Below are positions 1-64,000 of a stretch of 64,000 bases of DNA, one piece after another. A program made the position numbers and the translations under genes. The notes beneath the pieces were generated by a model. It saw only the letters and a list, made by a program, of their open reading frames with translations, did not search any database and was not told where the DNA came from. The DNA comes from a virus. The stretch is from IMG/VR virus record IMGVR_UViG_3300031371_000001, positions 36,652-100,651 of that record; one strand, 5' to 3'. Positions within the stretch are counted from its first letter, which is position 1. Each line of letters opens with the position of its first letter.

Positions 1-1272
1 CCGGAGCTTTTGAATCGTGCTTCCCCGGGACGCGCCGCCGCTTGCGTTGATCACGATTTCAGCCGGGGGAAGGTCGACCGTTTCGTTGAAGACGGTTCCG
101 ACAAGCACGCAAAGATCGGAGTCGGGATCGCAAAAGCTGTCGTAAGCTTTTCGGCGTTCCCACAATTCGACGGGTCCTGTCAGGACGGCGTGCTTGACCT
201 TGCGCGCCTTCAAGAGTTCCCCGATCGCCTTCGCTTGTTCAATTCGACTTGTGACGACGATCACTTTCTTCCTCGCGGCGGAACAGACTTCAGCGGCGTC
301 AACGATCTTGCGATTGCGGAAGGGATGATTCAAGAGTTCCTTGAACGCCTCTTGATAGTTTGGAGCTTCGATCCTCCCTTTGAATGGAAGGAAGAAAACC
401 GTTGGCTCAACAAGGTAGCCGAGTTCGATCAATCGTCGCATTGAAATCGAGTAGACGATCGGACCCGCGATCGCCCGCAACCAAATATCCTCCTCGTTTA
501 CTTCGCGTTCGTCAAGGTAAATCGTGCCGCTGAATCCCACTTTGTACGGAACGTCAAGCCCCTCGACAAACGAACGCCAGCCCTTGCCCTTCTTTCCTTT
601 CGTGTAGTGGTGGAATTCATCTATCAACAGGAGGGAAACGTCCTTGAAAAGTGCCTCCGCTTCACGCTTATCGAACGACGACGATTGAACGGACGCGATA
701 GTGATCGGGCGTGCCGATCGCTTCCCGTCACCGAAGACTCCGACCTCCCCGCGGCCGAATACCTTTCGGAATACCTTGTATGTTTGCTGAAGCGCGCTTT
801 TCGATCCGACAAGGACGACGCAACGGCGCCCGTGCTTGTGAGCTATTCGAGCTTGAATGATCGTCTTCCCGCTTCGGATCGGGGACCGGACGATTCCGTG
901 AAGATTCCCGATCCCTCCCCTGAAGACGGATTCGACGGCGGCCGTTTGAAAGTCGCGCGCCTCGAATTCCGCCGGCCACTCCGGACACTCGATCGCCTTG
1001 TCCGGGAAGTCCCTCCCTTCGATAATCTTGAAATCGCCAAGCGCCTCCAAGCTTTCGATCGCTTCGTCCCACAATCCGAAAGGCAAGTGTGCGCCCTTGC
1101 TGTTGACACGAAGAAGGCGGACCCTTCCATCCCAACGCCCCTCCCGGAACGCCGGCGTGAACTGGAAGCCTTTGACCCTGTAGCTTGTGCGCCTGTCAAG
1201 TCGTCGGAGCGCCGCCCGTGAAATGGCCCCCCGAATTAGAAGCCTTTGAGAAGTGATCCCTAGCCTGTTCAC
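1..1272 (-). CDS. SF2 (UvsW-like) DNA helicase, partial
   Basis: The minus-strand frame is open from a GTG at 1272 to the left edge (424 residues visible). Translation shows a Walker A loop SPIRSGKT, a DEAD/DEAH-type motif II in LLLIDEFHH, a motif III-like SGT (GFSGTIYL), and a second RecA lobe with VIVVTSRIEQAKAI and a motif V-like segment. Motif VI should lie beyond the edge. This order is that of superfamily 2 helicases such as T4 UvsW, which remodel branched DNA during replication and recombination. The N-terminal roughly 100 residues are a beta-rich accessory part that I do not recognise. The start is uncertain: the GTG directly follows an in-frame stop and lacks a clear ribosome binding site. 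A terminator lies just upstream, so the gene is probably transcribed apart from the late operon. Confidence 0.85.
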   Translation of the reverse strand, partial: MNRLGITSQRLLIRGAISRAALRRLDRRTSYRVKGFQFTPAFREGRWDGRVRLLRVNSKGAHLPFGLWDEAIESLEALGDFKIIEGRDFPDKAIECPEWPAEFEARDFQTAAVESVFRGGIGNLHGIVRSPIRSGKTIIQARIAHKHGRRCVVLVGSKSALQQTYKVFRKVFGRGEVGVFGDGKRSARPITIASVQSSSFDKREAEALFKDVSLLLIDEFHHYTKGKKGKGWRSFVEGLDVPYKVGFSGTIYLDEREVNEEDIWLRAIAGPIVYSISMRRLIELGYLVEPTVFFLPFKGRIEAPNYQEAFKELLNHPFRNRKIVDAAEVCSAARKKVIVVTSRIEQAKAIGELLKARKVKHAVLTGPVELWERRKAYDSFCDPDSDLCVLVGTVFNETVDLPPAEIVINASGGASRGSTIQKLR

Positions 1273-1282
1273 TCAATCGACC

Positions 1283-1333
1283 CAAAAAGAAAATTTCGCC
1301 CTTCCCTTTCGGCCGAAGCCTCCAGGGAAGGGC
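1283..1333 (-). terminator. Rho-independent terminator at the end of the late operon
   Basis: Ten-base inverted repeat GCCCTTCCCT (1298-1307) / AGGGAAGGGC (1324-1333) with an inner TTCGGCCGAA palindrome. On the minus strand the stem is followed by TTTTCTTTTT. It lies after the last lysis-region gene and before the helicase, so it should close the leftward late transcript. Confidence 0.85.
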
Positions 1334-1400
1334 TAGGTTTGGGAACAACGGAGGTGTTCGGCCTCCTACTTGATCACTATGGCAAACGAACGACGGAGAT

Positions 1401-1775
1401 TCAAGGAATGTCCTTACAAGATGCCGTCTTCTTCGAATGGCACTCGATCCGATGTTTGAGTAACTTTCGATCGGTATCGCCGTCAACGGCTTCGAGGATT
1501 TCTTCTTTCATCACCTTCTGTTCGTCAGAAAGATCGGACACGTCGTCGGACACGTCTTCGATCGCATCGGTGTTCTTGTTCACCTGTTCGATCACTTCGT
1601 ATTTAGTATCCTTGATGTCCGCTCGAAGCGTGTTCGTCATTTGGAAATAGAAAGTGATCCCTCCACCGATGATCACAATGATCTGAATTGCAAGAGGGAT
1701 CGCGATCTTTGCGTGTCCATTGATGACGAATTTCCGGGGGGGTATGCTCGGTTTGACTTCGCTACTAGATGACAT
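1401..1775 (-). CDS. Small membrane-anchored coiled-coil protein (inner-membrane spanin-like?)
   Basis: 124 residues. After a short polar N-terminus there is one strongly hydrophobic segment at about residues 24-45 (AIPLAIQIIVIIGGGITFYF), followed by a polar, heptad-like acidic region and a basic, Cys-containing tail. The N-terminal anchor with a long soluble coiled-coil part resembles inner-membrane spanins. Its place at the end of the lysis block, close to a lipoprotein gene, fits that role. No sequence family is recognised, so the function is inference. It is the last gene before the terminator at 1283-1333. Confidence 0.6.
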   Translation of the reverse strand: MSSSSEVKPSIPPRKFVINGHAKIAIPLAIQIIVIIGGGITFYFQMTNTLRADIKDTKYEVIEQVNKNTDAIEDVSDDVSDLSDEQKVMKEEILEAVDGDTDRKLLKHRIECHSKKTASCKDIP

Positions 1776-1808
1776 TTACCGACTCCGAACGAAATAGGTT
1801 TTCTGCCG

Positions 1809-2033
1809 TTATATCGGAAGCCCCAAGGCTTCGCGTTGCGCCGTCTTGATCTTGTCGTTGAATTCGGTTCGGTATTCGTCAGGGATCAGTTTGCGGACCT
1901 CATGATCCGTCACGTCGTCGCCAGCCATCGCCTTGACAACGAAATCTCGAATCTTCGGAGCAATGTACTTGACGACTTCGAACACGAGACTTGCGATAGC
2001 CGCGGCTTGCGCGGGATCGATCTTCTTCGTCAT
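1809..2033 (-). CDS. Small helical protein of the lysis region
   Basis: 74 residues from the ATG at 2033, chosen because GGAGGTGGATC precedes it and ATGA overlaps the stop of the upstream gene; longer in-frame starts lie inside that gene. The product has an Ala-rich amphipathic segment (PAQAAAIASLVFEVVKYIAP) and a charged C-terminal half. It could be membrane-associated or a holin partner, but nothing in the sequence proves this. Confidence 0.65.
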   Translation of the reverse strand: MTKKIDPAQAAAIASLVFEVVKYIAPKIRDFVVKAMAGDDVTDHEVRKLIPDEYRTEFNDKIKTAQREALGLPI

Positions 2034-2608
2034 GATCCACCTCCGGAAAGGTATTCGTAACAGACCGAATCTTTCAACGCCTCGAAGGTGAATGCGAATT
2101 CGATCTTCGGCCGCCCGATCAATCCCGACAGGAACCCCCAAACCTTATCGAGCATTTCCGGAAGCTCGATCCCCCATAGCTTCAGCATATTGATCACCCC
2201 GTCGATCGCGGCGATCACTGAAACGGAAAGGTCAAGCCATTTCGACTTACTGGATAGAACGTCACTCCAATCGGCGTCGGTTGAAGTTCCGAGTTCCTTC
2301 CGAGTCTCGTATGTATCGAGCGCCTTTTCCCAAAGGAGGATCGCGTCGAGTGCCTCCGTCAGAAGGACCCTCGTTTGAGCCAGCATGAAGGCCGCGATCT
2401 TGTTCCGGCAATACGCAACGGTATCCTCCGGGGGAGCATTCCCGTAAAGACCGTCGATCGTCTTGTCGGTTGTGTCGGCCGCGATTGCGGACGCTTCGAC
2501 GGCTAGTCTCGCATCCTTGATCCCGTTGTGCTGTTTGCGGACAGCACAAGCGACAGACGTTAGAGAAAAGGCGAGAAGGACAACAAGGAAAAGGCTTCGC
2601 CGCTTCAT
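2030..2608 (-). CDS. Exported lipoprotein-like protein of the lysis region
   Basis: 192 residues from the ATG at 2608. This start gives an ATGA overlap with the upstream gene and a clean signal peptide: MKRR, a hydrophobic core, then LTSVAC, a slightly non-canonical lipobox with Cys at residue 21. The mature part is helical with no recognised domain. A lipoprotein beside a membrane-anchored coiled-coil protein (1401-1775) could form an outer-membrane/inner-membrane spanin pair, although it is long for an outer spanin. The C-terminus is GGGS, whose codons include the ribosome binding site of the next gene. Confidence 0.65.
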   Translation of the reverse strand: MKRRSLFLVVLLAFSLTSVACAVRKQHNGIKDARLAVEASAIAADTTDKTIDGLYGNAPPEDTVAYCRNKIAAFMLAQTRVLLTEALDAILLWEKALDTYETRKELGTSTDADWSDVLSSKSKWLDLSVSVIAAIDGVINMLKLWGIELPEMLDKVWGFLSGLIGRPKIEFAFTFEALKDSVCYEYLSGGGS

Positions 2609-3183
2609 GATCTCTTTTCCCTTTCGTTCTTCGACGTGACAACGGAAATGAATTCGTGGAATCCGCTCGATCCGAGTCCAGCAAGGACGCCAGCAAGGAT
2701 CGTCGCAAAGACGCTTTGCCCCGTGTAGAAAGCGGACACGGCGCCTCCGAATCCACCGAAGATCGCGGCGAGAACAGGGCGAAGCCATTTGATCCCATTC
2801 GCCTTCAGGAACCGATCGAGGGGTCCGAACTTCGATGCAAGAACGAGCAAGTAAGCGATCATCATGACGCCAACAAGCCAGCCGAATTGTTGCCAGTTGT
2901 CGATCGTCTTCATGACGGTGCCGCCGATTTCTTCGATCTCCGTCTCGCCTTCAGGAACGACGGGAACGACGGGCGCCTCCTTGATCTCGGCTTTCGCAAC
3001 GGGCGCCGCAACGATTGGAGCCGCAACGGGCGCCGGCGTCTCGACGGGCGCCGGGACGGCAACGGGATTGTCGGGAGTGACAGCCGCGGGCGCCGAAGCG
3101 TCCGGGGCTTGCGCCACGGTTGCCGGCGCAACCGAAAGGAAGCACGCGGCGAGAAGAACGAACAACAGACTTCGAGGCTTCAT
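2605..3183 (-). CDS. Holin-like membrane protein with signal peptide and Pro/Ala linker
   Basis: 192 residues. Order: signal peptide (residues 1-24, ending ATVAQA), a long Ala/Pro/Val-rich linker (about 25-75), then hydrophobic segments around FGWLVGVMMIAYLLVLAS, WLRPVLAAIFGGFGGAVSAF and TILAGVLAGLGSSG, and a basic tail. Two to three membrane segments just downstream of the endolysin gene suit a holin, although the exported linker is unusual for one. It overlaps the next gene by ATGA, so the two are probably translationally coupled. The holin call rests on position and topology only. Confidence 0.55.
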   Translation of the reverse strand: MKPRSLLFVLLAACFLSVAPATVAQAPDASAPAAVTPDNPVAVPAPVETPAPVAAPIVAAPVAKAEIKEAPVVPVVPEGETEIEEIGGTVMKTIDNWQQFGWLVGVMMIAYLLVLASKFGPLDRFLKANGIKWLRPVLAAIFGGFGGAVSAFYTGQSVFATILAGVLAGLGSSGFHEFISVVTSKNEREKRS

Positions 3184-3219
3184 GAGTTCCCTCCTTGTTC
3201 TTAGGTTGACGATAGAAGC

Positions 3220-4125
3220 TTATTCGCCCGTCGTCAAGATTGCACGGGCGGCGTTGACATCGAATGGCGGTTGTGGATCTACCTTCTTCGGTGTGTAATC
3301 GTTATGTCTTCCGATCAACTCGACAGGGATCGAATAGGCTTCAACGACAGCCCGCAAGACTTCGATCCACGTCTGAACCTGAAGTTCAGAAGGTTTCTGA
3401 TAGACACGCTTCCCAACCGTGACGGTTGGGAGGTTCTTCCAGGACGGGTGAGCCTTCAGACGTTTCGCTCCGATCTGTCCGACGTTCATAATCTCGATCC
3501 CAAAGCCTACAGCATTCGGGGACCACACGATCCGATCCTTTCCGTGCGCGTCCGTGACGTGCGGCCATTGCACGTTTTTTCCGTCGAACCGAATGTCTCC
3601 GTCGAGAGTCTTGATCACCTGCCCCTTGTATTTCTTGCGCCACTCCCAAAGCTTGCCGGGACCGGCATTCCAGCTTCCGACAGTTTCGAAGTTCGGCGTG
3701 TATTGGCAGACGAAAACGCGGCCGTCCTTTTCCATCCCGATGCAAATTTCCCAACTTGCCTTTCGAGGCTTCCCCGCGTTTTGCAAGCAAAGCGAAACGG
3801 CGTCAGGGATGAATCCGATCGCTTCGAGATCCGATCGCAGTTCGTCAACGCAAGACGGAACGATCTTCGCCTTTGCAAGTAGCTTGTCGAGATCCTTGAT
3901 CGTGCGATGCGAAGCGATAACCGCCGTGTAATGATTCTGGACGACAAGAGGCTTGCCCCCGGTCCACTCCGGGCGATCGTAATACTTCCAGCTTGTCGGA
4001 GCATAGATCACGTCCGGGCCGATCAAGCGCCCGTCTTCGATCCGATACCTTCCGGGAGATTCCATCGAACCCGCGTTTGGAATCGGCTTCGGTCCTCCTG
4101 GAATCAAATCAAGCCTGTCGTCCAT
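3220..4125 (-). CDS. N-acetylmuramoyl-L-alanine amidase (endolysin)
   Basis: 301 residues. It matches the zinc amidase_2 (T7 lysozyme/PGRP) family: a first zinc-ligand His in VVQNHYTA (H65), a catalytic Glu in GFGIEIMN, and the signature GRHNDYTPKKVDPQP near residues 272-285, with H274, K281 and D283 in place of the usual H..P.rK.DPGP. The family cleaves the amide bond between MurNAc and L-Ala in peptidoglycan at lysis. There is no signal peptide, so release should need the adjacent holin-like protein. The N-terminal 60 residues may be a small wall-binding or linker part. Confidence 0.9.
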   Translation of the reverse strand: MDDRLDLIPGGPKPIPNAGSMESPGRYRIEDGRLIGPDVIYAPTSWKYYDRPEWTGGKPLVVQNHYTAVIASHRTIKDLDKLLAKAKIVPSCVDELRSDLEAIGFIPDAVSLCLQNAGKPRKASWEICIGMEKDGRVFVCQYTPNFETVGSWNAGPGKLWEWRKKYKGQVIKTLDGDIRFDGKNVQWPHVTDAHGKDRIVWSPNAVGFGIEIMNVGQIGAKRLKAHPSWKNLPTVTVGKRVYQKPSELQVQTWIEVLRAVVEAYSIPVELIGRHNDYTPKKVDPQPPFDVNAARAILTTGE

Positions 4126-4188
4126 CTTTCAGCCTTCCTCGGCTCTCGGATCCGGCTCCGGTTCGTCGCCGTCAGAATTGCGAGTTTC

Positions 4189-4677
4189 TTACGATTTTTC
4201 GTCCGTTTCAGGAGGCGCCCCGCCGTCCGCATCCGCGCCGTCAGGACCGGAGCCTTCAGCGTCCACGGAGGCGCCCGCACTTGCCACCTGAAGCCCGTTT
4301 CCGCCTTCCCCCTTGTCCTTGTCCGTGTCGGGGACTGAAGCGCCTGAAGGGGACAATTTGCCCCCTGGCAAGGAAGCCAGCGCGTCCGCCCGGATCGCGG
4401 CCTCCTCCTTCTTCATTTGCTGAAGCATTTCGAGCGCCCCAAGCCCCTTCAGAAGTTGCTGTTTCACTTCCTCCCGCTTCGCGTCCAGTTGCTTCAAAGC
4501 CGCGTCGAGGGATTGGACTTGCTGTTGCGTTTGCTTGATCTTCTGATCCAGGTAGCTCGATTGTCCCTTCGACTTGCGCGGATCGGACAAGTCGGGACGC
4601 GGCTTGCGGGGTCCGACTTGTGACAATTCGGCAACGGGCGGCGGTTGACGGTGTTCCTTACGACGATCTTTCGACAT
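4189..4677 (-). CDS. Coiled-coil protein with acidic low-complexity tail
   Basis: 162 residues, start supported by GGAGG before ATG. Basic Pro-rich N-terminus, a coiled coil at about residues 47-95 with repeated Lys/Gln/Leu heptads, then a Gly/Ala/Asp-rich acidic tail. It lies between the tail spike and the endolysin, where many phages keep spike-assembly chaperones, so a chaperone role is possible. No family is recognised. Confidence 0.65.
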   Translation of the reverse strand: MSKDRRKEHRQPPPVAELSQVGPRKPRPDLSDPRKSKGQSSYLDQKIKQTQQQVQSLDAALKQLDAKREEVKQQLLKGLGALEMLQQMKKEEAAIRADALASLPGGKLSPSGASVPDTDKDKGEGGNGLQVASAGASVDAEGSGPDGADADGGAPPETDEKS

Positions 4678-4703
4678 GATTCCTCCTGCCCTTCTTCTAT
4701 GGA

Positions 4704-7700
4704 TTAGGGGGGAGTTATGTTATGCGCGAGATCGTTTCCGGTTCCTGCGTCAGCCGTTGAAGCCTGATTCGCGATCACCTCGTTATTGTCCGCACCGGCA
4801 ACAAGGTTGATCCCGATAGTCCCCGGCGTCTTCACGACGTTTCCGTAAATCGTGCAATTGTCCGCACCGCTTGTCGTATTGATCCCGTAGGAACCAGGGA
4901 GATAAATCACGTTGTTGCCAACCGAGTTCAAGGCACCGTCGAGAAGGATTCCTTCGACGGCTTGATCCTGAAGATAGTTGTTCGAGATAACGCAACGTTC
5001 GGAAGTCGGGTAGCCGCTGATCCCCGTCTCGCCTCCTTCGATCGAGTTCCCGATCACAACGATCCCGTCTTCGCCTCCAAGGTCGATCCCGATCGATGTC
5101 GAAGCGGCGTTCTCGTAAACGGAAATGATATTCCCTTCAACGATCGTGCCTGCGGCTCCCGACAGGGTTATTCCGTCAACCCCGTCGTCGTAGCAATAGA
5201 CGTGATTCCCGACAATGAGGTAATCCGTACCAGGGCCGGCCGTTATCCCTGACTCGATCGCGCTATCTACGCCAGCGCCTCCAACATAGTTCCCGACGAT
5301 CGCAACCCCGTCCTTCGTCGGACAAATGATCCCGGTTGCTCCAATGGTGAAGACTTGATTTGCTTCAACCCTTGCGCCGTCAGTCTGAAAAGCTCCGGAA
5401 ACTTGAACCCCAAAGGCGTTCGATCCTCGATAGCCCTGAACTTGATTCCCGACAACGGTTGTGAACGTGCCTCCAATCGTCGCCGTCGAAGCAACCTCGA
5501 TCGCCGTTCTCGAACTCGCATCCCCGGAATCCCCTCCGTTTGCAACAGCGTTATAACAGACGAACGATTGACTGTCGCAAAGGATAGCATTCACCATGAA
5601 TGCCGACGTTGCTCCAAGCTTGTTCAGACAACCGTTATAGATGATCTGGCAATTCTCGGTTCCGCCGAGATCGATCCCATGATCGTAAGGGGCGGGATCG
5701 CCAATGATGACATTGTGAGCAACAAGCACTTCTTCGGAATTGATGCACTTGATCCCCTCCAAGTGCTGTCCAATCCCCATATCGTTCTGAAGGTAGTTGT
5801 CGCGAATAAAGACCCTCGAAGAACCGTCCCCAACGTCAATAGTGATCACCGTTGTTGAAGGCGTCCCGCCTGTCGATCCTTTGCTAACCGCGTTTTGCTC
5901 GATATAGACGTAATCGAAAGAGCCTCCCGCACCGTCGAACAACGCGAGATCGCCATAGACGAAACAGCCTTTGATGATCAAGAACGCGAACGTTGCGCCT
6001 GTTGCTTCAACAAGCCCTGTCGTCCCTCCGTAGCAAAGGCCAGCGGACGGAATCAAGTAGACCCCATCCATTTCGAGAAATTGCCCTGTCGTCGTTACGG
6101 CGTTCGCATTCACGACATAGGCGTTGTCGATAGCCGGCGTCCCCGTGTTCGTATAATAGAAGATCGCTTGTCGGATCGAGAACCCGGAGAATCCATCCGA
6201 TAGGTAGAAGTAAGGGCCGTCACCGTCCCATTCAAGCCGATACTCGAAGCTCCCGATGATCTCCAGCCCTTCGATCGTTGCAGGGACGGTGATCCCGTTT
6301 CCGCTGTAAGTCGGAACATCCCCGATCACCCGAAGGCGATAACGCCGGCGACGTGTCGAGGCGGACGACGTTTGCGAAAGCATATCGAGATAATCGATCG
6401 CGGTTTGAAAGTCCGGGAAGTGTCCGCTATCTCCGACCGTGTATTCAAGCACGTCGTCGGCACCGTGCGCCGTCATGCGGCGCGCGTCCCTCCAAAGTGT
6501 GACGCTCGAACCGTCAGTCTCGACATAGGCGAGAACGGCACCTCCATCGTAAGCTGTATTTGCAACGGTCGTGAACACGAGTCCGCCATTGCTGGCAACG
6601 TAAACCCATCCTTGCGAAGAAGCCGGAAGGGTGACAAGTTGCGGGGAAGCCCATTCAACCCGCTTGCCATAGACGATCGCTTCGCCGGCGGCAAAGACGA
6701 TCCGGATCGGAGCCGTCAACGTTACCGTCACGTTCATTCCGGAAATGATCGTGTTTCCAAGCGCCGCAGCGAATTCGTCAAGGTGATCGTCTATCCCGCC
6801 AAGAATGCTTTGATGATAGGTGTTAAGTGAAGCGTAACCGACCTCCGACAGTGCGACGGGCGATCCCATCAAAGAATCCTGGAATTGCATTGATGTGAAG
6901 TTCGCGACGAAAAGCCCTTTGTCGGATCGGATCTCTCCTTCGACGTTCAGTTTCAGTTCATACGTCGCGTCGAGATTTTGCATGAAGATCGAGAAGTCAG
7001 CCGCCGCATAGTTCGCGTTCATAAAAAGGCTAGGACCGTTCAGGTATTGATCCAGACTTCCAAACGAATTCGTCAAAACGAAATTCGGTGAAATCACCGC
7101 CGAACCGTCCCCGATTTCGACATCATGAGTGAACAGCGCGCCAACGCCGCCGCCCGCTCCGAGGTTCTCGAAGCGAACCGTTCGAGTCGCCGCTTGCGCG
7201 TCGTTCCTTCCGAAGTAGAACGCCGGCACCGTTTCGTCTGCGAAGATTTCCCAATCGACATTAGATCCGCCGGCAGGATCGAATTTGATCGCCGGCGTCT
7301 TCGTCGTGCTATTGTCGAATTCAGCGTCCTTCGAAAACCAAGCTCGAAGATCCGTGATCGTCAAGACGTTCCCAAGCGAGTTATCCCAAACGCTGATTTG
7401 CGGTTCGTCAACGTCCAATGCGTCCGCCGTGACGCGGATCTTGACCTTCCCGTGCGCGTCCTTGTAGAGAACCTCCGCAACGTCGGCAACAACGTCGAAG
7501 ACGGTTTGTTGTGTAGTGTCGAACGTCGAAGGCGCAAATCCAGCGCCGGCGCCTTGAACGGCTCCGATATAGCAAAGCCCCGGAGTTCCCTTCAGCGTCC
7601 CCGGAGCGCCAACCGCCCGAACGCTTGGACCGTCAACAAGGACTTCGTAATCGGCGGCGACAAGTGAAGGCGTCGATTGTCCAAGCGTCCCCGTGATCGT

Positions 7701-8270
7701 GACAATGTTTTGCGTCCCACTCCAAGTGATATTCACAGTCTCGAATGCAGTTGCGGGAACATTCGTCGCCGCCTTGCCAGTCAACCAAACCGTCGCACTT
7801 CTTCCAGCGTGCGAAGTTCCAGGGCCTCCGAGCAACGTGTCAACGACGAATTGAAGTCCAGGTCCGGGAAAAGTTACGGAATCAGGGTTGCCAAGATCCC
7901 CGATCGCTTCTTCCGTGTTCTCATATTCAAATTCACCCGTGCGCGGGTTCGTTTCGATGTTTTGATCCGGGACTTCCTGATAAAAGAAGCCGACGTCATA
8001 CCATTGAAGATTCGTGTTCTCGAAAGACCAGTTGCCGGCAACTGCGGCAAGGTGTCTTCCCTGATCGTCCATTCCGTCAAGTGCCGAAAGGTCGAACATA
8101 TCGGGAGCGGATCCAGTGATCGCCACGGCTGAAAATACGCCTTCACCGAAGACAAGGGAAATCAGATCCGCGCTTTTGTCCTTCAAGTAATCGAAAAACT
8201 TGGTTTGAAGCGCAACGTCACCAATGATCTTTTTTCCGTATAGGTGAACGAAGCTATCGCCCGTTGCCAT
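4704..8270 (-). CDS. Tail spike/fibre with right-handed beta-helix
   Basis: 1188 residues, start at ATG after GGAGGC. Residues 1-110 look like a baseplate-attachment head. Residues 137-210 resemble a segment of the J baseplate protein (about 231-300), so they are probably a shared structural module. From about residue 640 the sequence is a run of short repeats rich in G-N-x-[VI], such as VEANQVF, VVGNQV and VEGNIIS, typical of parallel beta-helix (PbH1) spikes that bind or cut surface polysaccharide. Catalytic residues cannot be placed by eye, so lyase or hydrolase activity is open. It should set host range. Confidence 0.85.
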   Translation of the reverse strand: MATGDSFVHLYGKKIIGDVALQTKFFDYLKDKSADLISLVFGEGVFSAVAITGSAPDMFDLSALDGMDDQGRHLAAVAGNWSFENTNLQWYDVGFFYQEVPDQNIETNPRTGEFEYENTEEAIGDLGNPDSVTFPGPGLQFVVDTLLGGPGTSHAGRSATVWLTGKAATNVPATAFETVNITWSGTQNIVTITGTLGQSTPSLVAADYEVLVDGPSVRAVGAPGTLKGTPGLCYIGAVQGAGAGFAPSTFDTTQQTVFDVVADVAEVLYKDAHGKVKIRVTADALDVDEPQISVWDNSLGNVLTITDLRAWFSKDAEFDNSTTKTPAIKFDPAGGSNVDWEIFADETVPAFYFGRNDAQAATRTVRFENLGAGGGVGALFTHDVEIGDGSAVISPNFVLTNSFGSLDQYLNGPSLFMNANYAAADFSIFMQNLDATYELKLNVEGEIRSDKGLFVANFTSMQFQDSLMGSPVALSEVGYASLNTYHQSILGGIDDHLDEFAAALGNTIISGMNVTVTLTAPIRIVFAAGEAIVYGKRVEWASPQLVTLPASSQGWVYVASNGGLVFTTVANTAYDGGAVLAYVETDGSSVTLWRDARRMTAHGADDVLEYTVGDSGHFPDFQTAIDYLDMLSQTSSASTRRRRYRLRVIGDVPTYSGNGITVPATIEGLEIIGSFEYRLEWDGDGPYFYLSDGFSGFSIRQAIFYYTNTGTPAIDNAYVVNANAVTTTGQFLEMDGVYLIPSAGLCYGGTTGLVEATGATFAFLIIKGCFVYGDLALFDGAGGSFDYVYIEQNAVSKGSTGGTPSTTVITIDVGDGSSRVFIRDNYLQNDMGIGQHLEGIKCINSEEVLVAHNVIIGDPAPYDHGIDLGGTENCQIIYNGCLNKLGATSAFMVNAILCDSQSFVCYNAVANGGDSGDASSRTAIEVASTATIGGTFTTVVGNQVQGYRGSNAFGVQVSGAFQTDGARVEANQVFTIGATGIICPTKDGVAIVGNYVGGAGVDSAIESGITAGPGTDYLIVGNHVYCYDDGVDGITLSGAAGTIVEGNIISVYENAASTSIGIDLGGEDGIVVIGNSIEGGETGISGYPTSERCVISNNYLQDQAVEGILLDGALNSVGNNVIYLPGSYGINTTSGADNCTIYGNVVKTPGTIGINLVAGADNNEVIANQASTADAGTGNDLAHNITPP

Positions 8271-8283
8271 TTAAAGCCTCCGG

Positions 8284-9396
8284 TTATGGTCCTATCAGGA
8301 CATATTCAAGCGGCGTTTCAAACACTTCGACATTATCGGTTTCAACGTCGTTTGCCGCATTCTGGTTTTCGATCTCGATTCCGCCGCTAGTCCAAAGCGG
8401 AGGGTTTATATAATCTTCAGCTTCAAGGTTCACGTCAATAAAGACGCGAATATGGATCCCTGTCGTCTTCCATTCCCGAACTTCAACCCGAAGCTTGTAT
8501 TGCTCCGCAAGGAACACCTTCGTCGTTGTCACAAGGACGGTTTCAACACCACCATTTCTTTCGATGATCCGAACGCCGTTCGGCCGCAGTTCGGCAATAT
8601 AGCAGTTGTCCAAGTCTTGAACATAGAACCGCATTCGGAAAACGTCCGTTGTCGGATCAGTGATCCGCCGCGCAGACGCAACGGCTACAAAGTAATTCCA
8701 TCCAGTGATCCACGAAACGTCAATCCGCTCCCGCCCCGTCGCCGGAATGACCATTCGATGATTCACCGCGTCGAGGTATCCTTCAGCGCCTCCGACCTCG
8801 TGTGACCAGTAACGAAGGTCTTCGTTGAACCAGTCAAGAAAGTCGAGATAGACAAGCTCGATCCTTTCGTTGAAAGGACGCTCGATTTCAACGACACGTT
8901 CGAGCAACGTGTGATCGAGATCCGGGGAATCCATGACTCGAAGGTTCGAGTAATATTCCCCGTAATCGCTGATCTCGCCTCCAAGGATCCAAGGGTCCGA
9001 TCCGGCTTGTTCTTCCCAAAGCCCGGTTTCCCCAAGGATCCAGCGGAACCAAAACCAGTTGGCATAGATCACGTTTTTGCCCGTCAGCAAACGAGCGAGA
9101 TTGACAAGCCCTAGCTCCGTTCCTTTCTGTTTCCAGATAGGGATCGCAAGCGTGATCAGTTTGCGAAGTTCGCGCGCCGTCAACGAAGACGTGATCCCCG
9201 TGTCGTCCGTCCAGCCGACAAGATCCTTCGCGTATTGCAAAAGGTCGTCAGGGATCAAACGCGGATCGACGTAGGTTGGAACCTCCACGATCTTGCTATT
9301 GAGTTCCCCACGCCAGTATTCCATGCGTTCGAGGTATCGAAGAAGAAGATCGTTCCGGAGCGGTTCGATCACCATTTTGTAAAGCGTCGGCTTCAT
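8284..9396 (-). CDS. Baseplate protein I-like with C-terminal lectin-like domain
   Basis: 370 residues, placed directly after the J gene as in P2-like baseplates. Residues about 30-125 carry features of the tail protein I family (LPYLA/YFA-type beginning, then TARELRKLITLAIPIWKQKGT and LLTGKNVIY). The C-terminal half (about 205-365) is beta-rich with a concanavalin/LamG-like look (FRMRFYVQDLDNCYIAEL). I-type proteins connect the baseplate wedge to the fibres. The added domain may bind carbohydrate; that part is inference. Confidence 0.8.
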   Translation of the reverse strand: MKPTLYKMVIEPLRNDLLLRYLERMEYWRGELNSKIVEVPTYVDPRLIPDDLLQYAKDLVGWTDDTGITSSLTARELRKLITLAIPIWKQKGTELGLVNLARLLTGKNVIYANWFWFRWILGETGLWEEQAGSDPWILGGEISDYGEYYSNLRVMDSPDLDHTLLERVVEIERPFNERIELVYLDFLDWFNEDLRYWSHEVGGAEGYLDAVNHRMVIPATGRERIDVSWITGWNYFVAVASARRITDPTTDVFRMRFYVQDLDNCYIAELRPNGVRIIERNGGVETVLVTTTKVFLAEQYKLRVEVREWKTTGIHIRVFIDVNLEAEDYINPPLWTSGGIEIENQNAANDVETDNVEVFETPLEYVLIGP

Positions 9397-11571
9397 CTAG
9401 ATCACCGTGATCGAAATCGTCCCCGCCTTCGGCAATTCGCGCGCGCCTAGCACAACGTCCGCCGCCGGCGTCGTTATCGTTACATTCGTCACCCCGCTAA
9501 TCCCGAAGAATAGCGCGATCAAAGCCGACAGGTAAACGGTATCCCCGAATTCCCAACGATAGTTTGGAGGCGTTTCGTCGTCCAATGCTTCGGGATCAAG
9601 CCAACCGACGATCGCCGTTTCGATCGCCGTCTTGTTCCCCCCTTGAACCGTTGCCGTCACGTCGATCACCTTCGGAACGTAATTCGTCGCGTGAAGTTCG
9701 GAATTCAATTGAACGACTCCGCGCCGCGTCGGATCCCCCGTGACTCCGTTGAAGTGTTCTTCGATATCCGAAAGCACGCCCGGGGAAAGGGGCGCCCCTC
9801 CAGTTGCAACGCAAACGGCTTCGATCGTCTTCGGGCCTAAGCCTTCTTCGATAGCGAGGCAACGGGCGATCGGGCGCGCGCCGCTTGTCACGTCTTCCCA
9901 ATCTAGAACCAGGGCTTCGACATCTTGCGAAGTAACCGCCCGTTCTTGCGCCCTGAGTTGCGCCGGGTGGGTTCGCTTTGCCTTCGCGAGATCGGCGGCT
10001 GTCGAACCTTCGCGCGCCGCGTAGCCGCTAGCGGCTTGCGGGTTCGTGACGCTTTCAATCCATCCGACACCGGAGCGGTTGATCTTGATCATACCTGCCC
10101 CGACGTTTCCGTTTTGCCCTTCGACGAGCGTTCGATAGATAGCGGATATCGCGTCGGCGGCCGGGGGAATCTTTCCGTTCTCGCCGTCACCGAAGATCCC
10201 GGACGCTTCGCCGTCGTCCCCGAAGTCAACTTCGTAATGCTCCGAAAGTTGATCGCTCGAAAGTAGGTTTTCCTGGCGTTCCCACTCGACGGCGGCGACG
10301 TAATATTTCAACGTCGCGTCGTCGATCACCGGGTATCGTGAAGCCGTGAAAGACTGATCCGCCGTTCCGTCAGAAACTCCGAGCGGATCATCCTCTCGCG
10401 TGCGACCCTGATAGATCGTCGGAAGTTGATAAAGTCTATCCTCCTCGATCGAAACCGCGTTCAGAGTCGGGGAAGAAGGGGCGCCCCCGATCTCGACAAT
10501 TCGATACCGAAGCCAACAAGCTTCATAATCGCCAAGCACCGAATCCGAGACGATCCCTTTTTGCCAAAGGCGGCTTTGCGTCCAGGGCGGATCGAATTTG
10601 ATATGTTTCGTCCCCGTTGCGGAGAAGTCGAGGATCGTGTCCTCCGTGACTTCAAGTTCGTGCCAAAGCGTCCCGACCGTGTAATCGGAGGCGTCCGTCG
10701 AAGGGCTTGTCTGTCCAAGGAAACCCGTCGTCGTCGCGAGATTTTGTCCACCTGAAAACGTCGAGGTGACGTCTTCGTATGCTCCGGTTTGATTGTAGGT
10801 GATCCGGACTGTCAGACCTTCGCGAGTCGCGCCCGGATTCCCAAGCATCCCGTCGATCGCGAATTCAAGAGCCGTCCCAAGGTTCGTCACGCTATCGGGG
10901 ATGTCATCATACCAATTGTCGTCATAGAATTCCCAAACTCCGGTGATATCGGCCCCGATACTGTTGACAAGAATTTCGAGCATATCCCAAAAGAGATCGT
11001 CATGTCCGAAATAGATCGAATCCCCAACCGCCGGGGCGCCGGCCCACGGATTCCAGTTCGCCGGCGTGTTTACTTGTGTCGTGAAGTCGGTTGCGGACCC
11101 GGACTCGAAAGCCCAAACCTTCGACATCGTATCGGAGGGATCCGTCGTCACGTCTTCGAGGTTTTCGTATTCGATCGCTTCTTCGCTTGCCGTCGCTTCA
11201 GTTGCGAAGACGCTTCGCGCCGGGATCGTCGTCAATGCCGTCGAGAACTTCCGGGAGAACTTCACGAGGAGGGGCACCGTCGCCGGGGAAGCTTGCGCCA
11301 ACGAATCAGCGATCAAGTGGAGGTGTGCGTCAACGCTTGCCCGAAGTTCGGCTGTCGTGAAGAAGGTTTCCTTCGCCCAAAGATCGATGTCAACCGCGTT
11401 CAGGTGAGACGATAAAGAGAACGCCCGCATAAGCTGAATCGTCGGTTCGTGCGGGTCTTCATCGGAAAGTTCAGGAAGATAGATCCGCTTCCACCGGATC
11501 AGATCCTCCAGGATTTCGTAGTAATAAAACCCTGTGGTCTTGAAGTCGGGGAAAGTGATCGTCGTCGTCAT
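9397..11571 (-). CDS. Baseplate J-like wedge protein
   Basis: 724 residues. The C-terminal third is typical of the baseplate J (T4 gp6-like) family: FGDGENGKIPP, AVTSQDVEALVL, a middle domain with VATGG and LSPGVLSDIEEHF, and the ending PKAGTISITVI. It forms the ring around the hub that triggers sheath contraction. Residues about 180-400 are an insertion with beta-sandwich character, part of which resembles the tail spike N-terminal region. The stop is directly before the start of the I gene and gp25 lies just upstream, giving the canonical wedge order gp25-J-I. Confidence 0.9.
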   Translation of the reverse strand: MTTTITFPDFKTTGFYYYEILEDLIRWKRIYLPELSDEDPHEPTIQLMRAFSLSSHLNAVDIDLWAKETFFTTAELRASVDAHLHLIADSLAQASPATVPLLVKFSRKFSTALTTIPARSVFATEATASEEAIEYENLEDVTTDPSDTMSKVWAFESGSATDFTTQVNTPANWNPWAGAPAVGDSIYFGHDDLFWDMLEILVNSIGADITGVWEFYDDNWYDDIPDSVTNLGTALEFAIDGMLGNPGATREGLTVRITYNQTGAYEDVTSTFSGGQNLATTTGFLGQTSPSTDASDYTVGTLWHELEVTEDTILDFSATGTKHIKFDPPWTQSRLWQKGIVSDSVLGDYEACWLRYRIVEIGGAPSSPTLNAVSIEEDRLYQLPTIYQGRTREDDPLGVSDGTADQSFTASRYPVIDDATLKYYVAAVEWERQENLLSSDQLSEHYEVDFGDDGEASGIFGDGENGKIPPAADAISAIYRTLVEGQNGNVGAGMIKINRSGVGWIESVTNPQAASGYAAREGSTAADLAKAKRTHPAQLRAQERAVTSQDVEALVLDWEDVTSGARPIARCLAIEEGLGPKTIEAVCVATGGAPLSPGVLSDIEEHFNGVTGDPTRRGVVQLNSELHATNYVPKVIDVTATVQGGNKTAIETAIVGWLDPEALDDETPPNYRWEFGDTVYLSALIALFFGISGVTNVTITTPAADVVLGARELPKAGTISITVI

Positions 11572-11573
11572 AT

Positions 11574-11945
11574 CTAAGCCCCTCCCCCGCTTGGGGTGTA
11601 TTGTAAGTTTTCGCTTCGATCGGTCAGCATATCGAGATATTGAATATCGACTATAATTTCTTCATTCTTCGACGTGAAGGTGTACTGCGAAAGCTTCGCG
11701 CGGTTTTCGTCTTCGAGGCGATTGAAGACTTTCTTGATCCTTCTGGCAAGCCTCGATTGTGTCGACACGTCGTTGATATCGAAAACCGGATAGTCGATCC
11801 CCACGTCGTCGTTGAACGGGTTTTCAGAAGGACAGAAGTTCAAGGCAAGCATTATGATCTTCTTCGTCTGATCCGAATCGATCTCCGTCGCAAGTCCCCC
11901 GTTCTTGTTCGCTTGCAACGGTGCCTTCAGTCCCTTGTATTCCAT
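11574..11945 (-). CDS. gp25-like baseplate wedge protein
   Basis: 123 residues. It fits the gpW/gp25 family by length, by the segment MLALNFCPSENPFNDDVGIDY, and by the later RIKKVFNRLEDENRAKLSQYTF with a beta-strand end carrying VDIQYLDM. The family starts sheath polymerisation from the baseplate. The neighbours (spike upstream, J downstream) are those expected. The C-terminus is Gly-rich. Confidence 0.8.
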   Translation of the reverse strand: MEYKGLKAPLQANKNGGLATEIDSDQTKKIIMLALNFCPSENPFNDDVGIDYPVFDINDVSTQSRLARRIKKVFNRLEDENRAKLSQYTFTSKNEEIIVDIQYLDMLTDRSENLQYTPSGGGA

Positions 11946-11949
11946 TCGC

Positions 11950-12681
11950 CTATTCTACCTTTTGATTCGTTGAATTCAAATCGGTTGGGACAGACGGAGG
12001 AGGCGCCGAAGGAGGCGAAGGTGCGCCCGGTGCCGCTGTCGGGTGCATATGCGCCAACTTCCAAGCGTAATCTTGATTTAGATACGTCAAAAGCTTGTCG
12101 CCTCGAACGATGAAATAGGTTGCGGCCGCTCCAAGCTTCGAGTCGCCGTCCAAGGTTATATTCGTCCCGTCGAGGGTCAGCTTGTCGCCTCCCTTGTGTT
12201 CAAGTTCGATCTTGTCCCCGTCAAGAGTCGCCTTGTTGCCGTCCTTCTGTTCGAGAGTGATCACGGCTTCCGTCACGTCGATCCGGCTTCCGTCCTTGAA
12301 GACGACAGCAAGATCCCCGGTCGACTTGTTGATCGTGATATAGCTTCCATCCGGCGCCCAAACCGCCATGACGTCCGGATATCCGTCAAGGATTTCATCC
12401 GGGATCACGTCTTCGTCAACGAATGCCGGTTGCCAACGGATCGACCTTTCGTTGATCCTGGCGGCATCTTGGTTATCCGCCTTCCCTGCGATGATCAGAA
12501 GTTCGACACGATCGCCTATCGCCGGGACGTCCCAAAGGCGGGCGGCGGAAGCCGGCCGGATCCAGAATGGAAGCTCTGCGTCTTCACGAACGATAGCAGG
12601 ACAACGGACCTTAACTCGACGTTGCTTATCCGGATCGCCGTTGTCCGTGACTTCTCCGAACACCTTTTCAAACAAAGCCAT
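11950..12681 (-). CDS. Baseplate spike / gpV-like protein
   Basis: 243 residues from the ATG at 12681, chosen for GGAGGTGGACGA directly in front; a longer frame enters the upstream gene. The N-terminal part (FGEVTDNGDPDKQRRVKVRC, PFWIRPASA, VPAIGDRVELL) is the OB-fold of gp5/gpV spike proteins. Residues about 130-190 are a short Gly/Asp/Lys beta-repeat (LEHKGGDKLTLDGTNITLDG) expected to form a trimeric needle shaft. The tail is Pro-rich. Spike proteins cap the tail tube and pierce the outer envelope. Confidence 0.88.
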   Translation of the reverse strand: MALFEKVFGEVTDNGDPDKQRRVKVRCPAIVREDAELPFWIRPASAARLWDVPAIGDRVELLIIAGKADNQDAARINERSIRWQPAFVDEDVIPDEILDGYPDVMAVWAPDGSYITINKSTGDLAVVFKDGSRIDVTEAVITLEQKDGNKATLDGDKIELEHKGGDKLTLDGTNITLDGDSKLGAAATYFIVRGDKLLTYLNQDYAWKLAHMHPTAAPGAPSPPSAPPPSVPTDLNSTNQKVE

Positions 12682-12692
12682 TCGTCCACCTC

Positions 12693-13871
12693 CTACGGAA
12701 CCGCATCGGTCGGAATCATTTCCTTGTTTGCGACGAAGCGGCATTTGTAACCGCCGCCGGCGAATTCGTGCTTTACCGAAGTGAAGTAATACCCTCCGGA
12801 AAACCTGTTTCCCAATCCGTCAAGCTTGTGAACCTGTCGGGGCTTCAAGCTTTCAAGTCCAATCACCGATCCGCGTCCGACAAGGAAGCCGTCCTTGCGC
12901 GCGCGGAACCATGCTTCAGCGAACGTCGTTGCTTCTTCCGCCGTGTGCAAGATGCGATCGGGAACAACGTCTATCGAGTGACCGGCCGCCACGATCCGAA
13001 TCGAGGCGGCGTTATCGAGTTCTTCTGTCACGTCGTCACCGCTACCTTGAAAAAGCCGCGGGTCCGCAACGTCGCCGCCCTTCTCGACAAGATCGACCGA
13101 ACGCCATTCCTTATCGTTCAAGTCGTAATACATAACTTTCAGTTCGGTTATGTCCTGTCGCATCCCGTATTGCGGCTCGAAGTTCAACAAGGTCCCGACA
13201 TCAGATCGATAGGTGAATGTGTAAACCTTCGATTGATTCCGTGAAGGACGCTTCCAGTGAAGGGTCCACGCCTTCATGTCCTTGTCCCAATCGATCCAGA
13301 AATCTCGATCGTTCAGGTTCGCAAGCCCTTTGATGAATTTGAAATCAGAAGTCCCCTTCTTCTGAACAAGCGTTTCTTTCTTCGTCGTCGCGTCGATCTC
13401 GACTTCTAGTCCCCACTTACCGGCGATTTCTTCGACCATTGACGAATGGGACATATCAACGAACGATCGCCCTTCTTCGTCCGTCGCAAGCCCTAGTTTC
13501 TTGTGCGCGGTCTGCGAAGCTTTGATCTCCGATTCTTCGTCCATTAGCTTGAAGCTGTAATCGTAAGCGCGAATCGTCATAACCGGAGTTCCAGATTGCG
13601 GGAACTTCGGGAGGTGCTTCGCAACGATCGTCCTCCCCATGAATTCAAGTTCGGTTCCGTATCCGGCGTAAAGATCGATCGCGTTCCCCGGTTGAAGCGC
13701 CCGATGATCTGTAAGCCGCAAGTTCTCGTTCGTAAGATCAAGTTGCAATGCGTCCATAAGCCCGATCGTCTGTTCGAACGTGAGCTTTTGAACGTGTGCC
13801 GGGAAGTCTATCGGGGCGCCTTCAATGTAAAGCTGGAAGTTCGGCGCAAGGTCTTTGTACCCATTCGTCAT
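12693..13871 (-). CDS. Baseplate hub protein, late control D / gp27-like
   Basis: 392 residues. It has the gpD pattern: an N-terminal barrel with VQKLTFEQTIGLMDALQLDL, a central part with VEEIAGKWGLEVEID and FIKGLANLNDRDFWIDWD, and a C-terminal part with GRGSVIGLESLKPRQVHKLD and GGYYFTSVKHEF. This family forms the trimeric hub that joins tail tube to spike. It overlaps the LysM protein by one base and is followed by the spike gene, the standard order. Confidence 0.88.
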   Translation of the reverse strand: MTNGYKDLAPNFQLYIEGAPIDFPAHVQKLTFEQTIGLMDALQLDLTNENLRLTDHRALQPGNAIDLYAGYGTELEFMGRTIVAKHLPKFPQSGTPVMTIRAYDYSFKLMDEESEIKASQTAHKKLGLATDEEGRSFVDMSHSSMVEEIAGKWGLEVEIDATTKKETLVQKKGTSDFKFIKGLANLNDRDFWIDWDKDMKAWTLHWKRPSRNQSKVYTFTYRSDVGTLLNFEPQYGMRQDITELKVMYYDLNDKEWRSVDLVEKGGDVADPRLFQGSGDDVTEELDNAASIRIVAAGHSIDVVPDRILHTAEEATTFAEAWFRARKDGFLVGRGSVIGLESLKPRQVHKLDGLGNRFSGGYYFTSVKHEFAGGGYKCRFVANKEMIPTDAVP

Positions 13872-14620
13872 TATAGGATATGCGAGACGTAGGTATAATT
13901 TCGCGCGTCGAACATCGCCTTCCGATAATCAATCCGTTCCGCCGTTCTCTCGAACGGGATCGACTGCGGCGTGACTTGTTCAGTTCGCAAAACCCACGCT
14001 TCCGGGATCTCGACTTTATCACCCGGGGAAAGGTTGACGAATTGAGGATTGCGCCTCCTGATCAGATCGCCCCACGAAGGTTGCTCGAAATAATAGGCGG
14101 CGATCGATTCGAAAGTGTCGCCGTCCTTCGCGAAATGAATGAAGCTTTCACCGTTCGTCAGTTCTTCAACGGCGACTTCGTATTCTTCATATCGAACAAG
14201 TTGAATCTGAAGGACGCAACCCCGGATCGTTCCGTCGATCTTGATATCGTCGTATCGAATGCCACCGATCGAAGGGCAAACGCATTGCATCGAAATTTCC
14301 CTTCCCCACGTAAAGAGGAGGGGAGGCGGCGAACGACGATCGGGATCCTTCCTTGTAAACGACTTCAGAGTTTCGAGCTTCGACGTGATCGATTCAGCGA
14401 TCGACGCGGCGTAAAGCCGCGCCGTGAAAGCGATAGTGTCAAGCTTCCCGTTCGTCCATTGCGTGACAGGGTATTCGGCGCCGAAACCGGACGTGAAGGC
14501 GAACTCCGTTGCGATCCCTTCTTCAAGTTCGGTCGGTATGAATTGTCCTTCGACATATTGAGTCGGATCGTCAAGGACTTCGAGCTTCCAAGGTTGCTTG
14601 AACATGGATGCAAGACTCAT
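13871..14620 (-). CDS. LysM-containing tail tube-initiator/baseplate protein
   Basis: 249 residues. An N-terminal tube-like beta domain (about 1-150) is followed by a LysM motif at about 165-215 (FAKDGDTFESIAAYYFEQPS, then SPGDKVEIPEAW). Proteins of this form sit between tape measure and hub in contractile tails and injection systems (T4 gp53 / CIS LysM adaptor). In this setting LysM is usually structural rather than wall-binding. It overlaps the tape-measure stop by ATGA. Confidence 0.8.
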   Translation of the reverse strand: MSLASMFKQPWKLEVLDDPTQYVEGQFIPTELEEGIATEFAFTSGFGAEYPVTQWTNGKLDTIAFTARLYAASIAESITSKLETLKSFTRKDPDRRSPPPLLFTWGREISMQCVCPSIGGIRYDDIKIDGTIRGCVLQIQLVRYEEYEVAVEELTNGESFIHFAKDGDTFESIAAYYFEQPSWGDLIRRRNPQFVNLSPGDKVEIPEAWVLRTEQVTPQSIPFERTAERIDYRKAMFDARNYTYVSHIL

Positions 14621-17574
14621 GTTGGAACGCCTCCAGTTGCCGGGATCGCTCCGACTTCGAGGATCTTTCGCTGTTGCCAGGGCGTCGTTTCGCCGCCGGA
14701 ACGTTCGGAAATCTCGGCTTGATGCTTCGCTGAAGCAACAGACATTTCTGAACCGTCAACGCTAAGATCAGACTTCACATCAACGCCAACCTTGTTATCG
14801 ACCGTCACGCAAGGTTGTTGCGCCCCGACTGTTTGCCCTTGCTGTTGTGCCTTTGCCTTCATTGCCTTCGTTGCCGGGGATTTCTCCGCTGCTTCGATGG
14901 AACCTTCTTCAACGGCTTTCGCCAACGGTTCGCCCTTGATCGCTTTGATCCCGGTCGTCGCAACCGTCGTTTGAAATTTCTTCACTGCTTCAAGAGAAAC
15001 GCCAGCAAGCTGAAGCGCCGCCTTCCCGATCTCCGTCCCTGCGATCTTCTTTATGATCCCTGCGATGAAATCGAGGACGGTTTGAAATGGGGCGGCAAGG
15101 ATCGTCGTGAGCTTTCCGAAGATCGAAGCCGCGACGTTTCGAATCGACGTCAACGCACTAACGAAGGCGTCTCGTATCTTGGAGGCGATTCCCTTAATCC
15201 AATTCCAAGCCGGCAAGATCACCTTGTCAGTGATCCAACTCCAAGCCTTCTTTGCAACGTTGGCGACCCATTGCCAAACACCGGCGATGAACTCCCCGGC
15301 TTTCTTTACGACAGGCATTATCACTTCAGCGATAGCGCCCCAAATCGTCGTCGCCATATCCCAATAGGCTTTTGCAATGATCTTTGCAGCTTCCCAAAGG
15401 TTCGCAAGATACGCGATCACGTTCTTGACTCCATTGACGACAAGATCCCAAACCGGGGCGAACTTATCACCGATCCAACCTGCGACCTTCACGACAAGCC
15501 CGAAAATCCAAGCGACACCTTCGATCACTTTTCCGAGCAACGGGAGGAGGACTTTGTAAGTCAAGATGAAGCCGCCGATCACCGGGGCGAAGTTGACAAG
15601 CAAGATCGGCTTCAAGATCGTCCAGATACCTTTCAATGCAGGAAGAAGCGAAGTTGCAACCGTGCTTCCGGCCTTGATCAACGAAGTCAAGAACGATTCC
15701 ATTGAGGGGCCGAAGAACTTATAGAACGACGAAGCGAACCCTGCGATTGTTTTCCCGATCGCCTTCCAGTCGGTTTCAAGAACGCCAGAAGATTTCACGA
15801 TGTCTTGGATCTTCTTTTGCGCCCCTGCTACTTCCTTCCTCAAATTCGACAGCATATCAACAGCGACCTTGAAGGCCGGTTGTATTCCTTCCTTGTATCC
15901 TTGCGCGAATTGCTTGATCGCATTCCAAGCATAGGAAACGCCAGCCTTGACGTTATCGAAGATCCTTTTGAAAGTGTCCATGACGCTTTCGCCGTCCTTC
16001 TGGATCAATACGAAAGCTCCAACGACAGCGGCGACAAGGCCGGCGATCGCAAGGCCGCCAAAACTGAAGACGGCACCGAAAATGGTTCCCAACCCCGTAA
16101 CGATGGATGCAAGCCCGGAGAATGCGATCCCCAAGGTGAAAGCGATAGCACCTATCGGAGCAAGGGCCGCAAGGATTGCAACAATGATCGTCCCAACCTT
16201 CGCAATTTGTGTGATCATGTCGCCGCCAAAGGCGAACCCGAATTGCTCGCCTATCTTGCGAACCCAATTGATCGAAGTTTTGATCGCATTCGATATGAAG
16301 TCGATACCTTGCTTCAACCCCTTCGCCACACGACCAGCGGTTGTCGTCGCAAGTTCATACTTCACCATTTCCCCGTTGACGTCCTTGACTCGTTCCTTCT
16401 CGCCTTGAAGGGTCAACACGAGATCGGCAATGAAAGCCGTTAGACCCTGGACCCCTTCCTTCAACGCAGTCTGTTTCGTAATATACCCGCCAACCTCGAT
16501 CGACAGACCTTCCCATGCCGATTTCAAAATTGTGACAGCGCCGGCGATGTTATCGAGTCGGGTTCGTGCCATTTTTTCAGCGGCTCCGACACCTTCGCTT
16601 GATTGTTCGAGCATCTTTGTCAGATCGGAAATCGCCTCCGGACCCGCCGCGGCAAGTGCACTAAACGCTTTCTGTCCACGAATACCGAAAAGTTCAGTCA
16701 TGGCGGCGGCGCGTTGAACAGCGCCGGGGATTGCATCTATATTCGTCTTGAATTGTCCGACGATTTCGGACAGCGGTTTGATTGACCCGTCCGCGTTTTC
16801 AAGTTCAATGCCCCATTGTTTCATATAAGCTGTCGCCTTCGCAGAAGGACGGCCCAACTTGACAAGCATATTCGTGAATGAAGTTCCGGCCAAAGTTCCT
16901 TTGATACCAGAGTCGGAAATCTTTCCGAGTGCCGCAACTGTTTCTTCAAGACTGAATCCAAGTGTCCTAGCTTGCGGAGCTGCGAATTTCATCCCTTCGC
17001 CAAGAGAAACCATGTTTGTATTCGCTGAAGCGGACGCTAGAGCTAGAACGTCAGAGACGTGGGCGGCATCCGTTGCTTGGAGGCCCATTCCACGAATCGA
17101 GTTCGCGACAATATCCGCGGCTGTCGCAAGCTCCATCCCTTCTGCCGCCGCGGCTGAAAGAATCGCGGGGGTTGCCGAAAGAACTTCGTTAACACTGAAG
17201 CCGGCGCGCGACAAGAGTTCTTGTGCTTCACCTGCTTGAACAGCCGTGAAAGCCGTTGTCGCTCCAAGCTTCTTTGCTTGCGAAGTCAAAAGCTTCATGT
17301 CTTCGGCGCTTGCCCTGGACACGGCTTGCACTCCGGACATTTGCTGTTCGAAATCAACGAACTTCTTCGTCATGCTTCCGACGACAAGACCGGCGCCCGC
17401 TCCGACGATCGATAGCTGGCCTAGACCCATCCCCATTTGACGAACGCCGGCGCCCATTCTCTTTGCCGACGTTCCTAGGGATTTGAAAGCCGCCTTCGCC
17501 CGATTCATCCCACCGATCGCGCGCGTCGGATCAAATGAGAGGATCCCGCCAAGCCCTATCTTTTCGAGCGCCAT
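14617..17574 (-). CDS. Tail tape measure protein
   Basis: 985 residues. It shows the TP901-type tape-measure signature in the N-terminal third (FVDFEQQMSGVQAVSRASAE, LGATTAFTAVQAGEAQELL, then GTLAGTSFTNML). A hydrophobic, Gly/Ala-rich middle (about 460-540) probably enters or crosses the host membrane, and long amphipathic helices with many Trp residues follow. Length sets tail length: at roughly 1.5 angstrom per residue of helix, a tail of about 140-150 nm is expected. It starts at a TAATG overlap with the frameshifted chaperone frame. Confidence 0.9.
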   Translation of the reverse strand: MALEKIGLGGILSFDPTRAIGGMNRAKAAFKSLGTSAKRMGAGVRQMGMGLGQLSIVGAGAGLVVGSMTKKFVDFEQQMSGVQAVSRASAEDMKLLTSQAKKLGATTAFTAVQAGEAQELLSRAGFSVNEVLSATPAILSAAAAEGMELATAADIVANSIRGMGLQATDAAHVSDVLALASASANTNMVSLGEGMKFAAPQARTLGFSLEETVAALGKISDSGIKGTLAGTSFTNMLVKLGRPSAKATAYMKQWGIELENADGSIKPLSEIVGQFKTNIDAIPGAVQRAAAMTELFGIRGQKAFSALAAAGPEAISDLTKMLEQSSEGVGAAEKMARTRLDNIAGAVTILKSAWEGLSIEVGGYITKQTALKEGVQGLTAFIADLVLTLQGEKERVKDVNGEMVKYELATTTAGRVAKGLKQGIDFISNAIKTSINWVRKIGEQFGFAFGGDMITQIAKVGTIIVAILAALAPIGAIAFTLGIAFSGLASIVTGLGTIFGAVFSFGGLAIAGLVAAVVGAFVLIQKDGESVMDTFKRIFDNVKAGVSYAWNAIKQFAQGYKEGIQPAFKVAVDMLSNLRKEVAGAQKKIQDIVKSSGVLETDWKAIGKTIAGFASSFYKFFGPSMESFLTSLIKAGSTVATSLLPALKGIWTILKPILLVNFAPVIGGFILTYKVLLPLLGKVIEGVAWIFGLVVKVAGWIGDKFAPVWDLVVNGVKNVIAYLANLWEAAKIIAKAYWDMATTIWGAIAEVIMPVVKKAGEFIAGVWQWVANVAKKAWSWITDKVILPAWNWIKGIASKIRDAFVSALTSIRNVAASIFGKLTTILAAPFQTVLDFIAGIIKKIAGTEIGKAALQLAGVSLEAVKKFQTTVATTGIKAIKGEPLAKAVEEGSIEAAEKSPATKAMKAKAQQQGQTVGAQQPCVTVDNKVGVDVKSDLSVDGSEMSVASAKHQAEISERSGGETTPWQQRKILEVGAIPATGGVPT

Positions 17575-18586
17575 TAGCGCCTCCCTTTCGGGCGCCGCCC
17601 CCTTCCGGCCGCTTTCTTGATTTCCTTTTCTTCGTCCTTCAGTTGTTTCGCGTACCTTTCAAGATACCACGAAATTTCCTCCGGCGTCTTCCGTTCGGCT
17701 TCGCTTGGTTGCATCTTGCATCCGTACAAAAGCGCGAATTCTATTTCTAGGACTTCCTCCCATCGCCGGATCTGGAGGAAGTCGCGAAAAAAGCGTCATA
17801 GTTCCAATCTAACATTTGGCTAAACGAAGAACGGCAACGCTTACAGCGCGTATCGATCACCATTTCCAGACCCGGCGCCTTTTCGTTGATGAACTCCGAA
17901 AGATCATCAACGTCCAGCTTCGAAAGATCGTCCAGGAATCCAGTTGCAAGAACCGCCTTCGTCGTCGCTTCGTCAAGCTCCCCAAGAGTCTTGATCGCGC
18001 CCTTCAAGATCCCTTCGAGGATCAAGGCGTCGTTCGAGAATTCCTCCGGGGTGATCATTTCGATTTCACTCCACCGGGGCGGCTGAAGAACGGCCTTCGA
18101 GATCGAAGAATCCGTTTCCCCGACCTTCGCCGTATAGGTTTCGGTGAAGTCGAACTCAGTTTCAAGATCGGCAGGATCATCGATCACGCGAACCATTGTC
18201 GTTTCGAGATCGACGATATCGCGAAAGCGATTCTGACAGAAAGGACAAGTGATCATCGGTTTGAAGATCCGCCCCTTCGCCTTGATCCGGATCGCGAAAT
18301 AGAGCGCCATTGCGTCAGCCATCCAAAGACGATTGACGAACAACGTTCGTTCGTGCGGTTTCATTTCATCGAAGGTCTTTCCTCCGATGTGTTCAACGAA
18401 ACGCGAAATCACCTCCGAGGCGAAGCGCCCCGCCGTGATCGAATCTTCACGTCGCTTCGCAAGTTTCTTGTCGTCCTTGAAGGTGTAACGCTTGATCGCG
18501 TATTCCTTGACGAAGCCGCTTCCAGTCGGATCGAGGATCCCGACAGGAAGATTGAAACCTAGTTCCTTGAAAGACTGTTTCTTCAT
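17574..18586 (-). CDS. Tail assembly chaperone, frameshifted long form (GT-like)
   Basis: Same start as the short form. At T TTT TTC (17792-17786) a -1 shift would avoid the stop at 17747 and read on as RDFLQIRRWEEVLEIEFALL..., ending at a TAA at 17574 that overlaps the tape-measure ATG. The extension adds about 70 residues: a helical, charged region and a basic GRGRRPKGRR end. The -1 frame opens only a few codons before the slip site and has no start with a good ribosome binding site until far inside, so expression as a separate gene is unlikely. This is the classic G/GT arrangement of tailed phages; use of the site is inference. Confidence 0.75.
17747..18586 (-). CDS. Tail assembly chaperone, short form (G-like)
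   Basis: 279 residues from the ATG at 18586 (GGAGGGACGC in front; an upstream ATG contains that ribosome binding site, so it is rejected). It has two CxxC pairs, CPFC (about 115-118) and CKRC (about 251-254), and ends LDWNYDAFF... in the style of T4 gp26/gp51-like proteins found before tape-measure genes in contractile systems. It lies between tail tube and tape measure, where chaperones are expected. About 13 codons before its stop it carries a slippery heptamer allowing a -1 shift into a downstream frame. Confidence 0.8.
   Translation of the reverse strand: MKKQSFKELGFNLPVGILDPTGSGFVKEYAIKRYTFKDDKKLAKRREDSITAGRFASEVISRFVEHIGGKTFDEMKPHERTLFVNRLWMADAMALYFAIRIKAKGRIFKPMITCPFCQNRFRDIVDLETTMVRVIDDPADLETEFDFTETYTAKVGETDSSISKAVLQPPRWSEIEMITPEEFSNDALILEGILKGAIKTLGELDEATTKAVLATGFLDDLSKLDVDDLSEFINEKAPGLEMVIDTRCKRCRSSFSQMLDWNYDAFFATSSRSGDGRKS
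17786..17792 (-). promoter_or_regulatory. Programmed -1 ribosomal frameshift site (T TTT TTC)
   Basis: Zero-frame codons GCT TTT TTC contain the X XXY YYZ heptamer T_TTT_TTC. Slipping back one base gives the next codons CGC GAC TTC, the start of the open -1 frame. The position before the tape-measure gene is where tail chaperone frameshifts occur. Confidence 0.75.
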
Positions 18587-18646
18587 GCGTCCCTCCAAAC
18601 GCCCATTCCGGGCTTGTGAAGAACCTTAAAGGTTGGAGCCGCCTCC

Positions 18647-19087
18647 CTACGTGGGGAGGAGGCGATCGATCGAAAGCGTATAGGTGTAATTCAGCATTTC
18701 ACCTTCGTTGTTGCGATCGAGGTCGGCCGTCATTCGCTTCGTGATGAAGACTCCGAGCATTGTGAAGGTCCGGGGAACCTGTCCGGTGACGTTCGACTCT
18801 TGAAGAAGGGTTGCAACCTTCTTATAAGTTGGCGTCACGGGATCCTGGCATTCCGCGTACCATGCCTCCATTGCGGCGATCTCGACATGATGGTGTGCGG
18901 GGATCGCAACGTCGGTTTCAACGGATCGGGTTTCCCCTCCGCTTGCCTTCGTTCGATCCGGCAGTTCAACAACGTCGAGTTCCTCCTCCAGCGCGCCGAT
19001 CGTGATCGGTGTCAGCGGCGGAAGGCCGGCGACAAGCAATTGGAACTTGTTGACGGGGATATGGGCTTCCTGGATATCACCTTTCAC
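18647..19087 (-). CDS. Tail tube protein
   Basis: 146 residues, GTG start after GAGGAAGCC. Compact beta-rich protein of the T4 gp19/contractile-tube type: N-terminal KFQLLVAGLPP, a loop with Asp/Glu/Lys/Gly, HHHVEIAAMEAWYAE, and C-terminal GEMLNYTYTLSIDRLLPT. It polymerises as hexamer rings inside the sheath. The gene directly follows the sheath gene, the usual order. Confidence 0.85.
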   Translation of the reverse strand: MKGDIQEAHIPVNKFQLLVAGLPPLTPITIGALEEELDVVELPDRTKASGGETRSVETDVAIPAHHHVEIAAMEAWYAECQDPVTPTYKKVATLLQESNVTGQVPRTFTMLGVFITKRMTADLDRNNEGEMLNYTYTLSIDRLLPT

Positions 19088-19120
19088 GGCTTCCTCCTAT
19101 CGGGTTTCTTGCCCGTCCGA

Positions 19121-21409
19121 CTATGCCAACGACTCGAAGACGCCAGCCTTGCCGATCGTGATAATGAACCTTTCCACGGTGTCGGAAAGACGCAACGTGA
19201 TCTCAGCGTTCAAGTCGCCAGCGGCGCGCGTCAAGTCGGTGTTGATTTCGTTGTCCACCTTGATCGAAGCGGCCTCCTCGAACGTGTCGCCGCGGATCGC
19301 ACGCTTGACCCATTCGGGAATGAAAAACGATTTGAGTGCGGACAACGCCTCTTGTTGCGTCACGGGATCGTTGATCGCGAACACAATCCAATCGAAGTTT
19401 TCGAGGAGGACGTGTTCATAGTGCGACATGAGTTCCCTTTGATGCTTCCACTTCCAGGAAGGATCGGAAGCAACGGTTCGATCGCCCCAAATGACGAAGT
19501 TGCCCTTGACCTTTTTGATCACCCCGATGCCGCGCGGGTTGAGCTTTTCTTCATTCAGGACCGTATCGCCGGTCGGCAGTTCAACGATTCGCGGAAGCGT
19601 CACGTCGATACCGGCGGCCGCCTTGTGGAATCCGTTGTAATTCTTCGCAACCAGCGCCTCCCTCCCGTGGATCGCTCCAGTCGAAGAAATGGTCTTCAAG
19701 GCGGTCAGTTCCTCCACTTGCACCTTGCCGAACGACGGGAACGAAACAACGGCGAAGTCATTTCGTCCAAGCGTGTCGTCAATGTGAGAAATCGCGGAAT
19801 CTTCGTCCGTCGTCCCGGAGGGGATCTCGTATCGCCATTCATAGCCGAAGGCTTCGGCCAACGCGGCGCCCGCCTTCTGAACGGCTGTAGCCGTGACACC
19901 AGGGGAGGCCAGCTTGATCAAGCCCTTGTTCTTCCCCTGGAATTGCTTGATCAACGTCGTCGCCGGATTCATGGCGGACGTGTAATCGGCGTCCGCAAGG
20001 TCCGCGATCCCGTCGTACCCTCCCTCCAGTTCGGAAGGGAAGGACGCCATGAAATCCTTTCCGGCGGCGGTAACTGCCGTCAGGTCAATGGAAGCGTCCA
20101 CCGTGATCGTGTCGTGATCGTTGTCCGTCACTCGATAGGACAACTTCGGCGTGTCCGTGTAGTTCGGGAACAGTTCATGTCCGATCAATGCGTCCGGTTC
20201 GAGGGGCATATAATCGAGCGTGATCACGTCACCGGCGGCGAGGATGGTTCCGCCATTCACGACGGAGATCGGGGGAACATACGGGCAATCAGGTGCCCAC
20301 GCGCCGCCGATCGTGTGCGTCGGGCCGATCGCGCCGAACTTGTCGGATACCCAATCGATCCCGGTTGCCAGCGCGTCCACCGTTCCGACAAGGCGATCGG
20401 GAACCATGTCGTCAGTCGTCGCGCCAAGCGTGACGGTCGGATCGGCGCCCGTGACGGAAGCGACGACGTGTTGGAAAAGCTCCCGCGTCAGGATATTCGC
20501 GGACACGACGTCGACAACCCCAAAGGCGTTGGCGGGTCGAATCTCCGGGGTGTAACCTCCGGTCCAGAGGTTTTCAACCAAGATTTCGTAATTCGCCCCG
20601 TCTTCATTGACGACGGCTTCAACGTTGTTCTTCTTCGTGGGATCTTGGTTACAGTTCGGGAACGGCTTGATAAGCGCGCCGTCAACGTAACATTCGATCC
20701 CGTATTCGTTCGTCGGATCGTCTTCCCCGCCTTCGAGGAACTTGACGGAAAGCGCCTTGCCTTCGTTGTCCAGCTTCAAGAGATATCCGAGATCGCCTCC
20801 ACCTCCAGCCGTCCAGTCGGTTTTCATGGTTGCGTCGGCTTCGACCGTGACAACGCCGGCAGTCGTGTTCCCGATGATCTTGTATGACTTGGTTGGCACT
20901 TCGTCCAGGACGATATACCCGCCGACCCATTCGTCGGTCAGCATGGTAAGGCCGGTCGTGAGAGTCGTTTCCGTGATATCGCCGGCGCCGGAAACTTCGT
21001 TCCAAAGGCGATTTTTCTTCCCACCCCAACGGCCTCCGTTGTGAGCCGTCACCTTCAGGATCTTCGTCAGGGTTGCCCCCTCCTTGCGATTCCAGAAGGT
21101 AAGTTCCGACTTCCTTTCGTTGCCGTCCGTGACACGAATCAACCAGAGTTCCCCGGCGCCTTGTGAGTGTTGCCAGAAATCTTCGCAAGCGTCCGGGCCG
21201 ACAAGCGAGAGATCGTCAAGGCGAGTCCCGCACTTGCGGAACAGATCGCGGGATCCGTTCGTGGGGATCAACTTGTCCATGTCCCCCTTTTCGAGAACGG
21301 CAAAGTAGCAAGTCACGCCAAGCGGCGCTTGCTCGATCGGCTTGGAAGCTTCCTTTTCTACAACCACGACACCTGCCGCAAGCGTGGGTCCAAAGCGCCT
21401 TTGAGCCAT
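19121..21409 (-). CDS. Tail sheath protein
   Basis: 762 residues, start at ATG with GGAGGTTTAGTC in front. N-terminal GVVVVEKEASKPIEQAP and APLGVTCYFAVLEKGD are sheath-like. The C-terminal domain has the conserved pattern around NPRGIGVIKKVKGNFVIWGDRTVA and WKWKHQRELMSHYEHVLLEN, ending in the beta-strand/helix handshake region (ITLRLSDTVERFIITIGKAG). The middle (about 120-450) is a large variable insertion that would face outward. Contraction of this protein drives the tube into the host. Confidence 0.92.
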   Translation of the reverse strand: MAQRRFGPTLAAGVVVVEKEASKPIEQAPLGVTCYFAVLEKGDMDKLIPTNGSRDLFRKCGTRLDDLSLVGPDACEDFWQHSQGAGELWLIRVTDGNERKSELTFWNRKEGATLTKILKVTAHNGGRWGGKKNRLWNEVSGAGDITETTLTTGLTMLTDEWVGGYIVLDEVPTKSYKIIGNTTAGVVTVEADATMKTDWTAGGGGDLGYLLKLDNEGKALSVKFLEGGEDDPTNEYGIECYVDGALIKPFPNCNQDPTKKNNVEAVVNEDGANYEILVENLWTGGYTPEIRPANAFGVVDVVSANILTRELFQHVVASVTGADPTVTLGATTDDMVPDRLVGTVDALATGIDWVSDKFGAIGPTHTIGGAWAPDCPYVPPISVVNGGTILAAGDVITLDYMPLEPDALIGHELFPNYTDTPKLSYRVTDNDHDTITVDASIDLTAVTAAGKDFMASFPSELEGGYDGIADLADADYTSAMNPATTLIKQFQGKNKGLIKLASPGVTATAVQKAGAALAEAFGYEWRYEIPSGTTDEDSAISHIDDTLGRNDFAVVSFPSFGKVQVEELTALKTISSTGAIHGREALVAKNYNGFHKAAAGIDVTLPRIVELPTGDTVLNEEKLNPRGIGVIKKVKGNFVIWGDRTVASDPSWKWKHQRELMSHYEHVLLENFDWIVFAINDPVTQQEALSALKSFFIPEWVKRAIRGDTFEEAASIKVDNEINTDLTRAAGDLNAEITLRLSDTVERFIITIGKAGVFESLA

Positions 21410-21411
21410 GA

Positions 21412-22263
21412 CTAAACCTCCGTTTGCCTTTCAGCAATTAAAGCGCGAAAGTATTGTGTCCAATACTCCCGATCGTGCAAGTTAGTTTTCGAATGGCAAG
21501 AATGGCAAAGCGTGATCAAGTTCTTTGGATCAAGATTCGCCTTGTCGTAATCTATGTGATGGACACTCAAGGACTTGCCTTCTTCGTCCTGTTGCTTACC
21601 GCATTCGACGCAACGATAGCCGTCCCTTTCCCTTATAAGTTCTTTAAACTTATTCGTCCATCCTATCGGATACGGCGCAAACGAAGAACCGCCCTTCCAT
21701 GCCGAAGAATCAGGGCCGGATTGAACCGGCTTCCTTCCAATTGCGTAGGCTTCAAGTACAGCATTTGAAATGCGCTTCTTTGTTTCTTCTGAATGCTTAC
21801 AACCAATGCGCGGATCCGGCTGTTGCATCCTAGAAGCGCGAAGCTTTTTCTTCGTTCCTTCTGAATGCGATTTGCCGAAGAATGGGTTTGCTTCGCCCCG
21901 AACCATTGCGCTAGTTGTCTCGCTCATTTTGCGCTTGGACGCTTCAGAGTGTTTCTTGCCTTGCATTGGATGGACAATCGAACCTTCGGTATAACGCCGC
22001 TTCAAGGTTTCCGAAATCTTCCTCCGTTGTTCTTCAGAAATCGAAATTCCATTGTTGTGCGGCACGTTGCCTTTTTTGAACCTTCCGCTTCCTGGATTCG
22101 CGCGCACACCTTCAGATATCTTCCTCTTGTGTTCTTCGGAGTGCTTCTTCCCAAGTCTTGCGTTGACTTGCCGCGTGCGGTGTTCGGGATCTTGCCAACT
22201 CTTTTTGTGCGAAGCGGACATTTTTGCCCGTGCTTCTTCGCTATGTCGGCTTCCCTTTTTCAC
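21412..22263 (-). CDS. HNH homing-type endonuclease with NUMOD3 repeats
   Basis: 283 residues from the GTG at 22263, which begins just after the upstream stop; a TTG at 22335 would add 24 basic residues and overlap that gene by 68 bases. About six NUMOD3 DNA-binding repeats (such as KKHSEEHKRKISEGVR and KHSEETKKRISNAV) lead to an HNH domain near the C-terminus: YRCVECGK, SVHHIDYD, NLITLCHSCHSKTN, with the two CxxC pairs and the HH pair intact. Free-standing HNH enzymes of this kind nick phage genes and spread by recombination. It interrupts the conserved tail gene order without an intron, and looks intact. Confidence 0.9.
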   Translation of the reverse strand: MKKGSRHSEEARAKMSASHKKSWQDPEHRTRQVNARLGKKHSEEHKRKISEGVRANPGSGRFKKGNVPHNNGISISEEQRRKISETLKRRYTEGSIVHPMQGKKHSEASKRKMSETTSAMVRGEANPFFGKSHSEGTKKKLRASRMQQPDPRIGCKHSEETKKRISNAVLEAYAIGRKPVQSGPDSSAWKGGSSFAPYPIGWTNKFKELIRERDGYRCVECGKQQDEEGKSLSVHHIDYDKANLDPKNLITLCHSCHSKTNLHDREYWTQYFRALIAERQTEV

Positions 22264-22267
22264 GATC

Positions 22268-23506
22268 CTACGCTTCTTTTTGAAGGTCAAGGTTAAACGT
22301 CTTGACCCCGTGCGTTTGCTCCGCGGCGCCTTCAATCATCGCATTCTTCACAGTCACGCGATAGCGGGAAGAAAGACGACCCTTGTTATCGGGTCCACTT
22401 CGCCCGCCGTATGATTCGTCAATGACGACATCAAAGCGTTCATCCAGCGCCAGTGATCTAATTTGGTTCAATGTAGCAAAGAACTGTTCCGCTTGTCCAG
22501 TGACCCGGAGGTGATCCGACGGATCCGACGTCTCGATCGCCATATAGATCAGCACGTCCCCAACGCGCGTGTTCTTCCATTGATAGGCTTCATTAGTATC
22601 GCGCCTCAAAACGTGATTGCGATACTTACCGCGAACCGTCTTAACCGAAGCGTCCTCGATCCAAATCGCCGGGACTTTCGATGTTTCGAGATAATCAACG
22701 TCCGTCGCAAACGCCACTTGCGGCGAGTATTCGAGATCGATCCATAGGACGTGCCCGGTTGAAACAACGGACGTCAATGTCAGGACCGGATCCGCCCAAC
22801 TCGAAAATAGGTTGTTGTTGTGATTCGGGTCAACGTCGTGATCGTAGACCGCAAGGATCGAGACGATCGACAAGTCGAGTTCCGGAGGGTATTCGGTCGA
22901 AAGGTTGAAGGTGTCGGAATCGGCTGTCACTTCTAGGACGTGTTGACGCCAAGCGACGAAGTTTTCTTTCAGTTCTTCCGTGAAGGACGTTATCAAGTCC
23001 TTCAGGAAATCGATCCGCCCGCTGTATGCAAACCGCAGTTCGAGGACTTCCGGCGTGATCGTCTTATCGCTTGTTCGAGGATTGACGATAACCCCGATCG
23101 TGTTCCCGCTCCAAGACGAAAGCCCTTCGTTGATCTCTTGTTCGGTGTTCCAAAGGGTTGTCGAAACGGTCCACGCGGCGCCTGTCCAATAGAATTCGTC
23201 CGTCCCATCCGTCAGCCTGAAATAGTAACTCGTGACAACCGTTCCGGTGTCGTCCTTCTTCTCCGTCGTGATCGCCTCGAATGCCAACCATTGAAGGCAA
23301 GCTTCCGGGGAGGTCGTCCAGGTCGTAACGTAGGCGTCCGAATCATTCTCCGGATAGTAGCCGTCCGAATCCTTCTTCAAGAGGACTCGCAACAATTCAG
23401 GCGAAAGGCGAATCTTCGTCGTGTCGGAGAACGTCAGGAGGGATCGGTTCTTCTCGATCAACTCGAAAAGCTTGATTAGGTTCCTTGCCGCATAGGTAGA
23501 GGTCAC
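22268..23506 (-). CDS. Tail/baseplate-associated structural protein before the sheath
   Basis: 412 residues. The position between the tail-completion gene and the sheath suggests a tail terminator or neck protein, but it is much longer than usual. The middle contains a beta-sandwich-like segment (YYFRLTDGTDEFYWTG, TEQEINEGLSSW, TPEVLELRFAYSGRIDFLKD) of a sort also seen in large phage connector and fibre proteins. The C-terminal third (VFATLNQIR-type and RYRVTVKNAMIEGA) resembles terminator folds. No firm family call. Confidence 0.65.
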   Translation of the reverse strand: MTSTYAARNLIKLFELIEKNRSLLTFSDTTKIRLSPELLRVLLKKDSDGYYPENDSDAYVTTWTTSPEACLQWLAFEAITTEKKDDTGTVVTSYYFRLTDGTDEFYWTGAAWTVSTTLWNTEQEINEGLSSWSGNTIGVIVNPRTSDKTITPEVLELRFAYSGRIDFLKDLITSFTEELKENFVAWRQHVLEVTADSDTFNLSTEYPPELDLSIVSILAVYDHDVDPNHNNNLFSSWADPVLTLTSVVSTGHVLWIDLEYSPQVAFATDVDYLETSKVPAIWIEDASVKTVRGKYRNHVLRRDTNEAYQWKNTRVGDVLIYMAIETSDPSDHLRVTGQAEQFFATLNQIRSLALDERFDVVIDESYGGRSGPDNKGRLSSRYRVTVKNAMIEGAAEQTHGVKTFNLDLQKEA

Positions 23507-24147
23507 GACTTGATCGCCTTCTTCAACGCGCGCTTCACGGCGTTTTGCATTTCCACTTGAAACTTAGCACGGAACGTTTCATCAGCAAAGGAAAGCCTGA
23601 TCCAAGGACGCGACGGGATCACGATATGTGTCGTTGTCCTGCGAAGGGGCTTCCAATGCTGGTATCGCTCGAACAATACCTTCGCACGTCCGGTCAACTC
23701 GCCCGGATCGATATGACCTTCCGAAGCAAGCGACAGATACCAAAACATCCGCCGCATTTTTGCAGTCACTTCGATCCGCATTCCCTCGTGTAGACCTTCA
23801 CCGATGTTCACAAGCGACTTCCCGTCGCGCGCCTTCGCCGTCGCAAGAACTCCGATGAAACATTCCATCCCGTCAGACGACAACCTATGTGTTTGAGCGG
23901 CGAAAAGATCCCCGTAATCCGCAAGAGGTGTCGTTGATCCCTTGATCGCAATCGTCAAGGCGGCGTTCTTCACTCCAACCTTGCCCGTGATATGACTTCG
24001 CATTGTCTTTCGCATCGCAAAGCCGGCGACGTCGAGTGACTTTTTGATCTCAGGTTTCAGGAACTTCATGAAACGAGGGTGGGATAACGCCTTCTCGTAA
24101 ACCTCCCATCCCTTGTCAAACTTGAAATGTACGGGAGTGACGGGCAT
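23503..24147 (-). CDS. Tail completion / HK97 gp10-like neck protein
   Basis: 214 residues. A basic helical N-terminus with a DVAGFAMRKTMRSHI pattern, and near the C-terminus the motif VIPSRPWIRLSFADETF. The IP.RPwi motif is typical of the virion-morphogenesis (gpS/gpG) and HK97 gp10 families that finish the head-tail joint. It overlaps both neighbours by a few bases, consistent with the connector block. Confidence 0.7.
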   Translation of the reverse strand: MPVTPVHFKFDKGWEVYEKALSHPRFMKFLKPEIKKSLDVAGFAMRKTMRSHITGKVGVKNAALTIAIKGSTTPLADYGDLFAAQTHRLSSDGMECFIGVLATAKARDGKSLVNIGEGLHEGMRIEVTAKMRRMFWYLSLASEGHIDPGELTGRAKVLFERYQHWKPLRRTTTHIVIPSRPWIRLSFADETFRAKFQVEMQNAVKRALKKAIKS

Positions 24148-24539
24148 TACTTCACGGGCGATCGATCGTGATAGAAGATCCGGACAAGGGTTTGACCGTC
24201 TTGATCCGTATATCCGGCCTTGTATTCAAGGCGAGTGACATAATAGACGACGGTTCGCTTCCCGACCTTCACGATCTTGTCCCCGATGTTGATCGTGATC
24301 CCCGCCTTGTCTAGATCATGCGTCCTCGCAAGAACGTAGCCCTCCGCAAGTTCCTCCCGTCCGCCGGGATTCATTGCAAGTTGATCATGTCGCTTGTTCG
24401 ACAGTTGCGCGCGGATCGTCACGGTCGATCGAACCGGGGATCCGACAACGGTTCGGGTTCGCGGATCCGTGATCGTCTTCGTGTCGTCCTTCTGTTCAAT
24501 GACGACGTTGACAGGATGGATCAGATTGGGGAGGACCAT
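24147..24539 (-). CDS. Head-closure protein (connector)
   Basis: 130 residues, beta-rich, with VNVVIEQKDDTKTITDPRTR, VTIRAQLSNKRHD and a C-terminal part ending RIFYHDRSPVK. Size and position between adaptor and completion protein match SPP1 gp16-type head-closure proteins. No catalytic motif is present. The one-base start-stop overlaps with both neighbours indicate one tightly coupled operon. Confidence 0.6.
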   Translation of the reverse strand: MVLPNLIHPVNVVIEQKDDTKTITDPRTRTVVGSPVRSTVTIRAQLSNKRHDQLAMNPGGREELAEGYVLARTHDLDKAGITINIGDKIVKVGKRTVVYYVTRLEYKAGYTDQDGQTLVRIFYHDRSPVK

Positions 24540-25282
24540 TACGGCGACTCCATGAAATCGCCGGGTTCGGAGTAGACGACGGCGACGATTCGCGGCGCCA
24601 TGAACATTTTCAATATCCCATTGATGACAGGATCTTGCACAACGTCAATCCAATCCGTCTTTTTCGCACCCGACGAACCCCACAAGGAAGCGTATTCGAT
24701 CGAATGTCCATCCGTGACTTCTCGACGCTTCAAGGCGGCAAGAGGATCGACGCCCGGGCCGGAACCTGGATCGCCAAGCTTTCCAAGATGATTGATCACG
24801 AGCTTTTTCAAAGCATAGATGATCCGCGCCGGCGTTGCGCCGTTTTCGAGATAGCCGAAGTGGCCCTTCACTTTCTGATTAAGGTGGCCCTTCTCGAAAA
24901 CGCGATTCAGGAAGGCTTGATCGTAGATCGTCCCGTCAACGTCGCGGCTTCGCTTGATCGATATCCGGGGATTCTTCCTGTCGTCCTTCAGCGCGTCCGA
25001 AGGCGTCCTGTTGTAAACAGCGATCGCATCCAGGTCAACGGCGTTCGTGAAGTCGCCGTTGATATAGAGTTCGTCCAAGCTGATCACGGGGACTTGGAAC
25101 CAAAGCGATTCCATCCCTGTTCCGTCAATGTAGAATTCGACAAGCCGATCTTCGAACCATTGCTTCGTCGCAGCTTCGATGAACTCTTGCCAAAGATCGA
25201 TCTGGATCTGAACGTCGGGAGCCGGGTAATCCGCCGGATCGATCCCTTCGTCGTAAATGTCGGTGGGGGTTATGTAACTCAT
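24539..25282 (-). CDS. Head-tail adaptor protein
   Basis: 247 residues. It begins MSYITPTDIYDEGID and then has a helical segment IQIDLWQEFIEAATKQWFEDR, the pattern of gp6/gp15-type adaptors that dock on the portal. A beta-hairpin part (FYIDGTGMESLWFQVPVISLDELYI) follows, then a long helical C-terminus. Its location after capsid genes and before head closure is canonical. Confidence 0.7.
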   Translation of the reverse strand: MSYITPTDIYDEGIDPADYPAPDVQIQIDLWQEFIEAATKQWFEDRLVEFYIDGTGMESLWFQVPVISLDELYINGDFTNAVDLDAIAVYNRTPSDALKDDRKNPRISIKRSRDVDGTIYDQAFLNRVFEKGHLNQKVKGHFGYLENGATPARIIYALKKLVINHLGKLGDPGSGPGVDPLAALKRREVTDGHSIEYASLWGSSGAKKTDWIDVVQDPVINGILKMFMAPRIVAVVYSEPGDFMESP

Positions 25283-25599
25283 GGCCCGACGCGCCTCCCT
25301 AGTCTTTCAATACCCGAAACCGCGATCCCCGACAAGTATAGCGTGATCGTGTAGACGACGGAACCGGCGAAGTATCGAACCCGGACGCCCTTGAATTCGT
25401 CGCCCTTCTTCATGGGTTCTACCTTGACGTTGCAATGTCGGAACTTCCGGGGCGGCAGGAAGCGCGAAGCCGTCGCGCCGTTTTGCAAGGTGAAGCCGCG
25501 CGCTTCACTCGACTCGATAATGGAAGCCCATTCTTCCCATTGCTCGAACGGGAAGGTTAGTGTCTGGCCGCTTGAAAGGTTTACGAGGAGGGACGGCAC
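25279..25599 (-). CDS. Small connector-region protein of unknown function
   Basis: 106 residues with a GTG start and a weak ribosome binding site; ATGA overlap with the adaptor gene. Beta-rich, with a positively charged centre (FLPPRKFRHCNVKVEPMKKG). The position suggests a head decoration or connector component. An internal ATG (MKKGDEF) is a possible alternative start. Confidence 0.55.
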   Translation of the reverse strand: MPSLLVNLSSGQTLTFPFEQWEEWASIIESSEARGFTLQNGATASRFLPPRKFRHCNVKVEPMKKGDEFKGVRVRYFAGSVVYTITLYLSGIAVSGIERLGRRVGP

Positions 25600-25614
25600 G
25601 GCGGCGCCGCGCGA

Positions 25615-26103
25615 CTAGCCGGCGGTGATCTTCGCAAGCTGAATCAGATCATCCTTGCGGGCGTTCGACGGATAGTCAACGCCGGCGCCGTCAAGGTAGG
25701 ACTTCAGTTCCGAAACCGTCATTCCGTCGAAGTCTTCTGGTTCGTCGTCGCCGTCGTCTTCGTCGTCAAACGGGTCCGCTTCGTCGCCGTCGTCGTCGGG
25801 ATCTTCGGGTTCACCGTCAGAATCGCCGGAATCGGCCCCTGAAGCTCCGGAGTCGTCGCCCCCGTCCTCCGGGTCGTCTCCGTCTTCGGGGACGATAGGA
25901 GGCGGTTCAGGCGCCTTCCTCGGCTTTTCCGTGACAGGGGAAAGCCTGAACTTCTGGCCGCCTTCCATTTGACGCAATGCGTCGGCTTCGGCGTCCGTCA
26001 GTTCGAGGTTCGCTGGACGATTCTGGTAGAAAGTCCGTCCCGTCGAATCCGTGTAAGAAAACCCTTGCACGAGAACGACGTTGTAAAGCTTGCGTTCGGG
26101 CAT
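25615..26103 (-). CDS. Acidic-linker protein with C-terminal HeH/SAP-like domain
   Basis: 162 residues. The N-terminal 60 are a small beta-domain (YNVVLVQGFSYTDSTGRTF). Residues about 65-125 are almost only Asp, Glu, Gly, Pro and Ser. The last 35 form a helix-extension-helix-like motif (MTVSELKSYLDGAGVDYPSN, then ARKDDLIQLAK). HeH domains occur in phage capsid-adjacent proteins and can bind DNA or the head interior. It directly follows the capsid gene, so it may be a head accessory or stabilising protein. Confidence 0.7.
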   Translation of the reverse strand: MPERKLYNVVLVQGFSYTDSTGRTFYQNRPANLELTDAEADALRQMEGGQKFRLSPVTEKPRKAPEPPPIVPEDGDDPEDGGDDSGASGADSGDSDGEPEDPDDDGDEADPFDDEDDGDDEPEDFDGMTVSELKSYLDGAGVDYPSNARKDDLIQLAKITAG

Positions 26104-26120
26104 TGTTTCCTCCGATTCCC

Positions 26121-26155
26121 GGAAGCGAAAGCGCGGGGCGCCTCGACGCCCGCGC
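26121..26155 (-). terminator. Possible partial terminator after the capsid gene
   Basis: GC-rich hairpin (26131-26140 with 26147-26155) in the gap after the capsid stop codon, followed on the minus strand by TTTCGCTTCC. The U-tract is poor, so it may attenuate rather than stop transcription, allowing more capsid than connector mRNA. Confidence 0.4.
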
Positions 26156-26175
26156 GCTATCGTCCGAAGGAATGG

Positions 26176-27375
26176 TTAGATCGTGTCCCCGACGTTGTAG
26201 CCCTTGACCAGCGCGGACAGTTCCTCCACCTGGACCGCGACCTTCGCCGTGATCGCGTATTGGTTCACCCGCTTGAAGATATCCCGGTCCTTCTCGATCC
26301 GGATGTCGCGGCCGATCCCAATGATGAAGTTGTCCATGTGGGTCAAGATAACCTGCGGCATCGCCTGATACGTCACCTTGACGGCGGCGCCGAACAGCGA
26401 AGCGGCAGGGGTGATCGTCCCGTTCGTGGCATCGAACGTGTAGTCCGTCCCGGCGCCCGTGTACGGAGTCACCGGAACCTCCGCAAGGGTCTGATCCGTC
26501 ACGATGTCGCTTCCCACCACAAGAGGCTTGTAACGAAGCGTGTAAGGGGTCGCACCACCGGGGAGGGTGATATGCTCGACCACCGTGGGGTTGAACGGCA
26601 TGAGTGCAACCGGGACGATCGGGATCCCGAAGGCTCCCGGCGGCTTGTCCATTCCGAGCGCCGCATCGCCAAGACCCGTCGCACGGGTCGAAAGCTTTTC
26701 GGCGTACAGTTGTGCGAGGTCCGCCGGGACGAAGTAGCGGAGATTCGCGAGGTTCTTTCGGAACTTCGTAGGCATCGCCCGCTTCAGCTTCGCGAAGACT
26801 CCCGCGCCGATCGAAGCGTCGGAAATGTCGACGGTGTTCCCGCCGTCCGCCAGCCGTGCCCACCCGTTGAACATCGCAAGGTAGCTGTCCTTGATCACCT
26901 GCGAAGTCGATCCAGGAGGATAGATGTTATCCTCCAGGTCCGCGATTCCAAGCACGTCAGCATTCAGGTACAACTCCTCCAAGTTGTTCCCAAGTTGACG
27001 GGCCATCATGCGGATAATGTGGTCTTCCGCACCATCGCCTTCGATGTTCACTTCCTTGAAGTTGTCGGAAATCTCGAACGGCACGATGATTTCCTTGGGG
27101 GTGAGCGTGATCTTGCTTGTCGTCACGCCGCGACGGTGCGATGGAGCAACCGCCTCCGCGGCCGGCATTGCCACGCGGCCGCCGACACCGATCTTGTCGA
27201 TGTCGAGGTCTTCGTTGCGGAAGCGAACAACGCGGGCGTTGTTCTTCAGAAAAGTTTCATCGATCACGTAATCGATGAACTTGTCGGATTGCTTCGCGTT
27301 CAGCTTGCCGGCAGTTGCGATCGTGTCAGTCGTGATCGCCGCCTTCTCACGATCAAGGATTTCTTCGGGCTTCAT
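26176..27375 (-). CDS. Major capsid protein
   Basis: 399 residues, start at ATG behind GGAGGAGGCTCGAA. HK97-like features: an N-terminal helical arm, VIDETFLKNNARVVRF, the P-loop-like ISDNFKEVNIEG..EDHIIRMMARQLGNNLEEL spine helix, and a late ILTHMDNFIIGIGRDIRIEKDRDIFKR followed by TAKVAVQVEE typical of the A-domain. Residues about 265-330 look like a small inserted beta-domain. It has its own promoter and is flanked by scaffold and HeH genes. It should be the most abundant virion protein. Confidence 0.9.
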   Translation of the reverse strand: MKPEEILDREKAAITTDTIATAGKLNAKQSDKFIDYVIDETFLKNNARVVRFRNEDLDIDKIGVGGRVAMPAAEAVAPSHRRGVTTSKITLTPKEIIVPFEISDNFKEVNIEGDGAEDHIIRMMARQLGNNLEELYLNADVLGIADLEDNIYPPGSTSQVIKDSYLAMFNGWARLADGGNTVDISDASIGAGVFAKLKRAMPTKFRKNLANLRYFVPADLAQLYAEKLSTRATGLGDAALGMDKPPGAFGIPIVPVALMPFNPTVVEHITLPGGATPYTLRYKPLVVGSDIVTDQTLAEVPVTPYTGAGTDYTFDATNGTITPAASLFGAAVKVTYQAMPQVILTHMDNFIIGIGRDIRIEKDRDIFKRVNQYAITAKVAVQVEELSALVKGYNVGDTI

Positions 27376-27394
27376 TTCGAGCCTCCTCCGTTTT

Positions 27395-27424
27395 GTTATA
27401 GCCTCGACAAAAGCAAGGCGTCAA
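27395..27424 (-). promoter_or_regulatory. Sigma70-type promoter of the capsid gene
   Basis: TTGACG (27424-27419), 18-base spacer, TATAAC (27400-27395), then a short leader with GGAGGAGG before the capsid ATG. The -10 context GGCTATAAC matches that of the promoter at 42360-42388. It lies in the only sizeable gap in this part of the late block. Confidence 0.7.
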
Positions 27425-27442
27425 GTGCCTGTCCTTGTCCCC

Positions 27443-28801
27443 CTACAGAACGCCCTTCCAAAGACCATCGGCCTCCTTGGAGCGTTCCTCCTCCTTCACG
27501 TCGGGTTCGTCCGCCCCCTTGCTTGCGCCGCGGACCTTGGAGATCCCCTCGATCGTCTTTTGCATTTCCGAGATCGTCTTGCCCTGCGCGGCGATCTTCT
27601 CGTTCATTTGCTTCATGGCGTCCGTCTCGGTTCCCCCGTCGCCTTCGTCTTCGCCCTTCAGCAACTTGATCGCATCGTTGATCGTGGACCGCTGGCCTTC
27701 CAGCTTTTCGATCATGGCGTCAACCTTGGACTTGCGCGCCTTCTCCGTGTCCTTGTCGTCGCCTTCGTCGGACTTCTTCTCGGCGTCCTTGTCTTCGGCG
27801 TCGTCGTCGGACTTCTTCTCGGCGTCCTTGTCCTTCTCGTCGTCCTTCTTCGCGTCGTCGGACTTCTTCTCGGCGTCCTTGTCCTTGCCTTCTTCGTCGC
27901 CCTTCTTCGCGCCTTCGTCCTTTTCCTTGTCCTTGTCGATCATTTCCAAAAGCCTCCCTGCCGCTTCGGCAACCGCCACATCACCTTCAGCGGCGGCCCG
28001 TTGCTTGATTGCTATTACGGCGCTCCGGAAAACCTTTCCGTCCTTGCCGAACGGATAGCGAAAGCGCGCCTTCGTTTCTTCGTTCTCTTGTCGATTGACG
28101 CCAAGAAACCACTTGGCATAGTTGGACCAGTCCGGGGGATCTCCAAGGATCTTGTTCCCGTCGTCGCCGCTGAAAGCCCAAGACGATTCACGATCGACCT
28201 TGCCACCTTCGACAAGGGATCGCGCGTGGGAATTCCCGGGGGTGTTCAACTCGGCGGCCTTCTCCGTGTCCGCCTCCTTTGCGAACAGGGTTTCAAGTTC
28301 GAAAAGAACGCCCTTCAGTTCTTCGTTGTCCCCCGCTAGTTCGGACGCCTTCTTCAGACGTTCAACGATAGGGCTTCCCGCCTTCGTCGCGTTCTCCGTC
28401 AGAATGGCGGCGACCGGATAGTCTTCAGCCTTTGCGACTTCGCCGGCCATTGCCGTTGACACGATCCAGCCGTTGCGATTCAACTTGAAGATCACGTCGT
28501 AAAGCGCATCGCGATCGCGTTCTTCGGCTTCACCGCCGATAACCCTTTCGAGAAGGATTCTGGCAAGCGCGCCTTCTTCCTGAAGAAGCTTTTTGTGAAG
28601 GTCCATTGCCTTTTCAACTTCAACGTCCGTCGCCGGTGTCGTCGTTGCTTCGGGATTCATGGCGCCTCCTGCCGCGTTCTTGACCGCTAAAAGTTCTTCT
28701 TCGTTTGCAGCGCGATCGACAATCGAAACCTCCTTCACGAACGCACGGAGGATCCGTGCGCGTGTTTCGTTCTTCTCGCGTTGTTCGATTGTCGTTGGCA
28801 T
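27443..28801 (-). CDS. Head scaffolding protein
   Basis: 452 residues. The N-terminus has VKEVSIVDRAANEEELLAVK, a phrase common at the beginning of phage head protease/scaffold genes. Residues about 205-270 contain a conserved phage block (SSWAFSGDDGNKILGDPP, WSNYAKWFLGV, FRYPFGKDGKVFRSAVIAIK). Then comes a highly charged repeat of KKSDD/KDKDAE units (about 290-355) and a coiled coil (TDAMKQMNEKIAAQGKTISE). Charged, helical proteins before the capsid gene act as scaffolds inside the prohead and are later removed by the protease encoded just upstream. Confidence 0.75.
   Translation of the reverse strand: MPTTIEQREKNETRARILRAFVKEVSIVDRAANEEELLAVKNAAGGAMNPEATTTPATDVEVEKAMDLHKKLLQEEGALARILLERVIGGEAEERDRDALYDVIFKLNRNGWIVSTAMAGEVAKAEDYPVAAILTENATKAGSPIVERLKKASELAGDNEELKGVLFELETLFAKEADTEKAAELNTPGNSHARSLVEGGKVDRESSWAFSGDDGNKILGDPPDWSNYAKWFLGVNRQENEETKARFRYPFGKDGKVFRSAVIAIKQRAAAEGDVAVAEAAGRLLEMIDKDKEKDEGAKKGDEEGKDKDAEKKSDDAKKDDEKDKDAEKKSDDDAEDKDAEKKSDEGDDKDTEKARKSKVDAMIEKLEGQRSTINDAIKLLKGEDEGDGGTETDAMKQMNEKIAAQGKTISEMQKTIEGISKVRGASKGADEPDVKEEERSKEADGLWKGVL
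27770..27890 (-). repeat. Tandem repeats coding the charged scaffold segment
   Basis: Near-identical units around GACTTCTTCTCGGCGTCCTT (plus strand), repeated at least three times, encode the KKSDD/DKDAE repeats of the scaffold protein. Such repeats change copy number easily by slippage. Confidence 0.7.
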
Positions 28802-28804
28802 TAA

Positions 28805-30106
28805 CTACCCTTGCGAAATCACCCTAACCTTACCTTTGATGGATAGCCCTGTCAACTTGCCAGTCTTCACGGCTTCCCAAACTTGATCGTCATTCACACG
28901 GATCGTCATAAGCCAAGTTCCGGCTTTGATGTTCTTTCCGTTTACGATCATGTCTGCAAGCGCAACGTAGCTTTCGACAAGTTCGAGGTCCCGCGAATAG
29001 TCCTTGTGTTGAACCCCAAGCTTGACGGTGCCTTCATAATATCCCTCCATGAAGGCGTGCGCGGCTTCCTCTATCGCTTCTTCCGAAATGATGTCGCCTT
29101 GTGAATCCGTCGTTTCAGGCTTCAGGACGATCCCCGTTATCAATCGCTTTTCAGCCTTTGCGATCGAAAGCGTCAAAGCCTTTTCGGTTTCTTCCGAACC
29201 CGATTCGGCCTCCCCCTTCATTTCTTGATCTTCCGGACGCGAGATAAGCCATTCACGGCGCCCGTCCGGGAGTTCGGCGTATTGGAAGATCCAACGACCT
29301 TTCAGAATCTTCCCGTCGAACATGAATTCCTTGAAGTGTTCGTCTTGCTTTCCAGCCGTCCAATCGAAAGCGTCAACGCGACTGATCCGCGTGTAAGCCT
29401 TCGAGGTGCCTCCCGGAGATCCGGGAGGGAATATCCTTGGACCGCTACTGCCGATCTCCATCCAAGGAAGCGCCCCTCGAATCACTCCGGGAGGCTTGCC
29501 TTCATTCTCGCCTGTTGCGACCTTGAAGTTTCCAAGGATCTTCGCGTCCGACTTCCCTTCCGCGATCTCGCGAAATGCGTTCGGCTGAAATTGGTTCCCC
29601 GGCGTGAAGCCCTCGCCGCCTTCCCAATACTTCGCGCCTTGCGGCTGAAGCCGAAAGTCCGTGTGGATCGAGATCGGATCATAGAAAGCGAGGAGGCGTC
29701 TGTCGCTTTCGTCCATTGTTTCGGGATCGATCTTCTCAATGGCACTTGCCAACGGAGCGGAATTCCCTGTTGCCGCCTTCTCAAACAGTCCCTTCCAATC
29801 CGCTTCGAGCAATTCGCCAAGCCGGGAAAGGTGGACTTCCGACACCTCGACAGGTTGCCAGCCGAAGAACCCCGACAGCTTCGTTTGTTCCTTCGACAAG
29901 CCGCGTTCGTGGACTTGAAGAACACCCTTCCCCTTGTCGCCTTCCTTGAAGTCGAGGATCCCTTCCATCGCTTTGACAACGTGCGATTCGTTCATTTCTG
30001 TTCCGCACGTCTCGCAATAGATCGCCTTGATACGTTCGTCGTGTGGCGTGCATGAAGCGCACTTCGGACAAGTGAAGAACTTTTCGACTGTCGCTTCTTC
30101 GTTCAT
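28805..30106 (-). CDS. XkdF-type prohead protease with N-terminal phosphoesterase-like region
   Basis: 433 residues from the ATG at 30106 (GAGGTAAGGCG in front, directly after the upstream stop). The C-terminal 140 residues match the XkdF putative serine protease family: RLITGIVLKPETTDSQGDII, AAHAFMEGYYEG, VQHKDYS, LVESYVALADM, VWEAVKTGKLTGLSIKG. The N-terminus has a zinc ribbon-like pair (CPKC and CETC). The middle (about 65-290) has VQVHERG, SIHTDFRLQPQG and YWEGGEGFTPG, reminiscent of the 3'-phosphoesterase (LigD PE-like) fold. The protease should mature scaffold and capsid; the role of the fused domain is unknown. Confidence 0.75.
   Translation of the reverse strand: MNEEATVEKFFTCPKCASCTPHDERIKAIYCETCGTEMNESHVVKAMEGILDFKEGDKGKGVLQVHERGLSKEQTKLSGFFGWQPVEVSEVHLSRLGELLEADWKGLFEKAATGNSAPLASAIEKIDPETMDESDRRLLAFYDPISIHTDFRLQPQGAKYWEGGEGFTPGNQFQPNAFREIAEGKSDAKILGNFKVATGENEGKPPGVIRGALPWMEIGSSGPRIFPPGSPGGTSKAYTRISRVDAFDWTAGKQDEHFKEFMFDGKILKGRWIFQYAELPDGRREWLISRPEDQEMKGEAESGSEETEKALTLSIAKAEKRLITGIVLKPETTDSQGDIISEEAIEEAAHAFMEGYYEGTVKLGVQHKDYSRDLELVESYVALADMIVNGKNIKAGTWLMTIRVNDDQVWEAVKTGKLTGLSIKGKVRVISQG
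28827..28855 (-). promoter_or_regulatory. Possible promoter in front of the scaffold gene
   Basis: Perfect TTGACA (28855-28850), 17-base spacer and a weak TAAGGT -10 (28832-28827), inside the 3' end of the protease gene and about 25 bases before the scaffold ATG. Only the -35 is strong. Confidence 0.35.
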
Positions 30107-30110
30107 CGCC

Positions 30111-30431
30111 TTACCTCGCCGCAAATTCGTCACTTTCGAGAACAGCACGCCCGATCGCTTCTTCGTTAGGTCCGCTTCGACTTTCGGGTTTGCTCCAAGC
30201 CGACACATAACCCATATCACGATCCGTTTGCGCGTTGAAGATTTCCTCCAGAGTCCACCCCGTTTCGTCCGTCTTCGCCGCCGCTTCTTCGATGATCTTC
30301 CCGTAGCGTTGCCAATTCAGATCATCGATCGCGACGAACACAAGCCGACGTTTGCTGAGGACGAGAACCCCGACAGTCTGAAAGACGTTATCGCTTACAC
30401 GCCGCGCGAAGCGGCTAACCCTAGCTTCCAT
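30111..30431 (-). CDS. Small protein between head morphogenesis and protease genes
   Basis: 106 residues with a basic N-terminus (MEARVSRFARRVSDN), a hydrophobic strand VGVLVLSKRRLVFVAID, then helices and an acidic end. Overlaps the upstream gene by 11 bases. No family recognised; possibly a head accessory or protease partner. Confidence 0.6.
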   Translation of the reverse strand: MEARVSRFARRVSDNVFQTVGVLVLSKRRLVFVAIDDLNWQRYGKIIEEAAAKTDETGWTLEEIFNAQTDRDMGYVSAWSKPESRSGPNEEAIGRAVLESDEFAAR

Positions 30432-30804
30432 TTGCGAGTTCCCCCAAATCGATCATGAGACTTGCAATGGCGTTCGGATGCTTCTTCTTCCAAGCCTCAA
30501 CGAACGACACGAGTTCTTCCAATCGAAGCGGCTGGATTTCTAGCGTGAAGGCGTCAGAAACAATCATCATGGATTCCCAAAAGCTATCGAACCCGATCTT
30601 TTCAATCTTCGCAACGTGCGGGTTGTTCGCTTCCGGTTGATACCATGCAAACCCTTTCTTCCCCATTCCGAAGGCAACAACCGGGAAACGAACGGGGTTC
30701 CCCGTTCTTCCGGTTTCTGGTTCCTTCGAGGTGAATGTCACCTCCAACCCTCCCGTCGTCCCGAACCAATTTCCAAGAACCTTCTTCGCTTCGTCTTGCG
30801 TCAT
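30421..30804 (-). CDS. Small protein of the head-gene block, unknown
   Basis: 127 residues, ATGA overlap with the giant head gene upstream. Contains VRFPVVAFGMGKKGFAWYQP and a C-terminal helix LVSFVEAWKKKHPNAIASLM. No domain recognised. Stop-start overlaps on both sides show it belongs to the head operon. Confidence 0.6.
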   Translation of the reverse strand: MTQDEAKKVLGNWFGTTGGLEVTFTSKEPETGRTGNPVRFPVVAFGMGKKGFAWYQPEANNPHVAKIEKIGFDSFWESMMIVSDAFTLEIQPLRLEELVSFVEAWKKKHPNAIASLMIDLGELANGS

Positions 30805-33800
30805 TCCGAAGAACCTATCCCCGATCCGATCTTGACTATGGATTCCGGTTTGTTCTTGAACTTGAAGAGGCTTTCGTCTTCTAGTTGCTTCAGAATCTTG
30901 ATAGCTTCTTCCTTCTCGTATTCATCGGACACATAGACACGGGACAGCTTGCCAAGATCGATCCCGTTCTCAAAGATCGTTTCGTCGCCGCCCTTAGATT
31001 CAGAAAGAGCCTTCCAAACGTTTTCAAGATCATCGGGCAACGTCTGGTTCCTCCTGATTCCTCCGTATCCTTCCGTCCAATGCTGAGTTCCGTATTTGTC
31101 GCCTTTATAGGTGTATACGTTCGAGTTGAAGGCGTCGTCAGGCTCAAACCAAATATTCCTGAAATTCTGATTCGAGTTTTGATAAGCCGGGGTCCGAACG
31201 CGACTAAAACCCATCCTTGCGCCGCCATATTGCATATCGGTTCCGGGACTCCAACCCCGTGGGATGATCCCGACGCGGAACTTTTCTTCAGTCGATAAGA
31301 ATCCTGATTTGTTCGACGCAACGTTTCGAAGGAATTCGATCCCGGTATCCCCACTATAGAAATGGTGCAAAAGCTTATGATTCTTCTTCAGCTTCTTCAC
31401 TACTGCCGGATCGATGTCGAACCGTGCCCAAACCGTTTTTCCATAACCGCCGTACCATTGCGCGATCGGCTTCGCCTTGATCGGACCCTTCGCGATCGTT
31501 TCCGCCCAATCGCGAAGCTTCTTCAACTTCGCGTTGTAATTTTCAGTAGCCCAATCGATCGAATCATAGATCGTGTCGCGATAGTATCGCTCCGCGATCG
31601 TCTTCAGCATGATATATTCAAGCTCTTTCTTTGATGCCAACGGGATCGACAAGCCGCGCTTGTCGAGTTCGGCCAAAGCGCCGGCCATGTCTTCCGGCGT
31701 GAATTGCTTAATCGATTTCGAGAACTCGATTTGAAAAAGCCTTTCGGCTGAAAAATGTTCGGCGTTCTCGCCGCCGGCGACGTATCGAATTTTAACGCCG
31801 CCCTTCAATTCGATTTCGTACCCGTTCATTACACGAGCAAGATCGCCAGTGTCTTCAATCTCCCCAAGCGGGTTCAAGTTGTATCGCTTCCAGCCGACAG
31901 GTTTAAAGGCGTTGCTTCCTTGCTGTTCGAACTTCGACAAGCCGAACTTCTTTTTCATGTTCTTGATATTGAATCGGTTCGCCCCCGTATCATACCAAGC
32001 TTTGACTTGGATCTTGTAATCCTGAAGCGCGCCATATCCCCATTTCGATTCGATCTGACGAATAAGATTCAAAGCTTGTTGAACCTGATCATATGAAAAG
32101 TTCCGACTTGCTTCCGGCACAACGGCGTCACCGAAACGATTCCGGATCTTCTTCGAGATTTCTTCGAGTTGCGACCGGAGGGAAGTAAGCTCCGGGAGTT
32201 CCGATATCGGTTGCGCGCCGGCAGTCTCGAAAAGTTTTCTTGCGATTGCGTCACCTTCAGCGGTCAAACGCATTTCAACCATGACGCCGCCTTGCTTCGG
32301 ATAAACAAGCACGGTTCCATCCCGAACGTTATCGCCGCCGACAAGCAAGCTTTTTCCCCTCCACTTCGATTCTTCGACTTGGCTTATAAATTTACTGTCG
32401 CAAGGTGTCGCAAGCCCTTTCTTCTTCAAGGCGTTCGTTTGACCCTTGATCCCCTTCGGCTTTTTGCCGATCACCTTGTCGCGTTCCTTTTGTGCCTTCT
32501 TCCAGATCCCGGACATATCGTCTCGAAGCGAGTTCTTCCGCTTCAACGCTTCCTTCAAGAACGCGGCTTCGTCAAAGTCCGGGAAGGCTTGTGCGCGTTT
32601 GGAGGAATAGGTCTTCAGAATGCTTGTAAAAGTCGCGTCGTCAAGATCGTCAACAGCCTTGAAGAATGAACGGAGTTCCTTGTTGCGAAGGTCAAGCAAC
32701 TTCAGATCACCGAATGCGCCCTTCGCGTATCCTTCAAGAACTTCATTGTATATCGGAGGGGGGAATCCGCCTCCCGCGTTCGGGCTGTAAGTCCAAGACA
32801 ATTTGTCCCGTGGAAAGAACTTGTAGAGTTGCCCTTTGTCGATCCCAAGGATCGAATCGTCCGCGAGAGTGATCAGGTTTTGCGAATGCCCGTCATGGTT
32901 CGAGATCAGCCAGTCGAAGGCGTGTTCTTTCTGGATCCCGATCATTTGATTCTTCGTCAGGTCCGCATAGTTCACGCCCTTGAAATCGCCCTTTACTCCG
33001 TTGATCCACTTGTGGACGGATCCAACCCGTCCATTGTATTCGGTAACGTAGACTTCGGCTGTCGGATGTCCCAAAGCTTCCGCCATTCGAGCGGCGGCGA
33101 CGTCACCATAAGCGCGGAATTCCTCCCCCGCATGGTATGGCTTGAACATCCATTCCGTTCCGTCATTTTCCCTGAAGAACAACTTTTGATGAACGCCGCC
33201 GGCTTCCTTGTGGAAGCTTTGCATTTTCGCAAGATCCTTGTCGAAATGGATCGGCGTCAGCTTGCCTCCCTGCGGCAATTCAAATTCCGGAGTCGGCAAC
33301 GGGACTCCGAACTCCGTTTCGGAATTGATATCGAGAGTGCAACGACAACGAAAATGAAACGGGGGAATCCCATATCCGTTTTTTGCAAGCGCCGAAGCCT
33401 CCGTCTTTGACGTCGAGGAACCGGAAGGGGTGACGCCCGTTCGTTTCTCGATCCCCTTCAAAGAATCCCAACGAATGATCCGCTTGACTTCCTCCGGGTT
33501 CTTCGTCGCAAGCGCACGATTCATGAGATCGGCGCCTTCACTTACTTGAAAGACCGTCCCCTCCAGGTTCGAGCAAACCGGGCAAGTCCGTTCGTCCATT
33601 GGGTTCGATATCGTGTAGCTTTGCGCCCCGACACGTTGAAGTCCGTTCAATGTGCCGAACGTTCTTGCAACAGTCATCGTGTTCGCCGCCAGCCCTTCGT
33701 AATATTGGGCGATCGATCCGCTCCAACCGTGCGGCACTATCGACGCCGCCGTGAAAGCGCCGGGAGCTTTGCTAAACAGGTTTTCGAGTTCGGATTGAAC

Positions 33801-34427
33801 TTTCTTCGCGCCTTCTGCCCTATCGAACCCCTCCTTGATCATTGCATCCGTCGCCGTGTTCGCGATCGTATCAGAAAGCGCCTTGTCGTAATGAACACCG
33901 ATCCAAAAGACTTGATGATCTGACAAGGTTGCAATCGCGTCTTCGTCAATGACAGAAAACGTCGGGGTTAGTGTCGCGATAGGATCCGACGCCTTTTCAC
34001 GTTCAGTCCATTCATCGGAAACCGATTCGAACTTGTGCGGCGATGGATAGGTGATATCGCGATTCCTTGGATACGTTCCAACCGCCTTCTTCAATATCGC
34101 CTCGAATCCGGCTTTGTAGGCTTCCTCCGTCGCCTTTGTATAGAAAGGTCCAAGAGTCTTCGGGAGCGTCTTGAAATGCGAATCGAAGCGATCTAGAAGC
34201 CTTGAAAGCGAAGCTTCGTCCTTCGCTTTCCCGGACGCGATCGATTTCGTCAGTTCGGAAAGCGCAACCTTCGCACGCTTGCGGAATTCACCGATCGACA
34301 CTTCGTAAAGGCGGCGCTCAATCTCGGAAAGCCGCTTCGCTTCTTCAATGACGGCCGCCTTTTGAACGATCGCGTCAAGATGGATCAGCGCCTCGAAGGT
34401 CGAAAGCGCGTGTCCGTCGCAACACAA
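30801..34427 (-). CDS. Giant Mu gpF-like minor head protein with kinase-like domain and C-terminal effector-like region
   Basis: 1208 residues, TTG start after TAGGGGGCGCCG. Residues about 240-370 are an SPP1 gp7/Mu gpF head-morphogenesis domain (SYTISNPMDERTCPVCSNLEG, IPPFHFRCRCTLDI). Residues about 410-620 look like a HipA/PI3K-type kinase fold: WMFKP (K429), RAYGDVAAARMAEALGHPTA, DWLISNHDGHSQNLI with D512, H514 and N517, and GIDKGQ (D530). The remaining 580 residues include LLHHFYSGDTG, GFLSTEEKFRVGIIPRGWSP and GTDMQYGGARMG, a C-terminal module that might be an ADP-ribosyltransferase-like or other ejected effector. gpF-type proteins enter the capsid with the portal, so the fused domains may be delivered into the host. 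Domain names beyond gpF are inference. Confidence 0.8.
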   Translation of the reverse strand: MCCDGHALSTFEALIHLDAIVQKAAVIEEAKRLSEIERRLYEVSIGEFRKRAKVALSELTKSIASGKAKDEASLSRLLDRFDSHFKTLPKTLGPFYTKATEEAYKAGFEAILKKAVGTYPRNRDITYPSPHKFESVSDEWTEREKASDPIATLTPTFSVIDEDAIATLSDHQVFWIGVHYDKALSDTIANTATDAMIKEGFDRAEGAKKVQSELENLFSKAPGAFTAASIVPHGWSGSIAQYYEGLAANTMTVARTFGTLNGLQRVGAQSYTISNPMDERTCPVCSNLEGTVFQVSEGADLMNRALATKNPEEVKRIIRWDSLKGIEKRTGVTPSGSSTSKTEASALAKNGYGIPPFHFRCRCTLDINSETEFGVPLPTPEFELPQGGKLTPIHFDKDLAKMQSFHKEAGGVHQKLFFRENDGTEWMFKPYHAGEEFRAYGDVAAARMAEALGHPTAEVYVTEYNGRVGSVHKWINGVKGDFKGVNYADLTKNQMIGIQKEHAFDWLISNHDGHSQNLITLADDSILGIDKGQLYKFFPRDKLSWTYSPNAGGGFPPPIYNEVLEGYAKGAFGDLKLLDLRNKELRSFFKAVDDLDDATFTSILKTYSSKRAQAFPDFDEAAFLKEALKRKNSLRDDMSGIWKKAQKERDKVIGKKPKGIKGQTNALKKKGLATPCDSKFISQVEESKWRGKSLLVGGDNVRDGTVLVYPKQGGVMVEMRLTAEGDAIARKLFETAGAQPISELPELTSLRSQLEEISKKIRNRFGDAVVPEASRNFSYDQVQQALNLIRQIESKWGYGALQDYKIQVKAWYDTGANRFNIKNMKKKFGLSKFEQQGSNAFKPVGWKRYNLNPLGEIEDTGDLARVMNGYEIELKGGVKIRYVAGGENAEHFSAERLFQIEFSKSIKQFTPEDMAGALAELDKRGLSIPLASKKELEYIMLKTIAERYYRDTIYDSIDWATENYNAKLKKLRDWAETIAKGPIKAKPIAQWYGGYGKTVWARFDIDPAVVKKLKKNHKLLHHFYSGDTGIEFLRNVASNKSGFLSTEEKFRVGIIPRGWSPGTDMQYGGARMGFSRVRTPAYQNSNQNFRNIWFEPDDAFNSNVYTYKGDKYGTQHWTEGYGGIRRNQTLPDDLENVWKALSESKGGDETIFENGIDLGKLSRVYVSDEYEKEEAIKILKQLEDESLFKFKNKPESIVKIGSGIGSSE

Positions 34428-34439
34428 CGGCGCCCCCTA

Positions 34440-36152
34440 TCAAGACACGTCTGAAGGATACCCGCTCGAAAGCTCCGTTTCGAGTTTCCGACGTATCCCA
34501 AGGAGGGTTTCGACCGTCGTTTGAACAACGCCGCCCTTCGATTTGACGGCTTCAACGGACTCCGGGGCAACTTGTGTCGGAACAGACATCGCCGCCTTGT
34601 TCTTGACCTTTTCGGCCATCGTGAGAGTGAAGGGGATGTCCAGAGGGAAACCCGGTTCCGGCGGCAGATCGCCAAGCGATTGATTCATAATATCTTCGAT
34701 GATCCTTCGCGCGATCCGCGGCGTCATGGCGCCGGTTTTTTCAGCCATTTGCATAACCCGGATCAAGTCTTCGTCGTTCGTGACGTTCGGACTATTCGAC
34801 TTGAAGACGTGATAAACAACTTCGAGTTGAGGCATGATCACCCGATTGATGAAACGATCGAATTCCTCCCGTTCGGGTCCGAAGACTTGTTCCTCCGCAA
34901 GCTTCCTCGAAACGTGCGCCGTCGCGCGGTTGTACTGTTCCCCTGATCCGATGAACAGCGGCGGAAGCCTCCAAGCCTGTCGGATCTTCCTTTCGTTGTT
35001 CTTCGAATAGTCTTGGAAAAGTTCATCGCTCGTTTGAACATCTTTCAACGGAACGGCGTTGATCTTTACGTTCGTGTTCTCACCTTCGATATCGCCTTCC
35101 GCTTCGACAACGACGAACCGGGAAAAGTCCTTCTTCCCTGAACGCGCCTCCGTCGTGAACTGGTTGAGACGATCGATAGTGCCTTCCGTCAGCATTCCGT
35201 TTGCGACAAGCAACAGCATTGAAGGGATATTGTTCCCCTTCAATGTCGTGTAGTTGACCTCCTCCGCGGCCCGTTCACCGAACACCGTTAGAAGTTGCGA
35301 GACGTAACGGGGCATTCCATAGGGCGATCGCGGCGAGTACAGGCGAAGGTGGATGATCTCGTTTGCGCGCTTGCTTTCGGGGAGTTCTTCCGCCGCCCTT
35401 CCGAACACGGGTTCTCCGCTGTCAAGATCGAAGACGCGCGGATCTCCGAATTCCTTGAACCAAACGCCAGTAACGCCGCCGTCCTTGCTTTGGAACTTCG
35501 GGCGAAAGCGCCTCGTGATCTTTGCCGTTCTCAATTCGTGTGAACCGTCAGGCTTCAACACGAGTCGCTTTTCCTCGACTCGAATCCGTGCCTTCGAGAG
35601 AATCCCAAGCCAAACGTCACGGGAAGCGATATGTTCGAACCCGACGATTTCCCCGCTTTCAGGATCGCGGATCACTTCAATGTAAGCGTTGCCGGTGAAT
35701 TCGAGATCACGACGAAGGCGCCGCCTGAAATCAACGAAGCTTCCTTCAAGATAAGCGTATCTATAGAAATTCACGAGACGCGCGTATTCGTCTTTTACAG
35801 GTTGCGCTTCGTCCTTCGGATTGATGGGGATGATTTGATGCCCGAACCCGTCGATATTCACTTCCATTGCTTGCACGCATTCGGAAAGCGTTCCGGAGTA
35901 TTCGCCAAGCTCCGACAAGAATTCGAAATCGAGCGGACGACGAATCAACCTCCCGTCTCGAAGGTACGTTTCAAGCGCCGAATCTTCGTCTGCGATCTTT
36001 TTACTCGAAGCGCCGCCTTCGCCCGTCACGTCTTCACCTTCAATCGTGAAAACCTTTAGCCGGGGAACTACCTTCGCAAGCTTCGCGCGCCGTTCTTCTT
36101 CGAGACGATCCGCGCGCCCGCTATCGACAACGCCTTTTTCCGTGTCCGTCAT
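34440..36152 (-). CDS. Portal protein
   Basis: 570 residues. Portal features: DFEFLSELGEYSGTLSECVQ, LEFTGNAYIEVIRDPESGEI, IIHLRLYSPRSPYGMPRYVS, then a long helical stem/crown region and AWRLPPLFIGSGEQYNRATA. The family forms the dodecameric channel for DNA entry and exit. Position between large terminase (ATGA overlap) and gpF-like gene is canonical. Confidence 0.9.
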   Translation of the reverse strand: MTDTEKGVVDSGRADRLEEERRAKLAKVVPRLKVFTIEGEDVTGEGGASSKKIADEDSALETYLRDGRLIRRPLDFEFLSELGEYSGTLSECVQAMEVNIDGFGHQIIPINPKDEAQPVKDEYARLVNFYRYAYLEGSFVDFRRRLRRDLEFTGNAYIEVIRDPESGEIVGFEHIASRDVWLGILSKARIRVEEKRLVLKPDGSHELRTAKITRRFRPKFQSKDGGVTGVWFKEFGDPRVFDLDSGEPVFGRAAEELPESKRANEIIHLRLYSPRSPYGMPRYVSQLLTVFGERAAEEVNYTTLKGNNIPSMLLLVANGMLTEGTIDRLNQFTTEARSGKKDFSRFVVVEAEGDIEGENTNVKINAVPLKDVQTSDELFQDYSKNNERKIRQAWRLPPLFIGSGEQYNRATAHVSRKLAEEQVFGPEREEFDRFINRVIMPQLEVVYHVFKSNSPNVTNDEDLIRVMQMAEKTGAMTPRIARRIIEDIMNQSLGDLPPEPGFPLDIPFTLTMAEKVKNKAAMSVPTQVAPESVEAVKSKGGVVQTTVETLLGIRRKLETELSSGYPSDVS

Positions 36153-37636
36153 ATCAACCCGATCTCCCGACGCTTCTTCCTCTTGCGAACTGTCGAGGCA
36201 CGATAAGCAAGATCGAAGGCGTCAAACCAATCCTTCGTTGAAGTATTGGGGAACTTGACGAATTTTTCAATCAGGTCTTGAAAGTGATCGAGGAACACGA
36301 CACGCCCCGACTCGAAAAGTGGGGTCAACCTCCAAGCACGCGACACCTTGTCCGTTCCGGTGTGCAAGCCAAAGACGGGGACTGAACGATCGGCATCTTG
36401 GAGGTTTTGCAGTTGCGCCTCCTGATAACTGTTCGTCTCGATCCCGATCCGGCTTGCGTCCCATTCCTTCCAAGCATCTATGATTCGCTTCGTTTGAGCG
36501 GAGAAACGAAGCTTCCCTTCAAAGTAATCGACAACGTAATAAGTCGAGGCTTTCCTATCAAACCCTAGAACGATGATCGAGAAGTTGTCCGATTCTTCCT
36601 TTTGCTTGATCGCGAGATCGACCCCAACGAAGTATTCGAGGTCCCGGGGCAGTTCGTCCCGTCGACAGGTTCGGCAATCGTCATAACTGAAGATTTCGCC
36701 CTTCATCGCTTCAACGTCATTCAACATTTGGGCGGCAAAGATAATGTTTCCCATCTTTGCGCGGCGCTTCAATAGTTCTTCAGTCGAGAACTTTTCCTCC
36801 CAAGCCGAGCGGCCCTTCACGTCCGCCTTCCCTTCTTCATTTATCAACGCCGGCAAGTGATAGACGGCGCCCTTCATTTCGCCGTCGATCAAGTGACCAT
36901 ATAGATCCGCGAAGTGGTATCGAGTCCCGATAACGGCCATTTCTCCCCTATGTTCGAAATCACCGGACGGGGGTTCGAGGCAAGGAAGAAGGACTTTGTA
37001 ATACCAAGTCTCGACGTTCTTTCGCTGTCGCTCCGTCTTGGCGTTCTTTTCGTCAACCAAGTCGTCCCCGATTATCAAATCAAAGTGTCGTGAAACGATC
37101 GTTCCTTCGACTCCAACGGTTTCGATCGTGGATTCCTTCAACGCCTTCGTCCGCTGTCGAACAGTGATCGAAGCCGAACCCCATTCGTCATTTCCAACGA
37201 AGTTCCCGAAGAAGTATCGGAACCGCTCGTTTTGTTCAAGGTGCATCTTGATAGCGTTTAACATCCCCTTTGCGTTTTCTGCCGTCTTGCTCGAAAGGAG
37301 GATCCGGATGTCTTCCGGCCGCTTGATCAAAAGGTGAATCGTCTTGACGATCGTTGCAATGATCGTCTTGCCGAATCCGCGCGGCGCAAGGATCAGGTAT
37401 TCGCCTCCAACGTGCTTGAATTGAAATTGCGCGATCTGCAAATGATGCGGCGCAACGTCGTATCCAAGAATCCGCGCCAAGATGTCAACACGGTTCTTCT
37501 CAATCACGAGCTTTCGGATCCACGCGCGGCGCATCCCACGCGCGACGTCGAGACGTTCGACAAGTTCATCCCTGTTCAACTTGTCGAAGTTGCGCGGTAT
37601 CAGTTCAGGAAGGACTAGTTCCGGCGCCGAAGACAC
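36149..37636 (-). CDS. Terminase large subunit
   Basis: 495 residues, GTG start behind GGAGGTCGCC. ATPase: Walker A APRGFGKT (84-91), motif around RILLSSKTAENAKG, Walker B DLIIGDD (186-192). Nuclease (RNase H fold): FVGVDLAIKQ, RIGIETN, and WFDAFDLAYRAS near the end, giving the acidic triad. It packages DNA into the prohead and cuts it. Length is normal for the family. Confidence 0.93.
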   Translation of the reverse strand: MSSAPELVLPELIPRNFDKLNRDELVERLDVARGMRRAWIRKLVIEKNRVDILARILGYDVAPHHLQIAQFQFKHVGGEYLILAPRGFGKTIIATIVKTIHLLIKRPEDIRILLSSKTAENAKGMLNAIKMHLEQNERFRYFFGNFVGNDEWGSASITVRQRTKALKESTIETVGVEGTIVSRHFDLIIGDDLVDEKNAKTERQRKNVETWYYKVLLPCLEPPSGDFEHRGEMAVIGTRYHFADLYGHLIDGEMKGAVYHLPALINEEGKADVKGRSAWEEKFSTEELLKRRAKMGNIIFAAQMLNDVEAMKGEIFSYDDCRTCRRDELPRDLEYFVGVDLAIKQKEESDNFSIIVLGFDRKASTYYVVDYFEGKLRFSAQTKRIIDAWKEWDASRIGIETNSYQEAQLQNLQDADRSVPVFGLHTGTDKVSRAWRLTPLFESGRVVFLDHFQDLIEKFVKFPNTSTKDWFDAFDLAYRASTVRKRKKRREIGLI

Positions 37637-37650
37637 GGCGACCTCCGGTC

Positions 37651-38013
37651 CTAGTTACCGAAGGCCCGTTCCGGAACGGCTCCCGCGGCGAAGACGGAAA
37701 CCTTCGTCACTCCACCGGAGAAGTTGCGGACGGCAACCACGACATCGCCGCCGTAAACGTTCACTTCGTAAAGCGTCGTTTCGGTAGCCCCCGCTTGTGT
37801 CCAAACGGAATAGCTGTTCCCGTCAGCGTCAACTTGATACAGTTCGAGGTCCGCAGTTCCAGCCCCCGGCGTTGCATGATCCGTGTCGATCTTCAGGAGG
37901 ATCTTCTCGTAACCGCGGCAACGGAGCTTGTTGACGGTAGCAGGGAAACCGGCGGGGTCCGCCGCTACTTCGTTCCGGTGATTGACGAATCCCGGAAGGT
38001 GTCCAAGGGACAT
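37651..38013 (-). CDS. Small beta-rich protein, possible head accessory
   Basis: 120 residues, rich in short strands (YEKILLKIDTDHATPG, DLELYQVDADGNSYSVWT, VYGGDVVVAVRNFSGG). It looks like a small beta-sandwich such as a decoration or fibre protein. Located between the packaging genes; no family recognised. Confidence 0.6.
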   Translation of the reverse strand: MSLGHLPGFVNHRNEVAADPAGFPATVNKLRCRGYEKILLKIDTDHATPGAGTADLELYQVDADGNSYSVWTQAGATETTLYEVNVYGGDVVVAVRNFSGGVTKVSVFAAGAVPERAFGN

Positions 38014-38025
38014 CGAACGCGCCCC

Positions 38026-38349
38026 TTATTCAGTCGCGATCCAGCGAATCTGAACACCCGAAATGTTCATGTCGGTATCCGCGCCGATCGTGAACTTGCC
38101 GGCGGGGTCTGTTCCGAAGGTGATCCCGTTCGACGTGACCATTCTGGCAGTCACGACGCCGGCGCCGTCGTCCGTGATCTTGTAGCCCGAAGCGGCCAGC
38201 ATGGAAGCGAAGGCTTCCATTGAACAATGCGAGGTCCCGGAAACGTCCCGGACAAGCTTGACGTGCTTGGGGGTGAACCCAACTTCCACTTCGATCGCGG
38301 CCCCGGTTCCTGCAACGGCTCCCGCCTTGGTTCTTGCGGCTCCCGACAT
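38026..38349 (-). CDS. Small beta-rich protein, unknown
   Basis: 107 residues with GGAGGTAAACC before the ATG. Predicted beta-strands (AIEVEVGFTPKHVKLVRDVS, ITFGTDPAGKFTIGADT). Similar proteins appear beside terminase genes in environmental phages as decoration or fibre-tip proteins, but nothing specific is visible here. Confidence 0.6.
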   Translation of the reverse strand: MSGAARTKAGAVAGTGAAIEVEVGFTPKHVKLVRDVSGTSHCSMEAFASMLAASGYKITDDGAGVVTARMVTSNGITFGTDPAGKFTIGADTDMNISGVQIRWIATE

Positions 38350-38426
38350 GGTTTACCTCCGTGAAAGGACTTTCGTTCAATAAGCTAATAGGTAGCAGAT
38401 AAGGTCCGCCCTGTCCAGCCCCGCGG

Positions 38427-39176
38427 CTATCCGTCAAGCAACGCCTCAATGTCATCACGCTCCGGGCGTTTCGACTCCCGGCGTTTCTTCCTGACGGCTT
38501 TCCCGCCGGCGGCCTTTGCGGCGCCGCCCTTCGCAAATCCGGGGCGCCCTTTCCCTTCGACGCTCCGGGCACCTACGCCTTCGGGTTTCGTCGTCGGCTC
38601 CGGAGCCTCGAACGAATCGACTTCGATCAAGTCAGCTTCGATCACGGACTCCGCTTCAACGTCGAGAATATCACCGTCCCCCGTGCTTCCGACAAGGCGG
38701 CGCATTGCGTCGACTTCATGAATGATAGAAGCGCGGAGGGAAGGGCTATCGAGTTGCGCGACAACGTGCGCGTGAAGGTGCTTCACCGTCTTTGTCGGAG
38801 AAACAATCACTCCCATTTCCTGACCTCTTGCGATCGACTTGTCCAGCATTTCGCCGGCAGTCTTCAAAGCGGTTACAGCCGCTCCGAAGCTTCGCGCCCG
38901 GACAGCCATCCTTCGAACCCTGATCAGGTCCGAAATGATCCGCCTCATTTGGATCAGGTATTCGGCGTAAACCTCCTCCACTTTCAGGGTAGAGATCCTC
39001 CGTCCTTCTTCGGAGATCGCTTCTTCTTTCAAGGCGAGATATCGATCGAGTCGCAAGCCTAGAAACTCGGCGGCGGCTTCGTCGCCGGTCCCTTCATAGA
39101 TCATCCGGAGAACGCGCGCCCGATTCAAGCGCGCTTCGATCTCGGCTTCGGTCGTCTTCTCGATCGCTTTCGTCAT
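38427..39176 (-). CDS. Putative small terminase / DNA-binding protein
   Basis: 249 residues. The N-terminal 60 residues are helical with a helix-turn-helix feel (VLRMIYEGTGDEAAAEFLGL). A long amphipathic central region suited to oligomerisation follows (YAEYLIQMRRIISDLIRVRR), and the last 60 residues are a basic, Gly/Lys-rich tail (KAAGGKAVRKKRRESKRPER). Size, architecture and position two genes before the large terminase fit a small terminase subunit. The sequence itself does not prove it. Confidence 0.5.
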   Translation of the reverse strand: MTKAIEKTTEAEIEARLNRARVLRMIYEGTGDEAAAEFLGLRLDRYLALKEEAISEEGRRISTLKVEEVYAEYLIQMRRIISDLIRVRRMAVRARSFGAAVTALKTAGEMLDKSIARGQEMGVIVSPTKTVKHLHAHVVAQLDSPSLRASIIHEVDAMRRLVGSTGDGDILDVEAESVIEADLIEVDSFEAPEPTTKPEGVGARSVEGKGRPGFAKGGAAKAAGGKAVRKKRRESKRPERDDIEALLDG

Positions 39177-39204
39177 TGCTTCATCTTACCATGCGAAAAT
39201 TCAG

Positions 39205-39276
39205 AAGGGGAATCGGGACTCGAACCCGAAACATCCGGCTCCAAAGGCCGGCGTTCTGCCATTGAACTATTCCCCT
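39205..39276 (-). tRNA. tRNA-Gln (anticodon TTG)
   Basis: 72 bases. Acceptor AGGGGAA/TTCCCCT, D-arm GTTC..GAAC, anticodon stem CCGGC/GCCGG around loop CTTTGGA (anticodon TTG at 39244-39242), T-arm TCGGG TTCGAGT CCCGA. CCA is not encoded. It should read CAA codons. Confidence 0.88.
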
Positions 39277-39277
39277 A

Positions 39278-39487
39278 TCATCCGATCTGCGTTGCCGGGA
39301 TCTTCTCCCCGTTCTTGACGATCCAGTTAGAAAGATCCGCAAGCTTGTTCGGCGCAATGTCCTTCCCAAGCCGCGAGTTGATCTTATCGGCCGCCTTGCG
39401 TTCGACAAGATACAACGTGCCTCCAATGATGAACGGGACCTTCGACGGATCGCGGATTGCTTCTTCACGAGTCCTTCGCTTCTTCAT
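39278..39487 (-). CDS. 69-residue protein with the KNG domain
   Basis: Small protein between the two tRNA genes. It begins with a basic stretch (MKKRRTREEAIRDPSK), then has GGTLYLVERKAADKINSRL and LSNWIVKNGEKIPATQIG. This second part matches the C-terminus of the 254-residue protein at 44833-45597 and the 68-residue protein at 56686-56892 (pattern: GG..(Y/W)L, A.KI..RL, L...V.KNG..I). It is therefore one of three members of a phage-encoded small domain family of unknown role. Its location outside the structural genes suggests a regulatory or host-directed function. Confidence 0.7.
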   Translation of the reverse strand: MKKRRTREEAIRDPSKVPFIIGGTLYLVERKAADKINSRLGKDIAPNKLADLSNWIVKNGEKIPATQIG

Positions 39488-39511
39488 TCACGCCGCCTTT
39501 GAAATTGCAGG

Positions 39512-39577
39512 GACGCCCAACCTTCACCTTCCCGCTTGCGTATTTGAAGACGCCCAACCTTCACCTTCCCGCTTGCG
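39512..39577. repeat. 29-bp direct repeat beside tRNA-Glu
   Basis: Two identical 29-base copies (39512-39540 and 39549-39577, both beginning GACGCCCAACCTTCACC) separated by 8 bases, with a TTGAA sequence before each. The interval between the two tRNA-linked genes holds no other gene. Confidence 0.85.
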
Positions 39578-39585
39578 CCCCCTAG

Positions 39586-39657
39586 TGACCCTGACGGAAT
39601 TTGAATCCGTATTGCCGGCTTGAAAGGCCAGTGTCCTAACCGTTAGACGACAGGGCC
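39586..39657 (-). tRNA. tRNA-Glu (anticodon TTC)
   Basis: 72 bases. Acceptor GGCCCTG/CAGGGTC (one G-U), D-arm typical, anticodon stem CTGGC/GCCGG (one G-U) around loop CTTTCAA, anticodon TTC; T-arm ACGGA TTCAAAT TCCGT. CCA is not encoded. It reads GAA codons. Confidence 0.88.
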
Positions 39658-39662
39658 ATTGA

Positions 39663-40178
39663 TTACAACCTCGACAGCTTCGCCTCCCTGTCCAAATCAC
39701 CCTCCGGAACGATCGTCAATGCAACGTCGATCTCCGGGGGAGGAAGTGGATTGAACGAAAGCGCCGCCTCGAACAATGCCAGCCCACGGCCCAACCCACG
39801 CGACAGCTTGAAGATCCCGAACCCCTCGATCTTCAGATCAGCCCCGATCAATGTCGCCTCCTTCCGCGTCACGGTCAAGGGAATGTCCTCGATTCCGCAA
39901 GCGTGTTGAAGGCGATCGATGGCCCTTCGAGCATTGGCCAGGGACGCCGGCACGGAGGAAACTCGAAATTCGCCTTCTAAGCGCCTGAAGCGTCCGGGCA
40001 TATGAGGGTCCGTCCCGGGTGGAAAAATGGCCCTGACGCCCGCGTGAAGCGTTTTCAGGGACGCCTCCAACGCCTCCCTTGCTCCGGGGGTCAACGGGAC
40101 GGCGTTTACGGGGACGACGCGCGCCCGCCACGGATCCTCCTTCAGGTCAAACGGGCGCCTTTTTCGTCTTGCTGGCAT
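39663..40178 (-). CDS. Basic protein of unknown function at the head of the late block
   Basis: 171 residues from the ATG at 40178 (AAGTAAG in front; a longer frame runs into the upstream terminator). Basic N-terminus PARRKRRPFD, then GAREALEASLKTLHAGVRAI, a helix with ANARRAIDRLQHA, and a strand-rich C-terminal half ending IDVALTIVPEGDLDREAK. No family recognised. As the first gene after the terminator at 40211 it may be the start of the leftward late unit, ahead of the tRNAs. Confidence 0.6.
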   Translation of the reverse strand: MPARRKRRPFDLKEDPWRARVVPVNAVPLTPGAREALEASLKTLHAGVRAIFPPGTDPHMPGRFRRLEGEFRVSSVPASLANARRAIDRLQHACGIEDIPLTVTRKEATLIGADLKIEGFGIFKLSRGLGRGLALFEAALSFNPLPPPEIDVALTIVPEGDLDREAKLSRL

Positions 40179-40210
40179 CTTACTTGATATTATGGAAAAC
40201 GCCCCCGTCC

Positions 40211-40254
40211 CATAAACGAACGCCCCGGGCGGGGTGGCAGGACCGCCCGGGGCG
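40211..40254 (-). terminator. Strong rho-independent terminator
   Basis: Perfect 12-base stem CGCCCCGGGCGG (40221-40232) / CCGCCCGGGGCG (40243-40254), followed on the minus strand by TTCGTTTATG. It lies just downstream of the gene at 40279-41658 and separates this accessory unit from the late block. Confidence 0.8.
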
Positions 40255-40278
40255 CCGCAACGGGGGAACAACGGGGAA

Positions 40279-41658
40279 TCAGTCGAGGATCGTGATCTTC
40301 TTCCGCCCCTTCAGGACGACGAAGATCCGTCCGTTTATCTTCGTCCAACCGACCGTTCCGGACACCTTCACGCGAAGCCCGATCGGGGACCTCTTGAGAG
40401 TCGCCTCCGAATAGTCGAATCCGTAATCCTTCACGACAACCCTCCAGCCGTTATCGGCCTCGATCTTCACCTTCTGGAAAGAGTTGTAACGGGGCCGCTC
40501 CACGAACTCGGTTGCGTCGATCGTCCCCTCGAACTCGATCTTGTCGTCCACGGCCGGCGCCGGCGCCGTGTCCACCTTCGGCGCCTCCTTCTTCGCAGTC
40601 TCGCGATCAAGCGCCGTCTTGATCGACTCGATCCACCGGGCCGACATATGCCAGCCCTTGACGATCGCGTTCTTCGAGTTCTTCCAGAAAGTCCGACCGT
40701 CCTCCTCCGCGTTCGCCATGATCTGAAGCATCGCCCAACGCTCCGGGGTTCCGCAAACCTCCAACGCCCGCACGTCGGCCGCCGTGTCCCTGGCGATCTT
40801 CCTGGCGACTCGCCTCCAAGTGGCATCGAAGCCAACCCGCTTGATCGCCGTGAAGATACCGTCAACAACCTTGTCCGTGTAGGCGGCGCCCGAACGAATC
40901 GCCGGGATTCCCCGCTTCGCGTCCTCGATCATTTTCGAGGTCACGCAAGGGGGGATCGCATCCGTGTCCGAAGCGTCCTCGATAAGCGCGCGGAAGGTGT
41001 ATCCCCAACCGGACCCGGAATCGAGCAAGTCGTCAAGTTTCTTGTTCACTGAAACGATCTTGCGCGTGACGTAGGCCGCCCGCTTCATCGCCTTCGCCAC
41101 GGCCGCCGCGTCCTCCGGATCCGGGTAAACGGCGTCAACGTAATTCACGATGCACTCGCAACCCACAAGGAGGGTTAATTTCTTCGAGTCGCAAACGAGC
41201 GGGTAGAAGTAGCGCACGGGCCGGTGTCCGCAAAGCCGGCAGATCCCGGGGTCGCCGCCGTCCCCGAACTTCACCTCCGCGTCCGGGCCGGCAACCTCCT
41301 TGAACCCTGCGATCATGATCGATGTGTACTCCTCCGGGGTGGGGCCGTAGCCGCCAAGAACGACGTAACCGCCGCGCTTCCCACGAAGGGGGCGCCAATC
41401 GTCCGCCGTCGTTCCGAGGTGGAGGAAGGTGCGCCCGATTCTGATCAGGTAGGAAAGCTTTTCGCGCGTGACGGCGATCGCCTCCTCCGTCTTCGCTCCC
41501 CTGACTTCCTCCTCCAGGGAATTGATATCGACCTTCACGCAACCCGTGTCGTTCAGGTTCTTCAGTTCCCCAAGCAATACCTCCAGAGTCACCTCCGGGA
41601 GGTCTGTTGCCTTCGGCTTGCTGAAAAGGCTTCGCGTTGTCTCGATTGCAGTTCCCAT
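40279..41658 (-). CDS. Zinc-finger and OB-fold protein, probably nucleic-acid binding
   Basis: 459 residues from the ATG at 41658, chosen because ACAACGGAGGAAATC precedes it; an upstream in-frame ATG would only add an Asn/Gly-rich leader peptide. Residues about 140-185 carry CRLCGHRP and LLVGCECIVNYV, a phage zinc-finger pattern (C..CG..x(n)..GxECI). The last 85 residues (IEFEGTIDATEFVER, VKVSGTVGWTKINGRIFVVL) look like an OB-fold. Together these suggest single-strand nucleic acid handling. It is the last gene of the unit started at 42353. Confidence 0.65.
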   Translation of the reverse strand: MGTAIETTRSLFSKPKATDLPEVTLEVLLGELKNLNDTGCVKVDINSLEEEVRGAKTEEAIAVTREKLSYLIRIGRTFLHLGTTADDWRPLRGKRGGYVVLGGYGPTPEEYTSIMIAGFKEVAGPDAEVKFGDGGDPGICRLCGHRPVRYFYPLVCDSKKLTLLVGCECIVNYVDAVYPDPEDAAAVAKAMKRAAYVTRKIVSVNKKLDDLLDSGSGWGYTFRALIEDASDTDAIPPCVTSKMIEDAKRGIPAIRSGAAYTDKVVDGIFTAIKRVGFDATWRRVARKIARDTAADVRALEVCGTPERWAMLQIMANAEEDGRTFWKNSKNAIVKGWHMSARWIESIKTALDRETAKKEAPKVDTAPAPAVDDKIEFEGTIDATEFVERPRYNSFQKVKIEADNGWRVVVKDYGFDYSEATLKRSPIGLRVKVSGTVGWTKINGRIFVVLKGRKKITILD

Positions 41659-41716
41659 GATTTCCTCCGTTGTTCCGTTTCCGTTGTTCCCGTTGTTGTT
41701 GTTCCCGTTGTTCATC

Positions 41717-42103
41717 TTAGTTGCCCCGAACCTCTGAAAGCTTGCACGGCTTGAAGAAGCGGTCCCGCTCGATCGAGGGGACGCCGTAGCCCGTGAAGGT
41801 GAGAAGGCCCAACTCGTAAAGGTCGAAGTAGCCGGCCTCCAGCCCGAAGCCGGTTCCGAGGTCCACGTAACCGAAGAAGGTACGATCGCCGTCGAATTCG
41901 GTTGCGTACCAAGTGGCGGCGGACTGGATGGAAAATAGTTTGACGAAGACGGTTGGATCCGCCGTGTCCTGCGAACGAAGGGCCGGAAGCTTCTTCGCGG
42001 AAGCCTTGTCGAGTAGCTTGTGGCGGCGCTTGCCGTCGATCCGCTTCATGAGATAGGCCAGCTTATCCGCGTCCAGATTGGCGATCATTTCGGAGTAAGT
42101 CAT
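41717..42103 (-). CDS. DUF2958-family protein
   Basis: 128 residues. The C-terminal 85 match the DUF2958 pattern: TVFVKLFSIQSAATWYATEF, FFGYVDLG, GYFDLYEL, GYGVPSIERDRFFKP. The family is common on plasmids, integrative elements and phages; its biochemical role is not known. The N-terminal 40 residues are helical and basic. It lies two bases after the KOW-like gene and is in the same transcription unit. Confidence 0.8.
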   Translation of the reverse strand: MTYSEMIANLDADKLAYLMKRIDGKRRHKLLDKASAKKLPALRSQDTADPTVFVKLFSIQSAATWYATEFDGDRTFFGYVDLGTGFGLEAGYFDLYELGLLTFTGYGVPSIERDRFFKPCKLSEVRGN

Positions 42104-42104
42104 T

Positions 42105-42311
42105 TCACGCCTCCACGGTGGAAAGGATCCGGACCCTCCAGCCCTTGCCCTTTTCGATGATCATCGGAAACCCGTCGTTGTCGAACACGTCGAACCGGAC
42201 GACTTCGCCGGCGCTCCGGAAAACTTCTCCGATCCAACCCTCAAAGGTTTCGATCCTGTCGTGCGAAACCCTAACCTTGTCTCCGACCGTGATTGCGTTG
42301 ATCCTTTTCAT
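42105..42311 (-). CDS. Small SH3/KOW-like protein
   Basis: 68 residues from the ATG at 42311, which has GGAGGGAACG in front; an ATG at 42353 coincides with the expected transcription start and would add a CAA-rich leader peptide, so it is not chosen. Sequence: ITVGDKVRVSHDRIETFEGW, then GEVFRSAGEVVRFDVFDNDG, ending GWRVRIL, a small beta-barrel like KOW or Tudor domains. First gene behind the promoter at 42360-42388. Confidence 0.7.
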   Translation of the reverse strand: MKRINAITVGDKVRVSHDRIETFEGWIGEVFRSAGEVVRFDVFDNDGFPMIIEKGKGWRVRILSTVEA

Positions 42312-42338
42312 CGTTCCCTCCGTCGTTGCCGTGTTGCT

Positions 42339-42452
42339 GTTTCCCGTTGCCATGATTAAGTTATAGCCCGATAGGTATCGGATGTCAAGCCTTAGAGTCG
42401 ATTATTTTCGGGTCCTATGTCGTTTTTTCTCTAAGTGTGCTGAAATACGGCG
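42339..42452 (-). promoter_or_regulatory. Promoter-operator element, copy 1
   Basis: Minus-strand TTGACA (42388-42383), 17-base spacer, TATAAC (42365-42360). The spacer contains the palindrome CCGATA-CC-TATCGG. Upstream of the -35 is a block GGACCCGAAAATAATCGAC that is identical in copy 2 at 58312-58436, and the similarity continues to GGCAACGGGAAAC downstream of the start point. It drives the genes 42311 to 40279. Confidence 0.8.
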
Positions 42453-42511
42453 ATTTCTCCCCATATTTCCCCTGAATTTGGTAGCTTTCGAGGCTTTCAG
42501 GAAGGAAGGAT

Positions 42512-43417
42512 CTAGACCCCGGACAGCTTGGAAAGGACGAATCGCCGGCGTTCCGGAAGGAGGGAGGCGAACCCCGGGGACGTGTCGAAGCCAAGCCCCC
42601 GACGATCCAGCGCGTCCGCAACCGCGATCGTCGTCCCGGATCCGGCGAAGGGATCAAGCACAACGTCCCCCGGCTCCGTGGCGTGTCGGATCGCGCGTTC
42701 GGGAAGCGCGACAGGGAACAACGCCGGGTGTTTCCCCCACGGTTCGAGGTTCACTTCCCACACGTCGCGCGACTCGCCTTTGATCTTCGTCCACTTGTAA
42801 CGCTTCGACTTCGAGCAAAGGAAGATCGGTTCGTGTGCATTCGCAAGGCGATCCTTCGCAGTCGTCGGCATGGGGTTTTGCTTCGTCCATTGGATCACAT
42901 TGCGGACAAGGAAGCCGGCCTTGCGAAGCGCGAAGAAGATCAGGAAGGGGATTCCAACAAGCGTCTTGCCGCCATTCGGATCATACGAATCCGCAACGTT
43001 CCAAAACAAAGTTCCGTCGTCCCGGAGGACGCGGCGAAGTTCAACGAAGATTTCGAGACAATGCCGCACGTAATCGCCGGTCTTCTTCTCCGTTCCAAGC
43101 GCGCCGTTCCAAGCGCCGCACTTCTGACACGTCGCCTCCGAAATGAACCCGCGTTGAATTCCCGCCTTCGTTGCTCCGACCTTCGCGTTCCCAATCGACA
43201 ACCCCCCGCTTGTCGTCAACCGCTTGTTCCAAATCCAGTTGTGATCACAATCCGGATCGTCGTCCCAAATCGTCAGTTGCGTTTTGTCGTAAGTGCGTTT
43301 TCGGAAGTAAGGCGGCGATGTGAAGATCGTCTGAATGCAACCGTCCGGAATCCGGGACAGACAATCCCGAACTTCTCCGACGTGATAACCGGGAACCTCG
43401 AACGGACCTAGTTTCAC
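42512..43417 (-). CDS. DNA methyltransferase (adenine-N6 or cytosine-N4)
   Basis: 301 residues from the GTG at 43417, which overlaps the ParB-like stop as GTGA; a TTG at 43432 is an alternative. Catalytic motif TSPPYF (motif IV) lies near residue 35 and the AdoMet-binding motif VVLDPFAGSGT near the C-terminus, the beta-class order. The middle holds CQKCGAW and the phrase WTKQNPMPTTAKDRL-ANAHE typical of these enzymes. It probably modifies phage DNA against host restriction. Target site is unknown. Coupled to a ParB-like gene, a pairing found elsewhere as a fusion. Confidence 0.88.
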   Translation of the reverse strand: MKLGPFEVPGYHVGEVRDCLSRIPDGCIQTIFTSPPYFRKRTYDKTQLTIWDDDPDCDHNWIWNKRLTTSGGLSIGNAKVGATKAGIQRGFISEATCQKCGAWNGALGTEKKTGDYVRHCLEIFVELRRVLRDDGTLFWNVADSYDPNGGKTLVGIPFLIFFALRKAGFLVRNVIQWTKQNPMPTTAKDRLANAHEPIFLCSKSKRYKWTKIKGESRDVWEVNLEPWGKHPALFPVALPERAIRHATEPGDVVLDPFAGSGTTIAVADALDRRGLGFDTSPGFASLLPERRRFVLSKLSGV

Positions 43418-44271
43418 TCGCCTTCGGTCCAATCGGGGATATCGTCGATCGCAAGCGCGACTTTCAGCGCGTCAACGAATCCGTCGATATAGGATCCCTT
43501 CGGCGGCGAGATCGACTTGTCGCCTTCCTCGATCCCTTCGAGGATCTCGTGAAGGACATTCCATTTGCGCGTGCGGCGCCGCGGCTTCGGATCTCCACCT
43601 GACTTCTTCGACGCGGCCTTCCGAACGTCCTTGCCCTTCGCCTTCTTCCCGCCGCTCGAAGCCAGCGCGTCCGCAAGGGCGGACTCTTGCTTTCTCTTGT
43701 CGTCGGGGAAGCGGCGGACAAGCTCCGACACGACGGACGGTGCAACCAGTCCGTCGATCAACGCCTTGCGAACCTTCGGTGCCGCCTGAAGAAGTCGGAG
43801 AGATCGCGTGACGTGTTCGCCGTCACGTCCCAACTTTTCGGCAACGTCCTTCGCCTCCATTCCGAAATCGAGGAGGCGCTTGTATCCTTCGGCCCGCTCG
43901 ATAGGGGACAGATCCTCCCGAAGCTCGTTCGCAAGAACGGTCGTGAACAGCGCGTCCGATTCGTTCGAGTAACGGGATTCGAACTCGACAGGGACCGTCT
44001 TGATCGGTGCCTTCAACGCCTTCTTCGCGTACAGGATCGCGCGGAGGCGCCGCTCCCCGTCCACGAGAACGATCCGATCCCCATCTCGACGGACAAGGAG
44101 GGGTGTCTTCAGACCGGAGTTCACGATCGACTTCGCGAGACGCTGCAAGCCGTCCTTGTTGAAATCCTTTCGTGGGTTCCAACCCTTTTCGATCTCGATC
44201 GCTTCGGGCGGCACCTGATAGGCGTTCCTTTTCTGGATCCCCTCGTGAAGTGCGGTTATCGGCTTCGCCAT
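43414..44271 (-). CDS. ParB-like nuclease-domain protein
   Basis: 285 residues. N-terminal ParB/sulfiredoxin fold: NPRKDFNKDGLQRLAKSIVN, GLKTPLLVRRDGDRIVLVDG ERRLRA, then LTTVLANELREDLSPIERA-type helix and a helix-turn-helix AKDVAEKLGRDGEHVTRSLR. The C-terminal third is basic (KPRRRTRKWN) and then acidic. In phages such proteins often partner a DNA methyltransferase, as here (GTGA overlap), and may act in DNA recognition rather than partition. No ParA is present. Confidence 0.85.
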   Translation of the reverse strand: MAKPITALHEGIQKRNAYQVPPEAIEIEKGWNPRKDFNKDGLQRLAKSIVNSGLKTPLLVRRDGDRIVLVDGERRLRAILYAKKALKAPIKTVPVEFESRYSNESDALFTTVLANELREDLSPIERAEGYKRLLDFGMEAKDVAEKLGRDGEHVTRSLRLLQAAPKVRKALIDGLVAPSVVSELVRRFPDDKRKQESALADALASSGGKKAKGKDVRKAASKKSGGDPKPRRRTRKWNVLHEILEGIEEGDKSISPPKGSYIDGFVDALKVALAIDDIPDWTEGE

Positions 44272-44304
44272 GATTCAACCCTTTCCAGGGACTATCGCCC
44301 CGTG

Positions 44305-44628
44305 TTATTTGCTCCAAACGTCAAGCTTGGATTCAAGCTCGATTTCGATCTTCACAAGCGAACGCATCGAAGACGCCGGAATCAAAGCGTCCCCGCTGGA
44401 CACCTTGTTGATTGCCTCCTTCACGCGCCGCGTGATCTCGACAAGTTCCTCCATTCGATCGCGCGCCTGTCGCTCGAATTCCTTTGCGCGGCGCTTGTTG
44501 GACTCGAAGGCTTCGCGAAGCGTCTTGTTCTCGGCTTCAAGCCTTGTCGCCTCGACCTTCCAATCCTTCTTTCCTTCGTCCGATCCGTTCGTTGAAGGCT
44601 TCGCGTCGTTTCCTTTGTTCTTCGGCAT
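44305..44628 (-). CDS. Coiled-coil protein
   Basis: 107 residues from the ATG at 44628 with GGAGGAACCAAGGG in front. Charged N-terminus, then a continuous coiled coil (VEATRLEAENKTLREAFESN and on to about residue 75), then a short helical end. The start lies inside the upstream gene, overlapping it by 92 bases. Function unknown. Confidence 0.65.
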   Translation of the reverse strand: MPKNKGNDAKPSTNGSDEGKKDWKVEATRLEAENKTLREAFESNKRRAKEFERQARDRMEELVEITRRVKEAINKVSSGDALIPASSMRSLVKIEIELESKLDVWSK

Positions 44629-44836
44629 CCCTTGGTTCCTCCTGATAGACAATGTAGAGATCGACAACGTGACCCCACGTCAACCCGGGGATCACTTTTG
44701 CAGCTTCGTTCAATTCACGCGCGATCAATGTTCGGAGCTTCGCTCCGTATCCTTTCGGACTGCCGGGAAGGAAGCCTGAACACAAGCCAAGCAACTTCAA
44801 CGCGCGAATGTATCTTTTCCTCCAATCGACTTTCAC
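44537..44836 (-). CDS. Small basic protein, overlapping its neighbour
   Basis: 99 residues, GTG start that overlaps the upstream stop (GTGA). Basic helical N-terminus (WRKRYIRALKLLGLCSG), then ELNEAAKVIPGLTWGHVVDL and a charged C-terminal helix (EEQRKRREAFNERIGRRKEG). The 3' 92 bases overlap the coiled-coil gene in another frame. Its C-terminal part could be partly shaped by that overlap. Unknown function. Confidence 0.55.
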   Translation of the reverse strand: MKVDWRKRYIRALKLLGLCSGFLPGSPKGYGAKLRTLIARELNEAAKVIPGLTWGHVVDLYIVYQEEPRDAEEQRKRREAFNERIGRRKEGLEGRGDKA

Positions 44837-45597
44837 AACCCCAACCCGATCTTTCCTATCGCCGTCCCGTTCTTACGAACCCACGCCTGAAACTTCTTCA
44901 GCTTCGCGGCCGTGATTTCACCTTTCGCAAGATGCTTGCGAATCTTATCGACTGTGGCGGCGTCGAGAAGGTACAGACCTTCCCCTTCAAGACAAACGAT
45001 CACGCGGCCCGAAGTCTCGATCGTCTTTGCGATCATTTCTCCGCTGTCGCGTTCGAGCATTTCCTTTGATCGGACAAGGACGAAATCGACGTATAGATTC
45101 CCCTTCTCGGATCTGACTTCGGCGGCTTGGACGAACCATTCATCCGGCGGGGCATCCTCCAAGGTGAAGACGAATCCGTTTCGCGGCGCGGCTTGCGGCT
45201 TCAACGTCAACGTCGTCCCTTCGAGGAACGCTTCAACGGCTTTCTGTCCCCGGAGGCTTCGCGCCTTGTTGCCGTAAACAAGGGGGGCGTCCTTGATCGG
45301 AGTCTTGCGATCGAGCGTTGCGAAGAATTGGGAAACGCTCGAAGACGACGGCCAACCGCGTTCTTCGAACGCCTCCTTGATCGCCTTGTAGAGTTTCGAT
45401 CGCTGTCGTCCTTCTTCCCTTGAATACCATTCGCGCCCTTCGATGTCCTTCGCGATCATCTTGTCGGCAAGGCCGCGCGTTTGCAGGATCAACGCAAACA
45501 CGTCCGCCTCCGTAGCCGGTTCAGAAACCCTCTTCACTCGTGTTGTGAAGAAGCGCCGAAAGCGTTGAAGGCGGCGCGGCGGTTTGGCGAAAGGCAT
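44833..45597 (-). CDS. Protein with C-terminal KNG domain
   Basis: 254 residues. Basic N-terminus, then helical and beta segments without a known fold (WFVQAAEVRSEKGNLYVDFV in the middle). The last 60 residues (GEGLYLLDAATVDKIRKHL, FQAWVRKNGTAIGKIGLGL) match the small proteins at 39278-39487 and 56686-56892. It is the only member where the domain is joined to a larger protein, so it may give the best clue to function. It starts the run 44833-42512 that ends with the methyltransferase. Confidence 0.7.
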   Translation of the reverse strand: MPFAKPPRRLQRFRRFFTTRVKRVSEPATEADVFALILQTRGLADKMIAKDIEGREWYSREEGRQRSKLYKAIKEAFEERGWPSSSSVSQFFATLDRKTPIKDAPLVYGNKARSLRGQKAVEAFLEGTTLTLKPQAAPRNGFVFTLEDAPPDEWFVQAAEVRSEKGNLYVDFVLVRSKEMLERDSGEMIAKTIETSGRVIVCLEGEGLYLLDAATVDKIRKHLAKGEITAAKLKKFQAWVRKNGTAIGKIGLGL

Positions 45598-45601
45598 TCT
45601 T

Positions 45602-45745
45602 TCAGTCCTTGATCAACAGCAATCCGAATCCGATCATGACAAGCCCTTCGATGCGATCGATTGACGTCCCATAATCGAACATATGGTAAAAGACCCGGAT
45701 CCCTACGCCGGCAACGATAAAAACCCAACCTGCGAAGCGGATCAT
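45602..45745 (-). CDS. 47-residue membrane protein
   Basis: From the ATG at 45745, which overlaps the upstream stop as ATGA. It has two hydrophobic segments (FAGWVFIVAGVGIRVFYHMF and GLVMIGFGLLLI). Probably an inner-membrane peptide. Nothing more can be said. Confidence 0.55.
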   Translation of the reverse strand: MIRFAGWVFIVAGVGIRVFYHMFDYGTSIDRIEGLVMIGFGLLLIKD

Positions 45746-45951
45746 CGATCGTCCCGCCTGAAAAGAGCGGCTTCGCATTGCCAACAAAGCTTTCCCGACT
45801 CCGGAAGCCGGGGCGCCTCCTGGACCCTAACGCCGCCCATATCGAACGGAAGCGATTTGCCGCAAAGACAATTTCGAATTCGAAGATCGTTCTTCGAATG
45901 CCACTTCGTCCAGGGGCGCCCGGGTTTCTTCCATCGAATGAAAACGATCAT
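45742..45951 (-). CDS. 69-residue zinc-knuckle protein
   Basis: Stop-start overlaps (ATGA) with both neighbours support it. It carries CLCGK near residue 28 and CWQCE near residue 57, a pair of Cys knuckles that could hold one zinc ion, between basic segments. Unknown function. Confidence 0.65.
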   Translation of the reverse strand: MIVFIRWKKPGRPWTKWHSKNDLRIRNCLCGKSLPFDMGGVRVQEAPRLPESGKLCWQCEAALFRRDDR

Positions 45952-46658
45952 CGATCGGAACCGTTGCCAGGTACAAAAGCCGGAAGCTTCACTCCTTCCT
46001 TCGCCGCAACCTTTTCGATTTCTTCGAGCATTCGTTGAAGCGCGAAGGCTTCGCCAATAAGCGCCTTCGGTTCAACCCCATTGCGGGCGGCTCTTGCCGC
46101 GGCATCCGTCACCTTGCGGCGTCCAGCTTCGGCAAGATCCCGACAGATCGAAAAAGCCTTTTGCATCCCGGCGCCGAAGTATTCGCCCGGGTCTATCTGC
46201 GGCGCCTTCACGTCAACGGGACGTGATTTCTCCCGGCAGTCTTCGACCTGTTCGCATTCGTCGCAAACAAAGTGTTCCGGTTCGAAGAAACCGAAGCAAG
46301 ACTTCACAGGGTTCTTGCGGCATTCCTCGACGTGTCCGCAGTCTTCACAGTCCTTCGTTCCTTTACGGTGCCAGAGTCCGAAGCAATCGGGACGACAGGC
46401 GGCGTCCGTCGCGTCGTAATCGATCCCGTTCCGCTCCCGCCTTTCGGCTTCGCGTTCCTCGCGGCGCCGGCGGTTGCGATCCGCCTGCTGCTTCTTCGCG
46501 CGAACCTTCGCTCCCGCCGCTTGCGCGTTTCTGCAAGAGGCTTCCCAACCGCACCTTTCGCACTCCCGCGCGCGGTTATGCCAACGCGAAAAACAATCCG
46601 GGGAGGCTGTCGTCCCGTAGGCATTTGCCTTGCGCGGCTGCAACTTCTTCGCTTCCAT
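45948..46658 (-). CDS. Cys-rich multi-knuckle protein
   Basis: 236 residues. Three repeats of a four-Cys motif: DCFSRWHNRARECERCGWEA with a final C, DCFGLWHRKGTKDCEDCGHV with a final C, and SCFGFFEPEHFVCDECEQVE with a final C. A basic helical spacer separates the first two and contains GIDYDATDAAC. The C-terminal 90 residues are helical (MQKAFSICRDLAEAGRRK). The same motif occurs at 46954-47733 and 55234-55830. It may be a DNA- or protein-binding zinc module; no named family is certain. Confidence 0.7.
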   Translation of the reverse strand: MEAKKLQPRKANAYGTTASPDCFSRWHNRARECERCGWEASCRNAQAAGAKVRAKKQQADRNRRRREEREAERRERNGIDYDATDAACRPDCFGLWHRKGTKDCEDCGHVEECRKNPVKSCFGFFEPEHFVCDECEQVEDCREKSRPVDVKAPQIDPGEYFGAGMQKAFSICRDLAEAGRRKVTDAAARAARNGVEPKALIGEAFALQRMLEEIEKVAAKEGVKLPAFVPGNGSDR

Positions 46659-46660
46659 GA

Positions 46661-46954
46661 TTAATCATTCCTCCGTTCGAGCCAAAGGCCGCGTTTGCGA
46701 TACGTCCCCTTCTCGACAATGCGATCCATGCGAACGCCGGTCGTCCTTCCGGAAGGCCAGCGGACATGAAGGAAGCACGTTCCGACACTGACGACGATCC
46801 CGACACGCCGGGGGTATTCCTTCCCTCGATAGAACTTGCGTTCGATGTCGTGAAGCCGATCGCCCGGGTGGATTTCGTCCGGTTGGCGCCGCGGCTGTTG
46901 CGGCCCGGAGTATCCAAGGATCATTCGCGGCGGACGCGGCGGGCGCCATTCCAT
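46661..46954 (-). CDS. Small SH3-like beta-barrel protein
   Basis: 97 residues, TAATG overlap with the upstream gene. Basic Pro/Arg-rich N-terminus, then HPGDRLHDIERKFYRGKEYP and RRVGIVVSVGTCFLHVRWPS, the strand pattern of a small SH3/KOW barrel. Possibly nucleic-acid or ribosome associated. Unknown function. Confidence 0.6.
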   Translation of the reverse strand: MEWRPPRPPRMILGYSGPQQPRRQPDEIHPGDRLHDIERKFYRGKEYPRRVGIVVSVGTCFLHVRWPSGRTTGVRMDRIVEKGTYRKRGLWLERRND

Positions 46955-47733
46955 TATTCGATCTCCGGAGTCACGAGCGAAACGTTGATCCGCCCGGGAT
47001 CGTCTTCGTCTCGATCAATCTTGACTCGCACGCCTTCGAGCGCCTTGGACAAGTGCGAGTCTTCGTCTGCGATCTCCCGAAGCCCCGTTTCCAAGCGGCT
47101 TCGGATCGAGGCGATCGCCCCTGGCGTCAATGGCTTCCCCTTGAACTCCGAAAGCAAGCTTCCGAACTTGCGATCGACAACCTCCTTGACGGTCGGACGT
47201 GTCAGGATCGAGCGCCTGATTTCTTCGTCCTTGTCCATCTTGGACGCGAAGACTTCGAGGCGTTCCTTGTCTCGATAGAGAACGATACACGATCCCTTGT
47301 GCTTGCACTTCGCACAACCGGCGTCCGTCGCGTCATAGTCGATCCCGTGACACTCCGGGATGACCCCGACAGGATCCGCCGGGGGATCGAGCGTTGCTCC
47401 GGACAAGCCGGATAGCTTCGAGCATTCGGGCTTGTGGGAACACGCCTTGCAGTAATTGTCGGAAGCCTCGAAGTCGATCGCGAAGCAACGCGGCTTGCCG
47501 TGACGGTTGATCTTCACGGGGACACCTTCGGCCGCCGCTGTCGCCTTCGCCGGATCCTTGCGGAACTTCGCGCGGAGGTCTTCGAGCGATCCGACTTTGG
47601 GCTTCGGCTTGTCGTCTTCCTTCTTCATGAGTCTAGCCATTCCCTTGCTTGCCTTGCGTTCCTCGATTTCTTCCATGATCGACGCAAGCTTCACGAACGG
47701 GGCAACGGGATGATATGAATTCAACTCGAACAC
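46954..47733 (-). CDS. Cys-motif protein with the GSLxxLRxxF tag
   Basis: 259 residues with a GTG start inside the upstream gene (an ATG at 47676 is possible). Residues 48-61 (GSLEDLRAKFRKDP) match the short motif shared by the five genes at 58584-63400. Two four-Cys modules follow: CFAIDFEASDNYCKACSHKP with a final C, and CHGIDYDATDAGCAKCKHKG with a final C. The C-terminal half is helical. It links the Cys-knuckle set of this operon with the zinc-ribbon set at the right end. Confidence 0.7.
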   Translation of the reverse strand: MFELNSYHPVAPFVKLASIMEEIEERKASKGMARLMKKEDDKPKPKVGSLEDLRAKFRKDPAKATAAAEGVPVKINRHGKPRCFAIDFEASDNYCKACSHKPECSKLSGLSGATLDPPADPVGVIPECHGIDYDATDAGCAKCKHKGSCIVLYRDKERLEVFASKMDKDEEIRRSILTRPTVKEVVDRKFGSLLSEFKGKPLTPGAIASIRSRLETGLREIADEDSHLSKALEGVRVKIDRDEDDPGRINVSLVTPEIE

Positions 47734-48041
47734 GCCGCGTGTCCAGCGTCGTCCCCGTCTTCGTCGTCTTTGTCGTCAAGGACTTCTGCAATTTCTTGCA
47801 GTTGCTCCGACATTATAAACAAACAAACGATCGTGAAGATCCAAAATCCTGCAACAAGAAATACCAGCCCCGCGATCATCGGTGAAATCGAAGCGGCGTG
47901 TTCGTTGAAATCGACCCATTGAACCCACGCGACAGCGAAGGAACCGATCGCGCCGCTAATACAAAACATGATCGCTATCGCAACGATCACGCCAACGACG
48001 GCGATTGCGATCCCCGATGAACTCGAATTCCTTTTCGTCAC
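47721..48041 (-). CDS. Two-helix membrane protein
   Basis: 106 residues. Transmembrane segments at about 9-40 (IAIAVVGVIVAIAIMFCISG) and 53-78 (SPMIAGLVFLVAGFWIFTIV), then an acidic, Asp-rich cytoplasmic tail ending in Cys. Overlaps the next gene by 13 bases. Probably an inner-membrane protein; function unknown. Confidence 0.65.
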   Translation of the reverse strand: MTKRNSSSSGIAIAVVGVIVAIAIMFCISGAIGSFAVAWVQWVDFNEHAASISPMIAGLVFLVAGFWIFTIVCLFIMSEQLQEIAEVLDDKDDEDGDDAGHAACSS

Positions 48042-48394
48042 GATCCTCCTCCTTCTTCTTCGTCACCGTCCCCGTCGTCGTCTTTCAGCTTGTCGCGGAC
48101 CCACTGTCGGAAGGCGTCCGCCTCGAATGACTCGATAAGCAGGAACGCCAGCGCCAACGAAGCGAGCAACGAAAGCCCAACAAGCCGCGGGGAATCCATG
48201 CCAGATTTATCGAAGTCAATTCCGAAGATCCACGTCCAGAGGTTCATCAAACCAATTCCAATCCAGACAACCGCATCGAAGAAGGCTTGAACGAACAACA
48301 ACAAGATCGCGATCGCCTTCACGACGTTGAAGACGATCATTGCCTTGCAACCGAAAGCTTCGGAGTCTTTCCCCGTCTTGTCGTCAGTCGTCAC
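48038..48394 (-). CDS. Membrane protein with acidic tail
   Basis: 118 residues from the GTG at 48394 (GGAGGCGACTC in front). Hydrophobic segments at about 20-50 (VFNVVKAIAILLLFVQAFFD and on) and 70-90 (VGLSLLASLALAFLLIESF), then an acidic end DDDGDGDEEEGGGS. The GGGS codons hold the ribosome binding site of the next gene. Function unknown. Confidence 0.65.
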   Translation of the reverse strand: MTTDDKTGKDSEAFGCKAMIVFNVVKAIAILLLFVQAFFDAVVWIGIGLMNLWTWIFGIDFDKSGMDSPRLVGLSLLASLALAFLLIESFEADAFRQWVRDKLKDDDGDGDEEEGGGS

Positions 48395-48644
48395 GAGTCG
48401 CCTCCGTGATCTTCGCCAAAAGGTTCGATCGGAATGTCGCGACCCGTCCAAGCTTCTTCATGAAGCCGTCGAAGATCCGACGTTCCCGCTTCCTCGCTTC
48501 GCGTCTCGGAAGATCGAGCTTGCGGAGGTTTTCGAGTGCCCGGGAGTAATCGCGGTCGTGTTTCTGCGCGGCGTGGAGGAGGAACCCTCGCAGCTTTCGC
48601 GCTTCGTTCACCGTCAACGAAATCCTACCGTCAACGACTTTCAT
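48384..48644 (-). CDS. Basic helical protein
   Basis: 86 residues from the ATG at 48644 (GGAGGGGGATTG in front), which overlaps the upstream stop as TGATG. Highly basic (LDLPRREARKRERRIFDGF). It could bind nucleic acid. A much longer frame upstream of this start is an overlap artefact of the neighbouring genes. Confidence 0.65.
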   Translation of the reverse strand: MKVVDGRISLTVNEARKLRGFLLHAAQKHDRDYSRALENLRKLDLPRREARKRERRIFDGFMKKLGRVATFRSNLLAKITEATRDD

Positions 48645-48877
48645 CAATCCCCCTCCTTGCGCCAACGCTCGAACGCCTTGTCCAAGTCCCTCCACATATT
48701 CGAGAACGCGATCCCGGCGAAGGCGCCGAAGACGTAGGGCGAGACGTCGCCCCACGCCAACGAACCGTAAAAGACTTTCAGGGCGACGACGATCACGACG
48801 GCGAAGTAGAACGCGACTCCGACGATCGAGGTGATCGTTCTGATCTTGCCCATCACCTTCGGAACCGGAGGACTCAT
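48644..48877 (-). CDS. Small membrane protein
   Basis: 77 residues, GGAGGCGAGTC before the ATG, ATGA overlap with the upstream gene. A hydrophobic segment (TSIVGVAFYFAVVIVVALKV) and a second moderate one (VSPYVFGAFAGIAFSNMW), then a charged tail. Unknown function; one of five small membrane proteins in this operon. Confidence 0.65.
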   Translation of the reverse strand: MSPPVPKVMGKIRTITSIVGVAFYFAVVIVVALKVFYGSLAWGDVSPYVFGAFAGIAFSNMWRDLDKAFERWRKEGD

Positions 48878-49269
48878 GACTCGCCTCCATGATTCTTCTT
48901 CGCGGCGTCTTCCGGGAATATGCGGCGGTAAAGTTCGATTGAGTGGATCCTTTGCCCCTCCACAACGTCGAAAACGTGTTGCGCCGGGAGATCGGGATCC
49001 ATTTCCAGATCCAAGATATATCTACCCTTGTGTTCCTCCGGGATCCGGAATCCATACAGTGTTTCGATCGCCTTGCCTTGAAGGTGAATTCGCGACTCGA
49101 TAAAACCAAGTCGCGCATCCTCTTTCAGCGTCTTGAATGAATCCTCGAAGGTCGGACGGCGCCGCACCTTCGACACGATCGCAATCCCGACAGTGATCCC
49201 GACTGCGAAGAAGAAAACCGCCGCGAAGATCACGAACGGAGCGGAGATCCAAAGGTCTTGAAGCGTCAC
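48874..49269 (-). CDS. Membrane-anchored protein
   Basis: 131 residues from the GTG at 49269 (GGGAGGCGAGTC in front, GTGA overlap). One N-terminal transmembrane segment (FVIFAAVFFFAVGITVGIAI), then a soluble cytoplasmic part with TFEDSFKTLKEDARLGFIES and a C-terminal helix. The C-terminus HGGES overlaps the next gene's ribosome binding site. Unknown function. Confidence 0.65.
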   Translation of the reverse strand: MTLQDLWISAPFVIFAAVFFFAVGITVGIAIVSKVRRRPTFEDSFKTLKEDARLGFIESRIHLQGKAIETLYGFRIPEEHKGRYILDLEMDPDLPAQHVFDVVEGQRIHSIELYRRIFPEDAAKKNHGGES

Positions 49270-49661
49270 GACTCGCCTCCCTGATCCTTCAGGATCCCGA
49301 TCGCCGCCTCCGCAGTCTTCAAGCCTCCCTGTATCGCACGTCGGAGGGTCAGCCTCTTCCCGGAATCCGGGACGTGTTCCTCGACAATGTAGACGGCAAC
49401 ACGCTTCCATCGCATCGCCCGTGTCGGATCGTTCGGGTCCGCGTCCGCGTCCGCCTCCCATTTGAAGGGAGGATCGTTCGGATCGCACTTCGTCCAGGTG
49501 TCGGACAGTCCAGCGGCGGCTTCGAGGATCTTGATCCGATCTTCGAGATACTTGTTTCGAGCAAGCCCCGCCTTCCAGCCGCCATGACCAGAAAGGATCA
49601 TGATGACCGTCACGAGAACCAGAAGGGCAGCGAGGTCCGCAACGAAAAGCCAAGTGTCCAT
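49266..49661 (-). CDS. Membrane-anchored protein, first gene of the leftward accessory operon
   Basis: 131 residues from the ATG at 49661; a TTG three codons upstream is less likely. N-terminal transmembrane segment (WLFVADLAALLVLVTVIMIL), then a coiled-coil-like stretch (YLEDRIKILEAAAG) and a small soluble domain. The C-terminus is QGGES. It is the first gene leftward from the repeat-rich divergent region, so its promoter should lie in 49662-49830, though I see no consensus one. Confidence 0.65.
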   Translation of the reverse strand: MDTWLFVADLAALLVLVTVIMILSGHGGWKAGLARNKYLEDRIKILEAAAGLSDTWTKCDPNDPPFKWEADADADPNDPTRAMRWKRVAVYIVEEHVPDSGKRLTLRRAIQGGLKTAEAAIGILKDQGGES

Positions 49662-49788
49662 GTCTCCCAAACCTTTCCCGGGCGTTCGCCCGCTACTGTG
49701 ATCCTATGGAAACCGTGCGCGCGGCGTTCGCACTGAATCGCGGAACCTATCGAGCAACGGCGCGCGGCGCGGCGGGTAAACTCGCCTA

Positions 49789-50302
49789 CCTATTATATAT
49801 AATAGGATTTTCCCCTAGCCCCCATTACAAGGCATTTAAAAGGGAAATTTATCCCTGCCGGCGCCGCGAGGACCTGATCGATCGTCCCTCAATCGCCCCG
49901 AACGTCCCCAATCCTCCCCGCCGTCGCATCGATCGAACGCCGGGGAATCGCGTCGTTCGCTTGCGCCCCCGTGTCGATCGAGGCGTTCGCACCCTCTATT
50001 ATATATTATACCGGAACCCTTATTATATATAATAGCCTCCCTCCAAACACCCGATCGCCTCGCATCCTCCCGGGAGCATCCCCCGAACCCTCCCTCCCGA
50101 TCGCCCCTCGCCGCAATCACCGGAGCATCCCCCGATCCCCCGAACCCCAAAGCCTATTATATATTATACCGGGGATTCCCTTCTTTCGAACTAGATCGCC
50201 CGCGCGCGCGAAGCCAGAAAAGGCGCCCCCCCTCTACGCCCCTATATTGTACCAAATATTTATAATAGGGGCTAGATGAGGGGGGGCGTATAATATATAA
50301 TA
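49789..50302. repeat. Cluster of AT-rich 14-mers (TATTATATATNATA)
   Basis: TATTATATATAATA (perfect palindrome) at 49791-49804 and 50021-50034; TATTATATATTATA at 49997-50010 and 50155-50168, both followed by CCGG; its inverse TATAATATATAATA at 50289-50302; and a related imperfect palindrome GCCCCTATATTG...TATAATAGGGGC at 50238-50272. These sit in otherwise very GC-rich DNA and occur nowhere else in the window that I can find. Confidence 0.85.
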
Positions 50303-50374
50303 GCGGACGGGCGCCTCCCTTCCTCAAACCTTTTCCCTCGACACGGCACTTCAGGGGAATCGCATCAAACGCTA

Positions 50375-50447
50375 ATGGTGTCAGCCTGTATTCAGGGGGA
50401 AAAGAAGAAGGCTTGTTGCAAACTTTTCCCCCATATACAGACACCAT
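50375..50447. repeat. Long imperfect inverted repeat
   Basis: Left arm 50375-50404 (ATGGTGTC...CTGTATTCAGGGGGAAAAG) and right arm 50423-50447 (CTTTTCCCCCATATACAG...CACCAT) with an 18-base loop. It could form a cruciform or RNA hairpin or bind a dimeric protein. Similar TATACAGG words recur at about 50938 and 50983. Confidence 0.75.
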
Positions 50448-50665
50448 AGCGCAAAGCCGGAAGGGGCTTGTCCGCCTGAAAGGATAAGAAGCCGTCACGC
50501 CGTCGAGGCGTCGAGGGCAGGGGATGAAGGAAATGGACCTTGCTTGGCGGGGTAGGCTCCCGGACACAACAAACAACGGCCGGCGCTCGATAAGCGGCGT
50601 CGGGTCGAGAGGCGAGAGGCGCGGCGCCGTGGCGGCGAACGATAACCGAAGCCCGTTTCCCGGCG

Positions 50666-50808
50666 GTCGATTGTCGAGAGGCGGTGCGTCTTGGCGGCGA
50701 ACGATACCGAACGTCGATTGTCGAGAGGTCGATTGTCGAGAGGCGGTGCGTCTTGGCGGCGAACGATACCGAACGTCGATTGTCGAGAGGCGGTGCGTCT
50801 TGGCGGCG
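50666..50808. repeat. 47-bp tandem repeats
   Basis: Unit beginning GTCGATTGTCGAGAGG and ending ACGATACCGAAC: full copies 50666-50712 and 50728-50774, a partial 15-base copy 50713-50727 between them, and a partial copy 50775-50808. A diverged copy lies at about 50602-50655. Iteron-like arrangement; the inner TCGATTGTCGA is itself nearly palindromic. Confidence 0.85.
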
Positions 50809-51283
50809 GGTCAGACATTTAGATCCAGCCTCCCCGCCGCCCGCCGAATGATCCGGAGTGGGGGGGCCGCGCTTGGTAGCTACTAGGTTCCCGGTGCAAG
50901 ATCCGAAGCCTAACAAGCCCCGTTCGTGATCCCCGTTTGTATACAGGCTCCCGGTTGTGACGCCGGGATAGACGCCGGATAAGTATACAGGGCAGGTGGA
51001 GGATAGGTGCGGAGGTAAGATGTTAGCGGCCACTGCGGCAGGGCGGCGGGAGGGCGGGGAGGCGCGTGGGACGCCCCCGCCGTCCCGCCGCAGCGCCTCT
51101 AAGCCGAGCCAGCCTCCCAAGCCTATGTGAATTGGTTCGACCATTCGACATTTCGATACACTTGTCCAAAGGTCCAACCATTCACCCAATCCCCGCACCC
51201 ATCCCCAACCCACCGAATACAATACAGTTTCCACGATTCACCTATCGATCGCCACTTCTACCGTTCCACTCGCACCCCTCGCA

Positions 51284-51321
51284 CACTGGAACAAATTGGA
51301 ACACATTGTTCCAGTGTTCCA
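51284..51321. promoter_or_regulatory. Operator-like cluster of four TGGAACA sites
   Basis: TGGAACA at 51287 and 51297, then its inverse TGTTCCA at 51307 and 51315: start spacings of 10, 10 and 8 bases put the sites on about one face of the helix. The outer CACTGGAACA/TGTTCCAGTG arms form a perfect 10-base inverted repeat. It lies 220-260 bases before the rightward operon, where a repressor or activator could act. Confidence 0.65.
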
Positions 51322-51544
51322 CACGTCGCAGCGTTCCGCCCCTTTGGGGTTTCCCGGCGATCTGTCCTATCGCTTCCCCGGCATTGCTCGTGTAGCGCCG
51401 TGATTCGCCAGTCAGGGCTTCCTTTGGGCTTGGGGCTATGCTCGTATGGATCGTGGTCCTTCTCGGCTTGACGGGCCAATCAGGGGCTTTCGTGGGATCG
51501 TGGGAATGTTGGATTCCATAGGAGGAGGATACAGGAGGTTTGGG

Positions 51545-52735
51545 ATGACCGAAGCAAAGGTGAAAGAGAGACTCGACCGTGAAGGCCGCGCCGTGAAGGA
51601 GGAACCGATGAACGATCGAGGCATGGATATCCGGCAATGGCTGGAAGTGGAAAAGGACAAGGCGACGGAGGCGATCGGGTTTTCGCTTGGGGATCAAAGG
51701 GCGATCGCCGTTGGGAAGAAGAAGCTTGCGATCGACGCTATCGCCTTCCTCGATAGGGAGGGTTGCGGTTGTACGATCGACGCCCTGGAGGCGGGACGCA
51801 ACGCCGCGATCCTGTTGCGGTTGCTTTCATGGACTCGACGGCGTGACGGGACGCCCTGCCGTGGAGGAATGGACGACACGTTCCGCGCTGGCGTGACGGC
51901 GTGCAAGGACTTCCTCCAGGACATGATCGGCGCCGGGGACGCGGAGGCGCACGACACGCAGGTTGCGCGGCGGCGCATGAAGGGGGAGAAGATCGCGTTG
52001 TCGAGATTGGAGGAAGTGACGGACGCTATCCGGGACGGATCGGGCGAATGGGGCGCCGTGCGGGAGATTCTAGACGCAACGCCGCCCGCCGCCAAGACGA
52101 AGGAGGCGCGCATCTTCTGTCCGTATTGGCCCGGAGCTATCGAGCGGACAAGGTGCAAGGCGAAGTGTCCGCCGGGTTATGAGTTCCCTCCTCCCGGTTC
52201 GGATCTTCCTTGCACCGTCCCCGCGACGGTCGCCGGGGGCGACAAGTTCATCCAGTACAACCCCGATACTGGATTCGTAGAGGAATGCTCGCCCGACGGG
52301 GAAGGGGAGGCGATGGCGCCGCCCCTCGACTTCTCGAAGCGCGGGGACGGCTTCACGGGTGAGCCGTGTTCCCACCTGTCCGCCGTTCCGGGAAGCGATC
52401 GCGCCTGCAAGATGCTCGAAGGCGAACACGACTGCCCCCCGGGAGCCGACGATCGTTGCATGGTTCACGGGGATGATTGGCCCGCTGAAGGTTGGATCGA
52501 GGAAGCCGAATCGATCGAGGAGGCGGCAGTTCGCATTGCTGGCAATGACGAACAATATTCCAACGCAACCCACGGGATCCCCGTGGCGATCGTCCGGGCG
52601 ATCGAGATCCGATGTGTCGAGAAGATCGTTGACTTGCTTCCGACCGTTGGAGCGGAGGCGTTGCGACGATACGGCGCCTCGCACAAGGACGGGTTCGCCG
52701 TGACGTGCGGCCGACACGAGGAGGAGGGATCATGA
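51545..52735 (+). CDS. Cys-containing protein, first gene of the rightward operon
   Basis: 396 residues from the ATG at 51545 (AGGAGGTTTGGG in front). A second strong site (GGAGGAACCG, ATG at 51608) could start a 375-residue form. The N-terminal half is helical and charged (AIGFSLGDQRAIAVGKKKLA, LEAGRNAAILLRLLSWTRRR). The middle and end hold Cys clusters: CPYWPGAIERTRCKAKCPPG, CSPDGEG, CSHLSAV...CKML...CPPGADDRCMVH, which may bind metal. The C-terminal 75 residues are helical. No family recognised. It is the lead gene, and ends GAG GGA TCA TGA in overlap with the next. Confidence 0.7.
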   Translation: MTEAKVKERLDREGRAVKEEPMNDRGMDIRQWLEVEKDKATEAIGFSLGDQRAIAVGKKKLAIDAIAFLDREGCGCTIDALEAGRNAAILLRLLSWTRRRDGTPCRGGMDDTFRAGVTACKDFLQDMIGAGDAEAHDTQVARRRMKGEKIALSRLEEVTDAIRDGSGEWGAVREILDATPPAAKTKEARIFCPYWPGAIERTRCKAKCPPGYEFPPPGSDLPCTVPATVAGGDKFIQYNPDTGFVEECSPDGEGEAMAPPLDFSKRGDGFTGEPCSHLSAVPGSDRACKMLEGEHDCPPGADDRCMVHGDDWPAEGWIEEAESIEEAAVRIAGNDEQYSNATHGIPVAIVRAIEIRCVEKIVDLLPTVGAEALRRYGASHKDGFAVTCGRHEEEGS

Positions 52736-53316
52736 CGCTTGGAGAATTGATCGACGTTCTTTCTTCGTATGCTCCCGGAACCGTCGTCTTGCATGGATTC
52801 AGCGATCCTCACAGTTACCGGGGATATTATGATCGTCTCGCCTTCGAACCGTGCGGCGAAACGACGGTTGGCGCAATGCTCGAATGCGCGAAGGAGGCGG
52901 ACGGTTCGACCTATACCGGATACAAAGGCGGCGATTTCCGAATGGACAAGGAAACCGAATGTTACCTTGCCGAACACGGAAACACGGGCGAAGAACTTTC
53001 CGAAACAATGGTCCGACTCATGATCAACGAAGCCGTCGTTGTGTCGAAAAAGGGTGAAGTCGCCAACCTGAAGAAGAAGCTTGCGAAGACGGAGGCGGCG
53101 CTCGAAGCCGCCAACCGCGCGATTGAATGCGCCGGGATCGATTCGTCGTTGTGTTCCCCGGCTGATATCGTTCGACGCGCAAAGGAAGTCGCGTTGAAGG
53201 AGGCGATCGTCAAAGTCGCTTGCACATATCGACTCGAAGGCGGATCGGACAATGAACTTCTCGAAGCCGTCGATAAATTGCTTGACCTTAGAGCGGGGGA
53301 GGATTGGAAACCGTGA
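52732..53316 (+). CDS. Protein of unknown function with coiled-coil C-terminal half
   Basis: 194 residues from the ATG at 52732 (GGAGGAGGGATC, ATGA overlap). The N-terminal 100 residues hold MTLGELIDVLSSYAPGTVVL, HSYRGYYDRLAFEP and YTGYKGGDFRMDKETECYLA, a compact domain that recurs in accessory phage genes. A coiled coil follows (VANLKKKLAKTEAALEAANR) and a helical end. Function unknown. Confidence 0.7.
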   Translation: MTLGELIDVLSSYAPGTVVLHGFSDPHSYRGYYDRLAFEPCGETTVGAMLECAKEADGSTYTGYKGGDFRMDKETECYLAEHGNTGEELSETMVRLMINEAVVVSKKGEVANLKKKLAKTEAALEAANRAIECAGIDSSLCSPADIVRRAKEVALKEAIVKVACTYRLEGGSDNELLEAVDKLLDLRAGEDWKP

Positions 53317-53546
53317 AGTGTAATCGATGCGGCCTTCCGGTGATCCCTTGGATGCCACGCGAAGATAACGAGATCGAACGTGTCGCCGCCTCGCTTGGGA
53401 CGATCTGCCGATTGTGTTTCGAGAAGTCGCTTGACGAATTCGCTTGCATCAAAGCATATGCGAGCGACCTTCGCCGCACGGGACGCACGGACGAAGAAGT
53501 TGATCGCCTTGTCCGACTGAAGTTCGATATCCCTGGAGGTCCATGA
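53313..53546 (+). CDS. Small zinc-finger protein
   Basis: 77 residues from the GTG at 53313 (GGGGGAGG upstream, GTGA overlap; a TTG at 53304 is possible). CNRCG at the N-terminus pairs with CRLCF near residue 32, a zinc ribbon-like set, followed by a helical charged part (CIKAYASDLRRTGRTDEEVD). Unknown function. Confidence 0.68.
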   Translation: MKCNRCGLPVIPWMPREDNEIERVAASLGTICRLCFEKSLDEFACIKAYASDLRRTGRTDEEVDRLVRLKFDIPGGP

Positions 53547-53578
53547 TGCCCGGGGCGAACAACGGAACCGGACAGCCG

Positions 53579-53607
53579 TTGACGCTTCGTTGATCCCCCT
53601 CGATAAC
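53579..53607 (+). promoter_or_regulatory. Possible internal promoter
   Basis: TTGACG (53579-53584), 17-base spacer, GATAAC (53602-53607), in a 92-base gap ahead of the gene at 53639. The -10 is weak. Confidence 0.35.
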
Positions 53608-53638
53608 GCCGCCCGCCGCCTTGCCATATAGATCGGGC

Positions 53639-54304
53639 ATGGACAAAAGAAAGATTCACGGATTGACGATCAACGCTGGCCGCGCGCTTGCCGGCCCGAA
53701 CCTTGATTTCTTCTTCGATCCCGACGTTGACTTATTCGCAACACGCCGCCCCGTCCTTGCTTGTGAACATTGGATGATCTTCGGCGTCGATTGCTTCGGT
53801 CCCGGGGCGCCCTGTCAATGCGTCCTAGACGTTGTGACGAAGAAGGCGCGCGCCGCCGGGTTGCAAGGACACTGGAGGTTTCAAGCGGGAGTCGCGCAAA
53901 TCGAACGTTCCCTAGATACCGTGACGGACTCGCCGCCGTTCGAAGGCGTGATTCCGCGATCCGGTCGATACGTCGAAGTCAGCTTGTCACAAGTCGAGTT
54001 CGACTTCGAAGCCTTCAAGCCGAACGCGACGGTTCGACCCGTGAAGGGCGGACGGATCTATTTGTGGAATAGCGGAAGCGGGATCCTCGAAGCCGTCGAT
54101 CACGTCAAGGCGGAAACGCCGGTTAGCGATCTTCCTTTCGTTCACTTGACGCTTTCGTATTTCTTGGGGCTTTACAAGATCGGCGCGCGCCTTGCGATCC
54201 CATCATGGCCGATAGAAGAAGATCCTCCTCCGGTATTGGGAAACCTTGTCTTGCATCCGGTACGGGAGGAAGCGATCGGCGTGTTAATGCCCGTTCGGAA
54301 GTGA
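53639..54304 (+). CDS. Protein of unknown function
   Basis: 221 residues from the ATG at 53639; a TTG at 53621 is possible, and neither has a strong ribosome binding site. Mixed alpha/beta sequence with FFFDPDVDLFATRRPVLACE, FGPGAPCQCVLDV and a basic N-terminus (MDKRKIHGLTINAGRALAG). A beta-rich middle (GRYVEVSLSQVEFDFEAFKP) is followed by YFLGLYKIGARLAIPSWPIE. No domain recognised. It follows a 92-base gap, the largest in this operon, and may begin a sub-unit. Confidence 0.62.
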   Translation: MDKRKIHGLTINAGRALAGPNLDFFFDPDVDLFATRRPVLACEHWMIFGVDCFGPGAPCQCVLDVVTKKARAAGLQGHWRFQAGVAQIERSLDTVTDSPPFEGVIPRSGRYVEVSLSQVEFDFEAFKPNATVRPVKGGRIYLWNSGSGILEAVDHVKAETPVSDLPFVHLTLSYFLGLYKIGARLAIPSWPIEEDPPPVLGNLVLHPVREEAIGVLMPVRK

Positions 54305-54310
54305 TCCAGC

Positions 54311-54658
54311 ATGACGCGCCTTTGGATGCTTCCCCCGGGGCTTCTATGCCGTCAGCACTTGCTAGGCGAGCATAACGAAATTCACAAAGTCGTTGGATCG
54401 ATCCGACGCGGCCGATCGCTTGGCGATCATCTTGTCTTCGGACAGATCGCGATCCCACTTCTTCGAGAGCGACACGATCGGCTTGCCGAAGAAATGCTTT
54501 CGCGCGGCTATCGACACGCAAGCCCGTTGTTGGAGTTCGATCCGCCTTTCGGTTATCAAGGCTTCGTTGATCCGAAAGACAATTACTTCGAGCTATGGCG
54601 GCGCTGCCCGGAATGTCGAAAGCGAATGCAACGATCGCCGCTCCCGGCGTTTTGCTGA
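54311..54658 (+). CDS. denV: Pyrimidine-dimer DNA glycosylase / endonuclease V-like
   Basis: 115 residues. The N-terminus aligns with T4 endonuclease V without gaps: Thr2 (the amino-group nucleophile), Gln15, His16, Leu17, Glu20 and the catalytic Glu23 are all in place (MTRLW ... CRQHLLGEHNEIHKVVG). HDRLAEEMLSRGYRHASPL matches the later helix. The enzyme flips out and excises UV-induced pyrimidine dimers, then nicks the strand. It is slightly shorter than T4 DenV and ends in CPECRK...C, perhaps an added zinc site. Start ATG is fixed by the need for Thr2. Confidence 0.82.
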   Translation: MTRLWMLPPGLLCRQHLLGEHNEIHKVVGSIRRGRSLGDHLVFGQIAIPLLRERHDRLAEEMLSRGYRHASPLLEFDPPFGYQGFVDPKDNYFELWRRCPECRKRMQRSPLPAFC

Positions 54659-54702
54659 ATCGATCGCTTCCCGTTGCCATAGTGATCTAGCAGGAGGCGA
54701 TC

Positions 54703-54912
54703 GTGCTACACCTAACCACTGAATTGAAGGTTCGCATTCGTCAACTCGAAGAAGGGACGGAAGCGGAGTTCAAGATCCGTGAAGACAACAAGCGGACCCG
54801 ACATCGAATCAAGAACCTGTTGAATCGACTTGGTGCCGACACATTGATCGCCAGCATGGACAACCGACAGTTGATCGAACACGTCCGGAAAGTCTTGGAG
54901 GATCGGGAATGA
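54703..54912 (+). CDS. Small helical protein
   Basis: 69 residues, GTG start behind AGGAGGCGATC. All-helical, charged (LKVRIRQLEEGTEAEFKIRE, DNKRTRHRIKNLLNRLG). It could be a coiled-coil dimer. ATGA overlap with the next gene. Unknown function. Confidence 0.62.
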   Translation: MLHLTTELKVRIRQLEEGTEAEFKIREDNKRTRHRIKNLLNRLGADTLIASMDNRQLIEHVRKVLEDRE

Positions 54913-55232
54913 AAGCGTCCGAAGAAGCGGCATTGTATAAAGCGATCCGGGCGGCTCGTGTTGTTCAGACGTTCTTATGGGGAGAATCAAACGGGAAATG
55001 GGGTTTCGAGGAATGGAAGCGAATGTTTCGCAAACGAATTGCGAAACTGGACACGATCAAAGCGGATAATCCCCATGCCGTAGTTGAAGTGAAGAAAAGA
55101 CTTCTTCAAACGGCGGCGCTTTCGATCGCCTTGATTGCGATCCTGGACGAAACCAAAAAGCTACCGGAGAAGGACGTGGACGCCCCTCCAAGCAATCTAC
55201 CGGATTTCGATGAAATCGTGAAGGAGGGTTGA
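54909..55232 (+). CDS. Small helical protein, phage accessory
   Basis: 107 residues with alpha-helical pattern (LYKAIRAARVVQTFLWGESN, KKRLLQTAALSIALIAILDE) and an acidic tail. The hydrophobic helix may be buried or membrane-adjacent. Length and helical make-up resemble many small proteins of phage early regions. Unknown function. Confidence 0.62.
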   Translation: MKASEEAALYKAIRAARVVQTFLWGESNGKWGFEEWKRMFRKRIAKLDTIKADNPHAVVEVKKRLLQTAALSIALIAILDETKKLPEKDVDAPPSNLPDFDEIVKEG

Positions 55233-55233
55233 T

Positions 55234-55830
55234 ATGACGAATAAAAAACATCCTGGCAAACCTCCTTGTTTCGACGTGGACTATCGAGGCGACGATTCGG
55301 AATGCGCGAAGTGTGAAGACGCGGCCGAATGTCAAGTGTTGTGTGAAGGGAGGGGAGGTATGAAAGACTACAAGGACGCCCTGAAGAAGTCACAAGAGGC
55401 GTTGACGTTTGCGGAGAAGGCGGTCTTGAAGCTGATCCGGAACCGAAATTATCTTCACGCGCGGATCGCTTCGCTCGAAGCGGCGCTTCGAGGGATGCTT
55501 GAAGAAGCCGGCGTTGCCGCCGGATACGTCACGGACGGAGGGATTCCGGAGGAGGCGTGGGACAAACTGTCGGATGCGACGACTGCCGCCCGCGCCGCCC
55601 TAGACGCCCCGCCGCCCGCCGAAGGGGACGACGTGATCGATCCAGCCGTTCAAACGCTTTGGGATCAGATCCGGGAGTTCAGGAAGATCAACGCCTTGAC
55701 AACCGAAATGGACAAAGAGCTTGGAGTCTATGACGAAGGATCGCGCGGCACTTCGGATCTGACTCTCGAAGCCGTCCAAACCTACATGATCGAGCGTTGG
55801 CCGGCGCTCGAACCGGAAGCGAAGCCGTGA
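55234..55830 (+). CDS. Cys-motif protein with coiled coil
   Basis: 198 residues. Residues 12-33 hold CFDVDYRGDDSECAKCEDAA with a final C, the same four-Cys motif as in the 236- and 259-residue proteins at 45948-47733. A coiled coil follows (KKSQEALTFAEKAVLKLIRN, ARIASLEAALRGMLEEAGV). The second ATG (MKDYKDALKK, behind GGGAGGT) at 55360 may serve as an internal start giving a form without the Cys motif. Confidence 0.68.
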   Translation: MTNKKHPGKPPCFDVDYRGDDSECAKCEDAAECQVLCEGRGGMKDYKDALKKSQEALTFAEKAVLKLIRNRNYLHARIASLEAALRGMLEEAGVAAGYVTDGGIPEEAWDKLSDATTAARAALDAPPPAEGDDVIDPAVQTLWDQIREFRKINALTTEMDKELGVYDEGSRGTSDLTLEAVQTYMIERWPALEPEAKP

Positions 55831-56414
55831 CGTATCGGCCCTATAAAGCGAAGTATCGCAAGGCTCACAAATGCGCCGGTTGCGGCGAAGACGTTTGGAA
55901 TCCCCCGGACCTTTGCCATGATTGCCGGCGCCTCCTTGCCTATGCGAAGGAACGGATCCGGATCGATGAAAGCGAACCGGCTTGGAAGCGATACGTCGTC
56001 GGACTTGGGCACTTCAGCATGAAGACGCCCGTTTATTCCTCGACGGAGGAGGAAGTCCTAGCTCCGATCCGTGACACGTTGCGAAAGTGGCTTGAAACCA
56101 AAGCAACGGCGTTCACTTGGTTCTTTCAAGACGGGATGCGAGGCGAGACGTATGGAGGCAAAGGAACGTCACGGATCAATTGCGACGGTCGAACGAACGA
56201 TTTCGTTGGCGCCCGGGTGACGTGCCTCCTGTCGGACGAAGAAGCCGATTTCATCCAGACCTTGATCAAGGACTTGCGAGGTGTTGCCGACTTCTATTAC
56301 CGGGAAGGCTTCGAGCAAGGCCGCAAGCTTCTTCAAGGGATCGCGGAAGGATCGTTGACCGTCGATCAAGTCAATAACTACTGCGAACGATACGGACAGA
56401 AAGACAAGTCGTGA
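55827..56414 (+). CDS. Zinc-ribbon protein, unknown function
   Basis: 195 residues from the GTG at 55827 (GTGA overlap). A ribbon-like pair CAGCGEDVW and CHDCRRLL lies at about residues 16-37. The rest is helical/mixed: TEEEVLAPIRDTLRKWLETK, GARVTCLLSDEEADFIQTLI, and a helical C-terminus (YYREGFEQGRKLLQGIAEGS). No catalytic motif recognised. Confidence 0.65.
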   Translation: MTYRPYKAKYRKAHKCAGCGEDVWNPPDLCHDCRRLLAYAKERIRIDESEPAWKRYVVGLGHFSMKTPVYSSTEEEVLAPIRDTLRKWLETKATAFTWFFQDGMRGETYGGKGTSRINCDGRTNDFVGARVTCLLSDEEADFIQTLIKDLRGVADFYYREGFEQGRKLLQGIAEGSLTVDQVNNYCERYGQKDKS

Positions 56415-56689
56415 AACAACCTGGAAAGATCGAATCGTTGGATCTGCCGCTGTCCGAAGACGGTTGCCGGTTGTATGGTGAAACCGGACGCGCGTTCGGG
56501 ACAGACAACTTCGCCGCAAAGGCGTTTTGTCCTTTCCTAGCGTATAGGAAGGACGGGTTCCTTTGCGTCCGATTCAACAAGCGTCTTCGCGTCGAACGAT
56601 ACGAATCGCACCAAATAAAAGACTTCAAGCGTTGCGCCGCGTGCCGCAAGGCCGCAACGCATATCAAGATCGGAGTCGGGACGCTATGA
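56411..56689 (+). CDS. Small Cys-containing protein
   Basis: 92 residues, GTGA overlap with the upstream gene. Contains CPFLAYRKDGFLCVRF and CAACRKAATH, possibly a metal site. Unknown function. It overlaps the KNG-domain gene by ATGA. Confidence 0.6.
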   Translation: MKQPGKIESLDLPLSEDGCRLYGETGRAFGTDNFAAKAFCPFLAYRKDGFLCVRFNKRLRVERYESHQIKDFKRCAACRKAATHIKIGVGTL

Positions 56690-56892
56690 TCTGGACGGTT
56701 GGCGATCCGCCTGATAAGGCGATCGTCGTCGCCGGCGGAAAAGTCTGGTTGCTTGACGCCGCGAAAGCGGAGAAGATAGCGGACAGGCTTGAAGTAAAGG
56801 ACGGACCAGAAGAACGCAAGGAACTTCTGAAGAAGCTTCGACGTTACGTGAAGAAGAACGGCGACGAAATCCAGATCGCTTTCAAGCTTTGA
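56686..56892 (+). CDS. 68-residue KNG-domain protein
   Basis: From the ATG at 56686 (ATGA overlap). Sequence includes VAGGKVWLLDAAKAEKIADR and LKKLRRYVKKNGDEIQIAFK. It matches the 69-residue protein at 39278-39487 and the C-terminal part of the protein at 44833-45597. A free-standing copy of this domain in a third operon, on the other strand, argues for a real domain with a conserved job. Confidence 0.72.
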   Translation: MIWTVGDPPDKAIVVAGGKVWLLDAAKAEKIADRLEVKDGPEERKELLKKLRRYVKKNGDEIQIAFKL

Positions 56893-56903
56893 AGGAGGAC
56901 GCG

Positions 56904-57119
56904 ATGATCGATGCAAAGCAATTCGTGGGAATGACCGGCCGCGCGCCCGAAGGCGATGAACTCGAACGGGCGAATTGCGATGTCGCCGGGACGCCCGGAC
57001 ATCTTGCTTGCGGGATCTGTCCGGAGTGCAACAAGCCTCGATTCGTGTGCGGCCACTTCTCGAACGTGGACACGATCAAGGTTCCTCGCAAGATTCTTGA
57101 CGAACCGCACCGCGCTTGA
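56904..57119 (+). CDS. Small zinc-finger protein, last gene of the rightward operon
   Basis: 71 residues from the ATG at 56904 (AGGAGGACGCG in front). Has CGICPECNKPRFVCGHF, a likely four-ligand zinc site, after a short helical N-terminus (IDAKQFVGMTG). Unknown function. Confidence 0.65.
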   Translation: MIDAKQFVGMTGRAPEGDELERANCDVAGTPGHLACGICPECNKPRFVCGHFSNVDTIKVPRKILDEPHRA

Positions 57120-57240
57120 CACGCCCCGGAGTCGACGCTAACTTCTATCGCGTTCGGGTGTCTTCTTCCGCCCGGATCCATGACCAGACCCGCACGGAGG
57201 GGATCGGCGTCAGCCATCGCGCCGGATCCCCTTTCGTGTC
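57116..57240 (+). ncRNA. Possible small RNA transcript (promoter plus hairpin terminator)
   Basis: Perfect TTGACA (57116-57121), 17-base spacer, weak TAACTT -10 (57139-57144), then a hairpin at 57198-57232 (GGGGATC-GGCG / CGCC-GGATCCCC) with TTTCG after it. This would make a transcript of roughly 85-90 bases. The region also encodes a small gene on the other strand. Confidence 0.3.
57198..57236 (+). terminator. Hairpin terminator between convergent operons
   Basis: Stem GGGGATC-GGCG (57199-57209) with CGCC-GGATCCCC (57220-57231), one bulged base, then TTTCG on the plus strand. It is well placed to end the rightward operon (last stop at 57119). U-tract is short. Confidence 0.5.
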
Positions 57241-57386
57241 TTCGAAACTATCCACGTTTCCTCCCGCTCCGACTCGAACACCCTTTCGTGCTGTTCGTCT
57301 TCTGTCGGACGGCGCTTGCCTCGATTGATTGCCAGCTTGTGAAGATCCTGGATTTCGTCTCGCATGAATCGTGCGATCTTGTTCAT
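57210..57386 (-). CDS. 58-residue basic protein
   Basis: ATG at 57386 preceded by TAGGAGGACACG, a near-perfect ribosome binding site; stop TGA at 57210. Sequence begins MNKIARFMRDEIQDLHKLAI and continues RGKRRPTEDEQHERVFE, ending SKTRKGIRRDG. Charged and helical. The strong ribosome binding site and coding length make it likely real. Its 3' end lies inside the terminator hairpin of the convergent operon. Confidence 0.65.
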   Translation of the reverse strand: MNKIARFMRDEIQDLHKLAINRGKRRPTEDEQHERVFESEREETWIVSKTRKGIRRDG

Positions 57387-57474
57387 CGTGTCCTCCTAAT
57401 AGTCAGTTCCCGGCGTCTCACCCTGTAGACTGAAGGCGTTGCGAGTTGGCTACTTCGAGAAATCGGAGGGAGGC

Positions 57475-57678
57475 TTACCAGCGGCGGCCGTAAATCTTGC
57501 GGTTGGGGTCAAGTCCAAGATCGAAGTCGTCTTCCGTGATATCGTCCTTCCCGTACATTTCGAAGATCGAAAGAGGCTGTCCGCTTTCGATATCGCCGGC
57601 GCAACGCTTCGAGCAATCGCCCTTGTCGTCAAGGGGAGCATCACAGTAAAAACAGGTTTCGTCCTTCGTCGTTGTCAT
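57475..57678 (-). CDS. Small zinc-knuckle protein
   Basis: 67 residues from the ATG at 57678 (AAGGAGGCTTGATC in front; the longer frame upstream is not used). CFYCDAPLDDKGDCSKRCAG gives two CxxC-like pairs. The rest is acidic (DDITEDDFDLGLDPN). Unknown function. Confidence 0.68.
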   Translation of the reverse strand: MTTTKDETCFYCDAPLDDKGDCSKRCAGDIESGQPLSIFEMYGKDDITEDDFDLGLDPNRKIYGRRW

Positions 57679-57680
57679 GA

Positions 57681-57923
57681 TCAAGCCTCCTTCTTCATTT
57701 GATGACGAATCCCTTTGCGCGTCGGACGGACAAGCGGCCTTAGATCGCCGTTGTGTCCCACGGTATAAACAAGCCCACGATCGAAGGCGCTTTTGAGGGT
57801 TGTTTCCGAAGCACACTGTCCGAAATACGTTTCATGATTCACGAGATCATTAAGTAGCCGGCGCTCCGCGTCGGTTAGTTCAACGTTCTTCCTCTTGTCC
57901 GTCGTTCCATTCGTCGTCGTCAT
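57681..57923 (-). CDS. Winged-helix-like small protein
   Basis: 80 residues from the ATG at 57923 (AAGGAGGGTTGATC in front). ELTDAERRLLNDLVNHETYF and TLKSAFDRGLVYTVGHNGDL, followed by VRPTRKGIRHQ, have the helix/strand pattern of winged helix-turn-helix regulators. It could regulate the promoter copies at 58312 or 42339; this is speculation. Confidence 0.6.
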   Translation of the reverse strand: MTTTNGTTDKRKNVELTDAERRLLNDLVNHETYFGQCASETTLKSAFDRGLVYTVGHNGDLRPLVRPTRKGIRHQMKKEA

Positions 57924-57925
57924 GA

Positions 57926-58297
57926 TCAACCCTCCTTCGAAAGATTCGCCGCGGTTTCGATCGCCGCGCGCTTTGCATCGCCGCTGCGCTTCGTCCCGAA
58001 CTCGAAAGAAGCGACGGGATAGAACTTTTCGCCGCTGTCACCGGACGGATAGACTTCGGAAACAATGCGTCCGACGATAAAGCGCGCGTATCTATGCGCC
58101 TTGATATCGTCCCGGGCGAATTCCTTTCCTGAAGCAACCTGGAGGATCGCAACGTCGCCGCTCCGCTCGATAACCTTGACCGCCGCCCCGGCGTATCCAA
58201 CAAGACGAAGATCGCCGTCCGCCGAAGACTGAATCCAAGCGGCCCTGTTCTCGACATTGGACTTGAAGTGATCCCGGTTTGCCTTTTCGATCATCAT
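57926..58297 (-). CDS. Small protein behind promoter copy 2
   Basis: 123 residues, GGAGGCGGCATC before two successive ATGs (58297 and 58294). Beta-rich with VKVIERSGDVAILQVASGKE and KAHRYARFIVGRIVSEVYPS. Overlaps the next gene by a TTGA-type junction. Function unknown. First gene of the short unit 58297 to 57475 or 57210. Confidence 0.65.
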   Translation of the reverse strand: MMIEKANRDHFKSNVENRAAWIQSSADGDLRLVGYAGAAVKVIERSGDVAILQVASGKEFARDDIKAHRYARFIVGRIVSEVYPSGDSGEKFYPVASFEFGTKRSGDAKRAAIETAANLSKEG

Positions 58298-58311
58298 GAT
58301 GCCGCCTCCGT

Positions 58312-58436
58312 GTTTCCCGTTGCCATATCTAACTTATAGCCCGATACCCTTCGGGAGTCAAGCCTTTGTGTCGATTATTTTCGGGTCCAATGTCGTTTTT
58401 CCGCTAAGTCGTTGAAATGATAGGCGGAAAAGAACG
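58312..58436 (-). promoter_or_regulatory. Promoter-operator element, copy 2
   Basis: Minus-strand TTGACT (58361-58356), 17-base spacer, TATAAG (58338-58333). The spacer has the inverted repeat CCCGA...TCGGG. GGACCCGAAAATAATCGAC upstream and ATGGCAACGGGAAACA downstream match copy 1 (42339-42452); similarity covers about 115 bases. Confidence 0.8.
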
Positions 58437-58463
58437 CCCGAAGACGCGGTTTCGGCCCATTCC

Positions 58464-58530
58464 GGCGCCTTTACCGGAGGCGCCCGTATCCGCCCCTTGA
58501 AGCCCCGAAGCCCCGGGGGGATACGGATAC
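58464..58530 (-). other. Hairpins after the zinc-ribbon operon
   Basis: GGCGCCT/AGGCGCC (58464-58470 with 58478-58484) and GTATCCG/CGGATAC (58486-58492 with 58524-58530, GC-rich inside). Placed between the last zinc-ribbon gene and promoter copy 2; no U-tract is obvious, so termination here would probably be factor-dependent. Confidence 0.4.
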
Positions 58531-58583
58531 AGCCCCTCCCCCTATCGGACGCCATGGCGCCCGCCTCCGGGCTTCCTGGAGGG

Positions 58584-59483
58584 TCATTCGTCAGCCGGTG
58601 GAATGGGCGGCCCGTCGAATAGCTTGACAGTGAAGACGTGCCCGCAATCCTCGCAACGATACGACGCCCCGACGCCCGGTGATTCTGGCGACAAGACGCG
58701 AAGTCCCTTTCCCGTCTTGCAATGCGGACAGCCGTGTGTTTCAGAAAGGCGATCGCGTTTCTTCTTCGCCGCGCGAACCTTCTTTTTCCATCTATGGCCG
58801 CACACCTTGCAAAACAGACTTTTAACTCGAAAGTCTTCATAGCTCGTTTCGATATCACTTCCCTGGTTCCCACACTCCGGACAAATAACGACGTGTTCCG
58901 GCAAGTCGTCTTCGGCGCCCGCCGGCCGGCGCAAGATCCAATGCGCCCCGCAATCGCAAGCGAATTCAGCGCGCGCCCCATTCGCCTTCGAGTCGAAGAA
59001 CCAGCTTCCCTCCGTGTTCTCGCCGCACACCGGACAGATCGATTCATCGGGTTTCGTTCCGACGAAAGGCGCGCACCTGAAGTAACTTGGAGGTCCGTAC
59101 CAAGAATGCCCGCAACCGTCGCACTCGAAATCGATTCGTGAAGGCGTCCATTCGTTTTCTTCTTCGCGCGGCTTCCCGAAGACAAGCGCGCCGCAGACTT
59201 TGCACGTCATGAAGAACGATTCGTTGACGGGTTTCCTGGCGTGATCGACGCCTAGATAGAAGTCTGATTCGGGATCGCCTCCCGGAGTCACCTTCCATTT
59301 GAAGTCACATTCGTCACACTTGAACGGAAACCGGACGTGTCTTTCCGTCACGCGCGCGAATACCTTGGAGCGACAGCGCCGGCCGCATCGTGGACAGTTG
59401 CGAAACAACGTCCGTGCTTCCGGTTCCTTCGAGAACGAATCCCGGAAGTCTTCGAGCGATCCGGTGATCGGCTTGTCACTCAT
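58584..59483 (-). CDS. Five-ribbon zinc protein with GSLxxFRxxF tag
   Basis: 299 residues from the ATG at 59483 (ATGA overlap with the upstream gene; more upstream ATGs have no ribosome binding site). Residues 8-21 are GSLEDFRDSFSKEP. Then five zinc-ribbon units, each CxxC near the start and CxxC (or CxCG) about 25-45 residues later: CPRC/CDEC, CKVC/CDGC, CPVC/CDCG, CPEC/CKVC, CPHC/CEDC. A tandem ribbon array suggests binding of DNA, RNA or protein partners. No enzyme motif is visible. Last gene of the operon. Confidence 0.75.
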   Translation of the reverse strand: MSDKPITGSLEDFRDSFSKEPEARTLFRNCPRCGRRCRSKVFARVTERHVRFPFKCDECDFKWKVTPGGDPESDFYLGVDHARKPVNESFFMTCKVCGALVFGKPREEENEWTPSRIDFECDGCGHSWYGPPSYFRCAPFVGTKPDESICPVCGENTEGSWFFDSKANGARAEFACDCGAHWILRRPAGAEDDLPEHVVICPECGNQGSDIETSYEDFRVKSLFCKVCGHRWKKKVRAAKKKRDRLSETHGCPHCKTGKGLRVLSPESPGVGASYRCEDCGHVFTVKLFDGPPIPPADE

Positions 59484-60823
59484 GATCTTCGTGTCGTCCA
59501 TATCGAAGCGGGTTCGCTGAAGTCCGCGTCTTGTTGTCGCGTCCAGATCGCGGCGCACATTTTACACTCGAAGTGATAGGCGCTTGTCGAATCATCAATC
59601 GAGCCAACTTCAAGCTTGCCTTCGATTCCCGGGGATTCACATTTCGGGCAAACGTCGATCGCCTTCTCCGACATCGGGATCGGTCCAACGTCCGGGACGA
59701 CTTCGGGAGCAACCTTCGCGCGTCCGCCGATTGAAACTCTGAAATGTTTTCCGTCTTCCTTCAGTTTCCCGGCTTCCTTCAACTTCTCGATTTCTTCTTC
59801 CGTCCAGGAGGTAATATGGATGCCTTCTTCGATTGCGTATTTCTCGCCGCACTCGCAAGTGTAAGCTTTCATCGGACGCTTCCCGGTTCCCTTTGCAGTT
59901 ACCCGCATGGGATCGAAAGCCCGTCCACACTTGCACCTTGCGATCGTCCCTTCTTCAAGTCTTCGAGGATATTTGATCCGCGTCTTGGCGCCGCAGTCGC
60001 AATGGAAGATTGAGAATTCTTCTACGTCTTTGATATGGATGCCTTCGATCTTCTTTCGACACGCTGGACAATCGCCCGTGTCTTTCGGGAAGTCAGGATC
60101 GACGGTTAGACTTCCTTCAAAATGTCCGGTTGGGACTGCCCAAGTTTCGCCGCACTTGCAACGGAACGAAGCGCCGGTTATCCGAAAACTTCTATCGTCT
60201 TCGAGTTTTTTGATCGGCATTCCTTTGACCGTCCGGGCGCAAGATGGGCAGGTGTCAAAGTAGCTTGTCTCGATCGGCAATCCGTCTTCGGCGCTTGTCT
60301 TGTAATCGACCTTGACTATCGAATGCGCGCCGCAAGGACAGTTCGATACATAGACCGTGTGTCCATTTTCCTTCAATATCGCAAAGACGTTCAACGTTCT
60401 TCCGCATTCCAGACAAAGATGCTTCATATCGGGAACGGGATCCGGGAGTCCGATCGGAAGCTCGAAGACGCTACTGAAGTAATAGAAGCCGTCGTCGCAG
60501 TCGTGACACTTGAAGCCGATCGTCGGTTCGCCGGCTTCCTTGATGGGTTCTCCCGGGATCAATGTGTGACAATGTGGACATGATGCAAACCACCGGGCCA
60601 CGTATGATCGCGACTTGCGTTCGTGTCCAATGTCCGCGTACCACTTGTGATCGCAGTCCGGGCAAGTAAAGCCTTTCTTCATGTCGCCAAGCGTCAGGAC
60701 CGGAAAGCATTGGATCGCCCCGCAATGCGGACACGAGATCATGATCTCGCCGCTCGGAAGCTTGTCGGGTTTCGCCCTGAACAGGCTTCGCATTCTTTCA
60801 AGCGATTTGCTTTTGCCCCTCAC
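59480..60823 (-). CDS. Seven-ribbon zinc protein with SLxxMRxxF tag
   Basis: 447 residues, GTG start with GTGA overlap. Residues 7-19 are SLERMRSLFRAKP. Seven ribbon units follow: CPHC/CPDC, CPHC/CHDC, CLEC/CPCG, CPSC/CKCG, CPAC/CDCG, CKCG/CECG, CPKC/CKMC. A short non-ribbon helix (WTEEEIEKLKEAGKLKEDG) interrupts the array before the last unit. The repeated CPxC...C(x)CG pattern suggests growth by duplication of a single ribbon. Function unknown; tandem arrays of this size are unusual in phages. Confidence 0.75.
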   Translation of the reverse strand: MRGKSKSLERMRSLFRAKPDKLPSGEIMISCPHCGAIQCFPVLTLGDMKKGFTCPDCDHKWYADIGHERKSRSYVARWFASCPHCHTLIPGEPIKEAGEPTIGFKCHDCDDGFYYFSSVFELPIGLPDPVPDMKHLCLECGRTLNVFAILKENGHTVYVSNCPCGAHSIVKVDYKTSAEDGLPIETSYFDTCPSCARTVKGMPIKKLEDDRSFRITGASFRCKCGETWAVPTGHFEGSLTVDPDFPKDTGDCPACRKKIEGIHIKDVEEFSIFHCDCGAKTRIKYPRRLEEGTIARCKCGRAFDPMRVTAKGTGKRPMKAYTCECGEKYAIEEGIHITSWTEEEIEKLKEAGKLKEDGKHFRVSIGGRAKVAPEVVPDVGPIPMSEKAIDVCPKCESPGIEGKLEVGSIDDSTSAYHFECKMCAAIWTRQQDADFSEPASIWTTRRS

Positions 60824-61623
60824 CTTCGCCTCCGTCGCCTGTCCCGGCTTCCGCGTCCCTCGAACCTGGACCGATAACGGGAATCGAGTTCGTCTTCCTC
60901 TTTCATCCTTTCGATCTCGCGTTCCTCCTCGATCGCCGCTTGCGCGTCAGCTTCGATCATCGCGTCGATCTCGGATTCCCGATCTTCTTCAGCACGCCAG
61001 ATATCTTCTTCGTATTCGTCCCATGCGCGATCGTGCATCGTGTATTCATCTGGATAGTGTGCTTCGTCCAATGAAGCCGTTGGATCTTCAGGGTCGTAAT
61101 ACTTCGACGGACGATCGTTCCAAGGGATATCGAGTGCGTTTCGCATCCATGCCGCGCCGCAATTCGGACACTCGAAATTGACCGTTGACGTTCCCTTCGG
61201 GGGTTCAGCCTCGACGGGTGCCATTCCGCATTTCGGGCAAGTGTCCGTGAAAGCCCCTGGTTTGCGTCCTGAAGGCTCCGGAGCCTCGACGGGCGCCTCC
61301 ATATCAGGCAAGGACTCCCGGGGCGTTCTCGGCTTGCTGAAGGCGTCACGGACGGCTTCCAGGGAACCGCCGATCGTCTCGACGGGATCGCTAGATTCGA
61401 TGTCGTCAGCAAACGGATCTTCCCCAAGCTTGAAATCGATCCCGATCCGGTCGATTGGCTTGTCCATTTTGACAGTTACAGCTTTCGAGATTTCTGTAAG
61501 CGAGTCGTCAAATTCCTTGATCTTGAAAGCGCGGCTGGCTTCGGCCATTGTTATCCCGGTTTTCGCAATCTCCTTGATTGCCCTTGTCAGGAAACGCGCG
61601 CAACTATCGCCGCTCTTCTTCAT
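60820..61623 (-). CDS. Single-ribbon protein with tag motif and charged tail
   Basis: 267 residues, ATGA overlap with its upstream neighbour. The N-terminal 60 residues are helical (ARFLTRAIKEIAKTGITMAE). Residues 86-99 are GSLEAVRDAFSKPR, the cleanest example of the motif, preceded by VETIG. Then one ribbon (CPKCG near 130 and CPNCG near 153), and a highly acidic then Arg-rich helical tail. Unknown function. Confidence 0.72.
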   Translation of the reverse strand: MKKSGDSCARFLTRAIKEIAKTGITMAEASRAFKIKEFDDSLTEISKAVTVKMDKPIDRIGIDFKLGEDPFADDIESSDPVETIGGSLEAVRDAFSKPRTPRESLPDMEAPVEAPEPSGRKPGAFTDTCPKCGMAPVEAEPPKGTSTVNFECPNCGAAWMRNALDIPWNDRPSKYYDPEDPTASLDEAHYPDEYTMHDRAWDEYEEDIWRAEEDRESEIDAMIEADAQAAIEEEREIERMKEEDELDSRYRSRFEGRGSRDRRRRRR

Positions 61624-62612
61624 ACGATCTTCGACTTGTCGGAATCGACTTTGACCCCCGGTCCCGGGAACGATCCGGGATCGTGCGGGTCAAGGTCAAC
61701 GTAGGTTCGGCAACTTGGATGAACCGGCGGTTCGCCTTCGCGTGTTAGTTCTTTCATCTTGTCGTGAAGCATCACTTCGGGCATTTCGTAATCGTTGCCG
61801 CAAGAGTCGCAATGGACCTTGTATATTGGACCAGTGAATCCAAGCACTGTCCCTTCGCGTGAAGAATCAACGCCGCCTCCGACGTGTCCGCACTTCGGGC
61901 AAGCGCCGTCCGCCGCGACTGTCGAGAGTTCACGCGCCGGCGTCGGCTCCGCTTTCTTCTCCCGCGGCTTCGAGAATGCTTCCCGCACGTCGTCAAGTGA
62001 ACCGCTCACCTTCTCGACGGGAGGCGCCTTGCCGATAGCCTTGACCGCTTCTTCCCGGCCGCCGACGTGTCGCGCGTTTGCGATCATCCGGGAAAGAAGT
62101 CTCGTTTCATGCTGAAAATCTTTCTTGCGTTCGTCGCAGTCTTCACGATTGCAAAGCGCGTCTTCGACAAAGGCAAACTCGATCGTCTCGAAACTTGTTC
62201 CTTTCGCAAGGTGATAGAACACCTTTTCGAGTGAGAACAACGCCAACGCCGCTGGCCTCCTTTTAACGGCTTCGCCTCCAATGATCGCCTTCCAGAATTC
62301 GGAATCCCCGATGATCTTCGAAAACCGCATTGGCCTGATCATCTTGTCGGGTTCGAACAACGTTCCTCGATAGGCGCAATCGTGAAGGATCCCGCGCCAA
62401 CGTTGGATCGTGTCGTGTAGCTGAATGACCTTGCTTTCCTCGAATCCAAGATCACGCAAGGCAACGTTGATATGGTATTCGCAAGCTTCAACGTCCTTCA
62501 AATCCTCCCGACGTATCCCCCCGATCAGATAGAAGGCGTGAAGGACGATCCGCTCGATTGCCGGCGATGTTCGCACGGCTCCCGGAAAATCATCCTTCGT
62601 CGCGGAAGTCAT
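61620..62612 (-). CDS. Helical domain, tag motif and zinc ribbon
   Basis: 330 residues, GGAGGAAACC before the ATG. Residues 1-195 are a helical domain (IERIVLHAFYLIGGIRREDL, FSLEKVFYHLAKGTSFETIE). Residues 204-217 are GSLDDVREAFSKPR. One ribbon follows (CPKCG near 237, CDSCG near 267), then a tail with His, Cys and Pro (GEPPVHPSCRTYVDLDPHDP). The N-terminal domain may be the effector and the motif plus ribbon the recruitment part. Confidence 0.72.
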   Translation of the reverse strand: MTSATKDDFPGAVRTSPAIERIVLHAFYLIGGIRREDLKDVEACEYHINVALRDLGFEESKVIQLHDTIQRWRGILHDCAYRGTLFEPDKMIRPMRFSKIIGDSEFWKAIIGGEAVKRRPAALALFSLEKVFYHLAKGTSFETIEFAFVEDALCNREDCDERKKDFQHETRLLSRMIANARHVGGREEAVKAIGKAPPVEKVSGSLDDVREAFSKPREKKAEPTPARELSTVAADGACPKCGHVGGGVDSSREGTVLGFTGPIYKVHCDSCGNDYEMPEVMLHDKMKELTREGEPPVHPSCRTYVDLDPHDPGSFPGPGVKVDSDKSKIV

Positions 62613-63400
62613 GGTTTCCTCCGGAACCGCCTTCGCACTTCTTCGAGCGCCCCTCCGATTGTTTCGACGGGGGTTCGGATCTCCGTGTCGCGAAGCGGAA
62701 AGCGCGCCATTCGGATCGCTTGCTGAAGTTCGTTCGCCGCTTGGTACAATTGCATTTGGAATCCGTCGAGGTTTTCGCCTAGCAAATGCCCCTCCGCATA
62801 CTTCGCAAACTTCGAGAAGTCGGATAGCCCCAACGGCGTGTCGTCTGCAAGCTTACAGAAGACACCTTCCATTTCGAGCAACGTGCAAATGAAACGGATC
62901 TTCTCGTTCAGTTCTTCAACCCATCGCCCTTTAGTGTGCGTCCCTTCGAGGCGCCCCTCCCAAACTTCGAAATCATCCTTGAAGACGGTTTGAAATCCAT
63001 CCTGGAAATATTCGAGAATTTCACCTTCCGGCGGCGTGTAACCCTTCTCGACGCACGATCGAAGAAGCGGGATCCACTTTTGATAGAGCTTCCGCATTGA
63101 AGTATCGCGTTCAAAGACCGTGCAAGCTCCCGGAAATGCCCGGACGATATCGCCGGCGCCGTCAAGCCTCATGCCTTCATCGCAATTCGCAAGCCCGATG
63201 AACAACTTTGACATCCCGCACATTGCTTGAACGGCACGATCGGTAATCTCTGATTCTTTTTCCGCCTTCGAGACTTCAAGCCCGAACGCCGCCGGATCCA
63301 AATCGATCGAAGCGGTCAAGCGCCCTTTCTTCAGATCCTCCTCCGAAGGTTCTTCGACGGTCACCTTGAAAGGCACGTCCGCTGATTCTTTCGACGGCAT
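62609..63400 (-). CDS. Helical protein ending in the tag motif
   Basis: 263 residues. Beta-rich first 45 residues (VPFKVTVEEPSEEDLKKGRL), then helical (MSKLFIGLANCDEGMRLDG, EELNEKIRFICTLLEMEGVF). The very last residues are GALEEVRRRFRRKP (250-263), preceded by VETIG, as in the 267-residue protein. There is no ribbon. The motif therefore can be C-terminal and works without a ribbon, or this is a truncated version of its neighbours. Confidence 0.7.
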   Translation of the reverse strand: MPSKESADVPFKVTVEEPSEEDLKKGRLTASIDLDPAAFGLEVSKAEKESEITDRAVQAMCGMSKLFIGLANCDEGMRLDGAGDIVRAFPGACTVFERDTSMRKLYQKWIPLLRSCVEKGYTPPEGEILEYFQDGFQTVFKDDFEVWEGRLEGTHTKGRWVEELNEKIRFICTLLEMEGVFCKLADDTPLGLSDFSKFAKYAEGHLLGENLDGFQMQLYQAANELQQAIRMARFPLRDTEIRTPVETIGGALEEVRRRFRRKP

Positions 63401-63406
63401 GGGTTC

Positions 63407-64000
63407 CTATTTCTCTTTATGGGAATAGCCTTCGACGTCGTTTCCGAAATGATCAAGCCCTAGCTTTTCCTCGATACCATGCGGCAGGAAAGGGTTGTAA
63501 ACGCGGATATTCAAGCCGTGCTGAAGGCAAAACTTGATTTCGTCACGGATCGAAAGCGTCGGACGGCGCTTGATCAACTCGACATCGATCGGATCCTCGA
63601 CGGAAACGATCACGTCGAAAGCCCACGGTTTCGACTTGCCGTTGATATCCTCGAACCGCTTGACGACTTCGACGGGGATCTTGCACACCGAAGCCCGGAG
63701 CGCCATTCGATCCGCGCTTCCCTTCGCGTATGATTCGGCGCCCCAACCCTGCGTTCGATAGCTCCCGATCCAAACGCTGTCGAGAGTCGCAGTTGTATCC
63801 CCGGCGCGCGGCTTCAGCTTGGCGGCCATGTCGTCAAGCCTGTATTCGATCGCCTTCACTTCGTCGGCATAATCGTTATACGAAATCTCCGCTTCCTCCC
63901 GGCGATGCTTCATGATCGAATCGCGTTCGTCTTTGTCGAGTAGTTTGGAAAGCTTGCTATAGGCGTCGATTCGCTTCCGGGGAAACTTCGCCTTCGCCGC
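63407..64000 (-). CDS. Unknown protein, partial
   Basis: The frame is open to the right edge (197 residues visible); a Met at 63913 is internal. The visible part begins with a basic helical region (FPRKRIDAYSKLSKLLDKDE), then VKAIEYRLDDMAAKLKPRA, VWIGSYRTQGWGAESYAKGS, and a beta/alpha end with FDVIVSVEDPIDVELIKRRP and FCLQHGLNIRVYNPF. No domain recognised. It precedes the zinc-ribbon operon with a six-base gap and may be its first part. Confidence 0.6.
   Translation of the reverse strand, partial: AAKAKFPRKRIDAYSKLSKLLDKDERDSIMKHRREEAEISYNDYADEVKAIEYRLDDMAAKLKPRAGDTTATLDSVWIGSYRTQGWGAESYAKGSADRMALRASVCKIPVEVVKRFEDINGKSKPWAFDVIVSVEDPIDVELIKRRPTLSIRDEIKFCLQHGLNIRVYNPFLPHGIEEKLGLDHFGNDVEGYSHKEK

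Follow-up and report, generated by a model that had tools for sequence, protein, structure and literature searches.

The window analysed here is a 64-kb stretch of DNA (positions 36,652-100,651) of a virus contig with a total length of 100,651 bp. On its minus strand lie two small-gene units, A and B, each preceded by a copy of the same repeated element (Table 1). The gene of a ParB/KorB-like protein is found close to copy A, with a DNA methyltransferase gene between them, and two tRNA genes, tRNA-Gln (TTG, 39204-39276) and tRNA-Glu (TTC, 39585-39657), are located downstream of unit A. Two further units stand behind copies of the element outside the window, unit C encoding a product of 117 aa and unit D products of 89 and 102 aa. 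Searches of Pfam, PHROGs and PADLOC yielded nothing informative for the products of units A-D, the 89-aa product of unit D matching one PHROG of unknown function.

The ends of the contig carry a 203-bp direct repeat with 99.5% identity (positions 1-203 of stretch L005 correspond to 63798-64000 of the window). The phage genome is therefore probably complete at about 100.4 kb, and it is probably terminally redundant or circular. Since the contig ends are repeated, copies C and D lie only about 6-7 kb beyond copy B. Judging by its predicted genes, the phage is a myovirus, with genes for a tail sheath (assigned through BLAST matches to annotated sheaths), portal, terminase, tail tape measure and DnaE/DnaB-type replication proteins. 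An alphaproteobacterial host is plausible, since the best portal and DnaE matches include phages of Rhizobium and Rhodobacter, alongside phages of other hosts, and since the product behind copy E has a match to the Ros/MucR zinc finger. Profile searches of the phage with working positive controls found no tyrosine integrase (PF00589), cI-type HTH (PF01381, HTH_3) or S24 peptidase (PF00717), thus neither an integrase of the tyrosine type nor a cI-type repressor as in temperate-phage immunity. The phage, of about 100 kb, is apparently lytic.

Table 1. Elements, promoter features and neighbouring genes. Positions are those of the window unless another stretch is named.
Feature	Position	Strand	Basis or remark
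Copy A, whole element	42338..42446	-	95% to C, 94% to D, 83% to B
Copy B, whole element	58311..58418	-	blastn and feature comparison
Copy C	L005 849-720	-	95% to A; outside the window
Copy D	L005 1754-1647	-	94% to A; outside the window
Diverged homologue E	L006, genome 34132	-	70% to C; heads replication/ATPase operon
Diverged homologue F	genome 10564	-	weight-matrix scan; flanks diverged beyond recognition
A, -35 hexamer TTGACA (CTTGACA)	42383..42388	-	sequence
A, -10 hexamer TATAAC	42360..42365	-	sequence
B, -35 hexamer TTGACT	58356..58361	-	sequence
B, -10 hexamer TATAAG	58333..58338	-	sequence
A, spacer dyad CCGATACCTATCGG, candidate operator O1, centre -21.5	42368..42381	-	dyad analysis
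B, spacer dyad CCGAAGGGTATCGG, plus outer C-G pair 58355/58340	58341..58354	-	dyad analysis
A, upstream block GGACCCGAAAATAATCGAC, CGA-N6-TCG centre -51.5	42397..42415	-	0/19 columns vary among A-D
B, upstream block GGACCCGAAAATAATCGAC	58370..58388	-	sequence, alignment
A, invariant leader ATGGCAACGGGAAACA, predicted +1 = 42353	42338..42353	-	sequence; frame by inspection
B, leader ATGGCAACGGGAAACA, predicted +1 = 58326	58311..58326	-	sequence
Unit A, open reading frames of 68, 128 and 459 aa	42105-42311, 41717-42103, 40279-41658 (span 40279..42311)	-	
Unit B, open reading frames of 123, 80 and 67 aa	57926-58297, 57681-57923, 57475-57678 (span 57475..58297)	-	
DNA methyltransferase, between ParB/KorB-like gene and promoter A	42512..43432	-	database match
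ParB/KorB-like protein (ParB_N, HTH_ParB and KorB domains), candidate regulator	43414..44271	-	profile matches

Copies of the element and their predicted core promoter

The original prediction of two near-identical elements was borne out: A and B, read on the minus strand, are 83.5% identical over 109 bp (blastn, E = 4e-25), and the repeat as a whole is overwhelmingly far beyond chance. All the features that they were said to share are present, namely the upstream block (19/19), GGCTTGAC, the 17-bp spacer, CTATAA and the leader (16/16). Further copies, for which a search had been proposed, exist outside the window: C and D are near-identical to A and B (E-values down to 7e-55 in a contig-wide similarity search), E and F are diverged, and G is an apparent relic. 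With a weight matrix built on the 32-bp core, the six members A-F scored 42.8-48.7 bits and the next best site 14.4. On leave-one-out, F (30.3 bits) and E (32.5 bits) each ranked sixth behind the five training members, and non-members reached at most 15.7. All seven sites A-G are on the same, minus, strand; A-F stand directly upstream of a start codon, relic G excepted, and no copy lies inside the structural-gene block.

Aligned over 102 columns, A-D show identities of 82-94%, and their flanks and downstream genes are unrelated. The four copies are recent duplicates, and therefore the blocks that they share may reflect descent and not constraint. The intergenic stretches further upstream of B (58479-58584) and C (L005 887-991) are GC-rich and also related, with 75% identity over about 105 bp, and a degraded version may stand before D; the duplicated unit may thus have been the whole intergenic region. 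Both observations speak for a rival to regulation, plain duplicated promoters, which is weighed below.

The core can be written as CTTGAC-N17-CTATAAC, with the -10 region CTATAA(C/G) in A and B. The hexamers are near-textbook with 17-bp spacing, differing from TTGACA/TATAAT by one mismatch in A, C and F and by two in B and D. If the conserved ATG is taken as +1, they fall exactly at -35 to -30 and -12 to -7. The family, its promoter consensus and spacing and its one-strand placement before genes are features of the sequence itself, as are the dyad and its position. By all sequence signs, the cassettes are predicted to be promoters of host RNA polymerase (RpoD/sigma-70). The core is close to the published Sinorhizobium sigma-70 consensus and matches its S. 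meliloti form, CTTGAC-N17-CTATAT (PMC2573895). This phage has five TTGAC-N18-TATAA sites, always on one strand, against none in seven comparison phages of 93-117 kb picked from the best protein matches.

Behind the promoter, the leader is A/C-rich and is followed by a strong ribosome-binding site, the predicted start of transcription lying 7 nt past the -10 hexamer. In A, C, D and E, the upstream ATG shares the frame of the downstream start, A/C-rich codons separating the two; in B it is out of frame. The second ATG is the likelier start codon because a strong GGAGG precedes it.

Relic G (contig position 2036, minus strand; L005 1940-2040) consists of GGCTTGAC, a 16-bp spacer and GATAAC. A strong hairpin, rich in GC, and TTTTCTT follow within about 20 nt (folding z = -1.9), and the site is possibly a tiny RNA or an attenuator. 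Folding of the sequences between the units gave z-scores between -1.9 and +1.3, on which we base no claim of RNA structure, and Rfam gave no known family besides tRNA. Another promoter-like sequence, TTGACG-N18-TATAAC, is located on the minus strand at 27388 of the window (contig 64039), in the structural region, before the gene at 26176-27375. Its TCGAGGCTATAAC part resembles the cassette family, and it has no dyad.

The spacer dyad and the upstream block

The inverted repeat that had been placed between the -35 and -10 hexamers is found there in A-D and F, and it is a candidate repressor site. The full spacers are TCCGATACCTATCGGGC in A and C, TCCGATAGGTATCGTGC in D, CCCGAAGGGTATCGGGC in B, ACCGATTCCCATCGTGG in F and CTCGAAAGGTAACAGGC in E. 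The number of paired positions out of eight is six in A and C (CCGATA-CC-TATCGG), five in D, five in B (CCCGA-AGGGTA-TCGGG), four in F and at most three in E. Among random 17-mers of this genome, at least six pairs occur in 0.6% and at least five in 3.2%, which makes the dyads by themselves no more than modestly significant. The shared form, CGA-N6-TCG centred at -21.5, occurs in A-D and F, whereas E and G have a broken version of it. It follows that the dyad is not essential to the promoter and that only a subset of the family has the candidate operator.

The best independent evidence for the dyad comes from F, because its flanks have diverged: it keeps CGAT-N4-ATCG in the same register, and CGA and TCG at the exact spacer positions are found in 0.08% of random 17-mers. 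This argues against mere inheritance of the dyads with the promoters, as does the fact that B with its outer pair and D with its altered centre still form five-pair dyads. The broken dyads of E and G point the other way, and so does the count of CCGA-N6-TCGG over the whole window, 58 observed against 79 expected, which gives no enrichment. When the spacer only was scored on leave-one-out, E came out at rank 51 and F at rank 244 among about 201,000 positions.

It had also been suggested that pairing rather than exact sequence is conserved in the spacer. This idea fails, as A and B have the half-sites CCGA and TATCGGG in common and there are zero compensatory pairs: from A to B, pairing is new at position 1 and lost at 6 and 7, while 8 and 9 are unpaired in both copies. 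In D the pair 2-15 is lost. Being upstream of the predicted start, the dyad is absent from the RNA. The half-sites CCGA(T)/(T)ATCGG are thus kept as sequence, with differences mostly in the central four positions, which looks like the pattern of an operator whose centre is not contacted by the dimer bound to it.

Hairpin promoters of the type used by the N4 virion RNA polymerase, in which pairing would matter, are most improbable despite the inverted repeat in the spacer: near-perfect -35 and -10 boxes stand on both sides of it, the centre in A and C is 2 bp (a 4-nt loop at best), compensation is lacking, pairing is broken in E and G, and no RNA polymerase was seen among the large ORFs scanned, the PF00940 search having had no positive control.

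The upstream block contains a second CGA-N6-TCG in A-D, weaker than the spacer dyad, the two centres being 30 bp apart (-51.5 and -21.5). Among A-D, 21 of the 102 columns are variable, and an invariant run of 19 columns arises in 16.5% of shuffles; conservation of the block may therefore be simple descent. A second operator and an UP-element-like A/T tract are equally good candidate readings of it.

Possible regulation of the promoters

The explanation that we favour, and regard as rather probable, is that the cassettes are dispersed early promoters of host RNA polymerase that are shut off together by one repressor at the dyad. One promoter cassette would have been spread by duplication over non-structural genes, each copy serving as a strong promoter for the host housekeeping RNA polymerase, and several small gene units would be turned on jointly, shortly after entry of the genome into the cell; we infer here both the promoter activity and the early timing. 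In A-D and F, a dimer bound at the CCGAT-N4-ATCGG-like dyad between the -35 and -10 hexamers would exclude RNA polymerase, and one sequence-specific repressor, phage- or host-encoded, would thus shut off the early units in concert. That co-regulation runs through the dyad is, in our estimate, an evenly balanced proposition. The original prediction spoke of two co-regulated units. Near-consensus promoters do stand before small-gene units, which likely form one regulated set, but the set is larger, with four near-identical and at least two diverged copies.

As to the presumed repressor, the ParB/KorB-like protein is the sole sequence-specific DNA-binder recognised by profile among the proteins scanned. 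The product of 57681-57923 had been put forward as a winged-helix regulator; it has no family match and its AlphaFold single-sequence model reaches a pLDDT of 50, so that this identity is unproven. Another winged-helix candidate is encoded at L005 1058-1366. Its AlphaFold single-sequence model (pLDDT 66) has helices followed by a hairpin, and no PDB fold matched it better than E = 1.

The cassettes may instead be plain duplicated promoters that are not regulated, with dyads inherited without a regulator and the A/T tract around -50 acting as an UP element. The near-identity of A-D amid unrelated surroundings, the relatedness of B and C beyond the cassette, the broken dyads of E and G and the lack of enrichment all fit this explanation, which the retention of the dyad in F and the five-pair dyads of B and D oppose. 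We consider it possible but doubtful. A bolder proposal is that, in this apparently lytic phage of about 100 kb, a genome-wide set of near-identical promoter-operator cassettes provides interchangeable "sockets" for accessory genes. New early genes would be captured by recombination at the 100-bp cassette, and a regulator of a new type would at once switch them on and off with all the others; this is unlikely.

The dyads could also be sites of the ParB/KorB-like protein, which would spread from promoters or lock at them, in the manner of KorB on plasmid RK2, and so link partition with gene control. The known KorB operator is unlike the spacer dyad, and the embedding of the sites in promoters differs from clustered parS. 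PHROGs, moreover, ties ParB-like domains to methyltransferases (phrog_498), suggesting a different role for the protein. Such a function is improbable, even though this is the only sequence-specific DNA-binder recognised among the proteins scanned, its gene lies just upstream of A with the methyltransferase gene between, and KorB can silence a promoter over a distance of up to 1.5 kb (PMC11790492).

Comparably improbable is control of the early units by a host regulator of the CRP/FNR type, bound at the spacer dyad (O1, -21.5) and at the upstream block (O2, -51.5). GA-N6-TC is the core of CRP/FNR-family sites, O1 and O2 both read CGA-N6-TCG with centres exactly 30 bp apart, and a profile search found no Crp-type HTH in the phage itself, which suits a host protein. 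Against this, the outer bases differ from the CRP/FNR consensus, O2 has no outer pair, and E and G are without a full site.

Comparison with known systems and other features of the genome

The architecture has precedents in host-type early promoters, in SAS/ESAS elements and in dispersed repressor sites. Alphaproteobacterial RpoD early phage promoters (CTTGAC-N17-CTATAT; PMC2573895) are alike in hexamers, 17-bp spacing and place before small-gene units, whereas here one 100-bp cassette is repeated nearly unchanged and carries a dyad in the spacer. Cluster K mycobacteriophages have 11-19 SAS per genome, and their ESAS contain inverted repeats of 17 bp each with a variable spacer (PMC3203893). 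Like the cassettes, these are short repeated elements with inverted repeats and a conserved translation-start sequence, placed before many non-structural genes only; their sequence is unrelated, and here there are 6-7 elements with explicit -35 and -10 boxes. Neither the Cluster K 13-bp GGGATAGGAGCCC motif nor the 17-bp inverted repeats are part of the cassette copies read. Operators and stoperators of Cluster A mycobacteriophages resemble the dyads in that a single repressor could address many genomic sites. Stoperators are, however, asymmetric and mostly outside promoters (PMC9283540), while the dyads are symmetric, embedded in promoters and not enriched elsewhere in the window, and no immunity repressor was found. 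As with the RK2 KorB operators (PMC11790492), several promoters could be served by one ParB-family candidate regulator, whose gene is close to promoter A; unlike in RK2, no KorA partner was seen here.

Searches for relatives gave none that was usable, either with DNA in INPHARED or with the ParB-like, MoxR-like, 459-aa, terminase and CobT-like proteins in IMG/VR, where the terminase retrieved just two fragments (25%). A scan for the exact upstream block gave three coincidental matches, all without a promoter, and pattern scans for the promoter core in IMG/VR (45 stretches) and in GTDB genomes (5 stretches) found none with the same flanks or leader. Five of the IMG/VR stretches (L023, L025, L030, L044 and L059) have the same design, CTTGAC, a CGA-N6-TCG spacer dyad and TATAA, in several cases followed by a gene start, with flanks and genes unrelated to those of this phage. 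The architecture is therefore not unique, and the likeness of promoter and dyad in these stretches is probably convergent.

If the favoured explanation is correct, the promoter alone would mark early, probably host-directed genes of an uncharacterised phage lineage, and the cassette would be a ready reporter and a bait for finding the regulator. It would document one control element spread by a phage over many small genes, and no new principle.

The operon behind E encodes a Ros/MucR-CbbQ-like ATPase, a CobT-like VWA protein, a sigma-like candidate and DnaE, in this order. The first gene (L006 12902-14053, contig 32902-34053), which adjoins the CobT-type VWA gene, encodes an AAA ATPase of the CbbQ/MoxR type whose N-terminal part matches the Ros/MucR zinc finger; the combination of the two in one protein is an unusual fusion for a phage. 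A product of 163 aa (L006 10540-11031, contig 30540-31031) has by eye the look of a small sigma factor and matches no Pfam sigma family.

Between divergent genes of the window, about 1.9 kb (49700-51600) are apparently non-coding. In a GC-rich setting, this stretch contains five or more AT-rich palindromes (CTATTATATATAATAG / TATTATATATTATACCGG type), which are absent from the remainder of the contig. It also includes a 62-bp tandem repeat (50603-50815) and, near 50380-50445, an inverted repeat. By its sequence, it is a candidate replication origin or regulatory hub.
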